A DNA stretch of 49,529 nucleotides from an uncultured Syntrophobacterales bacterium. Lineage in GTDB: Bacteria > Desulfobacterota > Syntrophia > Syntrophales > UBA5619. A program made the translations under genes and the position numbers. Of this stretch, positions 1-49,529 are shown piece by piece. How positions within the stretch are numbered: the stretch's first letter is position 1; each line of letters begins with the position of its first letter. The stretch spans positions 1 to 49,529 of the forward strand of contig CAIYSL010000049.1 of the NCBI GenBank assembly GCA_903928915.1. Reading direction: 5' to 3'. The notes under the pieces were generated by a model. That model had not been told where the DNA came from and made no database searches. It saw only the letters and a list, made by a program, of their open reading frames with translations.

Positions 1-1
1 G

Positions 2-1783
2 CCTGTTTATGAAAACGACTTCCCGCGCAGCGAATGGATGCAATTCATCCCATCGGGTCATGTGTCGCTCGACAACGTTATGTTTGCTCCTCTTCCGCTG
101 GAGGGCAGCGTTGTCGGTGTGATCGGACTGGCGAACAAGCCAGGGGGATTTGATGAAAACGATGCCAGAATGGCAACCGGAATGGGTGAAATTGCAGCGG
201 TCGCTCTTCGCAACAGTATGAACCTTCAATCTCTAGAGGCGAGCGAAGTGAGATTCCGTTCTGTTGTGGAGACCGCTTCGGATGCCATCATAACGATCAA
301 CCAGAAAGGGCACGTGGTGTTATGGAATATGGGAGCGGAGAAGGTCTTTGGCTACACCCCTGGAGAAATAATGGGCAAAGACATATCCTTACTGATTCCT
401 GAAACATTCAACAAACTCCATTGTGATGCTATAAGGCATACCGTTGAATCAGGATTAAGGCATGGCGGCAAGGTATTGGAAGTGACCGGATTAAGAAATG
501 GTGGAAATGAATTTCCGATAGAACTCACTGCGACTAAATGGCAAACAAAAGAAGGAGTCTTCTTCACCAGCATAATCCGAGACATCAATGACCGCAAGCG
601 GATGGAGACGGAGAGCCGCGAATTGCAGGAGCGCCTGCAACGCGCCGAGAAAATGGAGACACTCGGACAGCTGGCGGGGGGGGTGGCGCATGACCTGAAT
701 AATGTCCTGGGTGTCTCGATGGTCTATGCGGAACTTCTCCACGAGCAGCTTCCGGAAGGGACCCCCATCCGAAAGGCTGCCGACAGCATCCTATCCTCAA
801 CACAGAAGGCGGCCGCCATGATCGAGGACTTTCTCACCATGGCGCGCAGAGGGGTGGTCGTTGCAGAGGTAACAAATCTCTGTCACATTGTTACCAGTTT
901 TATCCACAGCCACGTGTTTGCGAATATCAAGACATTGAATCCCGGTGTAACGATCTCGGTGGAGCAGGCTGAGAACATCATGAATATCAAGGGATCGCCC
1001 ATCCACCTGGAGAAGGCGCTGACAAACCTGGTATCGAATGCAGTGGAGGCGATTTCCGGCACGGGCACCGTAACGATCAGGACGGAGAACCGGTATCTCG
1101 ACAGGCCGGTTGCGGGATACGACGCGGTGCAGGAGGGTGAGTATGTGGTGCTGACCGTATCCGATACGGGCGCGGGGATCCCCCCCGAGCACCTGGGCAG
1201 GATATTCGAGCCCTTTTACACCAGGAAGACCATGGGGAAGAGCGGCACAGGGTTAGGATTGGCGATCGTGTGGGGGACGGTGAAGGATCATCACGGGTAC
1301 ATCGATGTCGCAAGCGAGGTGGGCAGAGGGTCCACGTTCACCCTGTATTTCCCGGCGACGCGGGAAGTGACTGTGCAGGATGCTGCCGGGGTCCAGGTTG
1401 AGGAATATGCCGGACGGGGTGAATCGGTGCTGGTGATTGACGACTCATGGGACCAACGGCAAGTGGCGACCGCGCTGTTGACCAGGCTTGGCTATGACGT
1501 GAGCGCTGTTTCCGGCGGCGAGGAGGCGATCGAGCATCTGAAGGTCAACACGGCAGACCTCCTGGTATTGGATATGATCATGGATCCGGGGATGGATGGG
1601 TTGGATACGTACCGGGAGATCATCAAACTGCACCCGCATCAGAAAGCAATCATCGTAAGCGGCTTTGCAGAAACCGATCGGGTGCGGGAGGCACAATCGC
1701 TGGGTGCCGGAACCTTTGTGAAGAAGCCATACTTGAAGGACAAGATCGGGGTGGCTATTCGGGCCGAATTGGATCGGAAGTAG
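2..1783 (+). CDS. Hybrid sensor histidine kinase (GAF-PAS-HisKA-HATPase-REC), 5' truncated by window edge
   Basis: The frame is open from base 2, so the first ATG inside the window (38) is probably not the start. Counting from it, residues 1-65 look like the end of a GAF domain, about 70-190 is a PAS domain, and the dimerisation helix carries the phospho-acceptor His218 in a HDLNN motif. The ATPase domain follows with an N box near 330-339, DTGAGIPP near 376 and GTGLGLAI near 403. A C-terminal receiver has acidic residues near 468-469, phospho-acceptor Asp512 and a KKP lysine near 563. It should be a cytosolic two-component kinase that passes phosphate internally. The end of its receiver closely resembles the remnant at 5042-5346, so the two are paralogues. 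Base use is visibly less GC-rich than the rest of the window. The signal is unknown because the N-terminus is missing. Confidence 0.93.
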   Translation, partial: PVYENDFPRSEWMQFIPSGHVSLDNVMFAPLPLEGSVVGVIGLANKPGGFDENDARMATGMGEIAAVALRNSMNLQSLEASEVRFRSVVETASDAIITINQKGHVVLWNMGAEKVFGYTPGEIMGKDISLLIPETFNKLHCDAIRHTVESGLRHGGKVLEVTGLRNGGNEFPIELTATKWQTKEGVFFTSIIRDINDRKRMETESRELQERLQRAEKMETLGQLAGGVAHDLNNVLGVSMVYAELLHEQLPEGTPIRKAADSILSSTQKAAAMIEDFLTMARRGVVVAEVTNLCHIVTSFIHSHVFANIKTLNPGVTISVEQAENIMNIKGSPIHLEKALTNLVSNAVEAISGTGTVTIRTENRYLDRPVAGYDAVQEGEYVVLTVSDTGAGIPPEHLGRIFEPFYTRKTMGKSGTGLGLAIVWGTVKDHHGYIDVASEVGRGSTFTLYFPATREVTVQDAAGVQVEEYAGRGESVLVIDDSWDQRQVATALLTRLGYDVSAVSGGEEAIEHLKVNTADLLVLDMIMDPGMDGLDTYREIIKLHPHQKAIIVSGFAETDRVREAQSLGAGTFVKKPYLKDKIGVAIRAELDRK

Positions 1784-2135
1784 AGAAGAGCATAGTCTTC
1801 AAGAGCACAAACGATATTCATTGTTCTCGAAGATCTGCTTCTTCATTGACTGGTAGGTGCATGCGATAGGCAGCATTGTTTTTTTGCCGAAGCAGTTCCG
1901 ATTGAACTCTGCTGCAAAATTAAATCTACCTCGCTTAACTACTTCAATAAATAATCGGTAAGCTCAATTCGCTGTGTTGAATCGCCTGTTCAGGCGAGCG
2001 GCCAAGCGCGACGCATTCCCTTCAAAATTCCTTTTTCACGGGCCGGCGATGGGCCTTGACAGGATGAACCCATCCGGGGGATAGTACCGCCGATTGGGGC
2101 GATGGAACGGCCCCATCGGAGCGAAGGGAGCAGGA
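1784..2135. other. AT-richer intergenic gap before the response regulator
   Basis: This is the longest non-coding stretch in the window. Its first 200 bases are AT-rich compared with all neighbours. I found no credible ORF, RNA gene or repeat. Near its right end there is a possible sigma-70 promoter, listed separately. Confidence 0.6.
2056..2085 (+). promoter_or_regulatory. Possible sigma-70 promoter for the response regulator
   Basis: TTGACA at 2056-2061 is followed after 18 bases by GATAGT at 2080-2085, which matches TATAAT at 4 of 6 positions. The predicted transcript would start near 2092, about 44 bases before the chosen ATG. Sequence match only. Confidence 0.35.
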
Positions 2136-3530
2136 ATGGCCGGGATGAAGACGGCAAAGATCCTCGTCGTGGAAGACGACTCCAGTATGCGTGTAGTCCT
2201 CAAGGCCATGCTGAAGAAGGAGGGCTACGACGTGGTCACCGCGGCGAACGGCGCCGAGGCACTGGACGTCCTCAAGAAGGACAGGATCGCCGTGGTCGCC
2301 ACGGACCTCAAGATGCCGCGCATGGACGGCATGGAGCTCCTCGACAGGATCGTGCGGGACGACCCCTCGCTTCCGGTCATCATGCTCACCGCCTACGGGA
2401 CCGTGGCCACTGCGGTGGACGCCCTGAAGAAAGGGGCCTTCGACTACATCACCAAGCCCTTCGAGCAGGAAGAGCTCAAGGCGATCATCCTCAAGGCGGT
2501 CAAGACCCGGATGATCAGCGACCGCGACCTCACCGCCGCCGAAGACGACGCGGATCCCTACCGGATCGTGGGCGTCAGCAGCCGCATGGCCGAGATCCAC
2601 GAGATCATCCGCAAGGTTTCCCCCACAACTTCGACCGTCCTGGTCACCGGGGAGACGGGGACGGGCAAGGAGCTGATCGCCCGTGCCATCCACCGGCTGA
2701 GCCCCCGGAAGGATCAGCCCTTCATCAAAATCAACTGCGCCGCCATCGCCGAAAATCTGGTCGAGAGCGAACTGTTCGGGTACGAGAAGGGGGCCTTCAC
2801 CGGCGCCGTCACGACCAAACCCGGCAGGTTCGAGCTTGCCCACAAGGGAACGCTGTTTCTGGACGAGGTGGGCGAGATCCCGCGGGAGATGCAGGCAAAG
2901 CTCCTCCAGGCGATCCAGGACCAGAGCTTCGAGCGGGTGGGGGGGCTCAAGACGATCGCGGTCGACGTGCGCCTGATCGCCGCCACGAACCGCAACCTCC
3001 TGCAGGCGGTGAAAGACGGGAAGTTCCGGGAGGACCTCTTCTACCGACTCAACGTCTTCCCGATCAACGTGCCTCCGCTCAGGGAACGGCCCGAAGACAT
3101 CCCCGCCCTGACCGATTATTTCATCGAGAAGTTCAACCGGAAACTCCTGCGCCGGGTGGAGGGGGTCGCACCGGAGGTGCGCGCGTGCCTGCTCGCCTAT
3201 CCCTGGCCCGGCAACATCCGGGAGCTGGAGCATCTGATCGAACGGATGGTCCTGATGGCGGAAGAGCCGCTCCTTACGATGCCGCTGGTCCCGCCGGAAG
3301 TCGCAGACCCCGCCTGCCGGGCGGAGTCCCTCCTGTCAGTGGAGCTGCCCGAGAGACCCGGCCGCGACGTCCTGAAGAGCCACATGGAAGAGATGGAGCG
3401 GCAGATCATCTCCCGCTGCCTCGAGGAGTGCGGGGGCAACGTCACCCACGCGGCGGAACGGCTGGGGCTGAGCCGCAAAGGGCTCCAGCTCAAGATGATC
3501 AAGCACCACCTGCGGAAGCAGGAGGAGTGA
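2136..3530 (+). CDS. Sigma-54-dependent response regulator, NtrC family
   Basis: A 464-residue activator with all three NtrC modules. The receiver has phospho-acceptor Asp57 (TDLKMP context). The AAA+ domain has a GETGTGKE Walker A, the GAFTGA loop that touches sigma-54, a FLDE Walker B and the RLNVFPI and PLRER segments. The C-terminal Fis-type helix-turn-helix lies near residues 435-455. It should activate RNA polymerase-sigma-54 when phosphorylated. An ATG at 2094 is in frame, but 2136 is chosen because AGGGAG and CAGGA lie just upstream. It follows the hybrid kinase on the same strand after about 350 bases, so the kinase may be its partner, although that kinase already ends in its own receiver. 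The target genes cannot be read from the window. Confidence 0.95.
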   Translation: MAGMKTAKILVVEDDSSMRVVLKAMLKKEGYDVVTAANGAEALDVLKKDRIAVVATDLKMPRMDGMELLDRIVRDDPSLPVIMLTAYGTVATAVDALKKGAFDYITKPFEQEELKAIILKAVKTRMISDRDLTAAEDDADPYRIVGVSSRMAEIHEIIRKVSPTTSTVLVTGETGTGKELIARAIHRLSPRKDQPFIKINCAAIAENLVESELFGYEKGAFTGAVTTKPGRFELAHKGTLFLDEVGEIPREMQAKLLQAIQDQSFERVGGLKTIAVDVRLIAATNRNLLQAVKDGKFREDLFYRLNVFPINVPPLRERPEDIPALTDYFIEKFNRKLLRRVEGVAPEVRACLLAYPWPGNIRELEHLIERMVLMAEEPLLTMPLVPPEVADPACRAESLLSVELPERPGRDVLKSHMEEMERQIISRCLEECGGNVTHAAERLGLSRKGLQLKMIKHHLRKQEE

Positions 3531-3616
3531 TTGGCAGAAGGGAATGCAGATACCGGGCGTTCCCTCAGGAGTCGAAACAGTTCAAGATTTGGCGATGACG
3601 ATAAGGAGAACAATCC

Positions 3617-3895
3617 ATGAAGAAAATATGTGCATCGGCGGCAGCGGTCATTTTCGCCATGGTGTTGCTGTATCCGGCTTTGGTCATGTCCTCGCAGGCC
3701 GCAGAAAAGGCGGATACAGGGCAAGTGGCGAGTGAAGACATGGCGGAGAAAGCCAAGAGGGCACAAGAAGTCGAAACGCTGATAACAATGGGCACGATGA
3801 TAGTGGAAGAGGGCAAGAGGACGAGCGACCAGATGATGATAAAGAACGGGCAATTGATGATAAAGCAAGGTCAGATGCTGAAGGAAGGAAAATGA
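3617..3895 (+). CDS. Small exported protein of unknown function
   Basis: A 92-residue protein with an AAGGAG ribosome site 11 bases before the ATG. The first about 30 residues form a signal peptide (KK, then a hydrophobic run, then an Ala-rich cleavage region near SQAA). The mature part is short, charged and predicted helical. It ends in a methionine- and glutamine-rich stretch in which IKNGQLM and IKQGQML repeat about every eight residues. No family is recognised. It lies 86 bases after the NtrC-type regulator and is less GC-rich than most of the window. A periplasmic helical protein is all the sequence supports. Confidence 0.7.
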   Translation: MKKICASAAAVIFAMVLLYPALVMSSQAAEKADTGQVASEDMAEKAKRAQEVETLITMGTMIVEEGKRTSDQMMIKNGQLMIKQGQMLKEGK

Positions 3896-4071
3896 CCGCA
3901 CGAGGATGATGCAAGGCGGCGCAACAGGCTGTCACGTTCATTCAACGCAGAACGAAGCTGCGCAACGCAGCGGATGAGCGTGTTGCAACAGCTGCGGTCT
4001 TACCGGTCAGGCACCGAACCGAATCACTTCGCTTTGCGCCTCCCGAACGTGCGCTCCCGGTCAACAGCCGG

Positions 4072-5049
4072 CTAGATCACCACCGGGTACTCGGGCTTCC
4101 TCCCCTCCAGGACATCCAGGACCCCCTGGGCGACCATGGTGGCCATGTTGTACAGGCTCTCCTCGGTCATGGCGCAGAAGTGGGGGGTCACGATCACATC
4201 GTCCCGGTGCAGCAGCGGGTTGCCCGGCCGGGGCGGCTCCGGGTCGTACACGTCCACGGCGGCGCCGGCGATCCTCTTTTCCCCGAGAGCCGCGAGCAGG
4301 GCCTGCTCGTCCACGATCGAGCCGCGCGCCGTGTTGATCAGGTAGGCCTCCGGTTTCATCAGGGCCAGGGTGGCCGCGTTGATCAGATGCCGCGTGCCGG
4401 CGCCGCCGGAGCAGTGCAGGGCCACGAAATCGCACTGCGGCAGCATCTCCTCCAGGGTCTCCGCCTTCTGCACGCCGCAGCCCGCCATCGTGTCGCGGGC
4501 CACGTAGGGGTCGTACCCCAGGACGCGCATGTTGAACGCCGCCACCACCTTCTTGGCCAGGGACGAGCCGATCCTGCCCACCCCGATCACCCCCAGGGTC
4601 TTGCCCCACAGATCGGCGTTGATCAGCCCCTTCTGCCGTGTCATGATGGCCATCGTCACCGTATCGCTGAGCAGCTCCTCCGCCTGCATGGCGCGGTGGG
4701 CCTGGACGATCTTCCGGCCGAGGCAGATGATGAATCCCAGCGATATTTCCGCCACGCTCTCCGTATTGGCCGCCGGGGTGTAGACTACCGGGATTCCCAG
4801 CTCCTCGGCGGCACCGATGTCGACGGTGTCGTACCCCACGCCGTGCCGGCCGATCACCTTGAGCCGCGGCGCGGCCTCCATGATCTGCCGGGTGATCGCG
4901 GTGTTGCGCACGACGATGGCGTCGCAGTCGCCCACCGCCGCCAGGATGCCCGCGAGATTTTGCGGCTGGGGATAGACCAGCTCGGCCTTTTCGGCCAGCA
5001 TCTTCTCCCCTGCCTGATGGATCCGTTCGACGACCAGAATCTTATGCAT
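4072..5049 (-). CDS. D-2-hydroxyacid dehydrogenase (phosphoglycerate dehydrogenase-like)
   Basis: A 325-residue NAD(P)-dependent oxidoreductase of the D-isomer-specific 2-hydroxyacid dehydrogenase family. The N-terminal substrate half contains RHGVGYDTVD. The Rossmann half has the dinucleotide loop GVGRIG, followed by the catalytic triad: Arg in NTARGS, Glu in YDPEPP and His in TPHF. There is no ACT or other regulatory tail, so it is closer to short hydroxypyruvate/glyoxylate reductases than to long SerA. The exact substrate cannot be assigned. Its ATG overlaps the stop codon of the kinase remnant upstream by eight bases, so translation may have been coupled to that gene. Confidence 0.92.
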   Translation of the reverse strand: MHKILVVERIHQAGEKMLAEKAELVYPQPQNLAGILAAVGDCDAIVVRNTAITRQIMEAAPRLKVIGRHGVGYDTVDIGAAEELGIPVVYTPAANTESVAEISLGFIICLGRKIVQAHRAMQAEELLSDTVTMAIMTRQKGLINADLWGKTLGVIGVGRIGSSLAKKVVAAFNMRVLGYDPYVARDTMAGCGVQKAETLEEMLPQCDFVALHCSGGAGTRHLINAATLALMKPEAYLINTARGSIVDEQALLAALGEKRIAGAAVDVYDPEPPRPGNPLLHRDDVIVTPHFCAMTEESLYNMATMVAQGVLDVLEGRKPEYPVVI

Positions 5050-5346
5050 GGGTCTCCTTTATCAGTTCATCCCGGATCGCCAGACCGATCCGTTCCAGGA
5101 TGTAGGGTTTCTGGACATACGACCCGGCCCCCAATGCGTGGGCCTCCCGCACCCGCTCGGTCTCCGAAAAGCCGCTCACGATGACGGCCGTCTGGGATAG
5201 ACGAAACGGCCCTCCGGGTCGTGCTTATATACGATGTCCGGCAGTACGTCGAGCAGTGCGTTGTACTCGCGGGTGATCCGCCGGTCATCCCTGACCGGAG
5301 CGAATAAAGCTCCTTTCGAATCTCCTTCGGGATCGTCGGGATGCAT
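5042..5346 (-). pseudogene. Internally deleted hybrid PAS-histidine kinase-receiver remnant
   Basis: Minus-strand reading from the ATG at 5346 gives 56 codons that look like the start of a sensor kinase, with PAS opening LLDVLPDIVYKHDPEGRFVY, and then stops at 5176-5178. From about 5194, in a different frame, the sequence encodes the end of a receiver (VIVSGFSETERVREAH, then a VQKPY switch-lysine segment) and stops at 5042-5044. That end is clearly homologous to the end of the hybrid kinase at 2-1783. The rest of the PAS domain, the whole kinase core and most of the receiver are missing, about 440 residues judged by that paralogue. Real deletion and assembly collapse both fit. It sits between the PilZ gene and the dehydrogenase, overlapping the latter. 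Confidence 0.85.
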
Positions 5347-5355
5347 GGCGTCTCG

Positions 5356-6027
5356 CTATTGCACCCCATGGGATAGCAGCTCCCGTTCCAGGAGGATGAT
5401 CTTCTTGCTCAGCATAGACTCCCGTGCCGCCTGATTGTCCAGGAATTGTACCGAAGCGTACGACAGGAGCGCCCCCCCGCCTGTAACCCTTGCCTGCCAG
5501 GTCCTGATCACCCTCCCCTCGAGGGGGAGCTTCGTATTGTCGACGCCGATCGTCAACTTGATCAGGTCATGGGCCTTGAAGGGAAACTCCTCCTTGCTGC
5601 TGATCCTGATCCCGCCCACCGAGATGTCGACGATCGTGACCGCTGCGCCCTGCAAAAAGGCGCTCAGCCCCCTGTTCAACGTGGGTTTGATCCGGAAGTT
5701 CATCCGCAGGTTGTGTTTCTTCGGTTCGGTCTCCCGGTCGAAGACCAATGCGGGGACCCGGTGGGAAAGGGTGAGTTCGTAATCCTCCATTCCCTTCAGC
5801 CGGGCCCAGAACCCGTACCGATTGTTTTTGCCCTCGCTTGCCTCCAAGAAGGTGATCAGGAACCGCTTCCCAAGCCGGTTGTCGGACACCGGCGGCGTGC
5901 TCTGGGACAGGATGAGACGCTTATCCGCTACCGCGTAGATCATCGTCGGCAGGGGAGAAATCTGCGGCTTCGCTTCGTCGCCTTCGAACAGGATATCCGC
6001 CGTCACTCCCGGTTTAATGCTCACCAT
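5356..6027 (-). CDS. PilZ-domain protein (possible c-di-GMP receptor)
   Basis: A 223-residue cytosolic protein with a YcgR-like layout: an N-terminal beta domain (residues 1-100) and a C-terminal PilZ domain. The c-di-GMP signature is present as an arginine-containing RMNFRI segment followed by DISVGGIRI, which matches RxxxR and DxSxxG. The start at 6027 is chosen over 6075 because GAGAGGGA precedes it at good spacing and the extra 16 residues are not family-like. It is the first gene of a minus-strand run with the deleted kinase and the dehydrogenase, only 9 bases from the kinase remnant's ATG. A role in motility or surface behaviour would be typical but is not shown here. Confidence 0.85.
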   Translation of the reverse strand: MVSIKPGVTADILFEGDEAKPQISPLPTMIYAVADKRLILSQSTPPVSDNRLGKRFLITFLEASEGKNNRYGFWARLKGMEDYELTLSHRVPALVFDRETEPKKHNLRMNFRIKPTLNRGLSAFLQGAAVTIVDISVGGIRISSKEEFPFKAHDLIKLTIGVDNTKLPLEGRVIRTWQARVTGGGALLSYASVQFLDNQAARESMLSKKIILLERELLSHGVQ

Positions 6028-6319
6028 ACAGCGATTCCCTCTCGGACGGGGGATAGTGGTGCTGCCCGCCGCCAATTATGCGCGCAATCATACACCTTTT
6101 TCCCGACAAGAAAAGAAAAATATCGCCCTGACCCGCCGAGACGGCGCAGCGATTCATCTGTCGGAAATCAAGGGGGATAGCGGAAAAATCCGGTACCCGA
6201 TGCGGGGACCGAGCAGGCGGAGGCCCGCAGCGCCGTGAAGCCGTCCAGCCCGGGGGCGGGGTATGCGGAAGGTGCTCCCGTTCATGCGGAGACCGGGATG
6301 CCGGCGGCCACCCCGCCTG

Positions 6320-6769
6320 CTATGCGGGGTTCAACTGTTCGCCGAAGGCCCTTCCGTAGGCCTGGCAGGCCCGCAACCCCTCAGTGGTGCCCACCTTCTG
6401 CTCCAGGAGGTTGAACGAGCCGAGATTGACCATCTCCATCCGGAAGACCTTCTCCATCGTGTCGAAGATCAGGTTGGGGGCATCGCCGATGTGGGTGTAG
6501 GAGCCGAAGGCCCCGCCGAGTTTGCCGGCAAGACCGGCCACCTGGGCCAAGAAGAGGAACAGCTTCATCGACCCGATCATGTCGCGGTAGTAGGTCGGGG
6601 AACCGAACAGATACCCGTCGTACCCCCGCAGCTCCTGTTCATTCTTGATTTCGGTGATCTTGCGCACCTCCGCTTCGTTGCCGGAGAACCGCACCCCTTC
6701 GGCGATATCCTCCGCCATCTGGCGGGTCTTGCCGGTCCTGCTGTCATAGGCAATGAGCACTCTTCCCAT
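6320..6769 (-). CDS. Flavodoxin-like / WrbA-like FMN protein
   Basis: A 149-residue flavodoxin-fold protein. The N-terminal VLIAYDSRTGKTRQMA is the FMN-phosphate loop after the first beta strand. GSPTYYRDMIGSMKLFL matches the second FMN loop of WrbA-type quinone oxidoreductases, and GGAFGSYTHIGDA fits the third. It probably carries electrons or reduces quinones with FMN in the cytosol. The ATG at 6769 follows a GGGAGGGAAAG ribosome site, and the longer start at 6790 includes that site. It is last in a minus-strand run after UspA. Electron carrier and enzyme cannot be told apart from sequence. Confidence 0.85.
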   Translation of the reverse strand: MGRVLIAYDSRTGKTRQMAEDIAEGVRFSGNEAEVRKITEIKNEQELRGYDGYLFGSPTYYRDMIGSMKLFLFLAQVAGLAGKLGGAFGSYTHIGDAPNLIFDTMEKVFRMEMVNLGSFNLLEQKVGTTEGLRACQAYGRAFGEQLNPA

Positions 6770-6884
6770 AATCGCTTTCCCTCCCTTCATTCCTGCGGCC
6801 GCCCCCTTCCCCCCCGCAGGCCCCGCGGTCCCGGGCCGGGGCAGCTCCGACCCCGCCGGCAGGCACGAACCGCTCCGCTGTCGG

Positions 6885-7277
6885 CTATTTCACCGACACC
6901 ACCGGACAGTGCGCCTCCAGGATGACGTACTGGGCCGTCGACCCCAGGATCAGCTTCCCGACCTTGGAGCGCCGTTTCACCCCGACGATGATTTCATCGA
7001 CCTTGTTCTCCCGGGCAAAATTGACGAGGTCCTCGCCGGGGGAGAGCCCGCGGATCAGAAGGTGGGTCGTACAGCCGATGTTCCGTTCGGAGAACAGCGA
7101 TTTCGCCCACTCCAGGCCGCGCTCGGCCTGCTCGATCTCGGAGAGCTGGTCTCCGGTGCCCTCCTCCATCGACGTGATCACCTCGGCGGTTGCGCCGAAC
7201 ACCTCCGCGTGCGTTCTGGCCAGTTTGAGCGCCTCCTTGGCGGGCGCACTTCCGTCGTACCCGACTAAGATCTTCAT
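6885..7277 (-). CDS. Universal stress protein, UspA family
   Basis: A 130-residue single-domain Usp. It starts with the strand and Asp of MKILVGYDGS and ends with IIVGVKRRSKVGKLILGST, the position of the ATP-binding G-2x-G-9x-G(S/T) motif. The second glycine is replaced by Arg, so nucleotide binding may be altered. The ATG at 7277 is preceded by AGGAGA at suitable spacing, and the upstream extension of the frame is an unlikely Arg-rich stretch. Usp proteins respond to starvation and oxidative stress. The neighbours (flavodoxin, zincin-like protein) do not define a pathway. Confidence 0.92.
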   Translation of the reverse strand: MKILVGYDGSAPAKEALKLARTHAEVFGATAEVITSMEEGTGDQLSEIEQAERGLEWAKSLFSERNIGCTTHLLIRGLSPGEDLVNFARENKVDEIIVGVKRRSKVGKLILGSTAQYVILEAHCPVVSVK

Positions 7278-7374
7278 GGCAATCTTCTCCTGGTGAACCG
7301 CTGTATTCGTTCCGCTCCGGAACGGTCTCGCACTTCGGCGAGCGATCCCGCACCGCATCGCCCGGGGGCGCCGC

Positions 7375-7899
7375 TCAGCCCGCCTCCGGCTGCGGCAGGC
7401 AATCCCGGATCTCTCCGGCCACGCCCATCCGGCGGACAAGCCGCCGATGCTCTTCCGGCGTGATCCACGACACGCGCAGGTAATTGGTAATCGCCTCGTC
7501 GGTCAATCCGATCCGCCGGGCCTCCTGCACCGTGACCAGGTATGCCTCGATCTCGGTTTCCCGGTCCACATAGGGTTTCTCCCGGTCGTAGAGGTCGCGC
7601 CCCTCTAGGTGCTGCTTGACGTGACACAGTTCATGGATGATGTCCAGATACAGGACCGCATCGGAGGCGGTGCGCAGGTGCATCAGCCCGACGGTAATGG
7701 AACCGTCGTCGTTGTCCACGAACATCTCCCCGGGACGGTCCGCCACGAACACCTGCGTGCGTTCGATGATCCTGTCGACCTCGTGCGGATCGGCGAAGAG
7801 GGAGCAGAGGGCGTCGCAGGCGCGTACGTCGGCAAACACCTCTTCCAGACGGTACTGCCCGGGTTCAAGCCCGCGGTTGATGCGAAACGCCTTTTCCAT
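7375..7899 (-). CDS. Zincin-like protein with HELCH motif, function unknown
   Basis: A 174-residue protein with no signal peptide. Residues near 90-100 contain HELCHVKQH, which fits HExxH with a following His, inside a helix preceded by hydrophobic residues. A downstream acidic segment (DRETEIEAYLV) could give the third metal ligand as in gluzincin-type folds. The start at 7899 is chosen because the frame upstream is GC-rich nonsense and family-like sequence begins at MEKAF. The ribosome site is only a G-run. It lies between DAHP synthase and UspA on the same strand. It could be a peptidase or a non-catalytic metal protein; I cannot assign a substrate. Confidence 0.75.
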   Translation of the reverse strand: MEKAFRINRGLEPGQYRLEEVFADVRACDALCSLFADPHEVDRIIERTQVFVADRPGEMFVDNDDGSITVGLMHLRTASDAVLYLDIIHELCHVKQHLEGRDLYDREKPYVDRETEIEAYLVTVQEARRIGLTDEAITNYLRVSWITPEEHRRLVRRMGVAGEIRDCLPQPEAG

Positions 7900-8049
7900 C
7901 GTGATAGCCCCCCGCGACCGCTCGGATTCCGGTCGGCATCGGTCGGGGCGGGCTCCGGCCCGCCTGCCCGCCAGAAGCATAGGGAAACCGGATGTCACTG
8001 TCAAGAAAAGAGTGGCCGCTTCCGGGGCCGCGCCATCCCGCGGGAACGA

Positions 8050-9060
8050 TCAGACGCCGAGGAAGGCGTGCAGTCTCCCGAGATCCGCCATCAAGGCGGC
8101 GAAGCCCTGCGGCGTCAAGGATTGCGGCCCGTCGGACAGGGCCTTTTCCGGCTCCGGATGGACCTCGATCAGCAGACCGTGCGCCCCGGCGACCAGCGCC
8201 GCCTTTGCCATCGGGGGGACGAGGCTCCGCTTTCCCGTGGCGTGGGAGGGGTCGACCATGATCGGCAGGTGGGAAAACTCCTTGATCAGCGGGACGATCG
8301 ACAGGTCCAGGGTGTTGCGGGTGGCCGTTTCGAAGGTGCGGATCCCCCGTTCGCAGAGGATCACGTCGGGGTTCCCGCCGGCCAGGATATACTCGGCCGA
8401 GGCGAGAAACTCCTCGATCGTGGCGCTCATGCCCCGCTTGAGCAGCACCGGCTTGGCCGCCCTGCCGAGCTCCTTGAGGAGGTCGAAATTCTGCATGTTC
8501 CGGGCGCCCACCTGGAGCAGGTCGGCGTGCGCGGCGACGAGCCCCACATGGTCCGGGCTCATCACCTCGGTGACCACCGGCAGGCCGCTCTCGCGGCCGG
8601 CCGCGGCCAGGAGGCTCAACCCCGCCTCCCCGAGTCCCTGAAAGGTGTGGGGCCCGGTCCGCGGCTTGTAGGCGCCTCCCCGGAGCAGGTCGGCGCCGGC
8701 GGCCTTCACCGCCCGGGCGGTCCTGATGATCTGCTCCTCCCCTTCCACGGCGCAGGGTCCGGCCGCGACGACGGGGCGGCACCCTGCGCCGATGCGGACG
8801 CCGGCCACGTTCACCACGCTCGACTGGGGATGGAAGTCCCGGGAGACCATCTTGTACGGCTTGGAGACGTGGATGATCTGCTGGATACCGGGCAGGTCGC
8901 GGATCGTCAGGTCGTCGATGTACCCCTCGTTGCCGAGCACCCCCACGGCGGTCCGTTCGCTGCCCGGTATCGGCGCCGCCCGCAGACCCATCCGCTCGAC
9001 GGCCTGCACCACGGCGTCGAGCTGTTCCTTCGTGGCCTTGTGACTCATGACGATGAGCAT
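8050..9060 (-). CDS. aroF: 3-deoxy-7-phosphoheptulonate (DAHP) synthase, type I with N-terminal regulatory domain
   Basis: A 336-residue enzyme that condenses phosphoenolpyruvate and erythrose-4-phosphate, the first step of the shikimate pathway. Residues 1-70 form the ferredoxin-like regulatory domain typical of the Thermotoga-type enzyme ([15 protein letters not shown] start). The TIM barrel follows with AGPCAVE, the KPRT substrate loop, [16 protein letters not shown] and a metal-binding [12 protein letters not shown] segment. Feedback control through the N-domain is known for the family. The ATG at 9060 has a strong AAGGAGG site six bases upstream. A sigma-70-like promoter lies at 9101-9129. 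It may be first in an operon with the zincin-like, UspA and flavodoxin genes. Confidence 0.95.
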
Positions 9061-9100
9061 CGTTGCCTCCTTGGCGGCTGCCGCCGGTATGAATGGACAG

Positions 9101-9129
9101 ACGATAGCAGGGTAATCCGTTCCGGTCAA
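9101..9129 (-). promoter_or_regulatory. Sigma-70-like promoter for DAHP synthase
   Basis: On the minus strand TTGACC (9124-9129) and TATCGT (9101-9106) are separated by 17 bases, with 5 of 6 and 4 of 6 consensus matches. The start point would be near 9094, about 34 bases upstream of the ATG. Confidence 0.5.
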
Positions 9130-9159
9130 GAATCGTCATCACTGCGCGGGAATGACCGC

Positions 9160-9188
9160 TTGACAGCGCCTCCGCGGTATGCGAATAA
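9160..9188 (+). promoter_or_regulatory. Possible promoter for the secreted metalloprotease
   Basis: TTGACA at 9160-9165 is followed after 17 bases by GAATAA in an AT-rich patch. The minus 10 element is weak. It is divergent from the DAHP synthase promoter 31 bases away. Confidence 0.3.
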
Positions 9189-9282
9189 AATTGGAAAGCC
9201 GCGTCATTCCGGCAGCATGGTCGGATTCGCTGCGGCCATCGCGCCTGGTATGGGTTATCCTTTTTCATTCGTGAGGGAGTGT

Positions 9283-12153
9283 ATGCCGAAAAAGAACCGT
9301 CCATCGCAAGCCACGGTCCGGACAACGCTGCGGCGCATAGGGCTGCTGATCCTCTGCATCGTCCTGCTGGGCTCGGCCGCTGCGTACGCCGCGGAGTTTT
9401 CCCTGATCGTCGAGCCGGCGGGCCCGCAGGCCCTGGTGCAGCGTCAGACGACCGACCGGAAAGGCCCCTTCAAGTCCGCCCTGCGGTGGCGCCGCGTCGA
9501 TCTGCTGAACCGACTGGCCCAGGCCGACGGGATCGCCGCGGGGGATGAGCTCGTCCTCAACCTCTTCCCCGACGCCACGTACCACGCTACGATCGACCGC
9601 GTTTCCGCCAACAGGCAGGGTACGGTCACCGTGCGCGGCCGCCTGAGGAACTACCCGCTGGGGTACGTGCTCGTCACCACCACCGGCGACCGCAGCCTCG
9701 CGACGGTCAGTGTGCCTGAGCTGGGGGTGGAGTACACGATCCTGTTCGACCCGGACTCGCAGGGGCACTACCTGCTCGATCAGGACCCGGCAGCACAAGA
9801 CAAGCTGCCCGAGGGTCCCGTCGTGCGGCCGCGGCCCCCCACGCCGGAGCAGCGGCAGGAGGTGGAGACGCTCCGGGAGCGGATCCAGCTCAATCAGGCC
9901 CTCCCCGATTCCCCGGTCACCGTCGATGTCCTGGTGGTCTACACCCCGGCGGCACGGAGCTGGGCCGTTACGAACGAGGGGAGCATCGCCAACACGATCG
10001 CCCAGGCAATGGCGAAAGGGCAGCTCGCCGCGGACAACAGCAATACGCTGCTCACCGTGAACCTGGTCCACTCCCAGGAGGTCAGCTACACCGAAAGCGG
10101 CGATTCCGGGGTCGACCTGGACCGCCTGCAGAATCCGGGCGACGGCCATCTCGACGTCGTGCACACCCTGCGCAACACCTACGCCGCCGACCTGGTGGTG
10201 CTGCTCGAGATGGTCAACGATGTGGGGGGGATCGGGTACCTGCTCGAATCACCCGCAGGCGAGCCGGCCTGGGCCTTCTCGATCACCCGGGTCCAGCAAG
10301 CTCGCGATACCTACACCGTAATCCACGAGATCGGCCACAACATGGGGCTCAGCCATCACAAGCTCCAGACCGCCGAACCCGGACCCGGGATATTCTCCTA
10401 CTCCGCAGGGTGGCGCTGGACCAGCAGCGCCGACCTCGGCCGGTACTGCTCGATCATGACCTACGAGCAGGGGATATTCTTTGCCGACGGGATCAACCAC
10501 ACGCGGGTGGCCTATTTTTCCAACCCCGGGATCGCCTACCTGGGGACGGCGACGGGGCACGCCGCCGACGGGGACAACGCCCGCACCCTGCGGGAGACCA
10601 AGGCGGTCGTCGCCGCCTACCGCCAGGCCACCCCCTCCTGCACGTACACCCTCAACCCGATAAGCGCGGTCTTCGGCGCCTCGGCCGCCACGGGGTCCGT
10701 TGCGGTGACCGCCTCAGCGGCGAGCTGCGCCTGGACGGTCGCGAATAACGCCCTCTGGATTACGATCACCGCGGGCAGCGCGGGCACCGGCAGCGGAACG
10801 GTCTCCTACTCCATCTCTGCCAATGAGACGGGCAGCGGCAGGACCGGAACGCTGACGATCGCCGGCCAGACCTTCACCGTTACCCAGAGCGGCGGCAGCC
10901 TGCTGTACTTCCCCCATGTGGACACGAACCTCCCCTGGCGGACCGAGATCGCCGTGATCAACACGAGCCCCACGCAGACCGTCACCGGCACCCTGCGGGG
11001 GTACAGCAACGCCGGAGGGCTCGTGGAGACCATCGGCGGGATCACCCTTTCCGGCCACGGCCGGCGGCAGGTCCTCGTTGCGAACGAGTTCACCAGCCAC
11101 GGGAGTATCGGCTACATCGTCTTCGAAGCGAGCGCCCCCACCGTCCAGGGCTATACCAAGTTCTTCCAGGAAGGCGTCTATCGGGCAGCGGTCCCGGCGG
11201 TACGGGGTACGGAAGTGAACACCGGCGACATCCGCGTCCCCCACATCGACTCGAGCGCCTTCTGGTGGACCGGCATCAGTCTGGTGAACACCACCGCCTC
11301 GACGAAGGTCCTGACCATCAGCTTCAACACCGGCCAGAGCGTGCAGCGGACGCTCACCGCGGGCCAGCACGACGCCTTCGCGATCCGGGACCTGTTCGGA
11401 GGCCAGCCCCAGCCGGCGATCCAGTCGGCAGCGATCACGGGATCGAACGGAATCATCGGCCTGGAACTGTTCGGCAGCCTGAGCGGCGGCAGCCAGCTGG
11501 AGGGGGTCCTGCTCACCGACAACACATTCTCGACCCTCACCTATCCCCACGTGGCCTCTGACGGATGGTGGACCGGGATCGTGGCCTACAACCCGTCGGA
11601 CCTGGCCTGTACGATCACCGTCACCCCCTACGACGTCAGCGGAGGCCAGCTCACCCCCCAAACCCGAGCCCTCGGCGGGAAGGAGAAATACGTCGGTGCG
11701 GCAGGGGTCGATCTCCTGCTCCCGGCGGGGACCGCATGGCTCAGGATAGACGCAACGCGGCCTCTGGTCGGGTTTGAGCTGTTCGGCACGGCCGACGGGA
11801 GGCAGCTGGCGGCCTACGGGGGAGGGGGGGGCGGTTCGACGTCGGGCGTCTTCCCCAAGATCGAGAAGAACGGGGGCTGGACCGGAATCGCCTTCGTCAA
11901 CTCGGATCCCCTGCCGGCGTCGGTCACCCTGACCGCCTACACCGACGCGGGAACGGTGGTGGGCATCCCCCGGATGCTCACCCTCGGCGGCCGCGCCAAG
12001 GTGGTCGATCTCGTGCAGGACATCTTCAGCGGGCAGGACATCGGGAGCGCCACCTACGTCGCCTACACATCGACGGGAACCGTCGTGGGGTTCCAGATCA
12101 ACGGCAGCGCCGACAACGCGCTGCTCGACGGTCTCCCCGCGCTCGCCAACTGA
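9283..12153 (+). CDS. Secreted metzincin-type metalloprotease with BACON domain and C-terminal beta repeats
   Basis: A 956-residue exported protein. A signal peptide with an Arg-rich start and a hydrophobic run ends near residue 38 (AYAAE). The catalytic domain has HEIGHNMGLSH (His348, Glu349, His352, His358), which fits HExxHxxGxxH, and a Met-turn SIMTYE near residue 392. Residues about 449-535 form a BACON domain (CAWTVANNALWITI, GTLTIAGQTFTVTQSG). The remaining 420 residues hold about four beta-rich repeats, each marked by P-H/K followed by W-TGI-VN. It probably degrades or binds extracellular protein or glycan. GAGGGAG precedes the ATG at short spacing, and an in-frame GTG at 9271 is a possible alternative start. 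Confidence 0.88.
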   Translation: MPKKNRPSQATVRTTLRRIGLLILCIVLLGSAAAYAAEFSLIVEPAGPQALVQRQTTDRKGPFKSALRWRRVDLLNRLAQADGIAAGDELVLNLFPDATYHATIDRVSANRQGTVTVRGRLRNYPLGYVLVTTTGDRSLATVSVPELGVEYTILFDPDSQGHYLLDQDPAAQDKLPEGPVVRPRPPTPEQRQEVETLRERIQLNQALPDSPVTVDVLVVYTPAARSWAVTNEGSIANTIAQAMAKGQLAADNSNTLLTVNLVHSQEVSYTESGDSGVDLDRLQNPGDGHLDVVHTLRNTYAADLVVLLEMVNDVGGIGYLLESPAGEPAWAFSITRVQQARDTYTVIHEIGHNMGLSHHKLQTAEPGPGIFSYSAGWRWTSSADLGRYCSIMTYEQGIFFADGINHTRVAYFSNPGIAYLGTATGHAADGDNARTLRETKAVVAAYRQATPSCTYTLNPISAVFGASAATGSVAVTASAASCAWTVANNALWITITAGSAGTGSGTVSYSISANETGSGRTGTLTIAGQTFTVTQSGGSLLYFPHVDTNLPWRTEIAVINTSPTQTVTGTLRGYSNAGGLVETIGGITLSGHGRRQVLVANEFTSHGSIGYIVFEASAPTVQGYTKFFQEGVYRAAVPAVRGTEVNTGDIRVPHIDSSAFWWTGISLVNTTASTKVLTISFNTGQSVQRTLTAGQHDAFAIRDLFGGQPQPAIQSAAITGSNGIIGLELFGSLSGGSQLEGVLLTDNTFSTLTYPHVASDGWWTGIVAYNPSDLACTITVTPYDVSGGQLTPQTRALGGKEKYVGAAGVDLLLPAGTAWLRIDATRPLVGFELFGTADGRQLAAYGGGGGGSTSGVFPKIEKNGGWTGIAFVNSDPLPASVTLTAYTDAGTVVGIPRMLTLGGRAKVVDLVQDIFSGQDIGSATYVAYTSTGTVVGFQINGSADNALLDGLPALAN

Positions 12154-12162
12154 GGGCAGCGG

Positions 12163-12197
12163 AAAAAAAAGGGGGGGGCGGATACTTCCGCCTCCCC
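12163..12197 (-). terminator. Rho-independent terminator of perR-rubrerythrin
   Basis: Read on the minus strand, an 11-bp GC-rich stem (12172-12182 with 12187-12197, one G-U pair, 4-base loop) is followed directly by eight T residues (12163-12170). It lies about 60 bases past the rubrerythrin stop. Confidence 0.85.
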
Positions 12198-12257
12198 GTG
12201 ACCAACGTCGATCCTCCGCCCCGGGCACCCCGGCAGTGGTGTGCCGGCGGCGTTCCT

Positions 12258-12752
12258 TCAGTCGACCTTCTTGAAGGCCTGCTTCTTCGCCCCGCAGACC
12301 GGACAGGTATCGGGCGGCTCGCCCTCGACCGTATGGCCGCAGACGGTGCACACGTAGTAGTCGGTCTCGGCATTGCTGCCGAACTGATCCAGGGCCTTCT
12401 GGTACAGCGCGGCATGGACCTTCTCGACCTCGTTGGCGATGGTGAAGGACCGCAGCGCCCCCTTGTTTCCCTCCGCTTCCGCGTCCTTAATCATGGCGGG
12501 GTACATCTGCTGGAATTCGTACGACTCCCCGCTGATGGCGGCCGCGAGATTCTCCCGCGTCCCTTTTATCGCCCCCAGCTCCCGGAGGTGGTTGTGGGCA
12601 TGGATCGTCTCCGCCTCTGCCGCCGCCCTGAACAATCTGGCTATCTGCCCGTACCCCTCCTGCTCCGCTTTCTTCGCGAAGGCAAGATACTTCCTGTTCG
12701 CCTGGCTCTCCCCGGCAAACGCCGCCTGTAGATCTTGTTCCGTCTTTGCCAT
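12258..12752 (-). CDS. rbr: Rubrerythrin
   Basis: A 164-residue peroxide-reducing non-haem iron protein. The four-helix di-iron domain has the paired Glu/His motifs (AGES near 13, EAETIHAHNH near 46, GESYE near 75, NEVEKVH near 106). The C-terminal rubredoxin domain carries two CxxC knuckles (CTVC and CPVC) for one Fe. It reduces hydrogen peroxide with electrons from NADH through rubredoxin-type donors, a typical defence of anaerobes. AAGGAGAAAAGGG precedes the ATG. It lies 64 bases downstream of the PerR-type gene, and a strong terminator follows it. Confidence 0.97.
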   Translation of the reverse strand: MAKTEQDLQAAFAGESQANRKYLAFAKKAEQEGYGQIARLFRAAAEAETIHAHNHLRELGAIKGTRENLAAAISGESYEFQQMYPAMIKDAEAEGNKGALRSFTIANEVEKVHAALYQKALDQFGSNAETDYYVCTVCGHTVEGEPPDTCPVCGAKKQAFKKVD

Positions 12753-12816
12753 ACCCTTTTCTCCTTTGCAGTGTTAGTTGGTATCATCGACCGTCATGGT
12801 CCGTTCCTCTGCTTTG

Positions 12817-13341
12817 CTATCCTGAGCCGGGCTCCCCTGTCCGGCGCGCTGCGCGCTTTGGGGGCGCGGCGGCGGCACTACCCCTGTCCGCCCTGCGGGG
12901 TTTGTCCGGACGCGTCGACCCTCCGCGCCGGCCCTGCGCCGGGGCGTCCGCGTCCGAACAACAGCGGCAGATGCCGTAAAACTCCACGTGGTTCCCCAGC
13001 AGGTTGAATTCGGCCCGGTCCCTGCCGGGAATGGCGAGATCGAAGGAGGCATGGATATCGACGATCCGTTTGCACCGCACGCAGATCAGGTGGTGGTGCG
13101 GTTCGGGGTTCGGGTCGAACCGCTTCCGCGCGGGGTCGATCGTCAGCTCCAGGAGCTCTCCCCGCCGGCGCAGCGTTTCGAGCGTGTTGTAGACTGTGGC
13201 GAAAGACATGGTGGGGAAGCGCTGCGCTACCGCCGTATAGATATCCTCCGCCGATGGGTGAGCGGTGTTGTCCTTGAGGTAATCGAATATGGCCAGCCGC
13301 TGCGGGGTTAGCTTCAGGCCGTTCGGTTTTGTTTCTTCCAT
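12817..13341 (-). CDS. perR: Fur-family repressor, PerR-like, with unusual C-terminal tail
   Basis: A 174-residue metal-dependent repressor. The N-terminal winged helix runs from residue 8 to about 80 (TPQRLAIFDYL, TVYNTLETL). The metal region has HHHLICVRC and a second cysteine pair in CRCC that would complete the structural zinc site. Members usually end soon after the second cysteine pair, but here about 45 more residues rich in Arg, Pro, Ala and Gly follow. They may be a real tail or the product of a frameshift. The gene has its own promoter with a Per-like box just downstream of the predicted start point. Co-location with rubrerythrin supports peroxide sensing rather than iron sensing. 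No strong ribosome site is visible. Confidence 0.9.
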   Translation of the reverse strand: MEETKPNGLKLTPQRLAIFDYLKDNTAHPSAEDIYTAVAQRFPTMSFATVYNTLETLRRRGELLELTIDPARKRFDPNPEPHHHLICVRCKRIVDIHASFDLAIPGRDRAEFNLLGNHVEFYGICRCCSDADAPAQGRRGGSTRPDKPRRADRGSAAAAPPKRAARRTGEPGSG

Positions 13342-13354
13342 GGCGCGCCTGTGT

Positions 13355-13369
13355 TTAGAATGATTATTT
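13355..13369 (-). promoter_or_regulatory. Per-box-like operator
   Basis: Plus-strand TTAGAATGATTATTT matches the PerR box TTATAATNATTATAA at 11 of 14 defined positions. It sits at the predicted transcription start of the perR-like gene, where bound repressor would block transcription. Confidence 0.6.
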
Positions 13370-13377
13370 TTTTGGAA

Positions 13378-13407
13378 CTTATATCATCATGGAGCTGTTC
13401 TTGTCAA
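13378..13407 (-). promoter_or_regulatory. Sigma-70 promoter of perR-rubrerythrin
   Basis: On the minus strand TTGACA (13402-13407) and TATAAG (13378-13383) are 18 bases apart. Start point would be near 13371, immediately before the Per-like box. Confidence 0.6.
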
Positions 13408-13420
13408 GCACTATTTCCCC

Positions 13421-16400
13421 TCAGCCGAGGGTGCGCGGCAGGACCCCGTCCCAGCGGTCCCCCAGCGCCCGGAGCAGCGCCAGCCGCAGCTGCTCCTCGT
13501 CGACCTCGCCGTCCCGCGAGGCCAGCGAGGCGATGGCCGTCCTGCCGGGCGAACCGCCGGCAGCCAGGATGGAGGGGACCAGCATCTCCCCCATCCCGGC
13601 AACCATACACCCCTGCGGCGCCGCGTTCAGGATCAGGTCGACCCCCTCGCGGCAGCGCAGCACCGCCTCGCCCACGAAGGGCACCAGCTCGCCGTAAGGC
13701 TTGCCCGTGGGGATGATCGGCTCCGCGGCGGCATACACCTCGGCCATCGGATGGGGCATCGGGACCCCGGCGGCGGCGTACAGGGGGCGGGCGAGGAGGT
13801 TCCGCAGGTTAGCGATGGTCCCGAGGGTATCACGGCAGACCTGCCGGTCCTCCGCCGCCTCTGCCGCGGGGGAACCGTCCCCTTCCGCCGCGCGATCGGC
13901 GAGCCGGCCGCGGGCGTCGAGCAGCCGGGTGAACAGCAGCGCCTCGAAGTAACACCACGTGGGGGCCACGGTCAGCGCGAAGGCGCCGTAGCCGAGGTGA
14001 TCGTTCAGCAACCGGAGGATCGCCTCGCACTGGGCCGTCCGCATGTACACCTCCCCGTCCAGATGGATCCGGACGGGTTGCCAGTCGGACCGGCCGTCGC
14101 CCCGGGCGGGCGGCGTCCAGCGCCGGGCAAAGTCGCGAAACAGCCCGGCTAGCCCGAAATTGTTCCAGAGCCCGTAGCCGAGGTACTTCGCGGCGCCGGC
14201 CAGCGCGGGCGCGCGGCGCGAAACCGCCTGTACCAGGCGCGCCGCAGCGGGTCCCGGCGGGGCGCCGAATTCGATCTGCCGGTGGACGGCTTGCTTGAGC
14301 CCGCGGTACTCCCGTTCGAGGGCCCGGAACTGAGCCTCGTCGCGGCACCGGGTCGCGGCCTTCGCCAGGAGGCTGTGGAAGAGGCCGTGGACCACGACCC
14401 CCTGGTAGCCGAGGATGCCCGCCCAGGGGGCCACGGCCGTCAGGACGTCGCCGCGGTCGACGAGGCCGCTGGAGATGTTTTCCAGGAACCTGACCTGTAC
14501 CGGCCCGCCGCCCCCGCCCGGGGCCGGGCAGGAGACCTCCGGCCCGCCGAACACGGCGGCGAACGCCAGTTTGAAGACGTGGATGTACTGCCCGAGGCGG
14601 CAGGGTCCGTCGCCGCCGTTCATGAACAGGACGATCCGGTCCTTCCCCCGGACGAGCGGGTCGTCCGCGCGCCTCCGGGCGAGGAAATCCTCCACGGCCC
14701 CGAGCATGTCCGCGAACACGGCCGCCAGCGGGACGCATACGGCGTCTCCCACGTGCTGCCGGCCCAGCCGGCCCTTGGCCTCGAGGTCATACCCCTCGTC
14801 CGTGTAACTGTCGACCACGGTAACCCCCATGGCGCGGATCACCGCCGTGATGACGCGGTTGTCGCCGAGGGTGGGCACATGGACCACGTCCCGGCCCGGG
14901 TCGAGACCGTCGAGGGCGAACCCGTTCAGGACCTCCAGCCGCAGCGGCGGGCCCGCGACGGCACCCTGCAGGGCCTCCCGCTGTTCCAGGCGCCGCAGGT
15001 GGGTCATGATCCGGTTCTCCAGGTGCGCCAGCTCCGCGATGGTCCCGTCGGACTGGATCCAGAGAAAAGGCGACGGCCGGGAGATCTCCTGCATCAGCGG
15101 GGCCGTCATGCTGTCCGGGCCGCACCGGAAGGTGGTCAGGACCGCGTGGGAGATCCGGGAGCGCCCCTCCCCCTCCTCGAGCGAGCGCACGGCCGCCTTC
15201 AGCCGGGCATGGCCGATCAGCCTGTGGAGCCGCCGCCGCACCACGGCGTCGATCTTGGTCAGCACGTCGTGGGCGTTTCGCCAGTAGACGTGGCCGAAGC
15301 GGGGATCAAGCGCCGTGTCGAAGGCGTACGACGGCACCGGGACGATCCCCTTGTCCTTGAGGGTCTTGCTGATGTGCTGATCGTACACCCCCGGCGTGAG
15401 GACGTACTCGCGGCCGCAGACGACGGTGACGGGGGCGCCGCTCCGGGCGGCGGCCTCCAGGTAATCGGCCGTCATCTCCGCCTTCTCGTCGTCGAGCCTG
15501 GCGGTCTGCTCCCGGGCGAACCGCCAGGCCTCGCGAAAGCGGGCCGGATCGACGCTCAGGCCGGCGCGGGTGAAGAGTTCTCCCCAGGAGCGGTACAGCC
15601 GGCGCGTCAGGACCGCCTCGTCCGCATCCCCGAGGTTCGCCGCGGCCACCAGGAAGCGCGCCTTGGGGTGGGCGGCCCGGGCGAACTGGACGGCCGCCCA
15701 GATCCCCCCCTGGTTGGTCGTGCAGGTCCTGCCGAGACTCGCCCCCCCGGTGGGCAGGAAATCGATCTGCGGCAGGAAGATCAGCCCGTGCGGCTCCCCG
15801 GCCAGGCGGATGCACTGTCCCGTCGCCCCGATCGTGGGGGCGCAGGTGTCGAGGCTGAAGCACCCCTGGGCGGCGCGGATATCCTCCGCCCGCACCGTAT
15901 CGCAGTGGACGGGCAACCCCAGCGCCTCCAGCAGCTTCGCAATGCCGTAGGCATGCTGCGACAGGGTGAAGCAGCGCGGGATCACCAGCCGGTCGGGGGC
16001 CTCCGAGCGGGGGTGACGCCCGTCGATCCGCTCCCATATCTCCCGGTAGGCGTCCGGGACGGCGGCGGCCCGATCGCGGCCGGCCGGAAACTCGTTGACC
16101 GAGGTGCAGCCGCCGATGGCCAGCGCCAGCGGAGGGTCGAGCTCGCGGGAGGTGATCGCCGTCCGGGTGCAGCGCATCCGTTCGTTCCCGCAGACATGGC
16201 CCGGACAGGAGATCAGCTTGCGCTCGTACGACCAGCCGCTGAAGCGCTCCCAGTCGCAGGGCTCCGCGACGATCGGGTCCGCCTCGCCGGCGCGGGTCAG
16301 CAGGCCGTAGCAGGCGCGGTGTCCGGGATCGGGCGGGATCAGCCCGTACACCGGGCCGCGGACGTGCCGCTCCAGGCAGTCCACCGTGGCCAGCGCCAGG

Positions 16401-18178
16401 GGGTCGCTCTGCATCGTCTGCCCGTGCAGGAGCACCACCGGGTTCGGCGGGATCGTCACCTGCGGCCAGAGTGTGCGGGCCATGTTCTCCACGATGGCGT
16501 GACAGCAGGAGGCGAGGATCTCGGCGGGCGGAACCCCACGGGCCTGCATCCGCCGGGCCTCCTCCATCAGGAACACGGCACAGGTGGCGTTGCTCTTCCA
16601 GGCCCGTTCGGCCTCCCCCGCCAGCGCGTAGGCCCGCGCCACGTCGGGGACGGCCAGCAGATCCCGCAGGATGTCCATCAGGCTCCCCGTGCCGGCCGAA
16701 CACTTGCAGTTCATGGCGTTCTCGAGCAGGGCCCGGCGCCGCAGCGATATGACGGAGATCTTCGTGTCCTCGCCGCCGATGTCGACCAGCAGGCCGAAAT
16801 CCCGATTGACGGGGGCGCGGCCGCGGGCAGCGAGGAAGGCGATGTGCCCTTCGAGCAGCCCGAGGGAGCCCAGGACGTGCGCCTCGTTCTCCACCATCGT
16901 CACAATCCGGTCGCGCAGGTGGGGATAGACCGCCTGGAGGACCTTCCGGATCTGGTAGCGGCCGCTCCCGGTGAGCCCCCAGTGCTGCACGGCCAGTCCC
17001 TGCACGCCCGCCTCGCCGAGGGCGGCCAGCAGCGCGCGGACCGTCTGCAGGGCGTCGCCCTTGTTCGGGATGCAATCCCGGTACAGGATTGCGCCCCGCG
17101 GGGCCGACGCGATGGCCATCTTGGCCATGCTGGAGCCGATGTCGAGGGCGATATCGACCGGCCCAGCCGCAAGGGCGGCGATGCCGGCCGGGACCGCCGC
17201 GTCCCCACCCTGCCGGACGAACCGGTCCCCGCTGACGAGCCGCCCCCGGATCTCCCCGAACGAGGGAAGCTGCTCCCCCCGGTCGCCTCTCCTCCGGAGG
17301 GCAGGCGGCCGGGACCGGGGCGCACCCGCCGCCAGGTCCGAGGCCAGGGCGCCCATGCCCAGCATCACCGGCGAGAACCCCGCGTCGTACCGGATCAGCC
17401 GCACCCCCCGGCTGGCAAGGACGTCCGCGGCACAGTCCCGCATGAATTGCCAGCGGAAGACGCCGCCCGTCAGGATGACGCTCTCCACCCCGGCGGGGAC
17501 CCGGCCGCAGGGCTTGGCCGCCTCGGATTTCATGGTGACTGCAAGCGCGTGCGCCACGGGGATTCCCTGGTTCTTGTCGGAAACCGTCGCCGACACGCTG
17601 AAGACGCCGCAGCGCTCGGTCCGGACGGGCAGTTCCGCGCGCAGCCGGACACCTGGCTCGCCGAGATAGGGGGCCAGCAGCCGATCCGCCTCCTCCGGGG
17701 CGATCGCGAGCTTCTCCAGGATCCTCCGCAGGTTGACCCCCGAGCCGGCGCCGCAGGTGGGGTTTACCGTCACCCCCGCCAGCCGTCGAAAATCCCCGCG
17801 TCCCGCCGTGACGACGCAGTATCCCGACGCCGAAAAATCGATGATCGCGACGGAATCCGCCCTCGCCCCCGGCGGGGCGGCGCCGTTCAGCAGACAGCCT
17901 GCCGCCCTGCGGAGCACCGCTTCGGACATCAGCTGCGTCCCGCCGTCCGCGACGGCGGCGGCCTCAGCGGCAAGCTTGCCCGTCAGAAAGATCCCCGGCC
18001 GCCCTCCACCGGCGCGATCCCGACCGGCTGCGGACCCCAGTTCCGCCGCGAGGATGGCTTTGAGTTTTCCCTGGTGGGGGCGGCTGCGTTCGCTGAGCAA
18101 CCGGCCGTCGGCGGCAAGGCAGCGGATACGGATGTTTTCGATGCCCGCGTCCACCAGAAAGACGGCTCGCTCTTCCAT
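13421..18178 (-). CDS. Giant acyl-CoA dehydratase activase (two BcrAD/BadFG ATPase domains plus DUF2229 and dehydratase-like region)
   Basis: A protein of about 1,585 residues from the 2-hydroxyacyl-CoA dehydratase activator family, which uses ATP and a [4Fe-4S] cluster to drive low-potential electron transfer. The first ASKHA domain (about 1-290) has NPTCGAGSG (Cys142) and CGVFSVSA (Cys190). The second (about 335-640) has LDIGSSMAKMAI, VDIGGEDTKISV, CKCSAGTGS (Cys493) and TCAVFLMEEA (Cys533). A Cys-rich DUF2229-type region (CPGHVCGNERMRC, GGCTSVNEFP) and a dehydratase-subunit-like C-terminal part follow. The partner enzyme is not in the window. An in-frame GTG at 18196 behind a G-run is an alternative start. 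The gene stands alone on the minus strand. Confidence 0.9.
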   Translation of the reverse strand: MEERAVFLVDAGIENIRIRCLAADGRLLSERSRPHQGKLKAILAAELGSAAGRDRAGGGRPGIFLTGKLAAEAAAVADGGTQLMSEAVLRRAAGCLLNGAAPPGARADSVAIIDFSASGYCVVTAGRGDFRRLAGVTVNPTCGAGSGVNLRRILEKLAIAPEEADRLLAPYLGEPGVRLRAELPVRTERCGVFSVSATVSDKNQGIPVAHALAVTMKSEAAKPCGRVPAGVESVILTGGVFRWQFMRDCAADVLASRGVRLIRYDAGFSPVMLGMGALASDLAAGAPRSRPPALRRRGDRGEQLPSFGEIRGRLVSGDRFVRQGGDAAVPAGIAALAAGPVDIALDIGSSMAKMAIASAPRGAILYRDCIPNKGDALQTVRALLAALGEAGVQGLAVQHWGLTGSGRYQIRKVLQAVYPHLRDRIVTMVENEAHVLGSLGLLEGHIAFLAARGRAPVNRDFGLLVDIGGEDTKISVISLRRRALLENAMNCKCSAGTGSLMDILRDLLAVPDVARAYALAGEAERAWKSNATCAVFLMEEARRMQARGVPPAEILASCCHAIVENMARTLWPQVTIPPNPVVLLHGQTMQSDPLALATVDCLERHVRGPVYGLIPPDPGHRACYGLLTRAGEADPIVAEPCDWERFSGWSYERKLISCPGHVCGNERMRCTRTAITSRELDPPLALAIGGCTSVNEFPAGRDRAAAVPDAYREIWERIDGRHPRSEAPDRLVIPRCFTLSQHAYGIAKLLEALGLPVHCDTVRAEDIRAAQGCFSLDTCAPTIGATGQCIRLAGEPHGLIFLPQIDFLPTGGASLGRTCTTNQGGIWAAVQFARAAHPKARFLVAAANLGDADEAVLTRRLYRSWGELFTRAGLSVDPARFREAWRFAREQTARLDDEKAEMTADYLEAAARSGAPVTVVCGREYVLTPGVYDQHISKTLKDKGIVPVPSYAFDTALDPRFGHVYWRNAHDVLTKIDAVVRRRLHRLIGHARLKAAVRSLEEGEGRSRISHAVLTTFRCGPDSMTAPLMQEISRPSPFLWIQSDGTIAELAHLENRIMTHLRRLEQREALQGAVAGPPLRLEVLNGFALDGLDPGRDVVHVPTLGDNRVITAVIRAMGVTVVDSYTDEGYDLEAKGRLGRQHVGDAVCVPLAAVFADMLGAVEDFLARRRADDPLVRGKDRIVLFMNGGDGPCRLGQYIHVFKLAFAAVFGGPEVSCPAPGGGGGPVQVRFLENISSGLVDRGDVLTAVAPWAGILGYQGVVVHGLFHSLLAKAATRCRDEAQFRALEREYRGLKQAVHRQIEFGAPPGPAAARLVQAVSRRAPALAGAAKYLGYGLWNNFGLAGLFRDFARRWTPPARGDGRSDWQPVRIHLDGEVYMRTAQCEAILRLLNDHLGYGAFALTVAPTWCYFEALLFTRLLDARGRLADRAAEGDGSPAAEAAEDRQVCRDTLGTIANLRNLLARPLYAAAGVPMPHPMAEVYAAAEPIIPTGKPYGELVPFVGEAVLRCREGVDLILNAAPQGCMVAGMGEMLVPSILAAGGSPGRTAIASLASRDGEVDEEQLRLALLRALGDRWDGVLPRTLG

Positions 18179-18379
18179 ACCGTTTTGCCTCTGCACCGTT
18201 TGCCCCCCTGTCGTGCCCCGGAGAGCGGCACCCTCCCCGCCCCGGTGCGGGCCGGCGGGACTCTCCGTGGCCCCTGCGGCCTGCGGGGAGTGTACAGGAC
18301 CCGACTGCCCCGTTCAACAACATATTTCCCCCGTACCCCGCCCCCGGCCGCATGCGACGCTCACCGGCCAACCTTTCCC

Positions 18380-18408
18380 TTGCCCTTCGCGGAAAAGGTG
18401 CGTAGAAT
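18380..18408 (+). promoter_or_regulatory. Sigma-70 promoter of the phosphoesterase gene
   Basis: TTGCCC (18380-18385, 4 of 6) and TAGAAT (18403-18408, 5 of 6) are 17 bases apart. Start point near 18415, about 29 bases before the ATG. Confidence 0.5.
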
Positions 18409-18443
18409 CGGAGGAAACAGACCCCGCACACAGGAGTACGCCC

Positions 18444-19364
18444 ATGAAAAGGATCCTTGCGCTCCTGCTGGCGCTCCTCTGGATCGCCTTTCCGGCGTCG
18501 GCCGGCGCCGCAGCAGCCGGTTCCCGGCCCTACGGCATCGCCCTGATCGGCGACCCGCACCTCCCGGGCAACCACGTCCGGTCCAAGGAGCAGGTCATCC
18601 GGACGATCAGCGGCTGGAGCGGCATCGACCGCGTCGTGGTCCTCGGTGATATCTGCAAAGAGACGGGAACCGCCGGGGAGTATGCCTTTGCGAAGAAATT
18701 CTTCGGCCGCCTCCGCCAGCCGCTCCGCCCGGTCGCGGGGAACCATGACTTCATCTACGAGGACGAACCGGACAGCGAAGGCCGCAAGCTGAAGGCAACG
18801 GCGGCGACGCGCAAGAGGAAACTGGCGCTGTTCGCCGAGACGTTCGGGCTGCGGGCCGCCTCCTCGGCGGAGCGCCTCGGAGGCTATCTCCTCGTCTACC
18901 TCTCCCCCGACGACCTGGAGACCAACCTCCTGGTACAGCTCTCCGCCGAGCGCCTCGCCTGGCTCTCGCAGACCCTTGCCGAGCACAAGACACTCCCGAC
19001 GATCATCTTCTTCCACGCCCCGCTGGCCGGAACGCTCACCCCGTACAACGAACGGGTCAACACCCCCAGTTTCGTCGCCCAGCCCAGCGACCGGATCGCC
19101 GAGCTGCTCAGGGAGAACCCCCAGGTGTTTCTCTGGGCGGCGGGACACCTGCACGTGCCGGCAACGAAGGAGGACTACCGCTCCCCCGTCAACCTCTACG
19201 ACGGCCGGGTGACGGTCATCCACAACACGGACCTGGAACGGAAACGCCCCTGGACGAACGTCCTGTACCTCTTCCCCGGGGAGGTCCTGGTGCGGACGTA
19301 CGACCATTGGCAGAACGCCTGGCTTCCCGACCTGGAGCGGGTCATCCGTCCCCCCGTTCGCTGA
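18444..19364 (+). CDS. Exported calcineurin-like metallophosphoesterase
   Basis: A 306-residue protein with a clear signal peptide (KR, Leu/Ala-rich run, ASAGAAAA cleavage region near residue 25). All phosphoesterase motifs are present in order: GDPH, VVLGDIC, VAGNHDF, IIFFHAP and AAGHLH. These bind two metal ions and hydrolyse phosphomonoesters or diesters. The substrate is unknown; location should be periplasmic. AGGAG lies seven bases before the ATG, and a promoter is seen upstream. It is divergent from the activase and is followed 39 bases later by the Nudix-like gene on the same strand. Confidence 0.92.
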   Translation: MKRILALLLALLWIAFPASAGAAAAGSRPYGIALIGDPHLPGNHVRSKEQVIRTISGWSGIDRVVVLGDICKETGTAGEYAFAKKFFGRLRQPLRPVAGNHDFIYEDEPDSEGRKLKATAATRKRKLALFAETFGLRAASSAERLGGYLLVYLSPDDLETNLLVQLSAERLAWLSQTLAEHKTLPTIIFFHAPLAGTLTPYNERVNTPSFVAQPSDRIAELLRENPQVFLWAAGHLHVPATKEDYRSPVNLYDGRVTVIHNTDLERKRPWTNVLYLFPGEVLVRTYDHWQNAWLPDLERVIRPPVR

Positions 19365-19403
19365 GGGGGGCGCGCGTATCACTTCTTCTTCCGGAGACAT
19401 CCC

Positions 19404-19967
19404 ATGGATTCAGTGCCGAATGGCAGCGGCAACAGCGGGGAGCGGGCCTTCCTGTGGCTCGCCCCCTTCGCCCCGCCCCGGGGGTGGCGGACGGTGCCGC
19501 CGGGAGGGATGTGTCTTTGCGCCTTCCTGTTCGTCCTGCGCGGTGAGAAGGTGCTGCTGGGGAAATACGCGGACCACCCGGCCTGGGAGACGATCGCCGG
19601 CATGCCCCGCGAACGCGTCCGGGCAAACGCCGGCGGTTGGACCATCCCGGCGAGCCATCTGCTGTTCGGCGAGGATCCGCGGGAGGCGGCAGGGCGGATC
19701 GGCCGGGAGATCCTCAGCGTCGGGACGGACCTCCGCGTGGGAGAACCCTCCGTCGCGACCTTCCTCTACGAACCGGCGGCCGCCCCGGGAGAACGGCACT
19801 TCGACGTTGCGTTCCTGCTGGAGGCCTCCCTTGCTGCGGGCGCCGCGGTCCCCGCGCCCCCCTGGTACGAGGCGCTCGAATGGTTCGACATCGGTTCGCT
19901 CGGGGATCTCTCCTTCGCCCGGCAGCACGGGGACGTAGTCCGGGCCTGGCTGGCAAAGCGGAAGTGA
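19404..19967 (+). CDS. Nudix-like protein with degenerate catalytic box
   Basis: A 187-residue cytosolic protein resembling the Nudix hydrolase fold: a central strand pair (LCAFLFVLRGEKVLLGKY) followed by a loop-helix in the Nudix-box position. The box reads GGWTIPASHLLFGEDP then REAAGRIGREIL. It keeps the REAA start, but the metal-binding Glu pair of the REUXEEXGU consensus is replaced by Gly-Arg. It may be inactive as a hydrolase or have shifted chemistry. GGAGA precedes the ATG. It follows the phosphoesterase and converges with the nitroreductase gene. The family call rests on overall pattern rather than an intact motif. Confidence 0.65.
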   Translation: MDSVPNGSGNSGERAFLWLAPFAPPRGWRTVPPGGMCLCAFLFVLRGEKVLLGKYADHPAWETIAGMPRERVRANAGGWTIPASHLLFGEDPREAAGRIGREILSVGTDLRVGEPSVATFLYEPAAAPGERHFDVAFLLEASLAAGAAVPAPPWYEALEWFDIGSLGDLSFARQHGDVVRAWLAKRK

Positions 19968-19992
19968 GCTGCCGCTCGGCCCGGCATACCGC

Positions 19993-20643
19993 TCAGCGGA
20001 TGAACTCCAGGACCTCCTCGACGGGCCGCCGGTCTCTCCGGGGCGACTCGGCGGGATACCCCGCAGCGACCAGGCAGACGAGGGATGCCTCGGCCGGCGC
20101 GTTCAGCAGGGTCTCCAGTTCCCGCTTGGCAATCAGGGGGGCGCCCAGCCATACGGCCCCCAGCCCCGCGGCCTGAAAGGCCAAAAGCAGTGTCGTCACG
20201 GCCGCGGCGGCGCTCTGGATCGCCGTCGGCGCGGACCTGCGGTAGGAGAGAATCCGCCGCGCCTCCTCGTCGATCTGCTCCCGGGCCAGCAGGAGCTTAT
20301 CGGCGGCGCTGAGGTATCGCGAGACAAACACCCCGATGCACACCGGGGCGTTGCGGAAATAGGAGGAGTGTTTGCGCGCCTTCTCCACCTCCTCCGGCCA
20401 GGAGGCGCCCTCCGGCCAGGCGGAGATCGTATCGGCAACGGCCTGGACGGCGTCGGCCATCCGGACGATGACGGTCCGGTTCGTCACCGCGACGAAACGC
20501 CACCCCTGGTAATTCCCCCCGTTCGGCGCCCAGGTGGCCAGTTCAACGGCCTGCTTCAGCACCTCCTCGGGTACGGGCCGGTCCTGCCACTTCCTGATCG
20601 ACCGCCGCGCCTTGATCACCGCTGCCAACGCATCCCCTTCCAT
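19993..20643 (-). CDS. Nitroreductase-family FMN oxidoreductase
   Basis: A 216-residue nitroreductase-fold protein. The N-terminal ARRSIRKWQDRPV is the FMN-phosphate Arg motif, WAPNGGNYQGWRF is the second FMN segment, and QAAGLGAVWLGAP plus CLVAAGYPAESPRRDRRP complete the fold. It should reduce quinones, nitro compounds or other acceptors with NAD(P)H. The ATG at 20643 follows AAGGAGGGAAGC, which rules out the longer start. It lies downstream of the first TTT transporter and the small lipoprotein. Family members in anaerobes have many substrates, so none is assigned. Confidence 0.92.
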   Translation of the reverse strand: MEGDALAAVIKARRSIRKWQDRPVPEEVLKQAVELATWAPNGGNYQGWRFVAVTNRTVIVRMADAVQAVADTISAWPEGASWPEEVEKARKHSSYFRNAPVCIGVFVSRYLSAADKLLLAREQIDEEARRILSYRRSAPTAIQSAAAAVTTLLLAFQAAGLGAVWLGAPLIAKRELETLLNAPAEASLVCLVAAGYPAESPRRDRRPVEEVLEFIR

Positions 20644-20755
20644 GCTTCCCTCCTTGCACAATCCTGGGAAAACCCGTTCGCCCTCCCGAGCGGGACAACC
20701 CGCAACCTTCCGTCCTGCGGACCGTCGCCTCCCCTGCCCGCGGACAGACAGGCCG

Positions 20756-20917
20756 TCACTCCTTCACGCCGCCGTCGGACCAAGTCCAGACGCTCTTATG
20801 ACAGGGCATGGCCGCACAGGCTCGATCGTGGTTGACGTATCGCTGATCCACCCAGCACCCTCCCAGGACCGCCAGGAGCAGCGCCGCTGCCATCCCCCGC
20901 ATCATCGTTCTCATCAT
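20756..20917 (-). CDS. Small lipoprotein (53 residues)
   Basis: A short gene between tctA and the nitroreductase. GGGGAGGACAGG lies directly before the ATG at 20917. The product begins MMRTMMRGMAAALLL and has a lipobox AVLGGC with Cys21 as the lipid-bearing residue. After the cysteine it keeps WVDQRYVNHDRACAAMPCHK and ends GGVKE. The CAAMPCH segment (CX4CH) resembles a spaced haem-c site but may be chance. It should be a membrane-anchored periplasmic peptide. It is co-directional with the TTT operon 79 bases after tctA, so it may belong to that transcript. No family is recognised. Confidence 0.7.
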   Translation of the reverse strand: MMRTMMRGMAAALLLAVLGGCWVDQRYVNHDRACAAMPCHKSVWTWSDGGVKE

Positions 20918-20996
20918 CGCCCTGTCCTCCCCGTGCGCAGGGTCCGGTTGCCTCCGCTCCCCGCACCCCCTGCCGCGAACCCCAGTTGCCCTCCCG

Positions 20997-22502
20997 TCAC
21001 CGCGAATTCTTCCGCAGCAGGCGCGGCCATCTCCGGTATGCGCGGTACAGCGGCACCGTCGCGATGAGGGCGGCGCAGGCGATTATCCCAAGAGCGATCG
21101 GTCTTGTAAAGAAAAATGAAACATCACCCTGGGAAACGAGCAGGGACCGGCGGAGGTTGACCTCCCACAGCGGTCCGAGGACGAAGGCCAGGATGAGCGG
21201 CGGGCCGGGATAGCCTTTCCTGTTCAGGAGATAGCCGGCGCCGCCGAACAGGAGCATGACCCCCACGTCGAAGACGCTGTTGTTGATGCCGTACGCCCCC
21301 ACGACGCAGAAAAGCAGGACCAGCGGATACAGGAGGTCGCCGGGAATCCTGAGCACCCGGACCCACAGCGGGATCAGCGGCAGATTGAGGATCAGCAGCA
21401 GCACGTTGCCGAGGTACATGCTGGCCACGATGCCCCAGAACAGGTCGGGATGATCCCGGATCAGCAGGGGGCCGGGCACTATCCCGTGGATCAGGAAGGC
21501 CCCGAACAGCACCGCCAGCACCGGGTTCGGCGGGATGCCCAGCGTGAGCAGGGGAATGAAGGATGCGGCGGCAGCGGCATTGTTGGCCGCTTCCGGGGCG
21601 GCAACCCCCTCGATGGCCCCGCTGCCGAGCCGCTCCGGGTCTTTTGCCGCCCACGTTTCCACCCCGTAGGCGGCGAAGGAAGCGATCACGGGCCCCCCGC
21701 CCGGCAGCATGCCCAGGAAGAATCCCAGGCCGGTCCCCCGGAGGATGGCCCCCTTGGCCCGCATCCAGTCGTCCCTCGTCGGGAGGAGGTTCTTGATCGG
21801 CGCCTGCGGGGCGTCTCCCGACGCAGGACCCGCCAGCTTCCTGAACACCTCGGCCACGCCGAACAGCCCCATGGCGAGCGGGGCCACCCCGATGCCTTCG
21901 AACAGCTGCTGCACCCCCAGGGTCATCCGCTGCTCGGAGGTGATCGGATCGAGCCCCACGCCGCTCAGGAGCAGGCCGACAAAGGCCATGATGGCGGCCT
22001 TGATCCGGGAGCCCCGGGAAAGGCAGGTGACGAAGACGAACCCCAGCGTGATGACGGCGAAGTACTCGGGCGGGCCGAATCTCAGCGCCACCCGGGCCAG
22101 CGGAGCGGCGACCAGCTGCAGGCCGATCAAGCCGAGGGTGCCCGCGATGAAGGAGCTGAAGGCGGCAATGCCCAGGGCCGGGCCGGCGCGGCCCTGGCGC
22201 GCCAGCTGGTATCCATCCAGACAGGTGACCACCGCGGCGGTCTCACCGGGCACATTGACGAGGATGGAGGTCGTGGACCCGCCGTACATCACCCCATAAT
22301 AGACGCCCGCCAGCATGATGATCGCCCCCGCAGGTTCCAACGGAAAGGTGAGGGGCAGGAGGATGGAGATGGCGGCCACCGGTCCGATCCCGGGCAGGAC
22401 GCCGATGAGGGTCCCCAGCAGACAGCCCGCCAGCACGAAGAGCAGATTATCGGGTTGCAGGGCTGTCGAAAAACCGAACAGAATACCGCCGAACCTATCC
22501 AC
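20997..22502 (-). CDS. tctA: TTT transporter large membrane subunit TctA (system 1)
   Basis: A 501-residue protein with about 12 hydrophobic segments, the large permease of a tripartite tricarboxylate transporter. Family glycine motifs are clear: LIGVLPGIGPVAA near the N-terminus, YYGVMYGGSTTSILVNVPGE, FLGMLPGGGPV, EAANNAAAAASFIPLLTLGIP. It carries the solute across the inner membrane with ion coupling. The start is placed at GTG 22502 because AGGAGAGG lies five bases upstream; the ATG at 22526 lacks a good site. Gene order tctC-tctB-tctA is typical. The substrate (carboxylate or aromatic acid) is not determined by sequence. Confidence 0.95.
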   Translation of the reverse strand: MDRFGGILFGFSTALQPDNLLFVLAGCLLGTLIGVLPGIGPVAAISILLPLTFPLEPAGAIIMLAGVYYGVMYGGSTTSILVNVPGETAAVVTCLDGYQLARQGRAGPALGIAAFSSFIAGTLGLIGLQLVAAPLARVALRFGPPEYFAVITLGFVFVTCLSRGSRIKAAIMAFVGLLLSGVGLDPITSEQRMTLGVQQLFEGIGVAPLAMGLFGVAEVFRKLAGPASGDAPQAPIKNLLPTRDDWMRAKGAILRGTGLGFFLGMLPGGGPVIASFAAYGVETWAAKDPERLGSGAIEGVAAPEAANNAAAAASFIPLLTLGIPPNPVLAVLFGAFLIHGIVPGPLLIRDHPDLFWGIVASMYLGNVLLLILNLPLIPLWVRVLRIPGDLLYPLVLLFCVVGAYGINNSVFDVGVMLLFGGAGYLLNRKGYPGPPLILAFVLGPLWEVNLRRSLLVSQGDVSFFFTRPIALGIIACAALIATVPLYRAYRRWPRLLRKNSR

Positions 22503-22531
22503 AGATGCCTCTCCTGTCGGGAGCATGCTGA

Positions 22532-23068
22532 TCAGAAGCCGAACATCCCCCGGGGAAGCGGCGTCTTCAGGAGCTGGGCGAACAGCCCGTAGCTGGCCGC
22601 CGAGGCGACCAGCGCAGCGCCGACCGCGACCCAGGGCCTCATGTTTCCCCGGCCAAACAGCAGGAGCATCAACCCGAAGGTGGCAACCGGATAGCCGATT
22701 CGCTCCAGGGCCAGGCAGTAGGCGGCAAGCCCGGCAACGACGACGAGCCTCCCGAGCGGGCGCGCCTCCCCTGCCGCAGGTTGCCGCCGGCCGGCGTGCC
22801 TCGGCGCCCCGGGGCGGGATACCGCCAGGATCCCGGCGCACACTGCCAGTCCGAGGCCCGCCCAGAAGGGGATGAACCCCGGCCCCGGGCTGCGCAGGGG
22901 GCCGACCCCGAGGCGCAGCGAAGCGATACAGAACAGCGCCGCAAGGACGAGCCAGAGGGCACAGTCGCCGAGGTCACGGTTACGGGCGCTCCCGCTGCGG
23001 GGCACGCGCCCGCCGGCGGATTGATCGCCCGGCCCGGTCACCGCTGGTGGTCTGCGTTCTCTCATCAT
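22532..23068 (-). CDS. tctB: TTT transporter small membrane subunit TctB (system 1)
   Basis: A 178-residue protein with four predicted membrane helices after a charged N-terminal 30 residues. It fits TctB in size, helix number and position, and has the usual GYPVATFGLMLLLFG segment. TctB is needed for uptake, but its exact role is poorly known. Its ATG lies immediately after the tctC stop (TGA at 23069-23071), so translation is coupled. The N-terminal extension is longer than in system 2; an internal start cannot be excluded. Confidence 0.88.
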   Translation of the reverse strand: MMRERRPPAVTGPGDQSAGGRVPRSGSARNRDLGDCALWLVLAALFCIASLRLGVGPLRSPGPGFIPFWAGLGLAVCAGILAVSRPGAPRHAGRRQPAAGEARPLGRLVVVAGLAAYCLALERIGYPVATFGLMLLLFGRGNMRPWVAVGAALVASAASYGLFAQLLKTPLPRGMFGF

Positions 23069-24067
23069 TCAGTCCGGGGGGGTAGCGGCCTTGTTGATCA
23101 GCCCGCCGGCGACCAGCCGGGCGTTGATCTTACCCCAGTTGGTCCGCAGGAACTCCGCAAGGCTCCTGCCGTCGTAGGAGACGGGCGCCAGGTCGATCCG
23201 GTCGAGCTGCTCGCGATACTCCCTGTTTTCGACGGCCGCCGCGAAGGTCTGCTCCAGCTTGACCGCGATCGCCCCGGGAAGGTCGCGGGGGGCCACGACC
23301 GCGAATACCGCATCATTGACGAAATCATACCCCGCTTCCCGCAGGGTGGGAACGTCGGGGAACTTGGCGGAGCGCTTTTCTCCCATCGTGGCGAGCAGTC
23401 TCAGCTCGCCCGCCTTCAGCGAGGGGATGAATTCCGAGGTCAGGGCGGCGAAATCCACATGCCCGCCCAGCAGGGCCATCAGCGCCTCGTTGCCTCCCTT
23501 GTAGGGCACGTGGATCATGCGCGCCTTTGCCCGCGCCGCGACCTCTTCGACGGCGGCGTGGGTCGTGCTTCCCACGCCGGTCGTGGCGTACTTCACCGTG
23601 CCGGGATGCGCCGCCGCCTCCTGCACCAGCCCGCCCAGGGTTTTCCAGGGGGCGTCGCTCCGGACCAGGATGCCCAGGTGCGGTGCGGAAAATCCGATCA
23701 GGGGACGGAAACTTTTCAACGGCCGGAAAGGAACCTGCTGCAGTTGGGGAACGCGGATCAGCACCGAACTGGGGGTCGCGCAGAGGGTGTAGCCGTCGGG
23801 GCGCTGGCCGAGCAGGGCGGACAAAGCCACGGTCCCGGTGCCGCCGGGCTTGTTCTCCACCAACAGCGCGATGCCGGCGGCCCTCTTGACCGCAGCGGCC
23901 AGGGCCCGTGCGCTCAGGTCCATGCTCCCCCCGGGGGCAAACCCGACCAGCAGGGTGATCGGCCGGTCCGGATACGCGGCCGCTGCCGGCGCAGCATCCC
24001 GCAGCGGACCGGCCATGCACAATCCGACCGCGATGATCGCAGCCCACCCTCGCCCCCTGTGCGCCAT
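23069..24067 (-). CDS. tctC: TTT periplasmic solute receptor TctC / Bug family (system 1)
   Basis: A 332-residue exported binding protein. A signal peptide ends near residue 31 (AAPAAAAYPDRP). The mature start YPDRPITLLVGFAPGGSMDL is the hallmark of the Bug family, and VENKPGGTGTVA, ATTGVGSTTHAAVE and VPYKGGNEALMALLGGHVD follow as expected. These loops bind carboxylate groups. GGAGGCGG precedes the ATG. It heads the tctCBA run on the minus strand. Bug proteins bind citrate, aromatic acids, amino acids and others, so the ligand remains open. Confidence 0.95.
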   Translation of the reverse strand: MAHRGRGWAAIIAVGLCMAGPLRDAAPAAAAYPDRPITLLVGFAPGGSMDLSARALAAAVKRAAGIALLVENKPGGTGTVALSALLGQRPDGYTLCATPSSVLIRVPQLQQVPFRPLKSFRPLIGFSAPHLGILVRSDAPWKTLGGLVQEAAAHPGTVKYATTGVGSTTHAAVEEVAARAKARMIHVPYKGGNEALMALLGGHVDFAALTSEFIPSLKAGELRLLATMGEKRSAKFPDVPTLREAGYDFVNDAVFAVVAPRDLPGAIAVKLEQTFAAAVENREYREQLDRIDLAPVSYDGRSLAEFLRTNWGKINARLVAGGLINKAATPPD

Positions 24068-24157
24068 ATCCGCCTCCGCCTTGAACTGGGTGATCTATAC
24101 CAGGGATACACGGGAAAATCCAGAACCGCTTCCCGGCGTGCTGACACCGATCGCTCC

Positions 24158-24187
24158 TTGACACCGGGCGGTAGCCGCTTCTATACT
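24158..24187 (+). promoter_or_regulatory. Sigma-70 promoter of the C_GCAxxG_C_C gene
   Basis: TTGACA (24158-24163) and TATACT (24182-24187) are 18 bases apart. Start point near 24194 would leave a leader of about 105 bases. Confidence 0.55.
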
Positions 24188-24299
24188 CCGGCACCGGGAG
24201 ACGGGATACATCCGCCGGACCGACGGCGCCCGGGCCGGGAGGCCGCGAGTCCCGCGGAGCGCCGTGACCGACGGCAACCACACCACCAGGGGGAGAGAC

Positions 24300-24824
24300 A
24301 TGCGAGAAGAACTGCTGCGGGAGGTCGAACAGAAGGGATTTACCTACGAGCGGGAGTACTGGGATTGCGCCCAATGCACCCTGCTTGCGGTCCAGGAGGT
24401 CTTCGGTCTTGAAGCCGGTGACGCCGTGAAGGCGGCGACGGGGTTCGCCGGGGGGATCGGCCGGCGGGGCTCGGTCTGCGGAGCGGTAACCGGGGGGGTG
24501 ATGGCCCTGGGGCTCCTGTTCGGCCGCGACCTCCCGACGATGCGGCACCCCGACCCGGAGCTTCGCCAGAAGCTCCGGGAGGGCATCGAGCTGCGGCTGA
24601 TGCCGCTGATCGACGCGTTCTGCGAACGATTCCATGCCGAGTACGGCAGCACCCTCTGCAACGAGATCGAGTACAAGCTGTTCGGCCGGTATTTCGACAA
24701 GAAGAACCCCACAGACCGCAAGGAAAAGAATCGGCTGGGCGGCCATACGGACAAATGCCCGGCCGTGGTCGGAAAGGCGGCCCGGTGGGTGACGGAGCTG
24801 ATCCTGGAAGAGCAGGGGAAATGA
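24300..24824 (+). CDS. C_GCAxxG_C_C family protein (putative redox protein)
   Basis: A 174-residue protein of the C_GCAxxG_C_C family found mostly in anaerobes. Conserved cysteines lie in DCAQC near residue 22, in GSVCGAVTGG near 60 and further on in FCERF, LCNE and DKCPAVV. The family is thought to bind metal or act in redox transfer, but no reaction is established. GGGGGAGAGAC precedes the ATG, and the in-frame ATG at 24264 lacks a site. Its TGA at 24822-24824 abuts the end of the convergent ABC transporter gene with no base between them. Confidence 0.85.
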   Translation: MREELLREVEQKGFTYEREYWDCAQCTLLAVQEVFGLEAGDAVKAATGFAGGIGRRGSVCGAVTGGVMALGLLFGRDLPTMRHPDPELRQKLREGIELRLMPLIDAFCERFHAEYGSTLCNEIEYKLFGRYFDKKNPTDRKEKNRLGGHTDKCPAVVGKAARWVTELILEEQGK

Positions 24825-26654
24825 TTACATCGCCTGCCCTTTGAACTGGCTCACATACAGGCGGTGGTAGAACCCGCGGCGGGCGAGAAGTTCCCGATGG
24901 GTCCCGTGCTCGACGACCGTTCCGTCGTCGATGACCAGCAGCTGGTCGGCGTCCCGGATCGTGCTGAGCCGGTGGGCGATCACGAAGCTGGTCCGCCCCG
25001 CCATCAGGGCCAAAAGCGCCTTCTGGATGCGGGCCTCGGTCCGGGTGTCGACGCTGCTGGTCGCCTCGTCGAGGACCAGGATCGCCGGGTCCGCCAGGAT
25101 CGCCCGGGCGATGGCCAGCATCTGCCGCTCTCCCTGGCTCAGGTTCCCGGCCCGCTCCGCCAGAGCCGTTTGGTAGCCCTGGGGGAGGCGGCGGATGAAG
25201 GGATCCGCGCCGGCGGTCCTGGCCGCCGCGACGCACTCCTCGTCGGTGGCGGCGAGCCGTCCGTAGCGGATGTTCTCCAGCACGCTCCCCGAGAACAGGA
25301 AGGTCTCCTGGAGGACGATCCCCAGACGGCGGCGCAGCTCCTCCTTTCGGATCGAGCGGATGTCCCTGCCGTCGATGGTGATCCGGCCGGAGTCGGTCTC
25401 GTAGAAGCGGGTCAGGAGGTTGATCAGGGTCGTCTTGCCCGCGCCCGTCGGTCCGACCAGGGCCAGCGTCTGGCCTGCCCGCGCCTCGATCGTCATCCCC
25501 TTGATCACCGGCACCCCCGGCCGGTAGCCGAAACTCACCTCTGCGAACCGCACCTCCCCCCGGACGGCCGGAAGCGGCGCGGCATCGGGGAGGTCCCCGG
25601 TCTCCGCCGGGATGTCGATGATCTCGAACACCCGTTCCGCCCCGGCGAGGGCCGCCTGGATCGAGTTGTACAGGTTCGCCAGCTGGCGCACGGGGCTGAT
25701 GAAGTTGTGGGCGTAACCGATGAAGGTCGCGATGACGCCCACGGTGACGATCCCCTCGAGGGCGAGCCAGCCGCCGACTCCCGCCAGGACGATCACGAAG
25801 AAGTTTCCCAGCACGTTCGTCAGCGGCATCAGCAGGAAGGCGTAGCTGTTGGCCGACACCGCCGCCCGGTACACCGCTTCGTTACTCACGCGGAAGGACG
25901 CGATCGCCGCCTCGCCGCGGCGGAAGGCCTTGACCACCTTCTGGCCGCTGATCGATTCCTCCATCACCGCGTTGAGACCGCCCAGGCCCCGCTGCAGCTC
26001 CCGGAACCGCCGGCGGGTGGAGCGGGCGACGAATTCGGTGACCGTGAGCATGACCGGGACCACTGCCAGCGACACCAGGGCGAGCCGGCTGTCGAGGAGG
26101 AACATGGCGATGATGATCCCGGCCAGGGAGAGGGTGCTGGCCAGCAGCGCCGTGACGTTCTGCGAGACAGCCGAGTTGATCGCATCGATGTCGTTGGTCA
26201 GGCGGCTGATCAGTTCTCCCGCCGGATTCTGGTCGAAGAACCCCACCGGGAGGGACTGCAGGTGGGCGAAGAGGTCCCCCCGGAGCGCCCGGAGGGTTCC
26301 CTGGGAGACCGCTGCCATCAGCCACGACGACAGGAACTGGAAGAGGTTGGCCAGGAGGTAGGCCGCGAGCATCAGACCGGCGATCCACGCCAGCCCCTCC
26401 GCCCGCCCGACGGTGATGAACCGGTCGATGGCGAGCCCCAGCAGGTAGGGTCCCGCCAGCTCCAGGAGGGTGGTGGCCGCGACGAACGCGCCGACTGCGA
26501 TCAGCATCCCCCGCAGGGGGTTCAGGTACGGCAGCAGGCGCCTGAGGGCGTGGCGCGGGTCGCGGGCCTGTTCGATCCGCGGTGCGCCCGCTCCCGGGCG
26601 GAGTTGCGACGCGGCGCGCAGACCGGAGATGCGGCGCGGCAGCGGAATCCTCAC
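24825..26654 (-). CDS. ABC exporter half-transporter, canonical Walker B (second subunit)
   Basis: A 609-residue protein with an N-terminal six-helix membrane domain (about 40-330) and a C-terminal ATPase domain. Walker A is GPTGAGKT and Walker B with catalytic Glu is ILVLDEATSSVD, but the signature is LSQGERQ instead of LSGGQ. The start is a GTG at 26654 that overlaps the TGA of the upstream ABC gene by four bases and has GGAGGGGGGAG before it; a much longer frame upstream is not coding. It should pair with the neighbour as a heterodimeric exporter of lipids, drugs or peptides. Confidence 0.93.
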   Translation of the reverse strand: MRIPLPRRISGLRAASQLRPGAGAPRIEQARDPRHALRRLLPYLNPLRGMLIAVGAFVAATTLLELAGPYLLGLAIDRFITVGRAEGLAWIAGLMLAAYLLANLFQFLSSWLMAAVSQGTLRALRGDLFAHLQSLPVGFFDQNPAGELISRLTNDIDAINSAVSQNVTALLASTLSLAGIIIAMFLLDSRLALVSLAVVPVMLTVTEFVARSTRRRFRELQRGLGGLNAVMEESISGQKVVKAFRRGEAAIASFRVSNEAVYRAAVSANSYAFLLMPLTNVLGNFFVIVLAGVGGWLALEGIVTVGVIATFIGYAHNFISPVRQLANLYNSIQAALAGAERVFEIIDIPAETGDLPDAAPLPAVRGEVRFAEVSFGYRPGVPVIKGMTIEARAGQTLALVGPTGAGKTTLINLLTRFYETDSGRITIDGRDIRSIRKEELRRRLGIVLQETFLFSGSVLENIRYGRLAATDEECVAAARTAGADPFIRRLPQGYQTALAERAGNLSQGERQMLAIARAILADPAILVLDEATSSVDTRTEARIQKALLALMAGRTSFVIAHRLSTIRDADQLLVIDDGTVVEHGTHRELLARRGFYHRLYVSQFKGQAM

Positions 26655-28438
26655 GGCTCCCCCCTCCGGTTCCCGCCGCCGGGAGCGGCCTCCGCCTCCG
26701 GGGGCAGGTCGCTCCCGAGCTGGGATGCGAAGATCTCGCGGTACAGCACACTTCGCTCCATCAGTTCCCGGTGGGTCCCCTGGGCGGCGATCCGCCCCTT
26801 CTCGAGTACGACGATCCTGTCCGCCGTGAGGACTGTGCTGATCCGCTGGGCCACCACGAGCGTCGTGCGGCCCGCGGCCGTCTCTGCCAGCGCCTCCTGG
26901 ATGCGCGTTTCGGTCTCCCCGTCGACGGAGCTGGTGCTGTCGTCGAGGATCAGGACCCGCGGCCGCATCAGGAGCGCCCGGGCGATCGCGATCCGCTGTC
27001 GCTGCCCTCCCGAGAGGTTCGTCCCCCGTTCCTCGACAGGGGTGTCGTACCCCTCGGGAAGCCCGGTGATAAAGGCGTGCGCCTGGGCCGTCCGGGCCGC
27101 GGCAACGACCTCGTCGTCGCCGGCAGCGGGGGCGCCGTAGCGGATGTTGTCGCGCACCGTCCCCGAGAAGAGCACCGTCTCCTGCGGGACCACGGCGATC
27201 CGGGCGAGGAGCGACTCTTGGGTCAGGCGGCGCAGATCGATCCCGTCGAAGAGGATCCTGCCGGCAGTGACGTCGTAGAACCGGGGAACGAGGTTCACCA
27301 GCGTCGATTTCCCCGACCCCGTCGCCCCGAGGAAGGCAACGGTCCGGCCCGGTTCGATCGCCAGGTCGATCCCCTCCAGGACGTTTTCGGGGCTCCGGCC
27401 GCCGTAGTGGAAGGCAACGTTTTCGAACCGGAGCCTCCCCTGCACGAGTTCGGGCAGCGGGATCGCGTCGGGAGCGTCGGCTACCGCCGGTTCGGCGTCC
27501 AGGACCTCGTTGATCCGCCGCGCCGAGGCGTTTCCCGCGGCCCAGATGTTCGCCAGGATCGTCATCATGATCAGCGGGATCAGCGTGGTGAGCAGGTAGT
27601 TCGTGAAGGCGACGATCTCGCCCACGGTACTCTCCCCCGCGACGGCGCCGAGCCCGCCGGCCCAGATGACGATCACCATCCCGATGTTCACGCACAGCGT
27701 CAGGGCGGGAGACATGCCCGCCATGATCCTGAGCACCGTGACCGAGCGGTCCGTGAAGGCCTGGTTGGCTGCGGCGAACCGCCCCTGCTCGTAATCGGCC
27801 CGGGCGAAGGACTTGACCAGCCGCACCCCGGCGATGTTCTCCTGGAGGACCGTGTTCAGCCGGTCGAGCCGCTGCTGGAGCGAGGTAAACAGCGGCTCCA
27901 TCCGGAGGGTGAACAGGACCACCACGACCGCCGCGACGGCGAGGATCGGCAGGAGCGTCAGGGCGAGGCGGGGGCTGGTGGCGATCATCAGGGCCAGGCT
28001 GCCGGCCATCAGCAGCGGAGCACGCGTCCCGATCCGGAGCGAGATCAGGACCACGCGCTGGACCGCGTTCGCGTCGCTGGTGAGGCGCACCAGCAGCCGG
28101 CCGGTCTGTTGTTCATCCAGGTTCGCGAAGGAGAAGCCCTGGATCCGGGTGAACAGGGCGTCGCGCAGGTCGCGGGCCACCCCCTCGGCCACCTGCACGG
28201 ACAGGAGGTTGTTCCCGACGGCGACGAGCGCGCTCGCAAGCGATATGCCGAGCATCAGCAGGGCCGTCCGGAGGACCACCCCCGGGTCGTTCTGCCCGAT
28301 CCCCTGATCGATGATCCGCTGGATCAGCCGGGGAATCGCCAGCTCCATCAGGACCAGGGCGGTCAGCAGCAGCAGGGACAGGGCGGCGCGCCTCCCGTAG
28401 GGCCGGACGAACGAAGCGAGCTTGACGAGCTGGACCAT
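26651..28438 (-). CDS. ABC exporter half-transporter, degenerate Walker B (first subunit)
   Basis: A 595-residue protein with six membrane helices followed by an ATPase domain. Walker A is GATGSGKST and the signature LSGGQRQR is intact. The Walker B region reads LILDDSTSSVD, with Asp where the catalytic Glu should be. In heterodimeric type IV exporters such as TM287/288 this change marks the degenerate site. It pairs with the next gene, which has the complementary signature change. The ATG at 28438 has no strong ribosome site. The upstream gap is shared with the PPC gene and contains a tandem 13-base repeat. Confidence 0.93.
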   Translation of the reverse strand: MVQLVKLASFVRPYGRRAALSLLLLTALVLMELAIPRLIQRIIDQGIGQNDPGVVLRTALLMLGISLASALVAVGNNLLSVQVAEGVARDLRDALFTRIQGFSFANLDEQQTGRLLVRLTSDANAVQRVVLISLRIGTRAPLLMAGSLALMIATSPRLALTLLPILAVAAVVVVLFTLRMEPLFTSLQQRLDRLNTVLQENIAGVRLVKSFARADYEQGRFAAANQAFTDRSVTVLRIMAGMSPALTLCVNIGMVIVIWAGGLGAVAGESTVGEIVAFTNYLLTTLIPLIMMTILANIWAAGNASARRINEVLDAEPAVADAPDAIPLPELVQGRLRFENVAFHYGGRSPENVLEGIDLAIEPGRTVAFLGATGSGKSTLVNLVPRFYDVTAGRILFDGIDLRRLTQESLLARIAVVPQETVLFSGTVRDNIRYGAPAAGDDEVVAAARTAQAHAFITGLPEGYDTPVEERGTNLSGGQRQRIAIARALLMRPRVLILDDSTSSVDGETETRIQEALAETAAGRTTLVVAQRISTVLTADRIVVLEKGRIAAQGTHRELMERSVLYREIFASQLGSDLPPEAEAAPGGGNRRGEP

Positions 28439-28555
28439 GGAGCTATCCCCGGAACCTCTTCCCCCGCGGGACAGGCCGGCCGCACCGGCCCGGACGCGCC
28501 GCAGGGGTGCACCTGGCGCGACGTCACACCGTTAAGATGTATACCATACCGGGTT

Positions 28556-28581
28556 GGAGAAAACCTCAGGAGAAAACCTCC
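28556..28581. repeat. Tandem 13-base repeat in a divergent promoter gap
   Basis: GGAGAAAACCTCA is followed directly by GGAGAAAACCTCC, 12 of 13 identical. It lies between the ABC exporter and PPC genes and just before a TTGACA hexamer at 28582-28587 on the plus strand. It could be an operator. Confidence 0.5.
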
Positions 28582-28701
28582 TTGACAAGCGAAGGGCGCT
28601 TCTCTTATCCTCGTTGCGCGCGCCGGGGATAGGTGCGGCGTTCCCGCGCGGTGCGAGGCAGAGCGGGACCGGCATGGGCCGCCGACGGAAAGGAGTGGTG
28701 C

Positions 28702-29199
28702 ATGGAACAAAACCCTTTGTTGGAAGGTGTCAGCAGCGGGAGCTTCACGCGGATCGTCATGGCGCGGATCCCCATCGGCGTCGACCTGCTGGAGGCCATC
28801 TATGCGATGGTGAAACAGGAAAAGATCGGGACGGGGCTGATCCTGATGGGCATCGGCGCCCTGAGCAAGGCGATCTTCAGAAACGTGAAGGTCTTCCCGG
28901 CCGAGTATCCGATCACCGCAAAGGACCGGATCTATTTTGAGGTCGCGCAGCCCCTGGAACTGGTCTCGCTGACCGGGTACATCGTTCCCAAGCGGGACGG
29001 TCAGCCCCACGTTCACGCCCATTTTGCCGCCTCCACGGTGAGCGGCGCAACGATCTCCACCTACGGAGGCCACCTCGAAACGGGTGCGATCACCCACGTC
29101 AAGGCGGCGGTCACCATCGGAGAGCTCGCAGGCATCGAGATGAGCAAACGGTGGGTGGAGGAGCGGAAGACCGATGACCTGTGGCTGGGAAAGCCGTAG
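28702..29199 (+). CDS. PPC (DUF296) domain protein
   Basis: A 165-residue protein made of one PPC/DUF296 domain, known from bacterial homologues of plant AT-hook proteins. The start SFTRIVMARIPIGVDLLEAI, the GIGALSKA segment and the metal-type HVHAHF cluster are seen, and ISTYGGHLETGAIT follows. Bacterial members form trimers and may bind DNA or a small ligand; no function is settled. AAAGGAG precedes the ATG at 28702. It is followed 78 bases later by a CMD-family gene on the same strand. Confidence 0.8.
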   Translation: MEQNPLLEGVSSGSFTRIVMARIPIGVDLLEAIYAMVKQEKIGTGLILMGIGALSKAIFRNVKVFPAEYPITAKDRIYFEVAQPLELVSLTGYIVPKRDGQPHVHAHFAASTVSGATISTYGGHLETGAITHVKAAVTIGELAGIEMSKRWVEERKTDDLWLGKP

Positions 29200-29277
29200 C
29201 GCTATCGGGACGTAAAGAAACGGCAAGCCGCCGGGCACGGCGGCGGTGCAGGATTCGACACAATCAGGAGAGCGATC

Positions 29278-29727
29278 ATGAAAGAGAAACCGGAAGAGAC
29301 GGCAAAGCGCCTCGCCAAGACGCGCGGGTACAGCTACCCCGAATGGGAATACCTGGCGGAAAAAGACGCCGAGTTCCTCGAGGCGTACAACCGGCTGTCG
29401 GGCCTGAGTCTGCTGCACGAGGGGGTTTCCACCGCAGGCAAGCAGCTGCCGGCCAAGTACCGCGAGCTGGTGGCGATCGCGGCGATGATCGGCCAGGCGC
29501 GCATGTGGGGGGTGAAACCGCACATGGAGCGGGCGCTCCGGCTGGGCTGCACCGAACAGGAGCTGCTCGAAGCGCTCGAGACGGCCCTCACGCCGGTGGG
29601 GTCGCCGCCGTTTCGGCAGGCGCTGGGCATCCTGATGCAGGTAACGGGATGGCAGTCCGCCGCGGAGCGCAAGGAGGGCAAGGCGAAGAAGGCCGCCCGG
29701 AAGACCGCTAAACCGAAGAAAGGCTGA
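29278..29727 (+). CDS. Carboxymuconolactone decarboxylase (CMD/AhpD-like) family protein
   Basis: A 149-residue all-helical protein of the CMD family. The core KYRELVAIAAMIGQARMWGVKPHMERALRLG matches, but the CxxC found in AhpD-type peroxidase partners is absent (GQARMWG at that place). A thiol-redox role is therefore unlikely; a decarboxylase- or hydratase-like role is possible. The last 20 residues are a Lys/Ala-rich tail. CAGGAGAGCG precedes the ATG. The gene is second in a pair with the PPC gene and is followed by a strong hairpin. Confidence 0.85.
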   Translation: MKEKPEETAKRLAKTRGYSYPEWEYLAEKDAEFLEAYNRLSGLSLLHEGVSTAGKQLPAKYRELVAIAAMIGQARMWGVKPHMERALRLGCTEQELLEALETALTPVGSPPFRQALGILMQVTGWQSAAERKEGKAKKAARKTAKPKKG

Positions 29728-29734
29728 GACCAAG

Positions 29735-29770
29735 ACGCGGCCGGGGAGGGTCCACCCTCCCCGGCCGCGT
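29735..29770. terminator. Strong hairpin between convergent genes
   Basis: A perfect 16-bp inverted repeat with a TCCA loop lies just after the CMD gene stop. There is no T-run on either side, so it may stop transcription poorly by itself but protects 3' ends. It separates the CMD gene from the converging ClpX-like gene. Confidence 0.5.
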
Positions 29771-29810
29771 ACCGTTCACCCGGCTTCAGCGGGTACTGAC
29801 GTCCGTATCA

Positions 29811-31562
29811 TCAGCACCCCTGGCGATAGACCTCCTGAATCAGGCAGTTCAGAAACTCTTCGGGATTCTCCACCCCCGCCGCCGGGATGAGGAATTGTCT
29901 TCTTCCCGTCTTCTCCCTGATCAGCTTCAATCCATGGCCGTAGTTGAGCAGCGCCCGCTTCAGGTACTCCGCCGGGTCCTGCGCCTCCTTCCAGACCTTC
30001 TCCGCCAGGGCATCGACGGCGCTGTCGCTGAAGGAGACGTCCAGGTCGTTCCGGAGCGAGAATTGCCCGGCAAAATCCTGGACCGCCTTCTGGACGGCCT
30101 GGAGCTCCTCGGCCGCCGTCTCCGGGTCGATCTGCCGGTCCAGGGCGTGCCTGATGATGAGCCGCACCCGGTCGTCGGCAACGGGCATCCCGTAGGTACG
30201 CTCCCATTCCGGGACCCGCCGGGCGATCAGCGCCCCCAGCCGCTTTTCCTCCGCGGCCACCAGGCGCTGAAACGCCGCCTCCCTGGCCGGGTCGTGCGGA
30301 TGGGCGAGGATCCTCTCCAGCTCGCCGGCGGGATCGGCCACCATCGCCGCGGTGACCAGCAGGGAGCGGATGTCCGTCGAAGGGAGGGTATGTTCGAACT
30401 TCATCAGGACCCGTTCCACGGCGCTGACCAGGCCGCGGGCCCCGGTCTTTTCGTTGGCCGCGTTCGCGGCGATCCGCCGGAGCGCCTCGTCTTCGAACTG
30501 CAGGTCGATGCCGTAGGCCTTGAAATCCCGTTTCTTCCCGATCAGGATGGGGCTCTTGGGGTTGCGCAGGATGTTGTAGAGGTCCTCCGTCTCCAGGTGC
30601 TCGAACACCGTCACCACGGGCAGGCGGCCGATGAACTCCGACTCGAACCCGTACCGGATCAGGTCCTCCGCCTTCAGGTGCCGGAGCTGTTCGGCCTGGG
30701 TGTCCCTGGTAGGCGCCTCCGCGCCGAACCCGATCCCCTTCTGATGGCGCCGCTTTTCGACGATCTCTTCCAGGCCGTTGAAGGCCCCGCTCATGATGAA
30801 CAGGATGTGCTTGGTGCTGATCTTCTTCTTCTCCCGCTTGCCGGTCCGCTGGTACTCCTGCACCGCCTCCATCTGCGCGATCGGGTCGTGGGGCACTTTC
30901 AGCTCGACCTCCGTCTCCTCGAGCGGCTTCAATAGGGCGCGCTGCACCCCGGAGCGGGAAACGTCGGGGCCGACAAGCCCTCGGGACGCGGCCAGTTTGT
31001 CCACCTCGTCCAGGTAGATGATCCCGTACTGGGCCAGTTCGATGTTCCCCTTGGCCTCGTGGACCAAGTCCCGCACCAGGTCTTCCACATCGCCGCCCAC
31101 GTATCCCGTCTCGCTGAACTTCGTCGCATCTCCCTTGACGAAGGGGACGCCGATCTTGTTGGCGATCAGCTTGACCAGGAAGGTCTTCCCCACCCCGGTC
31201 GGACCGATCATGATGATGTTGTTCTTGATCTCGCCGACCGTGTCGGGCCGCTTCTTCCTGCGGTTCAGTTCGAACCGCTTGATCCGCTGGAAATGGGTGC
31301 AGATCTTGGTGGCCAGGACCTGCTTTGCCTCGTCCTGCCTGACCAGGTACTCGTCCAGGTAGGCCTTCAACTCCCCGGGCTTCATGTCGAAATGGATCGA
31401 GTCTACGCCGCTCTTGGCATCCCGGCCCGCCTCCTCGCCCTTGTCCTGGGCCGCCTCAGGGGTCGAACCGAAGGCGGCAACCTTGAATTTCACCCCGTAC
31501 TTCTTAGAGATATACTCGCTGATATCCCTCTGTATTTCGTCGATGTCGATATCTTTTCCCAT
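29811..31562 (-). CDS. ClpX-like AAA+ unfoldase without zinc domain, extended C-terminus
   Basis: A 583-residue AAA+ protein. Walker A is GPTGVGKT (120-127), the substrate pore loop is GYVG near 153-156, Walker B is IIYLDEVD (181-188), SRSGVQRALLK matches the ClpX arginine-finger region, and KGIGFGAEAP near 275-285 matches the IGF loop that docks ClpP. The ClpX zinc-binding N-domain is missing, replaced by about 60 residues. The C-terminus runs some 170 residues beyond the usual ClpX end. It may feed special substrates to ClpP or act as a stand-alone unfoldase. The start at 31562 is by homology; the ribosome site is distant. A promoter is seen upstream, and mtfA is divergent. Confidence 0.88.
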   Translation of the reverse strand: MGKDIDIDEIQRDISEYISKKYGVKFKVAAFGSTPEAAQDKGEEAGRDAKSGVDSIHFDMKPGELKAYLDEYLVRQDEAKQVLATKICTHFQRIKRFELNRRKKRPDTVGEIKNNIIMIGPTGVGKTFLVKLIANKIGVPFVKGDATKFSETGYVGGDVEDLVRDLVHEAKGNIELAQYGIIYLDEVDKLAASRGLVGPDVSRSGVQRALLKPLEETEVELKVPHDPIAQMEAVQEYQRTGKREKKKISTKHILFIMSGAFNGLEEIVEKRRHQKGIGFGAEAPTRDTQAEQLRHLKAEDLIRYGFESEFIGRLPVVTVFEHLETEDLYNILRNPKSPILIGKKRDFKAYGIDLQFEDEALRRIAANAANEKTGARGLVSAVERVLMKFEHTLPSTDIRSLLVTAAMVADPAGELERILAHPHDPAREAAFQRLVAAEEKRLGALIARRVPEWERTYGMPVADDRVRLIIRHALDRQIDPETAAEELQAVQKAVQDFAGQFSLRNDLDVSFSDSAVDALAEKVWKEAQDPAEYLKRALLNYGHGLKLIREKTGRRQFLIPAAGVENPEEFLNCLIQEVYRQGC

Positions 31563-31602
31563 AAGCTTCGGTGTCCTCGCATTCGTGAATTGTGGCGAAG
31601 CC

Positions 31603-31630
31603 AATATAATCACGATTGTGCGATAGGCAA
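31603..31630 (-). promoter_or_regulatory. Possible promoter of the ClpX-like gene
   Basis: On the minus strand TTGCCT (31625-31630) and TATATT (31603-31608, 5 of 6) are 16 bases apart. Start point near 31596. Confidence 0.45.
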
Positions 31631-31728
31631 GTCAGCGGAAGGAATCTCATGAATTCGCAGGCATGGGAAGCTACGCGGCATTACCGTGCGGCAGAAGAAT
31701 TGCTTTCCTCCCCGGGAGAGCACGGTTC

Positions 31729-31737
31729 TGGTATAAT
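31729..31737 (+). promoter_or_regulatory. Extended minus 10 promoter of mtfA
   Basis: TGGTATAAT is a perfect extended minus 10 element (TGnTATAAT). No convincing minus 35 is present, as is usual for this type. The ATG is 66 bases downstream. Confidence 0.5.
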
Positions 31738-31803
31738 CACCCCGGAGCGGGGATGCATCTCCCGGCACCGCAGCACCGGCAGGAATGACGTTGGGGAGTC
31801 CGC

Positions 31804-32607
31804 ATGTTTCACTGGTTTACCGAGCGCCGCCGCAGGAAACTCGCCGCCCAGCCCTTTCCCTCTGACTGGGAAGAGGCCGTGCGCCGCAACGTCGCCCATT
31901 ACTGCATGCTCGACACGGCCGAACAGGGCCGTCTGCGCGGGCTGATCCAGGTCTTCAGCGCCGAAAAATACTGGGAAGGCGCCGGCGGACTCGAACTCAC
32001 CGATGAAATCCGCGTCACCATCTCCGCCCAGGCGTGCCTGCTCCTGCTGGGGCTGCCGCACGACTACTACAAGAACGTCCTGACGATCCTCGTCTACCCC
32101 TCCACCGTCGTCCCGCCTCCGCGCAAGGTCGGCCCATTCGAAATCCCCCTGGCCCCGCTCGAAGCCCCCCACCCGCTGATCGGACAGGCCTTCGCGCAGG
32201 GGCCGGTGATCCTCATCTGGGACGCCGTCCTCCACGGCAGCCGCCACCCGGAGCAGGGCCACAACGTGGTCTACCACGAATTCGCCCACAAGCTCGACAT
32301 GCTCGACGGCGCTGCCGACGGCACACCTCCGCTGCAGGACCGCGCCGAATTTGGCGACTGGGTAGCGGTCTGCTCGCGGGAGTACCTCCGCCTGAAGCAC
32401 GCCGCAGAGGCCGGCAGGAAATCCTTCCTGAGCGCATACGGGGCCGTGAACGAAGCGGAATTCTTCGCCGTCGCCACCGAGGAGTTCTTCGACCGGCCCC
32501 TGCGGATGCGGGAGCACGCCCCCGACCTGTACCGCGTTCTCGGGGAGTACTACCGCCAGGACCCGGCGGAGCGGGTGGGGAGAAACACCTGTACCGCCGA
32601 AGAGTGA
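31804..32607 (+). CDS. mtfA: MtfA-type zinc peptidase (M90)
   Basis: A 267-residue cytosolic metalloprotein of the MtfA/M90 family. The zinc motif is VVYHEFAHKLDMLDG (HExxH plus the following Asp-rich segment), and FAVATEEFFDRP contributes the downstream Glu ligand. The first half contains the family segment FSAEKYWEG and the LLLLGLPHDYYKNVLTILVYPS strand. In E. coli MtfA binds the Mlc repressor and controls glucose transport, but no PTS genes are seen here. GGGGAG lies upstream of the ATG. It is divergent from the ClpX-like gene and converges with the SH3 lipoprotein gene. Confidence 0.93.
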   Translation: MFHWFTERRRRKLAAQPFPSDWEEAVRRNVAHYCMLDTAEQGRLRGLIQVFSAEKYWEGAGGLELTDEIRVTISAQACLLLLGLPHDYYKNVLTILVYPSTVVPPPRKVGPFEIPLAPLEAPHPLIGQAFAQGPVILIWDAVLHGSRHPEQGHNVVYHEFAHKLDMLDGAADGTPPLQDRAEFGDWVAVCSREYLRLKHAAEAGRKSFLSAYGAVNEAEFFAVATEEFFDRPLRMREHAPDLYRVLGEYYRQDPAERVGRNTCTAEE

Positions 32608-32665
32608 CCGGAGCGACGATCCCGCCGGACAGCGGCAGCGGGCGCGTGCAGGAAGCGCCTTCCCT

Positions 32666-33940
32666 TCACCGAACCGTCTGTTCTTCCGCTATTTCCAGGC
32701 AGTAGGTGGAGTCGCGCGCAAAAAAGGTGGGGTTGACGAAATAGCTCTTGCCCGGCTCCATGTCGAGGAGGATCAGGGCCGTGCGGGTCCTATCGTCACG
32801 CCGGGAGAGAATCCTCCGGACGTACCTCCCCCCCGCGTCGATCAGCGCCCACTCCTTCCTGAGCGGCGAGGCGGCGCCGATCTCCAGCAGGATCTTCGGT
32901 TCGTTCCCCTCGACACCGGAGATAGCGGGGGTGCAGAAGCGGTCGAACTCGACGCAGAGGAGCTCCTTCCCCTCCCCGCCGACCCGGAAGGTGATGCCTC
33001 TGATCTCCACGGCAGGCGGGAGCGCCCCCCCGTCCCCGGGCGGGGAAGTATCTACCGGCCGTTCCTGCGGTGCAGCGGGCCCGGACGCCCCGGCATCGCC
33101 GGCAACGGCGACGAGCAGCGGGGCAGACACGTACCCCAGCGCCTTCTTTTCGTCCCGCCGCTCCTCCTGCGGAGGGAATACGGCGTACCACCCGTCACGG
33201 AGAAAATCCGCCTTGACCCGCTGGCCCGGATCGAGCCGCCCCCTGAGCGCGGAGGCAACCGACCGCTTGGCCCGGATGTTCGTCCTGCCCTGAGGGCGCA
33301 TGATCTGCCCCCACGCCGGCCTGGCGGCGACGGTATTCAGCCCTTCCGGTCTTGCCCCGGCCGCGGCGGCGGTATCCCGTGCCCGCGCCTCGGCAACGCC
33401 GAGGGCATCCACCCGCTGGCGGGCCTCTCCGGAGAACCTCTCCGTGGGGAAGCGCCGCAGAAACGCCTCGTATGCCGCCGGGGTGTTGCCCTGGAGGGCC
33501 TGTTCGAAGGCGGACTGTTCGAGCCCGGCGAGGGGTTCATCCCCGAATCGTCCGCCCTGACGCCGCGGGAGAAAGGCCTCGGTCGACAGCAGCGGCGGCG
33601 GGGGCTGTTCTTCCCGGGGAGGGGCCAAGAGCTTCAGCCTCTGCCGTGCATCGTCCCGGTACCTCCCCTGCGGGTAGTTCCGGAGATACTCCTCGTAGGC
33701 CGTTGCCGAAGCGAGCGTCTCGGCCTCCCGCCAGTCCCGCGCGTCGTACAGCTCGTTTCGTCTCTGCCGTGCCCGCTCCGCCAATTCGCCCTCGGGGTTC
33801 TCGCGCAGAAACGCCTCGTAGGCCGCGATGGTGTCCGCCGCCGCGGCCCGCTCCCAGCGGCCCTGCGGCGTGGCGCACCCGGTAATCACGAGCAGGACGA
33901 TAGTTGCCACCGGAACGAGGTAGGCGAGGTTTTTTCTCAC
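32666..33940 (-). CDS. Lipoprotein with YxxFL repeats, SH3-like and AMIN-like domains
   Basis: A 424-residue exported lipoprotein starting at GTG 33940 with GGAG upstream. The lipobox is VITGC (Cys22). Three helical repeats of the form AYEAFLRENPEGELAERAR, AYEEYLRNYPQGRYRDDAR and AYEAFLRRFPTERFSGEAR lie near residues 38-62, 80-104 and 150-174 and resemble half-TPR units. A bacterial SH3-like segment (RTNIRAKRSVASALRG) is near 205-250, and the last 120 residues look like an AMIN-type beta domain. Such a mix suggests peptidoglycan or envelope binding. It lies 122 bases after tctA of system 2. Function is inferred from domains only. Confidence 0.78.
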   Translation of the reverse strand: MRKNLAYLVPVATIVLLVITGCATPQGRWERAAAADTIAAYEAFLRENPEGELAERARQRRNELYDARDWREAETLASATAYEEYLRNYPQGRYRDDARQRLKLLAPPREEQPPPPLLSTEAFLPRRQGGRFGDEPLAGLEQSAFEQALQGNTPAAYEAFLRRFPTERFSGEARQRVDALGVAEARARDTAAAAGARPEGLNTVAARPAWGQIMRPQGRTNIRAKRSVASALRGRLDPGQRVKADFLRDGWYAVFPPQEERRDEKKALGYVSAPLLVAVAGDAGASGPAAPQERPVDTSPPGDGGALPPAVEIRGITFRVGGEGKELLCVEFDRFCTPAISGVEGNEPKILLEIGAASPLRKEWALIDAGGRYVRRILSRRDDRTRTALILLDMEPGKSYFVNPTFFARDSTYCLEIAEEQTVR

Positions 33941-34062
33941 GGCGTCGATTGCTCCGTACACGGGGGTGGCTCGTTTCCCTGCGGCCGTGCCGCCGGCCGC
34001 CCCGGTCAGGGGACTGCGGGTCCCGGCCGCCGAAGAAACGACGGTCGACAGACCCGGCGGCT

Positions 34063-35592
34063 TCAGAATTCCACGTCCCCTTCCGCAGCGGGGTGCGCAT
34101 CGGCACGCTTGGCAGCGCGCCGCCGCTGCCGGAGGGAGAAGCAGAAGGAGAGCACGGCCAAGGCCAGCATGGCCCCCGACCACGGCCGTCTGAAGAACTG
34201 CGTCCAGTCGGAGTCGGTCATCACGGCCCGGATGTAGTTGGTCTCGATCAGGTCGCCGAGGATGACCCCCAGGATCAGCGGCGCCAGCGGGAACCCCGTC
34301 TTCACCATCAGGTATCCCAGGACTCCGAAAATGAAGAAGGTCCAGACGTTCTCGATGATGTTGTTCAGGGCGTAGGAGCCGATGACGCACAGGACCAGGA
34401 CGATCGGCGCCAGGATGTGCTGGGGGAGTCGCACCGCCCGCAGGGCAAACCGGAGAAACAGCCATTCGAGGATGACCATCAGCGGATGGGCCAGGAAATA
34501 GGCGGCAAACATGCCGTACGCGATGGCCGTGTTGGAGACCACGAAGGTCGGCCCCGGCTGGATCCCGTGGATGATCAGCGCCCCGAGCATCACCGCCGTG
34601 ACCGCGTCCCCGGGGATGCCGAAGGCCATCATCGTGATCAGCGACCCACCCACATTGGCGTTGTTGGAGGACTCCGAGGCGACGATCCCCTCGGAGACAC
34701 CGGTGCCGAACTTCTCCGGATATCTGGATGCCTTTTTCGCCTGGTCGTAGGCAAGGATGTTCGCGGCGCTCCCGCCGACCGCCGGCAGGATGCCGATCCA
34801 GAGGCCGACCAGGGTCGACCGGATGAGGTTGACGGGCTGGGCCAGGATCTCGCGGATGACGGCCGGATGCGAGACCTTCATGTCCGCATCCCGACCGAAC
34901 CCGGAGGCGCCGCCGTGGGCGCCGGACTTTTCCAGGTCGCTCATGATCTGCGAAAGGCCGAACACGCCGATCAGGATCGGCAGAAAGGGAAACCCCATGC
35001 GCAGGAACTCCCACCCGAAGGTCAACCGCGGGATGGCCATCAGGGGATCGGTCCCAAAGGAGGTGACGAGCAGGCCCAAGGCGCTGGCGATCAGCCCCTT
35101 GACCAGGGACTGCTCCGCGAGGCTGGCAACAATTGACAGGGTGAGGATGAACAGCGAGAAGTACTCCCAGGGACCGAAGTTCAAGGCCAGGTAGGCAAGC
35201 TGGGTGGCACCGATGATCAGGGGGATACCCGCCAGGAGCCCGCCGAGGCAGGAGGCCCAGATCCCCAGCCATACCGCCCGGCCGGGCTGGCCTTTGCGCG
35301 CCATCGGAAACCCGTCGAAGGTCGTCGCGATGGCCGAGGGGGTGCCGGGGATCCCCAGGAGGCAGGCCGAAATCAGCCCCCCCGCCGACCCGCCCACGTA
35401 CACGCCGATCATCGTGGCCAGCCCCTGCAGCGAGGGCATCCCGAAGGTGAAGGGAAGCGCGAGGATGATCGTCATCGTGATCGTGATCCCCGGAATCGCT
35501 CCGCCCACGATCCCCGCAAGGATCCCGGCGCAGAGGGACAGCAGCATCCGCGGTTCGAGAAGGGCCCAGACGGCGGTAAACAGAACTTCCAT
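34063..35592 (-). CDS. tctA: TTT transporter large membrane subunit TctA (system 2)
   Basis: A 509-residue multi-helix permease of the TctA family. Clear motifs are GGAIPGITITMTIILALP, VYVGGSAGGLISACLLGIPG, IGILPAVGGSAANILAYDQ and ESSNNANVGGSLITMMAFGIPG. GAGG precedes the ATG at suitable spacing, and it overlaps nothing. It is only partly similar to system 1, so the two operons are old paralogues or separate acquisitions and not a recent duplication. Substrate unknown. Confidence 0.95.
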   Translation of the reverse strand: MEVLFTAVWALLEPRMLLSLCAGILAGIVGGAIPGITITMTIILALPFTFGMPSLQGLATMIGVYVGGSAGGLISACLLGIPGTPSAIATTFDGFPMARKGQPGRAVWLGIWASCLGGLLAGIPLIIGATQLAYLALNFGPWEYFSLFILTLSIVASLAEQSLVKGLIASALGLLVTSFGTDPLMAIPRLTFGWEFLRMGFPFLPILIGVFGLSQIMSDLEKSGAHGGASGFGRDADMKVSHPAVIREILAQPVNLIRSTLVGLWIGILPAVGGSAANILAYDQAKKASRYPEKFGTGVSEGIVASESSNNANVGGSLITMMAFGIPGDAVTAVMLGALIIHGIQPGPTFVVSNTAIAYGMFAAYFLAHPLMVILEWLFLRFALRAVRLPQHILAPIVLVLCVIGSYALNNIIENVWTFFIFGVLGYLMVKTGFPLAPLILGVILGDLIETNYIRAVMTDSDWTQFFRRPWSGAMLALAVLSFCFSLRQRRRAAKRADAHPAAEGDVEF

Positions 35593-35601
35593 GGACAGGC
35601 C

Positions 35602-36069
35602 TCAGAACAGTCGTCCCTGCGGGAGGAAGACGTACAGATATTTTTCAAAGACAAGGTAGGTCGCCAGCACCGTCGCAGCGGCGATCGCGACAAGCTTCGG
35701 CAGCTCGCGGACGCTGCGCGGCCCGATTGCCCAGCTCAACGCCAGGACGAACAGGAAGGTGGCTACAGGATAGCCGACCAGGCTCATGCCGGCGATATAC
35801 GCCAGAAAGAGGCCGAACCCGAGGAGCGCCTTTCGGTAGTTCGGCGCCGGCCCCGCCGGCTTCGCCGCCTTCCGCGCCGCTGCGCGCCCCCGGAGGAGGT
35901 CCTCCGCGATCAGCCACAGGGCCAGCCCCGCCAGCAGGATCAGGACGGCGCGAGGATAGAACGCGGGGCCGATCGGGACGAAGGGGGGGGCGGAAACGCG
36001 GCCGGCCTGCCAGTAGAGCACAGCGCAGAATACCAGCAGGCCGATTCCGATGCCGGTGTCACGTCGCAC
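35602..36069 (-). CDS. tctB: TTT transporter small membrane subunit TctB (system 2)
   Basis: A 155-residue membrane protein with four predicted helices (about 5-25, 40-58, 83-105 and 122-142). GYPVATFLFVLALSWAIG matches the third-helix segment also seen in system 1 TctB. It starts at GTG 36069, nine bases after the tctC stop, and ends nine bases before the tctA ATG. That spacing implies one transcript. Confidence 0.9.
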   Translation of the reverse strand: MRRDTGIGIGLLVFCAVLYWQAGRVSAPPFVPIGPAFYPRAVLILLAGLALWLIAEDLLRGRAAARKAAKPAGPAPNYRKALLGFGLFLAYIAGMSLVGYPVATFLFVLALSWAIGPRSVRELPKLVAIAAATVLATYLVFEKYLYVFLPQGRLF

Positions 36070-36078
36070 GGAGGGGCC

Positions 36079-37062
36079 CTACTTCCGCTTGTAGCCGAGG
36101 GACGCCGCCAGGACCGCGTTGACCTTGTCGTTCATCTGGAGGAACGTTTCGTAGGCATTGCGGTTCAGGAACTCGACGAGCGTCCCCTGCCGTTTGAGCG
36201 CCTCGACCACGGCCGGCTCTCTCATCGCCTTGGCGCAGGCAGTCTCCAGTCTCACCACCGCAGCATTCGGGGTCCCCTTGGGAACGACGATCCCCCGGTT
36301 GACTGCGTACTCGATGGCCATCCCCAGCTCCTTCAGCGTGGGCATGTCCGGGACCTCCGGGACCCGCGCCTTCGTGGCGATGGCGAGCATCTTGATCTGG
36401 CCTGCCTTGACCTTGTCGAGCTGCGTCAGGTTCGTCTCACCCAACAGGACGTGCCCCCCCATCAGAGCGGTCATGCGGGGAGCGGTCCCTTCATAGCTCA
36501 CGTACTTCCACTTGACCCCGGCTGCCTGGCCGATCATGGCCGGAAAGAAGTGGCTGGTGGAGCCGAGCGAGACCCCGACCGTAATCTGTTCGGGCCGTTT
36601 CTTGGCGTCATCGATCAGCTCTTTCATGCTCTTCCAAGGGGTCTTGCCGTTCGCCGCGAGGACCGACGGGGTTGCGGTCAAAAGCGCGACCGGCTCGAAG
36701 TCCTTGTAGGTCAGGTCGGCAACGCCCGTATAGTAGGTCGTATGGATGAAGTCATGGAGCGCCAGGATCGTGTATCCGTCCGGCGCCGCTTTCATGGCCT
36801 CCCGCGCCCCCACCGTTCCCGATGCACCGGCGATGTTGACCACGACCACGGGTTTCCCAAGCTCCTTTTCCATGCTGGCGCCGATGACCCGGTGGATGGC
36901 GTCCGTATCGCCCCCCGCCGCCCAGGGCACGATCATCTTGATCGGCCTGTCGGGGTAGGCCGCGTCGGCGGCGGCCGGAGCGCAGAGCAGAACCGCTGCG
37001 GCTGCAACCAGCACGAAGGACGTCAGGAAACAAAACCGAAGCGAACGATCGAATCGAAGCAT
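36079..37062 (-). CDS. tctC: TTT periplasmic solute receptor TctC / Bug family (system 2)
   Basis: A 327-residue exported binding protein. The signal peptide ends near residue 34 (AADAAYPDRP). AYPDRPIKMIVPWAAGGDTD is the Bug-family opening, followed by VVVNIAGASGTVGA, GVSLGSTSHFFPAMI and SYEGTAPRMTALMGGHV. The second binding loop has SLGSTSHF rather than the TTGVGSTTH of system 1, which hints at a different ligand. GAGGAGGGAAAG precedes the ATG. It heads the second tctCBA run. Confidence 0.95.
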   Translation of the reverse strand: MLRFDRSLRFCFLTSFVLVAAAAVLLCAPAAADAAYPDRPIKMIVPWAAGGDTDAIHRVIGASMEKELGKPVVVVNIAGASGTVGAREAMKAAPDGYTILALHDFIHTTYYTGVADLTYKDFEPVALLTATPSVLAANGKTPWKSMKELIDDAKKRPEQITVGVSLGSTSHFFPAMIGQAAGVKWKYVSYEGTAPRMTALMGGHVLLGETNLTQLDKVKAGQIKMLAIATKARVPEVPDMPTLKELGMAIEYAVNRGIVVPKGTPNAAVVRLETACAKAMREPAVVEALKRQGTLVEFLNRNAYETFLQMNDKVNAVLAASLGYKRK

Positions 37063-37161
37063 GGCTTTCCCTCCTCGTGGTCAAATTGTACGGTGAGTGA
37101 AGATTGGGAAGAACGCGTTTCTGCGCCAGCCGACGGTAATAAACGGCGCATTGAATGTCAA

Positions 37162-37200
37162 GGAGATTTTCTCCCCGCGGCAGGCCGGGCTGCCGCGGGG
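37162..37200 (-). terminator. Hairpin pair after the DUF4337 gene
   Basis: A perfect 10-bp stem (37173-37182 with 37191-37200, 8-base loop) is followed on the minus strand by a smaller GGAGA/TCTCC palindrome. There is no T-run. It lies 12 bases past the DUF4337 stop and before the second TTT operon. Confidence 0.35.
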
Positions 37201-37211
37201 CGCCGGGACCG

Positions 37212-37775
37212 TCAGAACAGGTGGACCGCCAGCGGGGCGAAATACCCGATGAAGCAAAATACCAACCCGACGGCCCCGAGCCCTCCCGAAACCCAAACCA
37301 GCGCCGCCACCCCGGTGATGATCTCGGCAGAGGCCAGGACGATCGCGATCTGCAGCAGCGCCGATGCCAGCTCATAGTGGTGGTAGGCGGCCAGCGCGCG
37401 GGTCCGCTTCTCCTCGGCAGTCTTCGCCCGCACCGCGAGTTCCTTGCGGCCCTCCTGCGTCTCGGGCTCCGAGTCGTAGCGGGCGGCGATCTTCTTCCAG
37501 CCCTCCACCCGCTCCCGAAGCGCCTCGGTCCGTGCCGCCGGGCCGGGAAGCTTCGCTTCCGTCTCCGCGGCTTCCGCGGCCGTCCGGACCGTGGTCATCC
37601 GGATCGTCTTGGCCTGGAAAAAGGCCCAGAGGTTGGAGGCCTCGATGTTGTAGCTCAGGGCCGAGGTCTGGGCGCTCTTGCCCAAGGTCTCGCTGAAGGC
37701 GAGGACCAGGGCAAGAACGGCGATGAGCAGGGCGATCTTCTTGTTCGCGGGGTCGAGGTGGGCATGTCCGGACAT
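37212..37775 (-). CDS. DUF4337 membrane protein
   Basis: A 187-residue protein of the DUF4337 family. One membrane helix lies near residues 15-33, then a charged, helical segment of about 100 residues (35-135), then two helices near the C-terminus. The central region is predicted coiled and probably faces the cytosol or periplasm as one block. No function is known for the family. The ATG at 37775 has AAAGGAGC upstream, so the in-frame ATG at 37799 is less likely. It is 125 bases downstream of the four-helix membrane protein. Confidence 0.82.
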   Translation of the reverse strand: MSGHAHLDPANKKIALLIAVLALVLAFSETLGKSAQTSALSYNIEASNLWAFFQAKTIRMTTVRTAAEAAETEAKLPGPAARTEALRERVEGWKKIAARYDSEPETQEGRKELAVRAKTAEEKRTRALAAYHHYELASALLQIAIVLASAEIITGVAALVWVSGGLGAVGLVFCFIGYFAPLAVHLF

Positions 37776-37900
37776 GGTCGGGGCTCCTTTCATCGTCACG
37801 GCGTGATCTGTGCAAGGAGCTTATACACTAAAAGTGCCGCCCGCGCCAGCAGATCCCTTTTCCGGGGGCTCCCGCCGCGGACGCGGTCGGAAGCGGGCCG

Positions 37901-38335
37901 TCACAGCAGGATACCGAGCCCGAGAAACAGCTGTACGAGGTACAGGGCGAGGATGGCGATTCCCACGACGAGATGCCGGGATCGCCAGGGAGACAGGGGA
38001 GACGTTATCCGGCGGGCGATGAAAAAGGTTACGATCAGCAGAAGGACAATCGCCAGCCCGACGGCGTTATGGATCGGATACTCGAGAAGGTGCCCCTTAT
38101 CCAGGAAGATCAAGAGGCCGCCCGCGACGTACCCGAGAATACCCAGCACCACCAGGAGCGGTCCCCGGCTCCGGTGGTTCTTGACCACGGCGAAGTCCCG
38201 CGTCCCCCCCGCGGTCCGCTCCCGCATGATCCGGAGCCCGAGCCACCCCTGGAAGATCAGGGCCAGCGCGACGAGCGCGTTGTAGGCGCCGTGCCCGATC
38301 CGCAGGAAGTCCAGCCATTCCCTCGGTATCATCAT
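37901..38335 (-). CDS. Four-helix membrane protein (DUF4079 / cytochrome b561-like)
   Basis: A 144-residue protein with four membrane helices. Histidines at 15 (RIGHG), 54 (NHRSRG), 89 (YPIHNAVG) and 121 (SRHLVVG) lie at helix ends, a layout compatible with di-haem b561-type or DUF4079 proteins, but haem binding is not proven. Its ATG overlaps the stop of the cupredoxin gene by four bases, so the two are translationally coupled. A coupled copper protein and possible haem membrane protein suggest an electron-transfer pair at the inner membrane. Confidence 0.75.
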   Translation of the reverse strand: MMIPREWLDFLRIGHGAYNALVALALIFQGWLGLRIMRERTAGGTRDFAVVKNHRSRGPLLVVLGILGYVAGGLLIFLDKGHLLEYPIHNAVGLAIVLLLIVTFFIARRITSPLSPWRSRHLVVGIAILALYLVQLFLGLGILL

Positions 38336-38748
38336 TCCCGGACCTCCAGCGTGCCGCGCATCCCCTTTTCCCGGTGGCTTTCAAAAAAGAGGAGTTTCTT
38401 GTCGCAGTAGAACGGAAACTCGCCGGTCTTCGTCGGGGTGAACCGCATGACCTGGGGGTCCCGGCCGAGCTCCGCGGTCACATCGATTCCGGCCTCGGGG
38501 GCCTTCAGGATGATGTTGTGGGGGATCACCCCGGATTCCATCGTGACCTTCATTTCGACCGGGACGTTCACCTTGACGACGACACGGTCGGGGGTGAAGA
38601 AATAGGACCCGCCGAGGACCTCTACCCGCTGCACGCCGTCCGGATCGACCTTGGCGACGAACTCTTTCTTTTCGGCGGCCGCGTGCACCCCACCCGCCAG
38701 GAGCAGCAGCACCAGCACCCCTGTTCCCGCATGCCGAACCAGTCTCAT
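38332..38748 (-). CDS. Exported cupredoxin
   Basis: A 138-residue periplasmic protein with a signal peptide ending near residue 24 (GGVHAAAE). The type 1 copper ligands are visible: His77 in IPHN, Cys115 in FYCD, His125 in ESHRE and Met130 in KGMRG. The Cys-9x-His-4x-Met spacing is longer than in plastocyanin and has CDKKLLFFESH between the ligands. GGGAGGGAGGT lies right before the ATG. It is first in an operon with the four-helix membrane protein. A role in periplasmic electron transfer or copper handling is inferred. Confidence 0.85.
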   Translation of the reverse strand: MRLVRHAGTGVLVLLLLAGGVHAAAEKKEFVAKVDPDGVQRVEVLGGSYFFTPDRVVVKVNVPVEMKVTMESGVIPHNIILKAPEAGIDVTAELGRDPQVMRFTPTKTGEFPFYCDKKLLFFESHREKGMRGTLEVRE

Positions 38749-38820
38749 ACCTCCCTCCCCGCAATCCCTCGAACCGTTCCTCCCGCCCCTGCCCTTCGGT
38801 TCGCGGGCCTAACCCCTCGC

Positions 38821-40017
38821 TCAGTTTCCCAACAGCGTGAAGGAGGTGTCGTTCGCCGCAAACCGGAAGGTCTTGCTCCCCGTGCTGTACCGGTAGTGTG
38901 ACCCGTCCCCCCCCGTGCCGACGGCAATCCCCCAGTCGGCGACCACCGGCTGGAGCGCCTCGATCCTCACCCAGTACTTCGTACCGCCGGCCGCCGTAAA
39001 GGGGGTCGGGAGCTGGTACCGGTAGTCATACATCACCCTCCCGCCGAAGGTACCGGCAAGGGTTTCCCCGGCATTGCCGCCGACTTGATACTTCGCCAGG
39101 AAGATTTCGTGGGATTCCGGGAGCGTGACATCCGGTTCGTTGCCCGTCACGTTCGTGGCGAAAAAGGCGACCGTGAAATCACTCGCCCGGCCGAAGGCCG
39201 CATCCTGGAGGTAGCCGCCCCGCCAGCGCACTTCGGTGATCGCCCGGGTGGTCGGCAGGAGGAAGTCGTTGTAGGCGTACAAGTCCGCGTCACTGCCATT
39301 CGGGCTCACCCAGGAGGACCCGAGCAGCCCGCCCGCGGGGTTTGCCGGATAGCTGAACAGGACCGCGGCCCCGCCGGTGCTGATGGTGTACGTCGCCGCT
39401 GCGACGGCTGAATCGGGCATTCCCGCCTTCAGGGCCACTGCCCGGATCGTCACGGTCGTCCCGTTCCCCGTGACCGGGATCGGGGCTACGTACAGGGCCG
39501 ACGCGGCCGTGGGGGTGCTCCCGTCGGTCGTGTAATGGATCGTCGCGCCTGCGGTTGTGCACTGGATCGCTACCGACTGGTCGGCGCCGTAGACCCCGGC
39601 CGGAGGGGTGAAGGTCGGGGTGGCCACATTCTGGCTGTAGACGATCGTGTAGGTGGCGGACGCCACGGCGGAGTCGGTCAGCCCCTGCTTGACCGCGATG
39701 GCCCTGATCGTCACGGTCGTCCCGTTTCCCGCGACCGGGATCGGGGCTGTGTACAGGGGCGACGCGGCCGTGGGGGTGCTCCCGTCCGTGGTATAGTGGA
39801 TGACGGCGTCGGGGGTCGCGCAGCCGATCGCCACCGACTGGTCGGCGGTGTAGGTCCCCCCGGGGAGGGTGAAGGCGGGTGTAGCGGTGACGTCCTGCTG
39901 ATTCGGAAGAGCAACGGCATCGCCGGAGCCTCCTCCGCACGACACCAGCAGAAACGCGATCGCCAACGGGGCGAACCCCGTCATCATGCGTCGTCTGTTG
40001 CGGATGGTATGAGCCAT
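38821..40017 (-). CDS. Surface lipoprotein with two CHB_HEX-type repeats
   Basis: A 398-residue exported lipoprotein; the lipobox is LVSC (Cys27) followed by a Gly/Ser linker. Two 87-residue repeats begin at residues 46 and 133 and carry TADQSVAI, IHYTTDGSTPTAAS and GNGTTVTIRA, matching the chitobiase/hexosaminidase C-terminal type domain. Residues from about 220 on form one unassigned beta-rich domain (SSWVSPNGSD, YWVRIEALQPVVADWG). It is probably displayed outside and binds polysaccharide or protein. GGGGAGGACAGC precedes the ATG at 40017; the longer upstream frame is not coding-like. Confidence 0.85.
   Translation of the reverse strand: MAHTIRNRRRMMTGFAPLAIAFLLVSCGGGSGDAVALPNQQDVTATPAFTLPGGTYTADQSVAIGCATPDAVIHYTTDGSTPTAASPLYTAPIPVAGNGTTVTIRAIAVKQGLTDSAVASATYTIVYSQNVATPTFTPPAGVYGADQSVAIQCTTAGATIHYTTDGSTPTAASALYVAPIPVTGNGTTVTIRAVALKAGMPDSAVAAATYTISTGGAAVLFSYPANPAGGLLGSSWVSPNGSDADLYAYNDFLLPTTRAITEVRWRGGYLQDAAFGRASDFTVAFFATNVTGNEPDVTLPESHEIFLAKYQVGGNAGETLAGTFGGRVMYDYRYQLPTPFTAAGGTKYWVRIEALQPVVADWGIAVGTGGDGSHYRYSTGSKTFRFAANDTSFTLLGN
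39376..39882 (-). repeat. Two 261-base coding repeats
   Basis: DNA repeats with a period of 261 bases (87 codons), nearly identical over segments such as GATCGTCACGGTCGTCCCGT at 39445 and 39706. They encode the two CHB_HEX-type domains of the surface lipoprotein. Confidence 0.85.
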
Positions 40018-40273
40018 GCTGTCCTCCCCTGCCTTACCCGGCATTCCTTTGCGGGCGACGCGCTGCGTCGCCGTTACCGTCGGCGCCGACACAAGATTGT
40101 TATCCGGCAACAGAGACAACCCGGGGCGCTTCTCGGACGATTCCATGGTGGCGCAGGTGCGCGGCAGAGTAAATGGGGGGGTATTGATAAGATAATGGCA
40201 GGAGGTTGCACCGGCACGGCCCCGGGCGGCGGCCCCCCCGGGAAGGCGGGTCGGGGCGGGACGTATCACCCGT

Positions 40274-40525
40274 TCAGATATCCACCCCCACGGCGATCCG
40301 CACGAGATACCCGATCCCGAACGACAGGGCCGCACCCTCCAGGCTGATGGCGGTCATCTCCCAGAACCGCTTCCCGAAGGGGAGGTCTTTGGCCAGGATG
40401 CGGCTGTTGTCGCGGTCCCGCTCCCCGGCGGCCAGACACCGATAGATGTGGTACTCGGTGATCTCCGCCTCCTGGAACGCCTCGACGGCGGTCCGGGTCG
40501 TTTCGTCGAGGCGCGCCGGATTCAT
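40274..40525 (-). pseudogene. Internally deleted rubrerythrin/VIT1-type gene
   Basis: An 83-codon ORF whose ends both resemble the VIT1/CCC1-type transporter that carries an N-terminal ferritin-like domain. Residues 1-44 (TAVEAFQEAEITEYHIYRCL, then DNSRIL) are the first ferritin helix, with a possible metal Glu. Residues 45-83 (AKDLPFGKRFWEMTAISLEG, then SFGIGYLVR) are the last membrane helix region. Normal members have about 290 residues, so about 200 central ones are gone, with the frame kept. It may make a short peptide, be dead, or reflect an assembly error. Its ATG overlaps the DUF362 stop by four bases. Confidence 0.75.
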
Positions 40526-41406
40526 ATCAGCGCCCCCTCGGGCCAGCCCGACCTGATCAGCCGGATGCGGCTGCGGTCGCTCACCCCCAGGTGATAGGTC
40601 TTGTCGGCGACGGTGATATGGACGGGCGGAACGTCCAGCGCCCGGTCTTCGCCGAAAAAGGCGATCCGTTTGGTTTGCAGGAGATGGGCGCCGATCGTAT
40701 CTACGGCCACGGGATCGGTCCCCACGATCAGCCCCCCGTAGGGCCAGACGTACCGCCGGTCGAAGAAGTTCGCCCCCCGCCCGTAGAACTGGGGGGTGAG
40801 GGCGACCAGGACGTTGAGCCGGGTCTTTCCCTTCACGATCGGATAGGTCCAGATCTTCCCCAGGGGCGAACAGCCGTCGGCGTGGTAATCGGACGGGTTC
40901 GGAACGAACATGATGTAGTTCTTCAGGCAGGTCCCCACCCCGGCCCAATGATGGGTCCGGAGGGGACGCACGTTGATCAGCGCGGTCGCCCTGCCAAACA
41001 GGGGGTTGTCCAGGACCCCGCGGTCGTCGATGCCGATGTTCCGTTCCGCCACCCCTGCCTCAACGACCCGGCGTTTGATGGCCTCCTCCGCTTCGGGCGG
41101 GGTCGGCAGCCGGTACCAGGCGTTGGTCTTGATCCCTACGACGTCGGCCCCTGTGACGAGCCCGCGCCAGGCCTCCCGGGGATCCGTCCCGAAGAGGGCC
41201 CCGACGGCATCGTCGAGCATGGCCTGCACGATCGGGAAGCGTATCCTGCCGTCGCTGCCCACCGCCTCGGCATGCCGGACGAGGACGACCGTTGCCGTTG
41301 CTGCCGCGCGCGCCTCCCCGCCCGGCAGCCCGCCCGCCAGCGTCGCTGCCGCCGTTCCCGCTGCGACGCGGAGAAAGTCGCGCCGGGTGATGATCGAATC
41401 TGCCAT
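40522..41406 (-). CDS. Tat-exported DUF362 protein
   Basis: A 294-residue protein with a twin-arginine leader (ITRRDFLRVAAGTAAATLAGG) cut near residue 34. The DUF362 body has GVGTCLKNYIMFVPNPSDYH, VGIKTNAWY and LIVGTDPVAVDTIGAHLL. Many DUF362 proteins carry a ferredoxin domain, but no CxxC clusters are seen here. Tat export implies a folded, probably cofactor-bearing protein. AAGGAGGGTGG precedes the ATG. It lies between DUF6599 and the deleted VIT1-type gene on the same strand. Confidence 0.87.
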   Translation of the reverse strand: MADSIITRRDFLRVAAGTAAATLAGGLPGGEARAAATATVVLVRHAEAVGSDGRIRFPIVQAMLDDAVGALFGTDPREAWRGLVTGADVVGIKTNAWYRLPTPPEAEEAIKRRVVEAGVAERNIGIDDRGVLDNPLFGRATALINVRPLRTHHWAGVGTCLKNYIMFVPNPSDYHADGCSPLGKIWTYPIVKGKTRLNVLVALTPQFYGRGANFFDRRYVWPYGGLIVGTDPVAVDTIGAHLLQTKRIAFFGEDRALDVPPVHITVADKTYHLGVSDRSRIRLIRSGWPEGALI

Positions 41407-41504
41407 GGTGTCCACCCTCCTTGATTTGCCGCCCCCTGCGACCGGTGCGGCCCTCTTCCCTTGCCGGGGGACGGCCGAACGCCGCGGCGGCCGCGGCGCA
41501 GCGC

Positions 41505-42422
41505 TCAGCGTCGGCGGGGCAGTCTTCCTTTGGCCTCGCGCAGCAGGGCATCGGCATCGGCTTCCGTCGCCGCCCCGAACACGACGAGGATGCAGCGCTC
41601 CTGCCGCTCGGCAAGGGTCCATCTCCCCTCCTCCGTCCGCACCCGCCCGTTTCCGGCGGAATCGGGGAGGTAGGCCGTCAGGAAGGACCCGTAAGCGGCG
41701 GCAGCCGCCTGGGGATCGGGGTAGCGAACGAGGAGGAGGTGCAGCTTCTCTCCCCCCCGGAGGTACTGGGCAAGCACTGCCTCAGCGGTGCCGTCCAGGT
41801 TCAGGATGTTTCGGTGGGCGATGAAAAACCGCTGGTTGAGCAGGATGTGGCTTCTGAGGAACCGCAGGCTCCCCTCGCGCAGCCCGAACTCCCGGCCGGG
41901 AAGGGACCGGATCAGTTCGGGCTCCGGCCCGGTCTCGGGGATCGCGTCGGCTACCGCCCTTCCGAGGGCGAGCAGCGCGGATTCCACCCCGCCCCCCTCC
42001 CCGTCGGCATAGATGCTGACGAGGTGGCTCCCCTTCCAGAACCGCAGCATCCCGCCCCCGAATTCCGACCCCTGCCCGATTCCGGCCGGTGCATCCTGCC
42101 GTTCAAAGGTGAACACCCCGTAGGCGTCCGCCGGCGAGGCGAGTCGGTACAGTTCGACGGTGATCGACGGCGCCCCCGGTTTCACGAAGCGGCGGACCGT
42201 GAGACCGCGAAACCCGTAGGCAAGGTACAACTCCGCAGCGCCGTCCATGTAGCGGTACAGGGTGCGGGAATCGTGCCGCTCCGGCCGGCGGTCCCACTGC
42301 CAGCCGCCCCCCTCCGCGGGCAGGGCAAGCTCCGGGTTCATCGCGTCTCTGACCTGCCCCCCTGCGGCCGGCACTGCCGGACAGCTCCACAGTACGATCA
42401 GAAGGCATACCCACGGCTTCAT
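41505..42422 (-). CDS. Exported DUF6599-type protein
   Basis: A 305-residue protein with a signal peptide (KPWVCLLIVLWSCPAVPAAGG) that ends near residue 22. The mature part has LYRYMDGAAELYLAYGFRGL, VELYRLASPADAYGVFTFE and a second similar block near SLRFLRSHILLNQRFF, as in the DUF6599 group of deltaproteobacteria. The function is unknown. The ribosome site is weak, and the transcript probably starts at the promoter 42520-42548. It is 98 bases upstream of the DUF362 gene, so co-transcription is likely. Confidence 0.8.
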   Translation of the reverse strand: MKPWVCLLIVLWSCPAVPAAGGQVRDAMNPELALPAEGGGWQWDRRPERHDSRTLYRYMDGAAELYLAYGFRGLTVRRFVKPGAPSITVELYRLASPADAYGVFTFERQDAPAGIGQGSEFGGGMLRFWKGSHLVSIYADGEGGGVESALLALGRAVADAIPETGPEPELIRSLPGREFGLREGSLRFLRSHILLNQRFFIAHRNILNLDGTAEAVLAQYLRGGEKLHLLLVRYPDPQAAAAAYGSFLTAYLPDSAGNGRVRTEEGRWTLAERQERCILVVFGAATEADADALLREAKGRLPRRR

Positions 42423-42519
42423 CGCGTTTCCCGACCACCTTTCGCCGCTGCGGGAGAAGCCCGAGCGCCGGGCCGCAGGGCATCCCCGCTTCGCGGCCCC
42501 GCTCGCCCTCCCTCTGTCC

Positions 42520-42548
42520 ATTAAACCAAACGGCGCGACCCCTGTCAA
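42520..42548 (-). promoter_or_regulatory. Sigma-70 promoter of the DUF6599-DUF362 pair
   Basis: On the minus strand TTGACA (42543-42548) and TTTAAT (42520-42525, 5 of 6) are exactly 17 bases apart. Start point near 42513 leaves a leader of about 90 bases. Confidence 0.62.
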
Positions 42549-42708
42549 AAGGAAAAACAGCATCGGTCACCCCCGGGTACCCTCTCTGCGGACGCAGGCA
42601 CCGCAGGGCAGCGGATCGCGCATTGCCGGAGCAGGATGGTCGGGTACGGGAGGGGATAATCCGCGCAGGGCAGCACGGGGAGAAGCGGGCACAACGGCGG
42701 AAGGCGGC

Positions 42709-43617
42709 TCAGGTCGCCGGCTGCGGCGGCCGGCCGCCGGCCGGTCCGGGGGGGACAGCGAGGGGCGGGCCGTCCACCTGCGCCAGGAGACGCTTTGCCC
42801 GATCGTTGAGCGGGTCGAGGGCGAGGACGAATTTCAGCCGTTCGACGATCTCCGTCCGGCCCCCGCCGCTGCCCGTTTCCCGCCAGCGGCGGTAGTGCAA
42901 CCGCGCCAGGTTGATGTTCGCCTCGACCTGGAGCGGATCCAACCGCAGGCTCCGTTCCCAGGCGTCGAGCGCCAGTTCGGTGTTGCCGAGTTCCTCGTGG
43001 AGCGATCCGAGGTTGTTCCATCCGTCCGCGTTGTCCGGTTCCTTGTCCAGGAGGGTGCCGAACAGTTCCACGGCCTCCGGATAGTTCCCGGTCTGCACGC
43101 ACAGATTTCCGAGGTTGAACAGCGCCTTGCCGTGCTCGGGATCGGCTTCGAGTACCCGGCGGTACTGCTCGATCGCCTCGTCGAACATATCGTGCCGGTC
43201 GTACAGGACTCCCAGGCAGAAGCGGACGCCCACGTTGCGGGGCTCGACGGCGAGCGCCGTCTGATAGTACTGGAGCGCCCCGAAGTAGTCGCCCTCCAGG
43301 TCCCGGATGTGGGCGATGTTGATCAGCGCCTCCACATTCCGAGCGTCCAGCGTCAGGGCCTTCCGGTACATGCGCAACGCCGCGGAGAGGTGGTCCATCA
43401 GCTCATGGACATACCCTGCGTTGTTGTACGCCTCCGGATTGTCCGGGTCGAGCTCGATGACCCGGTTAAAGCAGTTCAGAGCCTCTTCCCGGGCGTCCTG
43501 CTCCAGGAGCAGGAACCCCCGGTTCACGCAGGCGTCGATTTCGCCTTCGCCGCCGGCGGCCTTCGCGAGGCGGGGCTGCAACAACCGCCGGACCGGTGCA
43601 GTACCGTGGTCGTTCAT
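42709..43617 (-). CDS. Tetratricopeptide repeat protein
   Basis: A 302-residue cytosolic protein built from about seven TPR units between residues 25 and 280. Typical lines are EALNCFNRVIELDPDNPEAY, AALRMYRKALTLDARNVEAL and EAIEQYRRVLEADPEHGKAL. TPRs form a protein-binding superhelix. The start at 43617 follows AGGAG at seven bases; an ATG at 43635 overlaps the ATPase stop. It is directly downstream of the ExeA-like ATPase, so it probably works as an adaptor with it. The last 20 residues are Pro/Gly-rich. Confidence 0.87.
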   Translation of the reverse strand: MNDHGTAPVRRLLQPRLAKAAGGEGEIDACVNRGFLLLEQDAREEALNCFNRVIELDPDNPEAYNNAGYVHELMDHLSAALRMYRKALTLDARNVEALINIAHIRDLEGDYFGALQYYQTALAVEPRNVGVRFCLGVLYDRHDMFDEAIEQYRRVLEADPEHGKALFNLGNLCVQTGNYPEAVELFGTLLDKEPDNADGWNNLGSLHEELGNTELALDAWERSLRLDPLQVEANINLARLHYRRWRETGSGGGRTEIVERLKFVLALDPLNDRAKRLLAQVDGPPLAVPPGPAGGRPPQPAT

Positions 43618-43631
43618 GCACACATCTCCTG

Positions 43632-45320
43632 TCATCGCAGCGGCTGCCCGGTGCGTTCATGGGTCATCCGATGCAGGACGAAGTCCCGTATCTCGACCCA
43701 GATCGGAACGGGGTCCACCGACTGCGAGGCGATCACGTGGTGGTTTCTCTTCAGGGTCTCGGCCGCAAGCCCCCCTGCCAGTTTATACCGGTGCTCCGGG
43801 GACGAGGAGTACGACTGCTTCATCAACTCCCAGGGCAGGCTGATCTTGATCCGGTACTGGCCGATTGCCATCTCCTCCTCGGAATCCCGTTCCACGACGG
43901 ATTCCTCGGCCGGCGCTTCCTGCGGCAGGGCTGCGCAGACAGCCGCCCCCTCCGCGGCCGCTTCCGCCTCCTCCGGCTGCGCCTCGGGGAGGGGCGCACG
44001 GAATGCCGGGAGGGTATCTTCATCGGCCGGCGCTTCCTGCGGCAGGGCCGCGCAGACAGCCGCGCCCTCCGCGGCCGCTTCCGCCACCGCCTCCGGCTGC
44101 ACTTCGGGGAGGGGCGCACGGGATGCCGGGAGGGTGCGTTCCTCCTCCTGGCCGCTCGCCGCAAGGTCGGTCGCTTCGCCGGCACCCTCCCGCGTTTCCC
44201 CAGGGGGTTCCTCCGGGAAGTCCCTGGTTCCGTCCGTTGCCGGGCATCCCGCCTCCTCTGCGCCCTCCTGTGCGGCAAGGCGGGGTTCCTGCCCTGCATC
44301 GTCGACCACCGCGATTGCCGCGCACTCCGCACGGAGCCCCGGCGAGAACGATACGGCGCCGCCGCGGGCGCGTTCATCCACCCCCGGGAACTCGAAGGAG
44401 AAGCCGTCGCCGGTTTCGGCATCGGCGGGCGTGCCGTTCTCGGCGGCCGTTTCCTCCCGGCCGGTCCGGCGCGGTCGCCGTTTCTGGATTGCCGGCCCCG
44501 CCAGCTTGTGGAAGCGCGCGCCGATCTGCTCGACGATGTCGGCATTGATGGATTCGAATGAGTTCGTCTCGCCTGCCTTGAGGCAGAGCTTGGACAGTTT
44601 GTTGACCAGCCGGGGCACACCGTGACCGGACTGCTCCCAGAGCATGCCGAAGGCATCGTCGGCAAACACCTTCCTCGTCGTCCCCGCCAGCATCAGCCGG
44701 GTCTCCACGTACTTTCTGATCTTGTCGACGGAGTCGAGCTTGTCAATCCTGCTGTACGCCCCGACCCGCTGGAACAGGTTCGCTCGTTTGGGGTGTTCGA
44801 GCCGCTTGGCAAATTCGTTCTGCCCGACCAGGACCATCGTGAAAAGGTTTCGCCGGTCGCCCTGCATGTTCGTGAGCAGGCGGAGATTTTCCAGGTTCAC
44901 GGGAGAGATGGCGTTGGCCTCGTCGATGAAGATCAGGATCTTTTTCCCTTCGGCAAAGGTCGCGAACAGCTCATGGTTGAACGCCTCCAGCAGATTCACC
45001 TTCCTCTTTTCCTCGCACTGTCTTCCGGTGAGCTGGCCGAGGATCTCCTGGAGGATCTGGACGAAGCTGATGCCGGGATTGGTGATGAGGACGATCTTGT
45101 ATCGCTCCTGCTCCAGCGAGTCGATGATCATGCGGATCGACATGGTCTTCCCCAGCCCCACGTCACCGACGATCACGGCGACGCACTCATCCCCCTCTTC
45201 GATGGCGAACAGCGTTTCGGCGATGGCGGTTTCCATCGACGTGTGGCAGTCCACGTACATCGACGGATCGGGGACGTTGTCGAAGGCCGGTTTTTTCAGA
45301 CCCCAGTATTCGTAATACAT
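43632..45320 (-). CDS. ExeA/GspA-like AAA ATPase with long acidic tail
   Basis: A 562-residue protein. The first 275 residues are an ExeA-type AAA domain: MYYEYWGLKKPAFDNVPDPS opening, Walker A GDVGLGKT (52-59) and Walker B FIDEAN (131-136), then LVGQNEF (sensor-like) and HGVPRLVNKLSKLCL. A Glu/Ala/Pro-rich linker of about 200 residues follows and contains two tandem 39-residue repeats. The C-terminus is a small folded-looking domain ending RMTHERTGQPLR. No transmembrane helix is obvious, unlike true ExeA. AGGAGG lies eight bases before the ATG. It is flanked by an HTH gene and a TPR gene on the same strand; the process is unknown. Confidence 0.88.
   Translation of the reverse strand: MYYEYWGLKKPAFDNVPDPSMYVDCHTSMETAIAETLFAIEEGDECVAVIVGDVGLGKTMSIRMIIDSLEQERYKIVLITNPGISFVQILQEILGQLTGRQCEEKRKVNLLEAFNHELFATFAEGKKILIFIDEANAISPVNLENLRLLTNMQGDRRNLFTMVLVGQNEFAKRLEHPKRANLFQRVGAYSRIDKLDSVDKIRKYVETRLMLAGTTRKVFADDAFGMLWEQSGHGVPRLVNKLSKLCLKAGETNSFESINADIVEQIGARFHKLAGPAIQKRRPRRTGREETAAENGTPADAETGDGFSFEFPGVDERARGGAVSFSPGLRAECAAIAVVDDAGQEPRLAAQEGAEEAGCPATDGTRDFPEEPPGETREGAGEATDLAASGQEEERTLPASRAPLPEVQPEAVAEAAAEGAAVCAALPQEAPADEDTLPAFRAPLPEAQPEEAEAAAEGAAVCAALPQEAPAEESVVERDSEEEMAIGQYRIKISLPWELMKQSYSSSPEHRYKLAGGLAAETLKRNHHVIASQSVDPVPIWVEIRDFVLHRMTHERTGQPLR
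43907..44143 (-). repeat. Two tandem repeats of about 117 bases in the ATPase linker
   Basis: The first copy begins near 43907 and the second at 44024. They are highly alike (shared GGCGCTTCCTGCGGCAGGG core), and the second has a three-base insertion. They encode acidic repeats with the shared core GAAVCAALPQEAPA. Such repeats expand and shrink by slippage. Confidence 0.8.
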
Positions 45321-45349
45321 GGCGAGCACCTCCTTGCTCTGTGAAACCG

Positions 45350-45934
45350 CTACCCACTTCCCTGTTGGGATATCTTCGCGCTCGGATCCTGCCGCCTGAT
45401 GCCGGAAAATTCCTGGCTCTCTTCGAGATAGGCGAGGACATCGTCGAACTTGATCCGCCGGAGACGGCCGAGCCGATAACTTTTCAATTTGCCCTCCCGG
45501 ATGATCTTGTTCAGGTACCCCTTGCTGATCCTGAGCAGTTGGACGACCTCATCCATCTTGAGCAGCCGTACGGGGGGGGTAGGATCGAAGGCGAAACGCA
45601 GCACCACCGTCTCCTCCTTCTGTCGGGAACCGGCAAGCCCTTGCGCACCTGCACCGCAGGAAAAAAACGGGGGGAGGTTCGGGTTCAGCCGCAGGAGGTC
45701 CAGCTGTTCGGGTGTGAGCGTGAGCGATACGGTCCTATCGCTCCCCTCATTCTGTCGCCCGGCAATTCCGAATCCATCATGCGCACCGTTGGGACCCTGC
45801 TGTTCAGCGGCGGGAACAGTCCCCCCCGCCGCGGTTTGCCCCTCATCCACCCGATTTCCCGGTCCGCCCCCCAGCCCGATCGATTTGAGATCCGTCAAGT
45901 TTTTCCGGAGCTTGACGATGCAGATCTTATCCAT
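45350..45934 (-). CDS. Excisionase/MerR-type helix-turn-helix protein
   Basis: A 194-residue protein. The first 30 residues are basic (ICIVKLRKNL), followed by a flexible Gly/Ala/Gln-rich stretch to about 65. Residues about 124-172 form an HTH_17/excisionase-like domain: LLKMDEVVQLLRISKGYLNK, then REGKLKSYRLG and IKFDDVLAYLEE. AAGGAAACGGC precedes the ATG. It sits 29 bases before the ATPase gene on the same strand and likely shares its transcript. The domain is common in phage and plasmid regulators, but no integrase or att site is nearby, so a chromosomal regulator is more likely. Confidence 0.85.
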   Translation of the reverse strand: MDKICIVKLRKNLTDLKSIGLGGGPGNRVDEGQTAAGGTVPAAEQQGPNGAHDGFGIAGRQNEGSDRTVSLTLTPEQLDLLRLNPNLPPFFSCGAGAQGLAGSRQKEETVVLRFAFDPTPPVRLLKMDEVVQLLRISKGYLNKIIREGKLKSYRLGRLRRIKFDDVLAYLEESQEFSGIRRQDPSAKISQQGSG

Positions 45935-45990
45935 GCCGTTTCCTTATCCCCGTTCCTGCCTCCTCGCCCGCTGCCTCCGGCCCCGGCGCC

Positions 45991-46374
45991 TCACCCGTCT
46001 GCCAGCAGCGGTATCGGCGGATACACCAACCCCCCCGGGCACAGGACGATCCCGACTACGATACCCAAGACGGAAGGAAAGGCCCGCAGCCCGTTCGGAC
46101 GGGAACAGTTCCAGAACCAGGTGACCAGAATCAGGATCAGGGGGACCTGCCACGCCACCGAAAGATGGAGCTGTTCGAAGATCTGGCGGGCCAGCAAGAA
46201 GGAGAGAAACCCTTCGGCGATATCGCCCACGAACATGTCCAGGCGGCCGGCGATGCGGGTAAAGACCGGGGCGGTAAGGGCGCCCGGCACACACCAGAGT
46301 GCCTTGGCTGCGATCAGCGGAAAGCCGATCAACAGCGAGAAATAGGCGAAAAGCAGTTTTGTCGATTCTTCCAT
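45991..46374 (-). CDS. Small integral membrane protein
   Basis: A 127-residue protein with about three to four hydrophobic segments (STKLLFAYFSLLIGFPLIAA, then LTAPVF and a loop, SVAWQVPLILILVTWFWNC, VLGIVVGIVLCPGGLVY). AAGGAGGAGCGC precedes the ATG; the upstream frame to 46584 is not coding. No family is recognised. It is the first gene of the minus-strand run towards the HTH-ATPase-TPR genes, and a CRP-linked promoter drives it. Function unknown. Confidence 0.72.
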   Translation of the reverse strand: MEESTKLLFAYFSLLIGFPLIAAKALWCVPGALTAPVFTRIAGRLDMFVGDIAEGFLSFLLARQIFEQLHLSVAWQVPLILILVTWFWNCSRPNGLRAFPSVLGIVVGIVLCPGGLVYPPIPLLADG

Positions 46375-46555
46375 TGCGCTCCTCCTTTCTCCTGAGTGGT
46401 TTTCCTTCCCTACTCCGGTACCGGATCCTCGCGGCCTCGCGGTACCGATACCCTCTGCCGAACCCCTTCCGAAGCACCGTTCCCTCTTCAGAAACTCTGT
46501 GCTATATGGTACACGGAAACTACGGTCGGCAGCGGCGGTAACCTCTTTCGATTCC

Positions 46556-46584
46556 AGGATAAAGAGGTCTGCGGGAACCGTCAA
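46556..46584 (-). promoter_or_regulatory. CRP-class promoter of the minus-strand run
   Basis: On the minus strand TTGACG (46579-46584, 5 of 6) and TATCCT (46556-46561, 4 of 6) are 17 bases apart. Start point near 46549 puts CRP box 1 at about minus 62, the usual class I activation position. Confidence 0.5.
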
Positions 46585-46603
46585 GGGAAAACGAATTAAT
46601 CTA

Positions 46604-46619
46604 TGTGAATTTATTCACA
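46604..46619. promoter_or_regulatory. CRP-type box 1 (perfect)
   Basis: TGTGAATTTATTCACA is an exact match to the CRP consensus TGTGA-N6-TCACA. It lies between the membrane-protein promoter and the Crp/Fnr gene. Confidence 0.82.
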
Positions 46620-46626
46620 TTTCCTA

Positions 46627-46642
46627 TGTGATATCGCTCACG
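46627..46642. promoter_or_regulatory. CRP-type box 2 (one mismatch)
   Basis: TGTGATATCGCTCACG has one mismatch to TGTGA-N6-TCACA and is centred 23 bases from box 1. It ends next to the Crp/Fnr ribosome site, so binding there would block that gene. Confidence 0.68.
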
Positions 46643-46656
46643 AAAGGAGAACCGGC

Positions 46657-47334
46657 GTGCTGACACCGATCAACATCCTGAAGAAAATTCCGCTGTTTTC
46701 ATCGCTTTCGGAATCGGACCAGCAGAACCTGACGAGCCTGCTCCGCAGGAAACTGCTCGGCAAGGGCGAGCATCTCTTCCGGCAGGGCGACGAGGGGACG
46801 GCGTTGTACATCATCGTACAGGGGCGGATCAAGATCTCCCTATCCAAAAGAGCGGATAACGTCACGCTTGCGATTCTCGGCCAGGGCGAATTTCTGGGGG
46901 AGATGGCCCTCCTGGATGAGCTGCCCCGGTCGGCCGACGCAATCGCGCTGGAGGAAACGCAGCTCTACATCCTCAACCGCAAGGATTTTCTCTCCTTCCT
47001 GGCCGGCAACACCCATACGGTCTACGCCATCCTGAACTCCCTCTCCCGGAGGCTGCGCCGGATGGACGACCAGCTGGCGGAGATGTGCTTCCTGAACCTG
47101 TCCGCCCGGCTGGCAAAGCAGCTCGTGGAACTGGCCGAGACACAGAATCCCGGGGGGGATCCCAAGGCATGCGACCTCAACATTTCCCAGCAGGAGCTGG
47201 GAAACATCCTCGGCGCATCCCGGGAGAGCATCAACAAGGAGCTGAAGATTCTCCGGGACAAGGGTGTCGTCGAGACGTCGCGCAACTCCATCCGCATCCT
47301 CGACCTCGAGGCCCTGAGGAAGCGCATGCCCTAG
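46657..47334 (+). CDS. Crp/Fnr-family transcription factor
   Basis: A 225-residue regulator. The cyclic-nucleotide-type domain spans about 1-120 (LIYIIVQGRIKISL-like strand, GQGEFLGEMALLDELPRSA). A long dimer helix lies near 120-150, and the HTH (NISQQELGNILGASRESINK) near 175-200 has Arg-Glu in the recognition helix as in CRP, where these contact GTGA. No N-terminal Fe-S cysteines are seen, so it is not an FNR oxygen sensor. AAAGGAG lies seven bases before the GTG start. Two CRP-type boxes lie directly upstream, so autoregulation is likely. The ligand is unknown. Confidence 0.93.
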   Translation: MLTPINILKKIPLFSSLSESDQQNLTSLLRRKLLGKGEHLFRQGDEGTALYIIVQGRIKISLSKRADNVTLAILGQGEFLGEMALLDELPRSADAIALEETQLYILNRKDFLSFLAGNTHTVYAILNSLSRRLRRMDDQLAEMCFLNLSARLAKQLVELAETQNPGGDPKACDLNISQQELGNILGASRESINKELKILRDKGVVETSRNSIRILDLEALRKRMP

Positions 47335-47339
47335 CTCAC

Positions 47340-47401
47340 GGGCGCTTCCCCGCTGTCCGACCGGCGACGCCGGCGGGCCCGATCGGGCCTCGGAAGCGCC
47401 C
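47340..47401 (+). other. Multi-stem structured intergenic element
   Basis: A 10-bp outer stem GGGCGCTTCC/GGAAGCGCCC (47340-47349 with 47392-47401) encloses two hairpins: CCGGC-GAC-GCCGG (47361-47373) and GGCCC-GATC-GGGCC (47376-47389). Together they could fold as a three-way junction in RNA. It lies between the Crp/Fnr and FGGY kinase genes. There is no T-run, so it is not a simple terminator. Confidence 0.45.
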
Positions 47402-47442
47402 TGCGGGGAAGAAAAGAGCACGACCCAACCGCGGTGACCACG

Positions 47443-48795
47443 ATGAGGATCCTGGGTGTCGATATCGGAACGACTGCGATGAAGATGGGTGTCTTCGACG
47501 AGCGGGAGGATTCCATCGCACCCGTGGGGTTCGTTTCGCGGGAATATTCGCTCAACACATACAACGACGGCCTGTTCAGCGACATCGACCCGGCGAAGTG
47601 GCAGCAGGCCTTTGTCTCCTGCTGCACGGCCCTGGCGGACCTGGCGGCGGAGGCGGACGTGGTCGCGCTGTCGGGAACGACCCCGGGGTTCACGGCCATG
47701 GATGCCGAGGGGAGGCCGCTGTATCCCGCCATCCTGATGCTCGACCAGCGCTCCCGGCGGCAGGCCCGGCACATCATCGACGTGGTCGGCATGGATACGC
47801 TGCTGGCCGAGACGGCGAACATGCCGGTCGCCGGCGGCTGTTCGCTGGCGAGCCTCCTGTGGATCAAGGACAACCTTCCCGAGGTCTACAGGCATACGGC
47901 TGTGTTCGGCCACTCCAACACCTTTCTGGCGAACTGGCTGACCGGCAGCTTCGCCATCGATCCCTCATCGGCGTCGCTCACGGCCCTGTACAACACGGCG
48001 CAAAACGACCTGACCTGGAACCGGGGGATCGCCGCCGCCTTCGGCATCTCCCTGGAGCGGCTTCCCCGGGTCATGGCCGCTCACGGCAGCCCGGGGCGCG
48101 TGCGGACCGAACTGGCCAGGCGGCTGGGACTGAGACGGGAACCCGCCGTCGTGATCGGGGGCAACGACGCGGTGCTGGCGGCCTACTCGCTCGGCATCGA
48201 GACCCCCGGCCAGGCGATGAACGTCAACGGGACCTGCGAGATCACGCTGGTCTGCCTGCCGCAGTGCCATCCCTCCCCGAACTACAACATCCGCTGCCAC
48301 GTCGCGGAGGACCGCTGGCTGACCCTGTATGTGATGAACGCCCTGGGGATCGCCTATGAGTGGTTCCGGCGGCTGTTCTGCGGCGAGATGCCAGCCGCTG
48401 CCTTCTACGGAGAGTTCCTGCCGCAGGCAGTCGACGGATGGCTGGAGAAGGAATCGGCGGTGCGGTACGTCCCCTACCTGATGGGCTCGCGCTATTCGCA
48501 GGAACCCCTGCGGGCCGAGTTTCTGGGGCTCACCGCCGAGACCTCCCGGGAAGAGCTGCTGGCGGCCATGGTCCGGGGGCTCTGCCGCTATCAGGGAGAA
48601 CACCTGGAGGAGATCGGCCGGGTGGTCGCCCTGAGCGGGGAGATCCGCGTCAGCGGCGGGGCGCTGAACCCCTCGCTGATCCGCGCCAAGGCCAGGTGGA
48701 TGCGCGATTGCCGGTACATCAGCGAGGAGCAGTCCTCGCTGAAGGGGGCGGCACTGCTCGGCCGCAAACATCTGCGGGAGTCCGCCGGGCAGTAG
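47443..48795 (+). CDS. FGGY-family carbohydrate kinase
   Basis: A 450-residue ASKHA-fold sugar kinase. It opens with the phosphate loop ILGVDIGTTAMKMGVFDE, has LSGTTPGFTAMDAEGRPLYP and ILMLDQRS of the substrate domain, and then IGGNDAVLAAYSLG, NVNGTCEITLV and LSGEIRVSGGALNPSLIRAK of the ATP domain. It should phosphorylate a sugar or polyol; the specific substrate is not clear. The ATG at 47443 fits the family; a GTG at 47434 is in frame. It follows the Crp/Fnr gene with the structured element between. Confidence 0.9.
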   Translation: MRILGVDIGTTAMKMGVFDEREDSIAPVGFVSREYSLNTYNDGLFSDIDPAKWQQAFVSCCTALADLAAEADVVALSGTTPGFTAMDAEGRPLYPAILMLDQRSRRQARHIIDVVGMDTLLAETANMPVAGGCSLASLLWIKDNLPEVYRHTAVFGHSNTFLANWLTGSFAIDPSSASLTALYNTAQNDLTWNRGIAAAFGISLERLPRVMAAHGSPGRVRTELARRLGLRREPAVVIGGNDAVLAAYSLGIETPGQAMNVNGTCEITLVCLPQCHPSPNYNIRCHVAEDRWLTLYVMNALGIAYEWFRRLFCGEMPAAAFYGEFLPQAVDGWLEKESAVRYVPYLMGSRYSQEPLRAEFLGLTAETSREELLAAMVRGLCRYQGEHLEEIGRVVALSGEIRVSGGALNPSLIRAKARWMRDCRYISEEQSSLKGAALLGRKHLRESAGQ

Positions 48796-48828
48796 GGGCG
48801 ACGCAGCGACAACCGGGGAGAAGCGTAC

Positions 48829-49529
48829 ATGGGATCGATTTCCGCAGACGAGGGGATGCATTACGAGGGGTACTGTATCCGGCCGCCCAGCGAGGCCGAC
48901 AGCATCCTCCTGCAGGTGACCCTGGGCTGCTCCCACAACCGGTGCACCTTCTGCGGCACCTACCCGGACAAACGCTTCCGGATCAAAGACGACGGGATCA
49001 TCCTGAGCGACATCCGGTACGCCGCAAAGCACATGGCCGGCGAGGACCGCCTCTTCCTGATGGACGGCGACGCCCTGATCATCCCGCAGAAACGGCTGGT
49101 GTGGATCCTGGCGCGGATCGCGGAGCATCTGCCGCGGGTGCGGCGGGTCGGCGCCTACGCGAACGTGAAGAGCGTCCGGAAGAAAACCCCGGAGGAGCTG
49201 CGGCAGCTCAGGGAACTGAACCTCGGCATCCTGTACCTGGGCGTCGAGACCGGCGACGACGCGATCCGGGAAGCGATCCACAAGGGCGCCACCGCCCGCG
49301 CCTGCATCGACATGGGGCGGCGCATCAAGGAGGCGGGCATCCAGCTTTCGGTCACGGTGCTGTTGGGGATCGCCGGCCGCGAGCACTCGCTGCGGCACGC
49401 CCGGCTGACCGGGGAGCTCCTGAGCGCCATGGACCCGGATTTCGTCGGGGCCCTGACGGTGATGCTCATCCCGGGGACGCCCCTGGAGCGGGAGTATCGA
49501 AGCGGCGCCTTCACGCTGCCCGACGAACA
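48829..49529 (+). CDS. Radical SAM protein, 3' truncated by window edge
   Basis: The frame is open from the ATG at 48829 (GGGGAG upstream) to the end of the window, giving 233 residues. The cluster motif is LGCSHNRCTFCGTYP, with spacing CX4CX2C rather than the classic CX3CX2C. FLMDGDALIIP and YLGVETGDDAI are typical of the radical SAM barrel, followed by SVTVLLGIAGR. It belongs to the Elp3/coproporphyrinogen-like group that uses S-adenosylmethionine to start radical chemistry. The substrate is unknown, and the C-terminal part lies outside the window. It is 33 bases after the kinase stop and probably co-transcribed. Confidence 0.9.
   Translation, partial: MGSISADEGMHYEGYCIRPPSEADSILLQVTLGCSHNRCTFCGTYPDKRFRIKDDGIILSDIRYAAKHMAGEDRLFLMDGDALIIPQKRLVWILARIAEHLPRVRRVGAYANVKSVRKKTPEELRQLRELNLGILYLGVETGDDAIREAIHKGATARACIDMGRRIKEAGIQLSVTVLLGIAGREHSLRHARLTGELLSAMDPDFVGALTVMLIPGTPLEREYRSGAFTLPDE

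Follow-up and report, generated by a model that had tools for sequence, protein, structure and literature searches.

A divergent fused activase-reductase of an uncultured Syntrophobacterales bacterium with a predicted intramolecular HgdC-type cluster

Introduction

The activator HgdC is a homodimer that holds one [4Fe-4S] cluster through two cysteines of each subunit, and the dehydratase that it serves carries one three-cysteine cluster per subunit (PMC8473912). In class I benzoyl-CoA reductases (BCR), a catalytic dimer is combined with an ATP dimer whose two halves are bridged by a [4Fe-4S] cluster (PMC11971306). In the DNA analyzed here, a contig of 49,529 nucleotides from an uncultured Syntrophobacterales bacterium (the window), one gene encodes two activase domains with a cysteine pair each. 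The locus thus raises the question of whether a single polypeptide can provide all ligands of an activase cluster, and what such a protein would do with it.

Results and Discussion

Domain architecture and the fused family

The gene and its parts, all on the minus strand, are as follows:

13421..18178 (-), fused activase-reductase gene, 1585 amino acids, ATG start at 18178 (open reading frame and translation)
17330..18178 (-), ASKHA activase domain 1, residues 1-283 (A1 profile, alignments)
16271..17161 (-), ASKHA activase domain 2, residues 340-636 (AF2 model compared with HadI and HgdC)
16106..16207 (-), four-cysteine segment with C658, C663, C670 and C691, linking the activase and catalytic halves (44 of 44 fused proteins)
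14966..16042 (-), first HGD-D-like catalytic domain, residues 713-1071, containing C779, C819 and C1019 (model and hhalign)
13439..14911 (-), second HGD-D-like catalytic domain, residues 1090-1580, containing C1148, C1193 and C1524 (hhalign and profile)

An alternative GTG start at 18196, upstream of the ATG, would add six residues. Two Pfam families score above their cut-offs on the 1585-amino-acid chain, BcrAD_BadFG at residues 455-625 and, past the activase domains, DUF2229 (PF09989) at residues 733-948 (49.6 bits, cut-off 29.4); TIGR00241 reaches 78.3 bits and stays below its NCBIfam cut-off of 125.4. Two N-terminal activase domains are followed by two HGD-D-like domains, and judged by these assignments and by the structure models the gene looks like an ATP-driven activator and a catalytic iron-sulfur unit, each in two parts, merged into one protein. 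The chain as a whole looks like a complete (R)-2-hydroxyacyl-CoA dehydratase or class I benzoyl-CoA reductase complex on one polypeptide. The preliminary description had read it as an activator, which holds for the two activase domains but misses residues 713-1580 with their two catalytic domains of the HGD-D type.

Such fusions have been noted before. A 2024 study described Ruminococcus metagenome-assembled genomes (MAGs) with two YjiL ATPase domains fused to DUF2229 and suggested an acyl-CoA reductase (PMC11362221). Fused proteins annotated as acyl-CoA dehydratase activase-related (two BcrAD_BadFG/YjiL domains plus DUF2229, about 1400-1500 amino acids) have the same domain order, the same 14 cysteines and the same three domain families as the window protein. 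A protein search of 395 genomes of the phylum gave matches at 1e-12 or better in 103, mostly in frames of 1380-1480 amino acids, and the DUF2229 family occurs in 293 of the 395, almost always within frames roughly 1400-1500 amino acids long. The genome of the window itself encodes a second, ordinary fused activase on another contig (G000:C85; L028 5766-10232), a frame of 1489 amino acids with all 14 cysteines kept. In the literature searched, where papers using other names may be missed, no member of the fused family had a demonstrated activity or substrate.

Cluster cysteines of the activase domains

The four cysteines lie exactly at the positions in the translation that had been reported for them:

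17753..17755 (-), codon for Cys142, the first of the two cluster cysteines in domain 1 (conserved in 44 of 44 fused proteins)
17609..17611 (-), codon for Cys190, the second of the two in domain 1 (conserved in 44 of 44)
16700..16702 (-), codon for Cys493, the first of the two cluster cysteines in domain 2 (the NDKCAAGTG cysteine of 1hux and 4eht; 44 of 44)
16580..16582 (-), codon for Cys533, the second of the two in domain 2 (the STCTVF cysteine of 1hux and 4eht; 44 of 44)

In domain 2, phmmer searches of PDB sequences and profiles align MNCKC(493)SAGTG with NDKCAAGTG of HgdC (1hux), HadI (4eht) and DCCP-R (7yyl), and NATC(533)AVF with STCTVF of 1hux and 4eht and SMCTVF of DCCP-R. The AF2 model of this domain superimposes on HadI (4eht) with Z 24.3 and an rmsd of 2.1 over 257 residues, and on HgdC (1hux) with Z 22.9 and 2.5 over 256 residues. 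Domain 1 is more divergent, as had been proposed. Alone it matches TIGR00241 weakly (E 0.008) and is therefore a degenerate activase that is recognized via its relatives: the A1 profile (26 rows) finds MbdP (9gai_C) over profile positions 4-264 with E 6e-37. Domain 1 had no separate entry in the structure searches, which is no proof that the fold is missing. In the MAFFT alignment of 44 fused proteins, C142 (NPTCGAGSG) and C190 (ERCGVFS) occupy the cluster columns. When domain 1 of the window clade alone was compared by hhalign with domain 2 of other fused proteins, the cysteines paired likewise (E 2e-7); domain 2 of the clade itself gave an identical alignment, at an E-value of 0.013 that is not significant. 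The placement of C142 and C190 thus follows from two independent alignments in agreement, and the suggestion that each of the two ASKHA domains carries a cysteine pair in the HgdC positions is borne out by the PDB searches, MAFFT and hhalign. Conservation points the same way, because C142, C190, C493 and C533 are cysteines in all 44 fused proteins, 42 of which are just about 20% identical, and their retention at these four positions exceeds chance.

That one chain can supply all four [4Fe-4S] ligands is thus well supported at the level of sequence. The model of residues 1-650 (pLDDT 84, pTM 0.81) adds that both domains are built alike around these residues, with helices starting one residue past C190 and C533 and five to six residues past C142 and C493. 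The pTM suggests a defined arrangement of both activase domains, although by itself it sets no cysteine interface. An alternative is that the chain dimerizes and that clusters are shared between chains, either by domain 2 and domain 2' or by domain 1 and domain 2'. HgdC-type activators are dimeric by nature (PMC8473912), and the partly low-confidence linker at about residues 284-335 (pLDDT below 50 at 287-299) would allow swapping. However, the cysteines of domain 1 are kept in every fused protein even though its ATP motifs decay in several clades, as would be expected of an obligate partner; the single-chain model reaches a pTM of 0.81, and in the solved hetero-dimer MbdPQ (9gai) the two activase subunits differ from each other. 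A cluster between chains therefore appears unlikely.

The four-in-one arrangement is plausible but not special. Having four such cysteines in one chain is ordinary for this widespread family of fusions and not distinctive, since all 44 fused proteins carry them, the same genome holds a second fused activase, and the fusion has been published (PMC11362221).

ATP motifs

The two activase domains differ in which parts of the ATP site they retain. Alignments show that domain 2 keeps both phosphate motifs (DIGSS and DIGGED), as had been claimed when its ATP motifs were called intact, but at the adenosine motif it has LLHGQT, without the GG found in most relatives. In domain 1 the adenosine motif LTGG is retained, and both phosphate motifs are degraded (DAGIEN for phosphate 1, DFSASG for phosphate 2). 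Degradation of the phosphate-2 motif of domain 1 is also seen in two other clades of the 44-protein alignment, which have SLGARG in one case and SAGGET or SAGSET in the other. The damage thus seems complementary between the two domains, and ATP turnover is not assured. The idea that domain 1 may be structural captures its decay, yet with LTGG retained a division into one active and one structural domain is too simple.

Catalytic half and four-cysteine segment

The model of residues 636-1585 has a pLDDT of 77 and a pTM of 0.81. With the whole C-terminal model, Foldseek returned no match below E 0.001; relatives were found by a second structure comparison (VIA) and by profiles. The HGD-D fold (PF06050) is assigned by model for residues 713-1071 and by profile evidence alone for residues 1090-1580. 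The former superimpose on BzdN (8s02_B) with Z 15.8 and an rmsd of 3.8 over 287 aligned residues, on HadC (3o3n_B) with Z 15.7 and on DCCP (7yzm) with Z 14.4, the next unrelated chain being at 7.7. The second catalytic domain had no separate entry in the structure searches, which again does not prove the fold to be missing. In hhalign comparisons, residues 706-1075 and 1090-1580 match HGD-D proteins with E 5e-9 and 5e-8, respectively, and the two halves match each other with E 6e-11. C779/C819/C1019 and C1148/C1193/C1524 are in register with each other and with HGD-D proteins, and the three cysteines per half are those common to HGD-D proteins of known structure. Sequence identity of the catalytic half to its solved relatives is about 10%.

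Besides the fused proteins, the genome encodes two stand-alone HGD-D pairs (G000:C119 162997-165348 and G000:C15 3194-6265), of which the C15 pair adjoins an activase. L057, an HGD-D protein on C119, has extra cysteines where a double-cubane cluster is expected.

Published structures have three cysteines for single clusters and six for a double-cubane (PMC11971306, PMC8473912). By analogy with them, two single three-cysteine clusters are the likelier prediction for the catalytic halves. The protein could alternatively be a DCCP-like reductase of small molecules with a double-cubane [8Fe-9S] cluster rather than an acyl-CoA enzyme like the 2-hydroxyacyl-CoA dehydratases (HAD) and BCR. DCCP (7yzm) is among the closest folds with its Z of 14.4, and its C-terminus is the sole PDB relative that the A2 profile found (E 4.5e-5); moreover, the clade-specific C736 and C773 lie close by and may be candidate ligands. 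A double-cubane requires six cysteines per subunit (PMC11971306), however, while three per half are invariant in the family. These three are in register with the cysteines common to all HGD-D proteins, and counterparts of the extra L057 cysteines (FCSYAPEE, DDLCTG, VVCP) are absent from the alignment. A DCCP-type assignment of the catalytic half is disfavored on cysteine count, and we regard this reading as quite improbable.

The segment between the activase and catalytic halves contains four further cysteines, C658, C663, C670 and C691, which are invariant in all 44 fused proteins and fall where the model has low confidence. They possibly form an additional Fe-S or zinc site along the electron path.

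Proposed mechanism and comparison with known systems

We consider it likely that the protein is a single-chain member of the class I BCR/HAD superfamily, with an intramolecular activase cluster and internal electron transfer to the catalytic clusters. The proposed mechanism is modeled on those of HgdC/HadBC and class I BCR (PMC8473912, PMC11971306). The two activase domains would form an internal pseudo-dimer and bind one [4Fe-4S] cluster via C142, C190, C493 and C533. An electron would reach this cluster from reduced ferredoxin or a comparable donor, and ATP binding and hydrolysis would push it out again at low potential. The electron would stay in the same chain, perhaps traveling via the four-cysteine segment at residues 658-691, and would arrive at the putative [4Fe-4S] clusters that the two HGD-D-type domains would bind with three cysteines apiece. 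There a substrate, by analogy an acyl-CoA, would be reduced or dehydrated by a radical route.

With two activase and two HGD-D domains, the complement of the fused chain equals that of the published class I BCR. The MbdONPQ (9gai) and BzdNOPQ enzymes have related folds and a bridging four-cysteine cluster, but they consist of four separate subunits instead of one chain, and BzdN carries a six-cysteine double-cubane where the window protein has three invariant cysteines per half. HgdC (1hux) and HadI (4eht) with HadBC (3o3m) resemble it in the activase cluster cysteines and fold, and in the three cysteines per catalytic domain. However, HgdC and HadI are homodimers of a polypeptide of their own, whereas here an unequal activase pair is fused to the catalytic part; having two unequal domains on one chain, the protein is hence no stand-alone HgdC homodimer. 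DCCP:DCCP-R (7yyl) likewise pairs an activase with an HGD-D-type partner and gives a fold match, but its components are separate proteins and six cysteines in one subunit bind its double-cubane.

Divergence and distribution of the window clade

Among the 44 aligned fused proteins, the window protein included, 14 cysteines are invariant (four of the activase domains and ten further); all 44 proteins and the 395 genomes are from one phylum, to which this invariance applies. Compared with ordinary fused activases, the window clade is only about 20% identical, contains insertions, and differs in the degraded phosphate motifs of domain 1 and the replaced adenosine GG of domain 2. In a tree of the 44 proteins, the window protein groups with L032, and the branch leading to the pair has a length of 5.7 changes per column; its position is unsure because the program warns of long-branch attraction. 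The two share 58% identity, and L032 has a full-length frame with all 14 cysteines. Including the window, the clade was found in four genomes. The orthologs in the three others (L032 in G096, L026 in G070, also covered by L055, and L027 in G095, also covered by L056) all come from a single family, f14, which belongs to the same taxonomic order as the window; a search of six further genomes from the window's genus found none.

Rarity of this kind, together with the loss of the domain 1 phosphate motifs and of the domain 2 adenosine GG, might indicate a decaying or moonlighting relic in which the activase no longer works, and two of the four clade copies are indeed interrupted as assembled. One of these interruptions consists of a stretch of N in the assembled sequence, though, and the other is a frameshift near an A run in a MAG. 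In the latter, L026, the frame changes at 6780-6930 beside a run of seven A, in the linker separating the activase domains. A natural split of the gene is less likely for L026, as there is no clear gene boundary at the frame change and the copies in L032 and the window are intact; an assembly error or a frameshift is likelier. Since the window protein keeps all 14 cysteines and the full 1585-amino-acid frame at 58% identity to L032, it appears to be constrained, and we regard a relic as highly improbable.

What is noteworthy about the locus is the exceptional divergence of its branch and the complementary decay of both ATP sites. A further reading, possible though doubtful, is that the window represents a rare, extremely divergent single-chain clade of the BCR/HAD type, in which unequal and complementary activase domains, one with the phosphate motifs and the other with the adenosine motif, drive the shared cluster with just one, lopsided, ATP site or with one ATP in each cycle, and which acts on a substrate other than that of the rest of the family.

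Genomic context

Downstream of the fused gene and on the same strand lie genes for a Fur-family regulator (12817-13341) and a rubrerythrin (12258-12752), with gaps of 79 and 64 bases. A possible operon of the three genes would suggest a link to oxygen or peroxide stress. The Fur and rubrerythrin neighbors are not shared with the orthologs. In all three of these, the gene is followed by a conserved run (L054 12110-15886, L055 12021-15823, L056 4478-8256) that encodes a TolC-like outer-membrane protein, an HlyD-like protein and an ABC ATPase containing a cNMP-binding domain; the families of this run were checked in L054, for L055 this applies to the TolC-like gene alone, and L056 was assigned by gene order and size. 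As the neighbors of the window gene and of its orthologs differ, no common neighbor points to a function. No gene of CoA-ester metabolism was recognized near the fused gene, and its neighbors give no hint of the substrate. Elsewhere in the window, a large plus-strand ORF at about 9100-12153 contains a zinc-protease motif, HEIGHNMGLSHH, with repeat-like domains after it, and looks like a secreted metallopeptidase.

Implications

The fused family, which is common in the phylum, would place the electron donor and the catalytic modules of a very-low-potential reductase on one polypeptide. A clade as divergent as that of the window shows which residues appear indispensable, namely the 14 cysteines, and which seem dispensable, namely parts of both ATP sites. 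With an unequal activase pair, moreover, mutations could be confined to one half of an HgdC-type dimer at a time, which is impossible in a homodimer.
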